This document shows positions 1-20,450 of a stretch of 20,450 nt of DNA, piece after piece. Position 1 is the first letter of the stretch, and every line of letters begins with the position of its first letter. Both the position numbers and the translations under genes were made by a program. Source of the DNA: Planctomycetaceae bacterium UBA4732 (GTDB taxonomy: Bacteria; Planctomycetota; Planctomycetia; Gemmatales; Gemmataceae); assembly GCA_002404095.1 (NCBI GenBank), contig DHJA01000085.1, forward strand, positions 8,477 to 28,926. Reading direction: 5' to 3'. Under the pieces are notes generated by a model, which saw only the letters and a list, made by a program, of their open reading frames with translations, had not been told where the DNA came from and searched no databases.

Positions 1-21
1 GGCGCCCGCGGAGCGGGCGCC
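1..21. repeat. Perfect palindrome in the E2 linker (9-bp arms, 3-nt loop)
   Basis: Arms GGCGCCCGC and GCGGGCGCC flank the loop GGA. Read on the minus (coding) strand the centre is CGCTCCGCG, the same nine bases found at the centre of the palindrome in the E1 linker. It lies in frame just past the lipoyl domain and encodes Ala/Arg/Ser/Gly-type linker residues. It begins at base 1, so the element may extend beyond the window. Confidence 0.75.
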
Positions 22-276
22 CCACTCTTCGTTCGCCTCCGTCACATAGCCGATCACGGCGCCGACGGCGACTTTGTCGCCTGCGGCTGGCGCGCCCGGC
101 GCAATGCGTAATACGCCCTTATCGAGACATTCAATATCTTCCGTGGCCTTCTCGCCTTCCAGCGTGAACAGCGCTTCGCCGGGCTTGACCGGCTCGCCGT
201 CCTGCTTGAGCCAGCCGACGAAGACGCCTTCCTCCATGTTCCATCCGAGACGCGGAATCGTGATTTCTACGGCCAT
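1..276 (-). CDS. Lipoyl-domain protein, probable E2 acyltransferase of a 2-oxoacid/acetoin dehydrogenase (partial)
   Basis: Only the first 92 codons are present; the gene runs off the left edge. The protein starts MAVEITIPRLGWNMEEG and forms a single lipoyl (biotinyl-lipoyl) domain over about residues 2-80. The attachment lysine is K43 in LEGEKATEDIE, the usual beta-turn position. This domain carries the acyl group between the E1 and E3 active sites of a cytoplasmic dehydrogenase complex. The ATG at 274-276 lies 10 bp after the stop of the E1 gene, with an AAGGG ribosome binding site inside the end of E1, so the two are one operon. The last residues visible, beyond the domain, are encoded by a perfect palindrome (1-21). 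A full E2 (with peripheral binding and catalytic domains) is expected from the context, but a stand-alone lipoyl protein cannot be excluded. Confidence 0.85.
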   Translation of the reverse strand, partial: MAVEITIPRLGWNMEEGVFVGWLKQDGEPVKPGEALFTLEGEKATEDIECLDKGVLRIAPGAPAAGDKVAVGAVIGYVTEANEEWGARSAGA

Positions 277-286
277 AGCAACACCC

Positions 287-2284
287 TTATTCCGCGACGA
301 GGTCACGGATCGCCTGCGCGATCCGTTCCGGATTGGGGACGACGGCCGCTTCCAAGGCCGGGCTATAAGGAGTCGGCGTATGCGCGCCGTTGAGCCGGCG
401 AATGGGCGCGTCCAAGTCGTCGAAGCCGCGGTCGGCGAGCTGGGCGGCGATCTCCGCGCCGAGGCCGAACGGCGCGAATGCTTCGTCCACAATAAGGAGC
501 CGGCCCGTCTTCGATACGGATTGCAAGATCGTCTCCACGTCCAACGGCGCCACGGTGCGCGGGTCGATCAACTCGACGGATATTCCCTCTTTTTCCAGTA
601 TCTCACACGCCTTCAATGTATGGTGAACCATCAGGGCGAGCGCAACCACCGTCACATCGCGGCCCTCGCGCACCACGGCCGCCTTACCGAATTCGATCTC
701 ATAGTCCTCGGCCGGGACGTTACCTTTCAGCCCCATAACCTCTCGATGTTCAAGAAAAATCACCGGGTCGTCACAGTTTAGCGCGCGTATCATAAGCCCC
801 TTGGCGTCATAAGGCGTCGAAGGGACGACGACGCGCAGCCCGGGAAAGTGGGCGTACATCGGATAGTAATTGCCGGAATGGTGCGTGGCGGCGGAATGGC
901 CGACGCCGATGCAGCCGCGCAAAAGGATCGGCATTTTCAGCCGGCCGCTGCTCATGTACTGCATCTTGGCGATTTGATTGACGATCTCGCCGACGGCGTC
1001 GAGAACAAAGTCGGCGAACATAAAGTCGATGACCGGCCGCGTTCCCGTCATGGCGGCGCCGCAGCCGAGACCCACGAAGCCGCGCTCACTAATCGGCGTG
1101 TCGCATAGACGCACGGGGCCGTACAGGTCGTACAAGCCGGCGGTGGAGCGAAAGTTGCCGCCGCGCTTGCCGATGCCCTCGCCCATGACGAAGATCGACG
1201 GATTGCGGGCCATCTCGGACGATAACGCCTCTAAAGTAGCCTGCATGTAGCTTATTTCACGGCCGGCATTTATGGTGGGCGACTCGCTCCGCGAGTCGCA
1301 TTTAGGCTCAGCGTAAACATGGTCCGTTGCGGTCGCAGGGTCGGGCGCCGCGCTCTTCTCAGCGAAACGGTGCGCCTCCTCTACCTGCGCCTCGATTTCG
1401 GCGTCAATCGCGCTCAATTCCTCCTCGCCAACGCCGGTTTTAAGCATCTCCTGCTTCAAGCGCCGAATCGGACACCGCGTCTTCCACTGCTCAACTTCTT
1501 CCTTTGTGCGATAGCCAAAATCGCCCATACCTTCCGCATGGGGGCGCGTGCGATACGTCAAACATTCGAGCAAAGTGGCGCCGTCGCCTGCGCGTGCGCG
1601 GCCAACGGCTTCCTTGGCCGCCCGGTGGACCGCGGCCACCTCGTTTCCATCCACCTCGACGCCGGGCAAACCATAGGCGGCGGCTCGCGCGGCTACGGTC
1701 GCATTGCCGGCCGCGTATTGGAACGGCACTTCGGTGGCGTACTGATTGTTCTCGCAGACAAAGAGGACCGGCAATTTCCAGATGCCTGCCATGTTCAAGC
1801 CTTCATGGAAGGCGCCGTTGTTGACCGCGCCGTCGCCGAAGAAAGCCACGGCCACGCCATCCGTTTTCAGCACCTTGAAGCTATAGCCGGCCCCCGCGGC
1901 CTGGAGGATGCACGGCCCAACGATGCCGCTCGTGCCCATCATGCCAATTTCAGGGGCGAATAGGTGCATACTGCCGCCGCGCCCATGCGAACAACCGGCC
2001 TCCCGGCCGTACAGTTCAGCGATCAACTGTTGCGGAGGCAAGCCCTTGGCCAAGGCATGGCCGTGCCCTCGATGCGTGCTGAAAACAACATCGGTCGGCC
2101 GTAGATTCGCGCAGACGCCGACGGCAATGGCTTCCTGGCCGACGTAGGTGTGACAGGCGCCGTGGATCAGGCCGCGTTGATGAGACCGCGCCAATCGCTC
2201 TTCACAGCGACGGATCAGCATCATTTGCCGATAAAGCGATAGGAATTGGTCTTTATTCAGGGATGGTAAAACTTTGGTCGCCAT
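287..2284 (-). CDS. Fused E1 alpha/beta subunits of a thiamine-diphosphate 2-oxoacid (pyruvate/acetoin type) dehydrogenase
   Basis: This 665-residue protein joins both E1 subunits in one chain. Residues about 10-320 are the alpha part, with the ThDP motif GDG at 150-152 and the closing NN at 179-180, spaced as in the family (about 28 residues). Residues about 340-665 are the transketolase-like beta part, including DTPISERGFVGLGCGAAMTG near 395-414 and GVGHSAATHHS. The enzyme would decarboxylate a 2-oxoacid or acetoin and pass the acyl group to the lipoyl protein encoded immediately downstream. The ATG at 2282-2284 has GGAGAG about 12 bp upstream. Alpha and beta are usually separate genes; fusions are known in this family. 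The linker (about 325-340) contains residues encoded by a perfect 9-bp palindrome. Substrate cannot be decided from sequence; acetoin or pyruvate are both reasonable. Confidence 0.92.
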   Translation of the reverse strand: MATKVLPSLNKDQFLSLYRQMMLIRRCEERLARSHQRGLIHGACHTYVGQEAIAVGVCANLRPTDVVFSTHRGHGHALAKGLPPQQLIAELYGREAGCSHGRGGSMHLFAPEIGMMGTSGIVGPCILQAAGAGYSFKVLKTDGVAVAFFGDGAVNNGAFHEGLNMAGIWKLPVLFVCENNQYATEVPFQYAAGNATVAARAAAYGLPGVEVDGNEVAAVHRAAKEAVGRARAGDGATLLECLTYRTRPHAEGMGDFGYRTKEEVEQWKTRCPIRRLKQEMLKTGVGEEELSAIDAEIEAQVEEAHRFAEKSAAPDPATATDHVYAEPKCDSRSESPTINAGREISYMQATLEALSSEMARNPSIFVMGEGIGKRGGNFRSTAGLYDLYGPVRLCDTPISERGFVGLGCGAAMTGTRPVIDFMFADFVLDAVGEIVNQIAKMQYMSSGRLKMPILLRGCIGVGHSAATHHSGNYYPMYAHFPGLRVVVPSTPYDAKGLMIRALNCDDPVIFLEHREVMGLKGNVPAEDYEIEFGKAAVVREGRDVTVVALALMVHHTLKACEILEKEGISVELIDPRTVAPLDVETILQSVSKTGRLLIVDEAFAPFGLGAEIAAQLADRGFDDLDAPIRRLNGAHTPTPYSPALEAAVVPNPERIAQAIRDLVAE
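1279..1299. repeat. Perfect palindrome in the E1 alpha/beta junction (9-bp arms, 3-nt loop)
   Basis: Arms GCGACTCGC and GCGAGTCGC flank the loop TCC, giving the centre CGCTCCGCG on the plus strand. It is in frame inside the fused E1 gene and encodes the CDSRSES stretch of the inter-subunit linker. Its outer six bases differ from those of the palindrome at 1-21, yet are complementary to each other, so the hairpin rather than the sequence is conserved. Confidence 0.8.
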
Positions 2285-2702
2285 GTTAAGCAGACTCTCC
2301 AGTGTTTCGCGTTCTGATGGTTGTCGCAGACGACCGAGGGTTCGTCAAGGGTCTGGATATCCGGATAGCCGTAGACGAGCGGACAGGCGGCGCCGCAACG
2401 CTTCGGCACCCCCCCTGGGTTCAGCGGATTAAGAAACTTTGGCTATTTTCGACATTCTTTGGAAAAGCGCGTCCGATTTCGCGTTGAAAAAACGTCTTAC
2501 TCTATAGGGACGGCTCGGCCGGTCACGGTAATGCTGCTGACGGATGTTCCGTCCGGTGTATAAGCTGTCCCCACACCTTCAAGGACGCGCACCATGAAGC
2601 TGAAGTGGTGGGATGCACGGTCGGCGCCGGCCGGGTTCCATCTTGTTCAGCGGCGTATCTGTCTGCTACTCTTTCTGTCCAACCTCTTGGGAGACGCATC
2701 CG
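2285..2702. other. Divergent intergenic region between E1 and a small secreted protein
   Basis: These 418 bp separate the minus-strand E1 gene from the plus-strand gene at 2703 and must hold both promoters. No convincing -35/-10 pair stands out on either strand. Visible structure is limited to the palindrome TATCCGGATA (2358-2367), a 6-bp hairpin GACGGA-TGT-TCCGTC (2539-2553) and a run of seven C near 2409. Short open frames here look non-coding. Confidence 0.5.
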
Positions 2703-3173
2703 ATGAGAACGCAACTACTGTCTGGAGCCGGGAAGCGCGTGCTGTGTTCGATGCTCGTCTGCTTACTGTGGGCCTTGGCGGTCCCCGCCGGCGCGAGGGC
2801 CGCCGCGGCCTTTGGAGACACGACCTGTGCTGTTCAGTCCGTCACCATTGGTGCGACGACCACCTGGCAAATTAAGGGCACGACGTCGGTTACCGGCCTC
2901 ATCCCCGGCGGTAATGGCGTAACCGTCACGGTCGAGTTCCAAAAGATGGCGAAGGGTGCCCCGGGCTGGTCCAAGATGTTGAAGGTGAAACAAGAGATCG
3001 ATGGCCTCGGGGGCAAGGCGACGATCGACACGGGTTTCAACGATTTCACGGCGGCGCCGGCCTCGGGCGATCAATATCGCATCCACGTGACTGGGGCAAA
3101 CAGGACTGCTCCGCTCCCGAAGAACAATCCGTTGAACCCAGTCGATTCGACCCCGATCACTCCCATCCCATGA
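2703..3173 (+). CDS. Small secreted beta-rich protein, function unknown
   Basis: The 156-residue product begins MRTQLLSGAGKRVL, followed by the hydrophobic stretch SMLVCLLWALAVPAGARA, a clear signal peptide ending around residue 34. The mature part (about 120 residues) is rich in Thr, Val and Gly in alternating hydrophobic patterns (VTIGATTTWQIKGTT, NGVTVTVEFQK), which suggests a small beta-sandwich, and ends in a Pro/Asn-rich tail. I do not recognise a family. I chose the ATG at 2703 because the signal peptide begins there and GGGAGA lies 8 bp upstream; the frame is open further upstream but that extension has no signal character. It sits about 165 bp before a DUF1559 pseudopilin in the same orientation, so the two may be expressed together at the envelope. 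Confidence 0.7.
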   Translation: MRTQLLSGAGKRVLCSMLVCLLWALAVPAGARAAAAFGDTTCAVQSVTIGATTTWQIKGTTSVTGLIPGGNGVTVTVEFQKMAKGAPGWSKMLKVKQEIDGLGGKATIDTGFNDFTAAPASGDQYRIHVTGANRTAPLPKNNPLNPVDSTPITPIP

Positions 3174-3338
3174 GACTTCTCAATGCGGCGTGACCGAGGC
3201 CGTTTGCACAGCCGGATCGCACCGTGCCGCGTCCGGCGACCTTCGCCGGGGCTACACCCAATGTGCGAGCAGGGAACCGGATCACGGTTCCTTGCTCGGT
3301 CGATCCTCTTCTTTCCACCCTATAGGAGGCAGGGTATC

Positions 3339-4244
3339 ATGCGAACCTTGGTCCACGTCCGGCGCGGCGTCACTCTGGTCGAGGTGCTCGTCGTCATCGC
3401 CATTCTCGCCTTGCTGATGGGCCTTTTGCTCGCGGCCGTCCAGCAGGTGCGGGAGTCGGCCGCGCTGTTGCAGAACAAGAACAACCTCCGACAGATCGTC
3501 CTGGCCGTGCATCAGGTGGCCGGGGAGAACGAGGGGAAGATCCAAGACCTGATGCGCTCCTCAATGCAGGGCGCAAATGGGGTTTCGTGTGACGCCGCCT
3601 TGTTCTACCGACTGGTCCCATACGTCCAGGGGCAGCCGCTGAATTACCACCCCAACTTATCCCTGGGAGAGATACTCGACTTAGCCCAACCGAACAACGT
3701 GAAGGTCTACCACAACCTGGCGGATCCGAGTTGGGATTACGACCCCGCTTACGCCAACGCGCGCTGCAAGTGCAGCTACGCGCTCAACATGTTTGCCTTC
3801 GACGGGAGCGTCAGCTTGGTGGCCTCGCTCCCCGACGGCGCCAGCCAGACGATCGCTCTGGCCGACAAGTACTTCGCCAGGTGCAGCCCCAACGTCACGC
3901 TCTCAAAGCCGACCAGCAACGACTTCACTCAGATCTTCGATCCTTATAATGGCGAAATCTACGGCCGCCGCCGGGCTACGTTCGCCGACCGCGGCTGGCA
4001 TGACGTGCTGCCGGTGACCGACCCCGCCACGAATACGACCCGGCCGTCGGTGGCGGGCAAGACGTTCCAGGTGCGACCGCGTCCGGAGGAGGTGGACCCG
4101 AGCATCCCTCAGACGCCGCACCGAGCCGGGCTGACGGTGGCGATGTTCGACGGCAGCGTGCGGACGATCTCGCCGTCGGTGGCCGAATCGGTGTTTTGGG
4201 CGCAGGTCACGCCTGCGGGCGGCGAGGTCGTCAATCCGGACTGA
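3339..4244 (+). CDS. DUF1559 family protein with type IV prepilin-like N-terminus
   Basis: The 301-residue protein starts [10 protein letters not shown], followed by [20 protein letters not shown]. This is a class III prepilin signal: cleavage expected after G10, Glu at +5 of the mature protein (E15), then the hydrophobic N-terminal helix. The C-terminus carries the H-X9-DG motif typical of DUF1559 (H261, D271, G272), followed by TPAGGEV. DUF1559 proteins are very numerous in Planctomycetota; they are presumed pseudopilin-like envelope proteins, but their exact role is not established. The start is set by AGGAGG at 3324-3329. The frame is open 52 codons further upstream, but that stretch lacks a start with a good ribosome binding site. 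A truncated second copy of the C-terminal region follows directly downstream (4285-4391). Confidence 0.93.
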
Positions 4245-4254
4245 CGCGAAGTCG

Positions 4255-4297
4255 CCGCGAAAGCATGTCTACCTCGCGTGGCGCCATGCTTTCGCGG
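4255..4297 (+). terminator. Hairpin after the DUF1559 gene
   Basis: Perfect 13-bp arms CCGCGAAAGCATG (4255-4267) and CATGCTTTCGCGG (4285-4297) enclose a 17-nt loop, 10 bp after the DUF1559 stop. There is no T-run after it, so a role as intrinsic terminator or 3' mRNA stabiliser is an inference. The right arm coincides with the start of the DUF1559 remnant. Confidence 0.5.
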
Positions 4298-4391
4298 CAG
4301 CGTTCGCACCCTTGCGCCCGGCACGTCGCCAGCCGCCTACTGGGGCGCCGTGACGCCAGCCGGCGGTGAAGTCCCCGGCAACGATTGGTAG
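4285..4391 (+). pseudogene. 3' remnant of a second DUF1559 gene
   Basis: Translating 4290-4391 gives FRGSVRTLAP, then [20 protein letters not shown] and NDW before a TAG stop at 4389-4391. This aligns along its length with the tail of the intact neighbour ([10 protein letters not shown], then [22 protein letters not shown]). Only about 34 codons are left, with no start and no upstream body. One extra C at 4289 breaks the frame relative to an ATG in the expected AMFDGS position (4286-4288). It is best read as the end of a tandem paralogue whose body was deleted, for instance by recombination between copies. It differs enough from the intact gene that it is not a fresh duplication. Confidence 0.8.
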
Positions 4392-4418
4392 GCTAATCGC
4401 TTTTCTTGCGGCAAAAGC

Positions 4419-4460
4419 AAGCAACCTGAGCCGAATAACGTCGTTCGGCCCAGGCTGCTT
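4419..4460 (-). terminator. Hairpin downstream of the sigma factor gene
   Basis: A stem of about 17 bp (4419-4435 with 4444-4460) has an 8-nt loop. Its two mismatches on the plus strand become G-U pairs when transcribed from the minus strand, so the structure fits minus-strand RNA. It lies about 50 bp after the sigma-factor stop and is followed on that strand by the T-rich TGCTTGCTTTTG. This is consistent with an intrinsic terminator for that gene. Confidence 0.65.
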
Positions 4461-4509
4461 CACGCCTAAACAGGATGTTGACTCTCCATCTATTCCCTTA
4501 TTTGCCTTT

Positions 4510-5112
4510 TCACTTCAAGCCTTTCATTTGCTTTCCAAACTTTCTCAAAGCGCGTTCGTACAGCTTGCGCGCGACATCCGCGCTTAGGCCCATCAGTTGG
4601 CCGATTTCCCCATATGACGAACCTTCTGCCCGCAGCAGGAGTACCTTGGCATACGCCATTGGAAGTCGGGGGAGCATGTCACGGACAAGCTGAATTCGCT
4701 CACACATTACGGCAACCTCCGCGGCCGACGGGGCGGCGTTCCGCAAGGATTCTTGAAAATTGCGCGCATCAATGGAAGTTTCGCGTCGAATGTCTCGTTT
4801 CTTCGTGTGAAGCCGCCGCCAGAGTTCGATCGTCGTCCGGTCAAAGATCACACGGAGCCAGGCGTACAGCTGGCGCGGGGTACACCCTTCAAAAGTATCG
4901 ATCTCCTTCATCACATTTAGGAAGGTCTCCTGAAATAGGTCCGAATCGCGTTCGTTGCGCGTAAGAATGAGGTCCTCTCTTTGTTGTGCCAGGCGCAGTA
5001 AATAGGGTCGGCAAGCCAGCAAAAATCGGCCGCGCGCCGGCCCGTCGCCGAGTTTGGCTCTTTCCATCGTCTCTTCAATAGTCTCATCGAATTGCGTCGG
5101 TAAAGGAGTCAT
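4510..5112 (-). CDS. ECF-type RNA polymerase sigma factor
   Basis: The 200-residue protein has the two-domain plan of ECF sigma factors. Region 2 spans about residues 33-102 (DLFQETFLNVMKEIDTF, then YAWLRVIFDRTTIELWRR). Region 4 spans about 137-193, with the helix-turn-helix SSYGEIGQLMGLSADVARKL. It would direct RNA polymerase to a small regulon in the cytoplasm. I chose the ATG at 5110-5112 because GGAAGG lies 5 bp upstream; another ATG 13 codons earlier has no good ribosome binding site. No anti-sigma factor or kinase gene is adjacent, so neither the inducing signal nor the target promoters can be inferred. The gene lies about 100 bp after a hydroxyacid dehydrogenase on the same strand, and a hairpin follows it. 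Confidence 0.88.
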   Translation of the reverse strand: MTPLPTQFDETIEETMERAKLGDGPARGRFLLACRPYLLRLAQQREDLILTRNERDSDLFQETFLNVMKEIDTFEGCTPRQLYAWLRVIFDRTTIELWRRLHTKKRDIRRETSIDARNFQESLRNAAPSAAEVAVMCERIQLVRDMLPRLPMAYAKVLLLRAEGSSYGEIGQLMGLSADVARKLYERALRKFGKQMKGLK

Positions 5113-5213
5113 GGCATCCTTCCAGAGAGAGGATGGGACGGCCGCGATCATGGGCCGAGGAATGGCAGGGGTATTGTAGATGCAACCGCTCCACTATTCA
5201 AGTCGCCGATGAT

Positions 5214-6203
5214 TCACGCGGGCCGCGCCCCGGGGCGATTTGCTGGGTCATTGACGACATTAGGGATCGGCTTACCGAGAATGGCACACGCCACGGCGCC
5301 GGCCGCCGCCTCGCGCAGTCGGCGCACCGCCGCCACACTGGTCGAAGCGATATGCGGCGCCAATATGACGTTGGGCATGCTCCGCAACGGATGGTCAGTC
5401 GGAATCGGTTCCGGGTCGCAAACGTCGAGCGCGGCGGCACCGAGACGGCCGGACTGTAGCGCCGAAGTCAGGGCGCCGGTATCCACCAGATTGCCGCGCG
5501 CCAGGTTGACTAGGATCGCGCCCGGCCGCATCATAACCAGCGCCCGCGCGTCGATCATGCCGCGCGTCTGGGCGGTGACTGGACAATGCAACGTGATCAG
5601 ATCGGACAACGCCAGCAGGTCATCGAACGAACCTGCCGCCTTGGCGCCGCTTAGCTCGATAACGGCGGGCGCGACCACGGGATCGAAGACCCATATCACA
5701 CAGCCGAACGGCAACAACCGCCGTATCACTTCCCGTCCGATCCGGCCGAAGCCTACCACGCCGACGGTCATGTCGCGCAACGTTCGCATTTGCACCAACG
5801 GCACGGCCAGGCTCCATTGGCCGTCGCGTAAGTGCAGGCAGTGCGGCACGACCTGGCGCGTGACGGCGAGGATGAAGGCGAGCGTATGGTCGGCGACTTC
5901 GTCGATGCAATAATCAGGCACGTTGCATACCGGGATGCCGCGCGATCGGGCGGCTTCGAGATCCACGTTGTCCACGCCGATGCCGTAGCGAACGATGATC
6001 TTGGCGCGGTCCATCGCCGCGATCACTTCGGTGTTTACGGGGGCGAATTGGGTGATAACATAGTCGGCGCCCTTTACCGCTTCACAAAGCTCGGCCGCGG
6101 TGCGGCATTGGCGGGCGTCAATGGTGCAGCCTAACGGTTGCAGAATCGACGTTTCAACATCAAGCGGATCGAAGGTGTGATCGGTAATAAGTGCTTTGGA
6201 CAT
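5214..6203 (-). CDS. D-2-hydroxyacid dehydrogenase, NAD-dependent
   Basis: The 329-residue protein shows the full pattern of the D-isomer-specific 2-hydroxyacid dehydrogenase family. The NAD-binding glycine motif GFGRIG is at about 151-156, with the acidic residue after the second beta strand in WVFDP (about D174). The catalytic triad is Arg in NLARGNLVD (about R236), Glu in DPEP (about E265) and His in APHIAST (about H284). It would interconvert a 2-hydroxyacid and a 2-oxoacid with NAD(H). It belongs to the phosphoglycerate-dehydrogenase/CtBP-like branch and lacks the C-terminal ACT domain of long SerA proteins. The exact substrate (glycerate, glyoxylate, phosphoglycerate) cannot be decided. 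The ATG at 6201-6203 has AGGA 7 bp upstream; a GTG nine codons earlier is less likely. Confidence 0.9.
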   Translation of the reverse strand: MSKALITDHTFDPLDVETSILQPLGCTIDARQCRTAAELCEAVKGADYVITQFAPVNTEVIAAMDRAKIIVRYGIGVDNVDLEAARSRGIPVCNVPDYCIDEVADHTLAFILAVTRQVVPHCLHLRDGQWSLAVPLVQMRTLRDMTVGVVGFGRIGREVIRRLLPFGCVIWVFDPVVAPAVIELSGAKAAGSFDDLLALSDLITLHCPVTAQTRGMIDARALVMMRPGAILVNLARGNLVDTGALTSALQSGRLGAAALDVCDPEPIPTDHPLRSMPNVILAPHIASTSVAAVRRLREAAAGAVACAILGKPIPNVVNDPANRPGARPA

Positions 6204-6523
6204 CGTGTTAGATCCTATTTCGGGTAGCACCCGGCCACGCCTATATTAGCCTCCTGTGAGCGCGGGACAACAAAAATGCGAGAAGTCGTTTCCACCTTCC
6301 ACCTATTCTCTCGCCCAGCTTTCGCACGTCCGTCCCTTGTAACAGCTCCCGGCGGAGGTAGAATACGCCGGTTGGCCATCTCTTGGTTCGGAGGATTCTC
6401 GATGCTCGCTCGCTATTCCAGCTTGGCCGTGGTCTGCCCTGGCTTGGACGATTGCCGAAATCAAAAACTGTAACCATAACAACTATTGCAGGTGTCAATT
6501 CTTCACCAAAGGAGGCTGTTCCG
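6204..6523. other. Divergent intergenic region
   Basis: These 320 bp lie between the minus-strand dehydrogenase and the plus-strand secreted-protein gene and should contain both promoters. One plausible plus-strand promoter is listed separately at 6337-6364. I see no RNA gene or convincing small coding region; the long open stretch reaching into the downstream gene from 6383 has no coding character before the AAGGAGG at 6509. Confidence 0.5.
6337..6364 (+). promoter_or_regulatory. Possible sigma-70-type promoter for the secreted protein gene
   Basis: TTGTAA (6337-6342) and TAGAAT (6359-6364) are separated by 16 bp and match the consensus at 4/6 and 5/6 positions. This would give a leader of about 150 nt before the ATG at 6524. 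Prediction from base pattern only; planctomycete promoters are not well defined. Confidence 0.3.
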
Positions 6524-7723
6524 ATGTCCGCTCAACGTTGGTTCGTCTGTGTTGGGGTGGTAACATTTGCGGCCGCCGCGGCGCCGGCCGCTAACGCCGA
6601 TGCTTTCGGCGAGGATAACTTGCGCGTCGTGGTTGGCCGACTGGCCGACGGCGTCCGCGAAGCGGCCGAGAAACTGGATCAAAAGTCTGTGCGCATCGGA
6701 CTCTTTTCGCCGTCCGACAACGACAAGAGCCAGTCCGGCGGGGCGTTTATGAGCGAACTGAACGCCGCTCTGGGAAAGTTTGTCAACCCCATCGCCGCGC
6801 TGGAGATAAAGGGCGACTATGGGTACATTAACGATCCGGCGCACCCCGGTTCCAAAGTAGTCGCGGTGCGCGCCAAGCTGTTCGCTGACGGGACGGAGAA
6901 AAAGGAGTTCGCGCCCTTCGAGGGCTACATCTCAGACGCCTCCGACATCGCCCGCCTTATGGGCGCGAACGTCGATTTCAAGGACGAATATGACCCCGCA
7001 AAGCGTAATAAGGAGCTGCAAGACGGTCTGCCGCCAGGGCCGCACAAGTCGCCGAAGCATCCGGCCTTCGTTCACGGCCGGGGAGATACGCTTGTGTCGC
7101 CGACGAAAGACAGCCCCTACGCCGTCGAAATCCGCACCCTGCTGCTGGCCGACTTCGGCAAGCAAAAGGCCGGCGCCCGCCAGGCCGAGTTGGTCGACGG
7201 CGAGCCGTTTGTCGAGATCGAAAAGGACGAACTGTATGAGGTGCGGGCGCTGAACTACTCGGACCACGAGGTCGCGGTGTCGCTGGTCATCGACGGCATC
7301 GACCAGTTCACCTTTAGCGACGACCGCGGCGAGGACGGCCGGCCGAAGTACAAGCACTACATCGTCGATGCGGCTAAGAACGGCAACCCGGGCCAGGTAC
7401 TTATCAACGGCTGGCACAAAACGGCCAAGAAATTGACCGACGCGGATCGGCGGCAGGGAAAAGGGAACGAACTCTCCTTCCTGGTCACGGAATATGGCAA
7501 GGGAGCGGCGTCCAAGTTCCCAACGCAAAGCCAGGGCAAGGTCGGCACGATCACGGTCGGTTTCGCCAAGTCATACCTCCGTCGGACATATGGTACGGTA
7601 GGTTCGGCGGCGCCCGGTTCGACGGAGACGGGCTTCGGCCCGGCGGTCGAATCCAAGCAGACGCCGGTCGTGCGCACCACCGACGACCCCAGTGCGTTTG
7701 TCACCGTCCGCTACAGCCGCTGA
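6524..7723 (+). CDS. Secreted planctomycete protein with FlgO/CsgG-like N-terminal region
   Basis: The 399-residue protein starts MSAQRWFVCVGVVTFAAAAA and has a signal peptide ending near residue 25. Residues about 30-150 (LADGVREAAEKLDQKSVRIG, a GGAFMSELNAAL helix, VVAVRAKLFADG) have the alpha/beta pattern of FlgO/CsgG-like periplasmic domains, here a tentative resemblance. Residues about 205-385 look like a beta-rich domain (PYAVEIRTLLLAD, EPFVEIEKDELYEVRALNYS, SLVIDGIDQFTFSDD); I recall related segments in planctomycete secreted and kinase-linked proteins. No catalytic motif is visible. The start is well set by AAGGAGG at 6509-6515. The gene is convergent with the MFS transporter gene and overlaps its end by 13 bp. 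Function is unknown. Confidence 0.8.
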   Translation: MSAQRWFVCVGVVTFAAAAAPAANADAFGEDNLRVVVGRLADGVREAAEKLDQKSVRIGLFSPSDNDKSQSGGAFMSELNAALGKFVNPIAALEIKGDYGYINDPAHPGSKVVAVRAKLFADGTEKKEFAPFEGYISDASDIARLMGANVDFKDEYDPAKRNKELQDGLPPGPHKSPKHPAFVHGRGDTLVSPTKDSPYAVEIRTLLLADFGKQKAGARQAELVDGEPFVEIEKDELYEVRALNYSDHEVAVSLVIDGIDQFTFSDDRGEDGRPKYKHYIVDAAKNGNPGQVLINGWHKTAKKLTDADRRQGKGNELSFLVTEYGKGAASKFPTQSQGKVGTITVGFAKSYLRRTYGTVGSAAPGSTETGFGPAVESKQTPVVRTTDDPSAFVTVRYSR

Positions 7724-9078
7724 GCGCCGTCGGGGTCGTCGGGATCATTTCCCGGCGGCATTCTTGCAATGCGAAGAAAGGCTATGACGGCGCCCCCGGC
7801 GAGGTAACAGCAGGCCAGAAACAGGAGGCACATCGGGTCGCTCGCCCCGAATTTCTTCATCGTTCCGACAACCGGAGAGCCTACCAGTCCCGCGAAGTTG
7901 GCGCACATGTTGATGAGACCGATCGCCACCGCCGCCGCCGAGTCCGATAGCGTGAGCGTCGGCAGCACCCAGAACGGCGTCGGCCACGAGAAGGCGAAGA
8001 ACCCGGCCAGGCACAACCAGACGAAAACCAGCGCCCACGGCTGGCCCGGCAGTACGCATGCCCCCAGGAATATCCCGGTCAACATCATCCCCGCGACGCA
8101 GTGCCACTTTCGCTCGCCAGTCCGGTCGGACGACTGGCCTGACGGCCAAACCCCGGCGAGGCCGCAGAAATAGATCAAACCCGTCCAGCCGAGGACCGCC
8201 TCGTCGGACGGTGCGGCCGCGCCGTGCGTTTCCATCAGGAGGGTCTTAACGACCGTCGGCAGCCAAAAGGCCAGGGCGTAGCCGCCGGTGTTGGCCGCGA
8301 AGATGCCCAGCGCCAGCAGCCAAACCGTGGGCCGGCGTAGAGCCTGGCTCAGCGTCTCGCCGCCCGCCAATTTCGCCTGCCGACGATCCTCTGTCAGCGT
8401 CTCCACCAGCCAGGCCCGCTCGGCGGCGGTCAGCCACTGGGCCTGCGCCGGCCGATCCGTCAGAAGAAACGGCACGGCAACCCCCATTAACACCGCCGGC
8501 GCCCCTTCCACCAGAAACAGCCATTGCCATCCGGCTAAACCGAACCAACCCACACTCAGGAGCGCCCCCGAAATCCAGGCGCCGACCGTGAGGCTGAAGG
8601 GTACCGCCAACACCATGCTCGCCAGGGCGCGGCCGCGGTCGGCGCGGGGAAACCAATGCGTGAAGTAGATGATAAGGCCGGGAAAGAATCCGGCTTCCGC
8701 AAGGCCGAGTAGGAACCGCGCAAAATAGAACTGCAACGGCGTTGTCACCAAGGCCATGCCCATCGAACACGCCCCCCAAGTCACGAGGATGCGCGCGAAC
8801 CACTTGCGTGCGCTCCAGCGTTCCACGAGCAGCGCCCCCGGAATCTCCAGCAGTTGGTAGCCGGCGAAGAAAATTCCCGCGCCCCAGCCAAGAACCTCCG
8901 GGTTGAACCCCGGCAAGTACTTCATCTGGAGCCAGGCGTTGCCGAGGTTGGCGCGGTCCAGGTAGGCGATGACATAGAGGATAAACACGAGTGGTAATAT
9001 CCGCCACGCGACCTTGCGGCGGACGGCGCGCGGGTCCACAACGGGTTCGGCGGCGGACTGCGGCGGGTCCAGGGACAT
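7711..9078 (-). CDS. MFS transporter, anion:cation symporter (ACS) type
   Basis: The 455-residue protein has about 12 hydrophobic spans with a longer hydrophilic loop in the middle (about 205-240), the normal layout of the major facilitator superfamily. The first helix, WRILPLVFILYVIAYLDRAN, carries the D-R-x-N signature seen in ACS members such as the hexuronate, galactonate, glucarate and phthalate carriers. A further typical segment is ARFLLGLAEAGFFPGLIIY. It would import an organic anion, most likely a sugar acid, across the inner membrane by ion symport. GGAAGGAA lies just upstream of the ATG at 9076-9078. It is divergent from a beta-propeller gene (116 bp apart), and no sugar-acid dehydratase is adjacent, so the substrate is not indicated. 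Confidence 0.92.
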   Translation of the reverse strand: MSLDPPQSAAEPVVDPRAVRRKVAWRILPLVFILYVIAYLDRANLGNAWLQMKYLPGFNPEVLGWGAGIFFAGYQLLEIPGALLVERWSARKWFARILVTWGACSMGMALVTTPLQFYFARFLLGLAEAGFFPGLIIYFTHWFPRADRGRALASMVLAVPFSLTVGAWISGALLSVGWFGLAGWQWLFLVEGAPAVLMGVAVPFLLTDRPAQAQWLTAAERAWLVETLTEDRRQAKLAGGETLSQALRRPTVWLLALGIFAANTGGYALAFWLPTVVKTLLMETHGAAAPSDEAVLGWTGLIYFCGLAGVWPSGQSSDRTGERKWHCVAGMMLTGIFLGACVLPGQPWALVFVWLCLAGFFAFSWPTPFWVLPTLTLSDSAAAVAIGLINMCANFAGLVGSPVVGTMKKFGASDPMCLLFLACCYLAGGAVIAFLRIARMPPGNDPDDPDGAQRL

Positions 9079-9194
9079 AGGCGTTCCTTCCGAAGGCGAC
9101 GAAGGGTACAGCCTACCCTCTGGCGGGACGGATTGCTATGCTGCATACCAGCATTACCATACGGCCGCCGTTCCTTAACAAGGATGATCTTCCC

Positions 9195-10082
9195 ATGCGC
9201 TGGACGACCTGCCTGACCGCCGCTACTTTCCTCCTAAGCGCCGCCGCGACGGCTCACGCGGCGGACGCCGTTAAACATCGCATCCTATTCGCCGAGTATG
9301 GCAAGGGCGAAAACCGCCTCGTCGAGGTGGCCGCCGACGGCAAGCTGGTGTGGGAATATAAGTTCCCTAGCATCGCGGTCATCTTCCAACCTCTCGCCGA
9401 CGGCAACATCGTCTTTGCCCACGGCGGCAGCCCCACCGGCGTCGATGAGATCAACCGCGACAAGAAGACCGTCTGGACCTACGTGAGCAAGTGCCCGCAG
9501 GTGCTGGGTTGTCAGCGGCTCGCCAACGGCAATACGCTGGTCGCCGAGCAAGGCCCCTGCCGGGCGGTCGAAGTGAACCCCAAGGGAGAGGTCGTCCACG
9601 TCACCAAGATGACGACGACGGAAGAGGCGTTTCATCGTCAGGTGCGCAATGTCCACAAGCTCGCCAACGGCAACATCCTGGCCGCGCACGAAGGCGAAGG
9701 CGCCATCCGCGAGTATGATCTCGACGGCAAGACCGTCTGGGAGTACACCAAGGTCGAAAACACCGGCGAAGCGCTCCGGCTCGACAACGGCAACACCCTT
9801 ATTGCTTGCGGTACGCAGAAGCGCGTGATCGAGGTGACGCCGGCCGGTGAGGTCGTCTGGGAGTTCGGCCCCAAAGACGCTCCGGAATTGAACCTGACAT
9901 GGATTTCGAGTTTACAGGTCCTCAAAAACGGCCATTACATAATCGGCAATTTCCTCCGCGGCCAGGAAGGCAAAGGCGCCCATGCCTTCGAGGTGACGCG
10001 CGATAAGAAGGTGGTTTGGACCTTCGCCGACCACGTACTTGTCAAATCGCTGGCCACGATTCGTGTGCTGGATGACCGATGA
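9195..10082 (+). CDS. Secreted beta-propeller (PQQ-like/arylsulfotransferase-like repeats)
   Basis: The 295-residue protein starts MRWTTCLTAATFLLSAAATA, a signal peptide with likely cleavage after AHA near residue 23. The mature chain is built of about six imperfect repeats of 40-45 residues with the pattern L-x-N-G-N-x-L-x-A followed by G-x-x-V-W-x-Y/F (LANGNTLVAEQGP, LANGNILAAHEGEG, LDGKTVWEY, LDNGNTLIACGT, AGEVVWEFGP). This is a beta-propeller of the PQQ/arylsulfotransferase-like kind, expected in the periplasm or at the surface. No catalytic histidine or metal cluster is evident, so it may be a binding protein rather than an enzyme. Start chosen at the signal peptide, with AAGGA 10 bp upstream. 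The next plus-strand gene is also a propeller protein; a large palindrome lies between them. Confidence 0.85.
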   Translation: MRWTTCLTAATFLLSAAATAHAADAVKHRILFAEYGKGENRLVEVAADGKLVWEYKFPSIAVIFQPLADGNIVFAHGGSPTGVDEINRDKKTVWTYVSKCPQVLGCQRLANGNTLVAEQGPCRAVEVNPKGEVVHVTKMTTTEEAFHRQVRNVHKLANGNILAAHEGEGAIREYDLDGKTVWEYTKVENTGEALRLDNGNTLIACGTQKRVIEVTPAGEVVWEFGPKDAPELNLTWISSLQVLKNGHYIIGNFLRGQEGKGAHAFEVTRDKKVVWTFADHVLVKSLATIRVLDDR

Positions 10083-10104
10083 TCGGCGTGACCATCGACG
10101 GTGT

Positions 10105-10249
10105 ACCCCGGGTTCACGAGTACGTTCACCCGGGGCTTTATCATTATCGCCCGAAGGGGCTCTGGCCGGGGACGCGTCTCCGGTTCTTGGAGCCCGGTTG
10201 AGGGCGATTATGATAAAGCCCCGGGCGAACGTACTCGTGAGTCCGGGGT
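10105..10249. repeat. Giant near-perfect palindrome (arms about 58-60 bp)
   Basis: The arms pair almost throughout. CACGAGTACGTTC (10115-10127) matches GAACGTACTCGTG (10227-10239). CCCGGGGCTTTATCAT (10129-10144) matches ATGATAAAGCCCCGGG (10210-10225). ATCGCCC (10146-10152) matches GGGCGAT (10202-10208). The centre continues as CCGGGGAC/GTCTCCGG around ACGCGT (10172-10177). Each arm is also a hairpin by itself: CCCCGGGT and ACCCGGGG followed by CTTTAT on the plus strand, with the same layout on the minus strand. It could act as a two-way terminator between the propeller genes, or be a palindromic mobile element. It explains most of the 270 bp gap. Confidence 0.85.
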
Positions 10250-10352
10250 GCGAGGGCGTGAAGGCGTCGCCGCTATCCCTCGCCCCGGAACTCGCGTATA
10301 CTGAATCGCGACGGACGACCCTCCTTGCCGACTTCCCATGCCGAGGCCAACC

Positions 10353-11612
10353 ATGCGCATCGCCGCAATTCTAATCGCCGCCGCGACTCTGACCACAGCC
10401 TTCGTCTTTGCGGGAGAGAACTGGCCGCAGTACCGCGGGCCGCATGAAGACGGCCATTCCGACGCCGCGGGTCTGCCCGTGACATGGAGCGAAAAGGAGA
10501 ACATCGTCTGGAAGACGGCCATTCACGACAAGGGATGGTCGTCGCCCGTGGTTTGGGGCGATCAGGTCTGGATGACCACCGCCAAGGCCGACGGTACGCA
10601 AATGTTCGCCGTCTGCGTGGACCGTAAAACGGGCGAAGTGTCATACGACCTCAAGGTCTTTGACGTGGAGGAGCCGGTCCCCCTCAAGAACGGGACGAAC
10701 ACCTATGCCTCGCCAACGCCGACGATCGAGGAAGGCCGCGTCTACGTCCACTTCGGCTCTTACGGCACCGCCTGCCTGGATGCGAAGACAGGCGCCAAGC
10801 TTTGGGAGCGCCGCGACCTGCGCTGCGACCACTGGCGCGGACCTGCCTCATCGCCGATCCTTTTTGGCGGTTTGCTGATCCTCACCTTCGACGGCTTCGA
10901 CGCTCAATACGTTGTTGCTTTGGACAAAAAGACGGGCCAGACAGTCTGGAAAAGCGACCGCGACCGCGACTTCGACTATGGCACCGACGATGGCGACCGT
11001 CGCAAGGCGTTCGCCACGCCGGCCGTCATCACCGTTAAGGGTAAGCCGGAGCTTATCAGTCCGGCCGCCATCGCGACGACGGCCTTCGATCCGCTGACCG
11101 GCAAAGTGCTGTGGGTGGTCTACCACGGCGGTATGAACGTCACGCAACCGCCGCTATTTGGCCTCGGTAAAGTATTCTTATGCACGGGCGACGGCGGGCT
11201 GAAAATGCTGGCCGTGCGCCCCGACGGCGCCGGCGACGTGACTAAGACGCATATCGACTGGAAGTACAGCAAGAACGTGCCGTCGCGGTCGTCGCCGATC
11301 CTGGTGGACGACCTACTCTATTTCGCCAACGAGATGGGGGGGATGCTTTCGTGCATCGACGCCAAAAATGGCGATCCCGTCTGGCAAGAGCGGCTGGGCG
11401 GATCGTTCTGGGCGTCGCCGATCTACGCCGACGGCCGGCTATATCTCTTTAACGACGAGGGGACGACGACGGTGGGCGAGATAGGTCGGACATGGAAGAA
11501 GCTGGCGGCGAACAAGCTGGACGATGGCTGCATGGCGTCGCCGGCCGTGGCGGGCAAATCGCTTTTCGTCCGCACCCGGACGCATTTATACCGGATTGAG
11601 AAAAAAGATTGA
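10353..11612 (+). CDS. Secreted PQQ-binding-like beta-propeller protein
   Basis: The 419-residue protein starts MRIAAILIAAATLTTAFVFA, a signal peptide, then ENWPQYRGPHEDGHSD. This N-WPQ-x-RGP opening followed by LPVTWSEKENIVWKT is highly characteristic of a planctomycete family of PQQ-like outer proteins. Propeller blades follow, with repeated motifs of the type D-x-K-T/N-G-x-x-V-W (LDAKTGAKLWERR, LDKKTGQTVWKSD, FDPLTGKVLWV, IDAKNGDPVWQ). The family is annotated as WD40/PQQ repeat; a redox cofactor has not been shown and none of the quinoprotein dehydrogenase active-site features is visible. An in-frame ATG five codons earlier (10338) is possible; I prefer 10353 because it gives a compact signal peptide. 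Probably located in the periplasm. Confidence 0.88.
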   Translation: MRIAAILIAAATLTTAFVFAGENWPQYRGPHEDGHSDAAGLPVTWSEKENIVWKTAIHDKGWSSPVVWGDQVWMTTAKADGTQMFAVCVDRKTGEVSYDLKVFDVEEPVPLKNGTNTYASPTPTIEEGRVYVHFGSYGTACLDAKTGAKLWERRDLRCDHWRGPASSPILFGGLLILTFDGFDAQYVVALDKKTGQTVWKSDRDRDFDYGTDDGDRRKAFATPAVITVKGKPELISPAAIATTAFDPLTGKVLWVVYHGGMNVTQPPLFGLGKVFLCTGDGGLKMLAVRPDGAGDVTKTHIDWKYSKNVPSRSSPILVDDLLYFANEMGGMLSCIDAKNGDPVWQERLGGSFWASPIYADGRLYLFNDEGTTTVGEIGRTWKKLAANKLDDGCMASPAVAGKSLFVRTRTHLYRIEKKD

Positions 11613-11696
11613 AGAGAGGTGAGACGGTACAGCGCCTAGCCAGCCGCGGTGTGCGGTTGCCAAGCGGCAAGCGGCGATAAGGAAAGGTAGGTTCCC

Positions 11697-12935
11697 ATGA
11701 CGCGAAAGTTTCTGGCCGGTATTACGGGAGTCCTGATCTGTGCCGCCGTGGCGGTCGCCCAGAACGCGCCGCAGAAGGGCAAGATCAAGAAGATCGACGT
11801 GGACAAGGGGATCGTGACCATCACCGCCGAGGACAAGGACCGCGAGCTGGCGCTGACCGATGACACCAAAATGCCGGGCGTACCGCCCAAGGAAGTGAAG
11901 GACCTCCTCAAGACGTTCAAGGAAGGCACGGAGGTGATGTTCATCGCCGGCACGAAGGACGGCAAGGACGTGCTGGTCGGCATCAAACGAAGGGCGGACG
12001 ACCTCCCGGTTAAAGTGGATACGTCCGCGTTCAAGCCGCTGACGGAGTTGGGATTGAGCGAGTACGAGGGCTACAAGGGCGGCTTGTACCCGGACGGGAA
12101 GAATGAGCGGCCCGGCGAACACGAGGTCGCGGGCGTCGCGCTGGCGAAAACGGTGCGGCCCCTCGACGCCGACGGCAAACCGGCGGCGGACGGCAAGATC
12201 GTCCTGCTCTCGGTCGGCATGAGCAACACCACGCAGGAATTCCAGGTGTTCAAGAGGCTGGCGGACGCGGACAAGGACAAGAACGCCAAGCTGGTCATCG
12301 TGGACGGCGCCCAGGGGGGCATGACGGCGGCCCGGATCGTGGACCCCGACGACAAGGGCGCGGGCGCGAAGTTCTGGAAGACGGCGGACGAACGGCTGAA
12401 GCAAGCCGGCGTGAGCGCGGCGCAGGTGCAGGTCGTCTGGGTCAAGGAGGCCGACGCCGGGCCGACCGACAAGTTCCCCAAGCACGCCGAAACACTCCAG
12501 GCCGAGCTGAGTCAGATCGCCCGCCTCCTGCACAAGCGGTTTCCGAACGTGAAGCTGGTGTACTTCTCCAGTCGCATCTACGCGGGCTACGCCACCACGA
12601 AACTGAACCCGGAGCCTTACGCCTACGAATCGGGGTTCGCGGTGAAATGGTTGATCGAGCAGCAACTCAAGGGCGACAAGGCGTTGAACTACGACGCGGA
12701 CAAGGGTGAGTTCAAGGCGCCCTGGCTTGGCTGGGGTCCGTACCTGTGGGCGAACGGCGCCGCCAAGCGCGCGGACGGCTTGGTCTACGACCGCGACGAT
12801 CTGGGTGGCGATGGCACACACCCGTCGCCGTCCGGGGCGCGCAAGGTCGCCAAACAGCTGTTGGAGTTTTTCAAAAAGGACTCGACCGCGAAGCCGTGGT
12901 TTGTCGGGTCGTCAAGTCTGGATCATAGTCGTTGA
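11697..12935 (+). CDS. Secreted SGNH-hydrolase-like protein with N-terminal beta domain
   Basis: The 412-residue protein begins MTRKFLAGITGVLICAAVAV, a signal peptide ending near AQ (22). Residues about 25-100 form a small beta domain (KIKKIDVDKGIVTITAEDKD, then VMFIAGTKDGKDVLVGIKRR). Residues about 165-400 have the look of an SGNH/GDSL hydrolase: IVLLSVGMSNTTQEF (possible block I, Ser172 or Ser176), VDGAQGGMTA, and a terminal DGTHPSPSGARKVAKQLL with D372 and H375 in the D-x-x-H arrangement of block V. This suggests an esterase acting on an extracellular polysaccharide or lipid, but block I is degenerate and the nucleophile is uncertain. AAGGAAAGG precedes the ATG. The last 13 bp overlap the convergent mtnC gene. 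It lies 84 bp after the propeller gene and may be cotranscribed with it. Confidence 0.72.
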   Translation: MTRKFLAGITGVLICAAVAVAQNAPQKGKIKKIDVDKGIVTITAEDKDRELALTDDTKMPGVPPKEVKDLLKTFKEGTEVMFIAGTKDGKDVLVGIKRRADDLPVKVDTSAFKPLTELGLSEYEGYKGGLYPDGKNERPGEHEVAGVALAKTVRPLDADGKPAADGKIVLLSVGMSNTTQEFQVFKRLADADKDKNAKLVIVDGAQGGMTAARIVDPDDKGAGAKFWKTADERLKQAGVSAAQVQVVWVKEADAGPTDKFPKHAETLQAELSQIARLLHKRFPNVKLVYFSSRIYAGYATTKLNPEPYAYESGFAVKWLIEQQLKGDKALNYDADKGEFKAPWLGWGPYLWANGAAKRADGLVYDRDDLGGDGTHPSPSGARKVAKQLLEFFKKDSTAKPWFVGSSSLDHSR

Positions 12936-13657
12936 AGATCAATCTGCCCGAAATCTGTCACGACGGGATGTGCATGTCCCGCCGTCACCGGCGCATTGCC
13001 CGGGCGCACGACAAGGCCCGTCCGCATCCCCGCTTCCGCCGCGGCGTCCAACTCCTGCCGCACATCGCTGAGAAAAAGGATCGCCGTAGTCGGCAGCTTC
13101 ATGTCGGCGGCGATGCGGCGATAGCTCTCCGCCTCGCGCTTGGGGCCGGTGGTCGTATCGTAATGGCCGTGAAAGAGAGGGAGCAGATCGCCAGCGTCGG
13201 TGTGCGCAAAAAACACCTTCTGCGCCGCCACGCTGCCTGACGAGAAAATGCGTAGGTCCATTCCCTGTTCGGCCCAGCACCGCAAGGCCGGCGCTACGTC
13301 GGGATAGACGTGCGACGTAAGCCGGCCCGCCGCGTAGCCTTCTTGCCAGATCAGCCCTTGAAGTTCCTTCAAGCCCGTCGCCTTCTCGTCGCCGTCCATG
13401 AGACGGATCGCCTCGGCGGCGACGCTCTCCGGCGTGGCATGATCTCCCTCTGTTGTGGCACGGTCTCCTGACCGTGCCACCGCGTCGCGCGCAATCATCT
13501 CACAGGCGCGAGCGACATCGGGATCACCCCAGCGGCGGCGTAGGAAATCCGTCAATTCGCGGCGGGCGAAAGGAAACAGCACTTCGTAGACGAACTGCAC
13601 CGACGAGGTCGTACCCTCAATGTCGAGCAGGACGGCGCGCAAACCGGACGCGATCAT
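12923..13657 (-). CDS. mtnC: Enolase-phosphatase E1 (2,3-diketo-5-methylthiopentyl-1-phosphate enolase/phosphatase)
   Basis: The 244-residue protein is a HAD-superfamily enzyme of methionine salvage. Motif I is LLDIEGTTSSVQFV (residues about 10-23), motif II FSSGS (about 138-142) and motif III LFLSD (about 194-198); the GRL and RPGN motifs of MtnC are also present. It enolises and dephosphorylates 2,3-diketo-5-methylthiopentyl-1-phosphate to the acireductone used by the next enzyme, which is encoded immediately upstream (mtnD). Its ATG (13655-13657) overlaps the mtnD stop as ATGA, so translation is coupled. The frame is open further upstream but that part belongs to mtnD. Residues 60-68, in a region that varies between homologues, are encoded by a perfect 26-bp palindrome, which looks like an in-frame insertion. 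The end overlaps a convergent gene by 13 bp. Confidence 0.93.
   Translation of the reverse strand: MIASGLRAVLLDIEGTTSSVQFVYEVLFPFARRELTDFLRRRWGDPDVARACEMIARDAVARSGDRATTEGDHATPESVAAEAIRLMDGDEKATGLKELQGLIWQEGYAAGRLTSHVYPDVAPALRCWAEQGMDLRIFSSGSVAAQKVFFAHTDAGDLLPLFHGHYDTTTGPKREAESYRRIAADMKLPTTAILFLSDVRQELDAAAEAGMRTGLVVRPGNAPVTAGHAHPVVTDFGQIDLQRL
13455..13480. repeat. Perfect palindrome inside mtnC (11-bp arms, 4-nt loop)
   Basis: Arms GTGGCACGGTC (13455-13465) and GACCGTGCCAC (13470-13480) flank the loop TCCT. It is in frame in mtnC and encodes VARSGDRAT (residues 60-68) within the cap domain. The arms are unrelated to the other in-gene palindromes of the window, but the hairpin size and the TCC-containing loop are alike. 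Confidence 0.85.
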
Positions 13658-14232
13658 ATTGGCACCACCGACGGCTTCGTCTCGGCGACGACGTAAGCCG
13701 GACTCCAGCAGACCGGCGTGTAGCGTGCGTGCGCGCTGCCGTCGATGTAGGCGGGCGTCCAGCCGGTCTTGTCCTGAAAGAGACGGATGGCCCGGATCGT
13801 GCGGTCGGCGCACAGGTCGAACCAATGCTTCGTGCCCAACGGCACATTGATAAGGTCGCCGGCCTCGACCTGGATGGCGAAGACGGGGCCGTTGTCCGGG
13901 TGAATGTGGAACAATCCGCGTCCCTTAAGGATGAAACGCACTTCGTTCTCGGAGTGCGTATGCTCCGAGCGGAAGCGCTCCAGCATCGCGTCCAGGCCGG
14001 GCGTCTCCGGCGATACGTTGATTACGTCGGCCGTGACGTAGCCGCCCTCGGCCTTGAGGCGGTCGATCTCCGGCGCGTACGCGGCCAGGATGGCCTCGGG
14101 CGCGGCGTCGGGGCTGACGCGATCCTCCAGCGGCCAGCGTTCGTGATAGATGCCGAACGGGGCCAGGAAGGCGGAAATCTCTTTCGGGTCGTCCAGCCGG
14201 CGTTTCTCGTCCGGCACGATGATGTAAGCCAT
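13654..14232 (-). CDS. mtnD: Acireductone dioxygenase
   Basis: The 192-residue protein is a cupin with the metal ligands of acireductone dioxygenase in place: H91, H93 and E97 in EHTHSENEVRF, and H136 in GTKHWFDL. The enzyme binds Fe or Ni and oxidises the acireductone made by MtnC. With Fe the product is the 2-oxo acid precursor of methionine plus formate; with Ni the off-pathway products include carbon monoxide. Length is normal for bacterial members (about 180-190). The start ATG (14230-14232) has GAGG 5 bp upstream. It is the first gene of an mtnD-mtnC pair on the minus strand. No mtnA, mtnB or mtnK gene is in the window, so the pathway must be completed elsewhere. Divergent from an XRE regulator. 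Confidence 0.94.
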   Translation of the reverse strand: MAYIIVPDEKRRLDDPKEISAFLAPFGIYHERWPLEDRVSPDAAPEAILAAYAPEIDRLKAEGGYVTADVINVSPETPGLDAMLERFRSEHTHSENEVRFILKGRGLFHIHPDNGPVFAIQVEAGDLINVPLGTKHWFDLCADRTIRAIRLFQDKTGWTPAYIDGSAHARYTPVCWSPAYVVAETKPSVVPI

Positions 14233-14264
14233 GGGAACCTCATTTTTCTTATGGGTCGAAACCC

Positions 14265-14278
14265 GCGAACTTGTTCGC
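14265..14278. promoter_or_regulatory. Operator-like palindrome in the mtnD / XRE divergent region
   Basis: GCGAAC-TT-GTTCGC is a perfect 6-bp inverted repeat with a 2-bp centre, placed between the divergent starts (14232 and 14364). It has the size of a dimeric HTH-regulator site and could be bound by the adjacent XRE protein. It resembles the Gram-positive LexA box but with a 2-bp rather than 4-bp spacer. Functional role is inferred. Confidence 0.35.
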
Positions 14279-14363
14279 TTCTCCCGTACTTAAAGTGTAT
14301 AGAGTGGAGGTGTAGGTTACAGATATTTCGGGAAAGGGGCAGCGGCCGGATGGGAGGTTTGAT

Positions 14364-14660
14364 ATGGCTCGAACAAAGAACTTTGCCGATGTGATTCGGT
14401 CTGAAATGGCTGCTGATCCCGCGCTCGCCAAAGCAATCGAAGACGAGTCCCTTAACGCGGACATCGCAATGAAGGTCTACAAACTCCGCGTGGAAGCCGG
14501 TCTGACGCAAAAGGGACTTGCCGATCTTGTTGGGACTCGACAGTCCGTAATCTCTCGCATCGAAGACGCCGACTATGGCGGGCACTCTCTGCGCTTGCTA
14601 ACGAAGATCGCGAGCGCCTTAAACAAAAACCTCTGTATTGAGTTCGCGGATAGAGGATAA
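14364..14660 (+). CDS. XRE-family helix-turn-helix protein (HigA-like antitoxin or regulator)
   Basis: The 98-residue protein has a C-terminal Cro/C1-type helix-turn-helix at about residues 36-92: MKVYKLRVEAGLTQKGLADL, then VGTRQSVISRIEDADYGG and LRLLTKIASALN. The N-terminal extension (FADVIRSEMAADPALAKAIEDESLN) resembles that of HigA/RelB-linked antitoxins and autoregulators. The start is set by GGGAGG 7 bp upstream of the ATG. In toxin-antitoxin pairs a HigB-like RelE-fold gene usually lies directly upstream; the 131 bp upstream here contain none. The gene is followed after 33 bp by a small membrane protein in the same direction. It may be a solitary regulator or an orphan antitoxin. Confidence 0.85.
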   Translation: MARTKNFADVIRSEMAADPALAKAIEDESLNADIAMKVYKLRVEAGLTQKGLADLVGTRQSVISRIEDADYGGHSLRLLTKIASALNKNLCIEFADRG

Positions 14661-14693
14661 GCGAATCGGCCTACGTCGCGGGAGAGTTGAATC

Positions 14694-14993
14694 ATGTCTT
14701 TGACTCGTGTGGCAGGGATCATAGCCGCCGCCTTTGGCACCCTATTCCTCCTTTACCTCTTCATAGGGAACTCCATGCTCCCTCCCGAATTGACCGGGGC
14801 GGCATGGTGGGCCGCGGTGCTTCGGGCAATGGTTTCACCTGGGGCCATCGCGGGCACGGCGATAGGGATCACATTGGTAGTGGGCGGAATTCTACTCATG
14901 CTCCGACGGTCCCCGTCGCGCTCATCATTCGTTTCCATAGCGGCGGCGGCCGTGATCGCCGTTCTCATCCTTCTGGTCATCATCTTAAGTTAG
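14694..14993 (+). CDS. Small integral membrane protein, three predicted helices
   Basis: The 99-residue product is strongly hydrophobic, with three spans: about 5-25 (VAGIIAAAFGTLFLLYLFIG), about 48-69 (SPGAIAGTAIGITLVVGGIL) and about 79-98 (FVSIAAAAVIAVLILLVIIL). An Arg-rich loop, RRSPSR, sits between spans 2 and 3, consistent with a cytoplasmic position. GGGAGAG lies 7 bp before the ATG. I recognise no family. A longer open frame overlaps in another frame (14687-15172) but has the composition of non-coding sequence. Proximity to the XRE gene (33 bp) suggests cotranscription. It could be a membrane toxin-like partner or an unrelated small protein; nothing in the sequence decides this. Confidence 0.65.
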   Translation: MSLTRVAGIIAAAFGTLFLLYLFIGNSMLPPELTGAAWWAAVLRAMVSPGAIAGTAIGITLVVGGILLMLRRSPSRSSFVSIAAAAVIAVLILLVIILS

Positions 14994-15027
14994 CGGAGCG
15001 TCATCGGAGCCGGCGAGTAAAAGACGA

Positions 15028-15053
15028 GAGCCGCCCGTGGGGACGGGCGGCTC
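15028..15053. terminator. Strong GC hairpin after the small membrane protein
   Basis: Perfect 11-bp arms GAGCCGCCCGT (15028-15038) and ACGGGCGGCTC (15043-15053) enclose the loop GGGG. It lies 35 bp after the stop of the membrane-protein gene. On the minus strand it is followed by TCGTCTTTTACT, a better T-tract than on the plus strand. It probably ends plus-strand transcription, or blocks read-through both ways; it may also belong to the palindromic repeats seen elsewhere in this window. Confidence 0.6.
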
Positions 15054-15356
15054 GGGTGATAGGGTCTTTGAATTGGGTCTGGCGGGAGGGGGATAGGAGA
15101 AGCAGCGTGTCGGCGCCCGGTTGGCGTCGATCCGGCAAGGCTCTGGATCAGGAGGACGGGATCGCCTCCTGAAGCCTATCCGGTCACTTAGGGACGGTTG
15201 TTCCGTACCAGCCGTCCGAGCGTCCCGACCGCCGCTTCGCGTTCTTGATCGGGTCGTGAGTGAGTAAAGCATTCGCCGTGCCAGAAATATCGCCGACCGC
15301 GCCGATTTCTCTTCAACTGCTTGAAATCACGGGACTTGACGCCGATAATCCATCCA

Positions 15357-15369
15357 GACGCCAGGCGTC
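15357..15369. promoter_or_regulatory. Possible operator upstream of rhamnulokinase
   Basis: GACGCC-A-GGCGTC is a perfect 6+1+6 palindrome about 85 bp before the rhaB start. A regulator site for rhamnose control is a guess from position; a short palindrome of this GC content can also arise by chance. Confidence 0.25.
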
Positions 15370-15452
15370 AAACTCGACGCGGTTTGTAAAAAGGTTAGAA
15401 CGGTTGTAACTGTCGCCGATGGAATCGTCGGCGTTTGTGGAAAACTCTTCCC

Positions 15453-16922
15453 ATGACCAAACTCCTTGCCTTTGACCTCGGCGCCGAGAGCGGCCGTGCC
15501 GTGCTGGGGCATTTCGACGGCCGACAACTCCGTCTCGAAGTTCTAACACGGTTCGCCAACGAGCCAGTGCGGACGCTCGACGCCCTCCACTGGGACGTGC
15601 TGCGACTGCATCACGATATGCTGGCCGGGATGCGCCTGTGCGCCGCCGAACACGGCGGCGCCGATGGCGTCGGCGTCGATACATGGGGCGTCGATTTTGC
15701 GCTGCTCGGCCGCAGCGGCGAGCTGCTGGGCAACCCGCGCCACTATCGCGATCGGCATACCGAAGGCGTCATGGAACGCGCCTTCGCCGTCATGCCGCGC
15801 CAGGAGCTATTTCGGCAAACGGGCATCCAGTTTATGCGCTTTAACTCGCTGTTCCAGTTGCTGGCGCTAAAGCGCGACGATTCGCCGCTGCTGGAAGCGG
15901 CCGAAACGCTGCTGTTCATGCCCGACCTGTTCCACTATTTCTTCACCGGCGAAAAAGTGAACGAATACACCGACGCCAGCACCAGCCAGATGCTCGACCC
16001 TGCCACGCGGACCTGGGCGGCCGGCCTGCTCCGCGCGTTCGGATTACCGGAGTGCATTCAAGGAAGGATCGTGCAGCCGGGCACGGTGTTGGGGCCGTTG
16101 CATCGCACGGTGGCGGACGATACGGGCTTGATAGGGACGAAAGTGGTGGCGCCGGCGACGCACGATACGGCGGCGGCGGTGGCGGGGGTGCCGGCGCAGG
16201 GCGATGCGTGGGCGTACATCAGTTCGGGTACATGGTCGCTGATGGGCGTGGAACTAGCAGAGCCGCAGGTCAACGAGGAGACGCTCGCGGCCAACTTCAC
16301 CAATGAAGGCGGCGTAGGCGGCACAGTGCGGCTCTTAAAGAACATTATGGGTTTGTGGTTGGTGCAGGAGTGTCGGCGCGCCTGGGAGCGGATCGGCATG
16401 ACCTACAGCTACGAAGCGCTGATGCGGTTGGCGGAAAAGGCGCCGCCGTTCGTCAGCGTGGTGAATCCCAACGACGATTCGTTCCTCTTGCCGGCCAACA
16501 TGCCGGAGGCGTTGGCCGCTTATTGCCGGCGGACGGGGCAGCCGGCGCCGGCCGATCCGGGGGCGACGGTGCGCTGCGCGCTGGAGAGTCTGGCGCTATG
16601 CTATCGGTGGGTGCTGGAGCGATTGGAGGGGCTGACGGGCAAGCGGTTGGAGGCGATCCACATCGTTGGCGGCGGTTGTCAGAACGTCTTACTGAATCAG
16701 CTGACGGCGGACGCCTGCGACCGGCCGGTGTTGGCCGGCCCGGTGGAGGCAACGGCCATCGGCAACGTGCTGACGCAGGCCATCGGCCTCGGCGTTCTCG
16801 GCTCGTTGGCCGACGCGCGTGAGGTAGTGCGGCGGTCGTTCGAGGTGCGCACCTTCGAGCCGCGGAACGCCGACGCCTGGCAAGGGCCGTATGCTCACTT
16901 TCAATCGCTTCGCGGCGCATGA
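15453..16922 (+). CDS. rhaB: Rhamnulokinase
   Basis: The 489-residue protein is an FGGY carbohydrate kinase most like rhamnulokinase, which phosphorylates L-rhamnulose to L-rhamnulose 1-phosphate with ATP. The N-terminal phosphate-binding motif FDLGAESGRAVLG is at residues 7-19, GVDTWGVDF at 74-82, the catalytic aspartate D238 in HDTAAAVAGVP, YISSGTWS at 255-262, and the ADP-binding glycine motif GGGCQN at 406-411 followed by GPVEATAIGNVLTQ. The Ala-Glu-Ser-Gly in motif 1 and the position of the catalytic Asp fit RhaB better than xylulokinase or glycerol kinase. Start taken at the ATG 15453; its ribosome binding site is weak (GGAAAA 13 bp upstream). No rhamnose isomerase, aldolase or transporter is adjacent, so it is a stand-alone member of the rhamnose/fucose pathways. 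Confidence 0.9.
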   Translation: MTKLLAFDLGAESGRAVLGHFDGRQLRLEVLTRFANEPVRTLDALHWDVLRLHHDMLAGMRLCAAEHGGADGVGVDTWGVDFALLGRSGELLGNPRHYRDRHTEGVMERAFAVMPRQELFRQTGIQFMRFNSLFQLLALKRDDSPLLEAAETLLFMPDLFHYFFTGEKVNEYTDASTSQMLDPATRTWAAGLLRAFGLPECIQGRIVQPGTVLGPLHRTVADDTGLIGTKVVAPATHDTAAAVAGVPAQGDAWAYISSGTWSLMGVELAEPQVNEETLAANFTNEGGVGGTVRLLKNIMGLWLVQECRRAWERIGMTYSYEALMRLAEKAPPFVSVVNPNDDSFLLPANMPEALAAYCRRTGQPAPADPGATVRCALESLALCYRWVLERLEGLTGKRLEAIHIVGGGCQNVLLNQLTADACDRPVLAGPVEATAIGNVLTQAIGLGVLGSLADAREVVRRSFEVRTFEPRNADAWQGPYAHFQSLRGA

Positions 16923-17015
16923 AACGCCAACGCCACAACAGGAGTATTAGGAGTGGTCGGGAAATGACGGTCAAACGGTCCGATTTCAAGCTCGGGGGCA
17001 ACGAAAAGATCGGGT

Positions 17016-17041
17016 AAACCGCTCCCTGACGGTCGCGGCTC
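17016..17041 (+). repeat. 26-bp repeat unit, copy 1
   Basis: The segment containing CCGCTCCCTGACGGTCGCGG recurs over 26 identical bases at 18404-18429 in the same orientation. Here it stands alone, without the inverted partner that accompanies copy 2. It is located in the 155 bp leader region between rhaB and the gene starting at 17078. Confidence 0.85.
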
Positions 17042-17077
17042 TGACACGATCTATCAACACCGCGGAAGGAAATGGTC

Positions 17078-18337
17078 ATGCGTCGAAAACTGTACTGTCT
17101 CGTGATTCTGGCGCTGGCCTTCACGGCCAGCCGGGCGCCCGCAGCCGCGCCGCTGGCCGAGAAATATCTGCTCGACGGCAAGTTGGCCGAAGGCGCCAAG
17201 GCCCTGCAAGGGCGCCTCAAGGAAGACCCCAAGGACGACCAGGCCCGTTTCGGCCTGGGTGTGGTGCAATTCCTACAGAGCTTCGAGCACCTGGGCGGCA
17301 GCCTGCACAAATACGGCCTGCGCACGGAGAAGTCGTTCCTGCGAGCGCCGCCGCAGGTCAAGGAGTTCCTGGCGCAGAATCCCAACCCCGAGACGCTGAC
17401 CTACAAGGCCGCCCGTCAGGTGGTCCAGACCTGGATCGACGATCTGGTCAAGGCCGAGGCCACGCTGGCGGAGGTGAAGGATGCGGAGGTCAAGATGCCG
17501 CTGCACGTCGCCCTCATCAAGATCGACCCGTTCGGCCAGGACAAGCCGATTAGCGCGGCCTTCCTGTTGGGACGGCTCGAGGGTCTCCCCCCGGAGGCGC
17601 GCAAGCAGGCTGAGAAGTTGGTGGTCGGCTTCGACCGCGGCGACGTGAGCTGGCTGCGTGGCTACCTTCACTTCCTGGCGGCGTTCGGCGAACTGTTGCT
17701 GGCGGTGGACGGACAGGAGGCCTTCGAGTGCGGCGCTCATTTGCTGTTCGAGAAGGTGGAGACGCCGCATACCTTCCTGCTGGAAAACCGTCGCGGCTTC
17801 GACGAGGCGGGGTTTGGGTGGGCGGATCATCCCTTGTGGTCGGACGTGGTTTCGTTCATCCACCAGATGACGCGGCTGCCGATCAAGGAACCTGCCCGGA
17901 CAAAGGCGGCGCTGGAACACTTGGAGGCGGGGGTCGCCCAGGCGAAGGAGATGTGGAAATACATCCTGGCGGAGACGGACGACGACAACGAGTGGATCCC
18001 CAACCCCAAGCAGACCGGGGTTATAGGCGTCAAGGTGACCCAAGAGATGGTCGATTCCTGGCTGGAAGCGCTGGACGAGGCGGAGTTGATCTTGAAGGGC
18101 CAGAAGCTGATCCCGTTCTGGCGCGGCAAGGAAGGCGAGCGCGGCGTGAACCTGCGCCGCGTCTTCACCGAGCCGCGGACCTTCGACCCGATCGAATGGG
18201 TGCAGGGGACGGCGGCCACGCCGTACCTGGAGAAGGGGCCGCTGACGAAGCTCGCCGATCCGCGCGTGGGGGGCCGGCTCACCAACGCCTTTGGCGGCCC
18301 CTTCCAGTTCATCGGCTTCGGCTTCTGGTTCAACTGA
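17078..18337 (+). CDS. Secreted protein of unknown function with TPR-like N-terminus
   Basis: The 419-residue protein starts MRRKLYCLVILALAFTASRA, a signal peptide with likely cleavage near AAA (22-24). Residues about 26-62 (AEKYLLDGKLAEGAKALQGR, then LKEDPKDDQARFGLGVVQFL) fit one TPR-like helical pair. The rest is mostly helical and charged (VVQTWIDDLVKAEATLAEVK, DSWLEALDEAELILKGQ) and ends in an aromatic/Gly-rich tail (GGPFQFIGFGFWFN) that could insert in, or contact, the outer membrane. I do not recognise a family. I chose the second of two close ATGs (17078, not 17072) because GGAAGG then has a proper 10-bp distance. The gene is flanked by identical 26-bp repeats (17016-17041 and 18404-18429). 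Confidence 0.8.
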   Translation: MRRKLYCLVILALAFTASRAPAAAPLAEKYLLDGKLAEGAKALQGRLKEDPKDDQARFGLGVVQFLQSFEHLGGSLHKYGLRTEKSFLRAPPQVKEFLAQNPNPETLTYKAARQVVQTWIDDLVKAEATLAEVKDAEVKMPLHVALIKIDPFGQDKPISAAFLLGRLEGLPPEARKQAEKLVVGFDRGDVSWLRGYLHFLAAFGELLLAVDGQEAFECGAHLLFEKVETPHTFLLENRRGFDEAGFGWADHPLWSDVVSFIHQMTRLPIKEPARTKAALEHLEAGVAQAKEMWKYILAETDDDNEWIPNPKQTGVIGVKVTQEMVDSWLEALDEAELILKGQKLIPFWRGKEGERGVNLRRVFTEPRTFDPIEWVQGTAATPYLEKGPLTKLADPRVGGRLTNAFGGPFQFIGFGFWFN

Positions 18338-18360
18338 GAAACTGTTCCCGAAGGGTATTA

Positions 18361-18430
18361 CGAGCCGCGACCGTTAGGGAGCGGGGGGCGGCTCGCGCCC
18401 CGAAAACCGCTCCCTGACGGTCGCGGCTCG
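18361..18430. repeat. Nested inverted repeat between convergent genes (contains repeat copy 2)
   Basis: 24-bp arms at 18361-18384 and 18407-18430 pair with a single T/C difference (left arm starts CGAGCCGCGACCGTTAGGGA). Between them GGGGCG (18385-18390) and CGCCCC (18396-18401) form an inner hairpin. The right arm includes the same 26 bp found at 17016-17041. It lies 23 bp after the secreted-protein gene and 5 bp beyond the end of the convergent zwf gene, so it can act as a terminator for both. The structure resembles REP/BIME-type elements. Confidence 0.88.
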
Positions 18431-18435
18431 TCCAT

Positions 18436-20391
18436 TCAGGAAGCCGGCGCCGCCGACGGATAACGGCTCTTGACCATCTCGCGCAGCGAAGCGGCGAACT
18501 GCGGATGTTGGTCGAGGACTCGCTTGAAATCCGCCTTGTCCAGGACGAACAGGTCGCACGCCTTCAGCGCGCGGATCGAAGCCGAGCGCGCCTGCTCCAA
18601 CAAAAGGCTGAGTTCGCCGAAAAAGTCTCCATCGTAGAGGGTTGACAGCACTTTGCCCGCCCCGTCGAGCACCTCCACCTGGCCGCGACAGATGAAGAAC
18701 ATTTCGTTGCCCATATCTCCTTTTTTGATGATAAAGTCCCCGGCCGAATAAACGACAGGTTTCAACATCATGGCCAGGTTTTGAAGGAAGACCGGGCCGC
18801 CTCCTTGGAAGAGAGGGACTTTTTCCAGATTGTCCCGGTTGATGACCTCCACCCACTGCCGGCCGTCGCGCTCGACCAGGCCGTAAGCCGCCTTCGGTCC
18901 CCAGGAGCCGGCCGGATAGTTCGGAAATTCAAACGGCGCCGCGCTGGACCAGGCGTCAAGCAACGGCTGGGCGACGCGCCAGGCGGACTCGACCAGATCG
19001 GTGCGCGAGAAGAGCGTGGCGTCGCCGATCATGCAGTTGTAGAGCAGAACTTCGTAACCGGTGCCGCGCGACGCCTCGAAGGCCTCGCGGTAGTCGAAGC
19101 GCATGTTCACCTTTTGCAGAAACATCGACGGCCCCGGATTCTTGGCGTGGAAACGGAACTCAATGCCCTGATCCGGTTGGATGTGGAACAGCAGCCGGTT
19201 GGATTCCAAGGTGTTCGCCGCGGGCGTGTCGCGGAAAATCACTTGCGGCACTTTCTTGAACTGAACGATGATTTCGGTGCCGCGCTTCCACAGCGCCTTG
19301 CCCGAACGTAGGTAGATCGGCACCCCTTCCCAGCGCCAGTTGTCGATAAGGAGTTTGCAGGCCGCGAATGTCTCCGTTGCCGATTGTGGGTTCACGTCCG
19401 GCTCTTCCCGGTAGCCCGGCGTCACCGTGCCGTCGGCCTTCCTTCCGGGGCCGTACTGGCCGCGGACGACGTTTAGCGCGACCTCCGCAGGCGTCATGAC
19501 GCGAACGGCGTCCATGAGCTTGGCCTTCTCGTTGCGGATCGCGTCCGGCTTGAACGAGGCCGGCGCCTCCATGCACAAGTAGGCCAACATCTGGAACATA
19601 TGATTCTGGATCATGTCGCGCAAAACGCCGACCGTGTCGTAATACTTGCCCCGTCCCTCCACGCCGACCGTCTCCGAGACGGTGAATTGGATGTGATCCA
19701 CATGGTGTTTGTTCCACAACGGCTCAAAGATGCCGTTGGAGAAGCGGAAGGCGAGGAGGTTCTGGACCGTCTCTTTGCCAAGATAATGGTCGATCCGGTA
19801 TATCTGCGATTCGGACCAGTGGGCCAGCAGCTGGCCGTTGAGCTTGATCGCCGACGGCAGGTCGTGTCCGAAGGGCTTTTCGACGATGATGCGCGTCCAG
19901 CCTTTTTCGCGCTTCTTGAAACCCGCCTCATTGAGGTGTCCGGAGATCAGGCCGAAGACCGACGGTGGCGTGGCCATGTAAAAGATGATGTTGCCGCCGG
20001 CTTGATACTGGGCGTCGAGCTTGGCGACCAGCTCGGCCAAGCGCCGATAGGCTTCGGGATCGCTGAAGTTGCCCGGCGTGTAATAGAGGCGCGAGACGAG
20101 GTGCTGCCAGCTGCCTTCGTCATACTTTTGGCGCGTGCTGAACTTCTTGATGTCGTCCGTCATGCGCGCGCGGAAGTCATCGGTCGAAAGCTGGTCAAGA
20201 GCGATCCCGATAATGGCAAATTGCTCCGGCAATAGGCCGTCGCAAGTCAGGTTGTAGAAGGCCGGCATGAGCAGCCGTTTCGTCAGGTCGCCGGACGCGC
20301 CAAAAATCACGATCAGGCACGGCTCTCCCGGAGGGACGGTCCCACGGGACGCTTCGCCGACGGTTCGCTGGGTCTGCGTTTCAGTTGCCAT
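18436..20391 (-). CDS. zwf: Glucose-6-phosphate dehydrogenase fused to a C-terminal cyclic-nucleotide-binding domain
   Basis: The 651-residue protein is G6PD over about residues 20-515. It has the NADP motif IFGASGDLTKR (29-39), the substrate/active-site motif RIDHYLGKE (199-207) and VEKPFGHD (about 170-177). It oxidises glucose 6-phosphate to 6-phosphogluconolactone at the entry to the oxidative pentose phosphate pathway. Bacterial Zwf is normally about 480-510 residues. Here about 110 extra residues (about 526-636) form a cyclic-nucleotide-binding domain: a Gly-rich beta-roll (GDFIIKKGDMGNEMFFICRG) and the phosphate-binding cassette FFGELSLLLEQARSASIRA, with the Glu (593) and Arg (602) that usually contact cAMP or cGMP. 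The ATG at 20389-20391 is chosen over an upstream TTG. No pgl or gnd gene is adjacent. Regulation by a nucleotide is inferred. Confidence 0.93.
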   Translation of the reverse strand: MATETQTQRTVGEASRGTVPPGEPCLIVIFGASGDLTKRLLMPAFYNLTCDGLLPEQFAIIGIALDQLSTDDFRARMTDDIKKFSTRQKYDEGSWQHLVSRLYYTPGNFSDPEAYRRLAELVAKLDAQYQAGGNIIFYMATPPSVFGLISGHLNEAGFKKREKGWTRIIVEKPFGHDLPSAIKLNGQLLAHWSESQIYRIDHYLGKETVQNLLAFRFSNGIFEPLWNKHHVDHIQFTVSETVGVEGRGKYYDTVGVLRDMIQNHMFQMLAYLCMEAPASFKPDAIRNEKAKLMDAVRVMTPAEVALNVVRGQYGPGRKADGTVTPGYREEPDVNPQSATETFAACKLLIDNWRWEGVPIYLRSGKALWKRGTEIIVQFKKVPQVIFRDTPAANTLESNRLLFHIQPDQGIEFRFHAKNPGPSMFLQKVNMRFDYREAFEASRGTGYEVLLYNCMIGDATLFSRTDLVESAWRVAQPLLDAWSSAAPFEFPNYPAGSWGPKAAYGLVERDGRQWVEVINRDNLEKVPLFQGGGPVFLQNLAMMLKPVVYSAGDFIIKKGDMGNEMFFICRGQVEVLDGAGKVLSTLYDGDFFGELSLLLEQARSASIRALKACDLFVLDKADFKRVLDQHPQFAASLREMVKSRYPSAAPAS

Positions 20392-20450
20392 TGCCGGGGT
20401 CTCGCTGTACAATTGGGTTTGTAGTAAATCCAATAGGTCTTATATGTCCT

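Follow-up and report, generated by a model that had tools for sequence, protein, structure and literature searches.

A glucose-6-phosphate dehydrogenase fused to a cyclic-nucleotide-binding domain in Gemmataceae, a candidate for second-messenger control in cis

The stretch of DNA analysed here (20,450 nucleotides from contig DHJA01000085.1 of Planctomycetaceae bacterium UBA4732; hereafter the window) carries close to its end a zwf gene whose product joins a glucose-6-phosphate dehydrogenase (G6PD) to a cyclic-nucleotide-binding domain (CNBD; Table 1). The gene is a single minus-strand open frame (ATG at 20391, stop at 18436–18438) that begins 59 bases short of the window's end and lies well within a contig of 149,817 bases (C66), so that the fusion is, as originally predicted, uninterrupted and no artefact of the edge. 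In the source genome, a transketolase gene on the same strand ends 190 bases upstream of the fused gene, just outside the window, and no terminator-like site was found between the two. The window also holds an E1 dehydrogenase whose alpha and beta parts (E1_dh, Transket_pyr and Transketolase_C) form one 665-aa open reading frame (287–2284, minus strand) and, not far from zwf-CNBD and the transketolase, a sugar kinase of the FGGY family (15435–16922, plus strand). Farther out on the contig are multihaem cytochromes, a NuoE–NuoF fusion and an 809-aa iron–sulphur protein, to which we return below.

Table 1 Features of the fused gene, in window positions
Feature	Position	Strand	Basis
zwf-CNBD, glucose-6-phosphate dehydrogenase with C-terminal cyclic-nucleotide-binding domain (651 aa)	18436..20391	-	ORF, Pfam and TIGR00871
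G6PD NAD(P)-binding domain, residues 28-211, contains GASGDLTKR	19759..20310	-	PF00479; alignment conservation
G6PD C-terminal domain, residues 213-513	18853..19755	-	PF02781
Active-site motif RIDHYLGKE, residues 199-207 (D201; catalytic His equivalent H264)	19771..19797	-	alignment conservation
CNBD plus N-terminal helices, residues 517-645, a few residues past the canonical G6PD end	18457..18843	-	
Phosphate-binding cassette GDFFGELSLLLEQARSAS, residues 588-605	18577..18630	-	G588, F591, G592, E593 and R602 invariant in 96/96

Over its whole length, the enzyme part is that of a G6PD: Pfam G6PD_N (E 2.9e-64) and G6PD_C (E 3.9e-116) both match above cut-off, and the zwf equivalog TIGR00871 covers residues 24–515 with 609.5 bits (cut-off 400.6). 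The Rossmann GxxGDL, RIDHYLGKE and the catalytic Asp and His are present, one check having covered 70 of the 96 rows of the family alignment, with D201, H202, K206 and E207 kept in 92/92 ungapped rows (the motif region is absent from four short rows) and H264 in 95/95; this numbering takes D177 and H240 of L. mesenteroides (from PDB titles) with an offset of 24. W513, which we take to correspond to the human G6PD Trp at the structural NADP+ site, is kept in all 96 aligned fused proteins. As 1dpg (485 aa) aligns to residues 19–517, the C-terminal extension, put at about 150 residues in the original prediction, is real and amounts to 134–137 residues past the canonical G6PD end, and the linker from there to the CNBD is very short in the same alignment. 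The predicted structure is less confident in the C-terminal helix (blocks 72 and 58), which we count against a sensor acting in cis. The source genome encodes three more G6PD_N genes (open frames of 504, 464 and 516 aa), with one unfused G6PD gene near opcA; zwf-CNBD is thus an extra G6PD isozyme beside three other G6PD genes.

The C-terminal part has the beta-roll fold of PF00027 (residues 546–629, E 3.3e-21, 75.5 bits against a cut-off of 27.5), and NF058543 also matches it at E 1.2e-8, below the cut-off of that model. Two outcomes named beforehand as fatal to the assignment, a missing PF00027 match and the loss of the cassette Arg or Glu in homologues, did not occur: Glu and Arg are present in 102/102 proteins (the window's included), and the phosphate-binding cassette proposed to be intact is so throughout the family (F591, G592, E593 and R602 in 96/96 rows, the motif in 6/6 of a later set). 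Invariant columns number 7 of the 130 in the CNBD, and five of these seven fall in the 18-residue cassette (p 5e-4). According to the main text of PMC2246266 (Kannan et al. 2007), a canonical CNB cassette has FGE and an Arg that is linked to a Gly in the beta2–beta3 loop; the matching Gly in our own alignment is G561, kept in 91/96. The assignment to the channel/kinase type likewise held, in that the nearest solved CNBD, including the helices before the beta roll, is that of SthK (a prokaryotic cyclic-nucleotide-gated channel deposited with cAMP and with cGMP) and that channel proteins figure among the closest proteins other than G6PDs; unlike in SthK, there is no channel here and the domain is attached to a soluble metabolic enzyme.

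Which ligand the cassette would accept is a separate matter. The position that follows the cassette Arg is variable (T in 47, S in 15, N in 11 and A in 10 of 96 rows, with others in the rest), so that base preference is not fixed and is unreadable from sequence, and two cyclases of the source genome are non-canonical at what we presume to be the purine-selecting position (see below). Both points would suit a CNBD that senses something other than cAMP or cGMP (for example, c-di-nucleotides, nucleosides, cCMP or cUMP), as would the service of the CNB fold to further ligands described in the main text of PMC2246266. We nevertheless consider another ligand unlikely: the examples named in that text, CooA and CprK, have non-canonical cassettes, whereas FGE and Arg are invariant here, and the domain has near relatives in cyclic-nucleotide-gated channels.

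The fusion recurs well beyond the window. A homologue search with residues 515–651 of the window's protein, against database proteins clustered at 90% identity, gave 98 matches (95 G6PD–CNBD proteins, two other CNBD proteins and one truncated G6PD); 91 of the 95 fused proteins have all three Pfam domains, and four shorter ones have G6PD_C and cNMP only. A distant member used as query added six further fused proteins, for 101 besides the window's, with members labelled as Gemmataceae (P0051) and Isosphaeraceae (P0031). The alignment cited throughout holds 96 rows (95 fused proteins and the window's), leaving out the two other CNBD proteins and the truncated G6PD. Within the window's family, 23/95 genomes carry the fusion (E 1e-100): 21 with a full-length copy, one with a copy truncated where its contig stops (G468) and one with a copy split between frames (G419). 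Counted across the phylum, a sample of 392 genomes yielded at least five fusion genomes besides the window's among the best-scoring matches listed (6/392), and G6PD–CNBD is therefore not general to Planctomycetota. A scan of named genomes gave one fusion in the best 80 loci, in a betaproteobacterial MAG (L083) in which the fused gene stands directly behind a 6-phosphogluconate dehydrogenase gene. Plasmid searches gave no fusion among the matches listed (10, with 490 others unlisted, and 12, with 313 others unlisted); in the first of these, three records covering 80% of the query lay outside those identified among the matches listed.

The source assembly consists of 299 contigs and the G419 copy is frame-split, as might be expected if the fusion were an assembly chimera or an annotation artefact in a MAG. 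We reject this as having practically no chance of being correct, because the fusion recurs in the 101 other database proteins, in the 28 fused rows of the G6PD tree and in the betaproteobacterial MAG, and because the divergence of the G6PD and CNBD parts is correlated (r 0.945 over 378 pairs). In that tree (a quick one of 491 columns, root not inferred), the 28 fused rows group with two unfused ones on a single branch (SH-aLRT 100) that excludes the other 49 unfused rows, and the fused/unfused label needs two changes; on the simplest reading, the CNBD was gained once and lost once or twice. The fused gene is patchily distributed (23 of 95 family genomes; seven changes on an rpoB tree, which holds 28 of 30 genomes, two having no rpoB match) and has reached a betaproteobacterium. 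For the CNBD, dN/dS is 0.075–0.32 in the 12 pairs (of 13) for which it could be computed and exceeds that of the G6PD part in 11/11 pairs computed for both, and mean pairwise identity is 49% for the CNBD versus 64% for the G6PD part. The correlated divergence and these dN/dS values show that the fused gene evolves as a constrained unit under purifying selection, with a CNBD that changes faster than the G6PD part.

Two close relatives (L011 and L197) have no CNBD; the domain is thus dispensable to the enzyme. This absence, the short linker and the fact that G6PD is active as a dimer or tetramer would agree with a mainly structural domain that holds the oligomer or docks a partner, ligand binding being minor. 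We judge such a role improbable, however, as five of the seven invariant columns lie in the ligand cassette, and we favour a sensory domain.

The oxidative pentose phosphate pathway begins with G6PD, a main source of NADPH, whose known control is through NADPH, redox and partner proteins, among them the trans-activator OpcA. The best PDB sequence match to the fused protein is Synechocystis G6PD–OpcA (9EMM, E 3.2e-144), and the activity of this type of G6PD is described in part of PMC13071761 as set by the added regulatory protein OpcA; here, by contrast, the regulator would be in cis and would sense a small ligand. OpcA (PF10128) was found in 7/60 genomes tested, all of them fusion carriers of the family (7/23), and in 0/5 fusion genomes outside the family, 0/23 genomes with cyanobacterial-type unfused relatives (G003 to G293) and 0/6 family non-carriers. 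In 7/7 cases opcA and the fused gene are on different contigs, so the fused gene does not have opcA alongside in the manner of an OpcA-dependent G6PD; opcA lies 189–268 bases from an unfused G6PD match in six cases and, in G000, 1,262 bases from a G6PD_N match. Given this placement, some fusion-carrying cells may have one G6PD linked to OpcA and another linked to a CNBD. A CNBD that simply replaces OpcA in cis is unsupported, because PF10128 is absent from 23/23 of the cyanobacterial-type unfused genomes and from the 6/6 family non-carriers tested as well.

Attachment of a CNBD to an enzyme that acts on metabolism has precedents. The mycobacterial lysine acetyltransferase Pat/KAT (CNBD–GNAT), for which the relevant part of PMC5861322 reports cAMP activation, is one, with which we also group the sub-threshold NF058543 match given above; it differs in that its CNBD is N-terminal and its enzyme another. 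The Bact_Pyrredox CNB family (PMC2246266, Kannan et al. 2007), in which CNB domains are fused to a pyridine nucleotide-disulphide oxidoreductase-type redox enzyme, is a second, and is not a G6PD ('glucose-6-phosphate' occurs 0 times in the main text of that article). The relevant part of PMC12750041 has a G6PD that depends on F420 and a CNB protein as two separate proteins. In keeping with the original prediction, a targeted search of full-text literature (subscription journals being mostly uncovered) brought up no characterized G6PD–CNBD; both modules and the control of enzymes by a CNBD are therefore known (as for Pat, in part of PMC5861322), and, within the literature covered, a G6PD carrying a CNBD is new.

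A potential supply of messenger is widespread: class III cyclases (PF00211) are encoded in 91/95 family genomes, with five matches in the source genome. No PF00211 match was found in the fusion genome G446 (69% complete), which we count against sensing in cis. Fusion genomes have a median of five cyclases (n=23) versus two in the others (n=72; p 4.8e-4 by genome and 0.005 by genus); in five independent pairs on the rpoB tree, the excess runs in the same direction in 0.6 and in the opposite direction in 0.3, and we discount the link between cyclase number and fusion, which is absent from these pairs. Two source-genome cyclases (L188 and L189) have the metal Asp and the Asn/Arg in place; we take them to resemble FHA/GAF proteins and, presumably, to have Lys at the expected position of the purine-selecting Asp, so that their product is uncertain. 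In G447, a class III cyclase with an EYTVIGD motif (L164:2732-4303, minus strand) lies about 2 kb from the fused zwf, and as an opposite-strand open reading frame stands between them we claim no operon.

Taken with the observed architecture, catalytic motif, ligand cassette, single tree branch, purifying selection and cyclase genes, we consider it reasonably probable that zwf-CNBD encodes a catalytically competent G6PD isozyme with its own sensor, controlled in cis by cAMP or cGMP; catalysis, the identity and binding of the ligand, the direction of the effect and the coupling route are what we infer. Of the original prediction, the fusion, the CNBD type and the intact cassette stand, and control of G6PD by cAMP or cGMP stays a proposal. 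Class III cyclases would make cAMP or cGMP, either of which would most likely bind the C-terminal CNBD; the movement of the CNBD hinge could then, as only a very short linker separates the domain from the end of the G6PD fold, whose last Trp is W513, be passed to the G6PD dimer or tetramer. An altered oligomer or active-site state may raise or lower G6PD activity, and NADPH output might in this way be set independently of the unfused isozymes. If true, such a direct second-messenger switch on G6PD would add a new kind of regulation to those known for the enzyme and would point to a function for planctomycete class III cyclases. No conserved operon was found, the neighbourhoods differing between the lineages examined, and most of the other neighbourhoods examined are not of the pathway, which we count against control in cis. 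We weigh in the same direction the two CNBD-less relatives, the weaker constraint on the CNBD, the patchy distribution, the uncertain product of L188 and L189 and the failure of the cyclase excess to appear in independent pairs.

The iron–sulphur protein of the source contig (L193:954-3383, about 8.6 kb beyond zwf) has a HoxU/NuoG-like N-terminus, two CNBDs and a C-terminal 4Fe–4S part, and its gene stands behind the NuoE–NuoF fusion and the multihaem cytochromes. Of the genomic associates of the fusion it is the most suggestive. By a cut chosen after seeing the list (full length, at least 57% identity), it occurs in 18/95 family genomes, namely in 16/23 fusion carriers versus 2/72 others (Fisher p 5.7e-11 by genome and 4.7e-6 by genus), and weaker partial matches occur in 35 more (53/95 in all); on the rpoB tree, co-occurrence has the same direction in 1.7 of 5 pairs and never the opposite, and is not significant. 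In G446, the iron–sulphur gene ends at base 2895 and the fused-gene match starts at 3030 on the same strand. Outside the family, among 31 hand-picked genomes, long matches were found in 5/5 tested fusion genomes (three without the N-terminal 175–181 residues), in G058, where a gene closely related to the fused one has no CNBD, and in fusion-free G377, G003 and partly G076; the match in the betaproteobacterial genome is short and covers the N-terminal part only. The first CNBD fits the cassette pattern in 14/18 relatives (the misses being L221, L230, L231 and L234). All three PF00027 genes of the source genome encode redox proteins (the G6PD, the iron–sulphur protein and a thioredoxin-reductase-like protein). 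A wider arrangement, in which a cyclic mononucleotide would set redox balance at the protein level (that is, in cis on G6PD for NADPH and through the CNBD-bearing NuoG/HoxU-like protein paired with a NuoEF-like subunit, without a transcription factor), is conceivable, and we hold it tentatively and with considerable doubt.

Further observations concern individual genes and assemblies. The thioredoxin-reductase-like protein (L194:1510-3387, minus strand) carries its CNBD at the N-terminus, with an apparently degenerate cassette (TGDVSHLTGRRSIVSAVA). The fused zwf of G419 (L198), split between frames, may be a decaying gene or reflect read errors. In genome G488, contigs C65 and C66, which are of similar size, each bear a fused zwf; the two copies resemble each other and may be duplicates from different strains (contamination 7%). 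The source-genome rpoB match in G000 (contig C273:1686-3417) spans two open frames, perhaps through an assembly indel.
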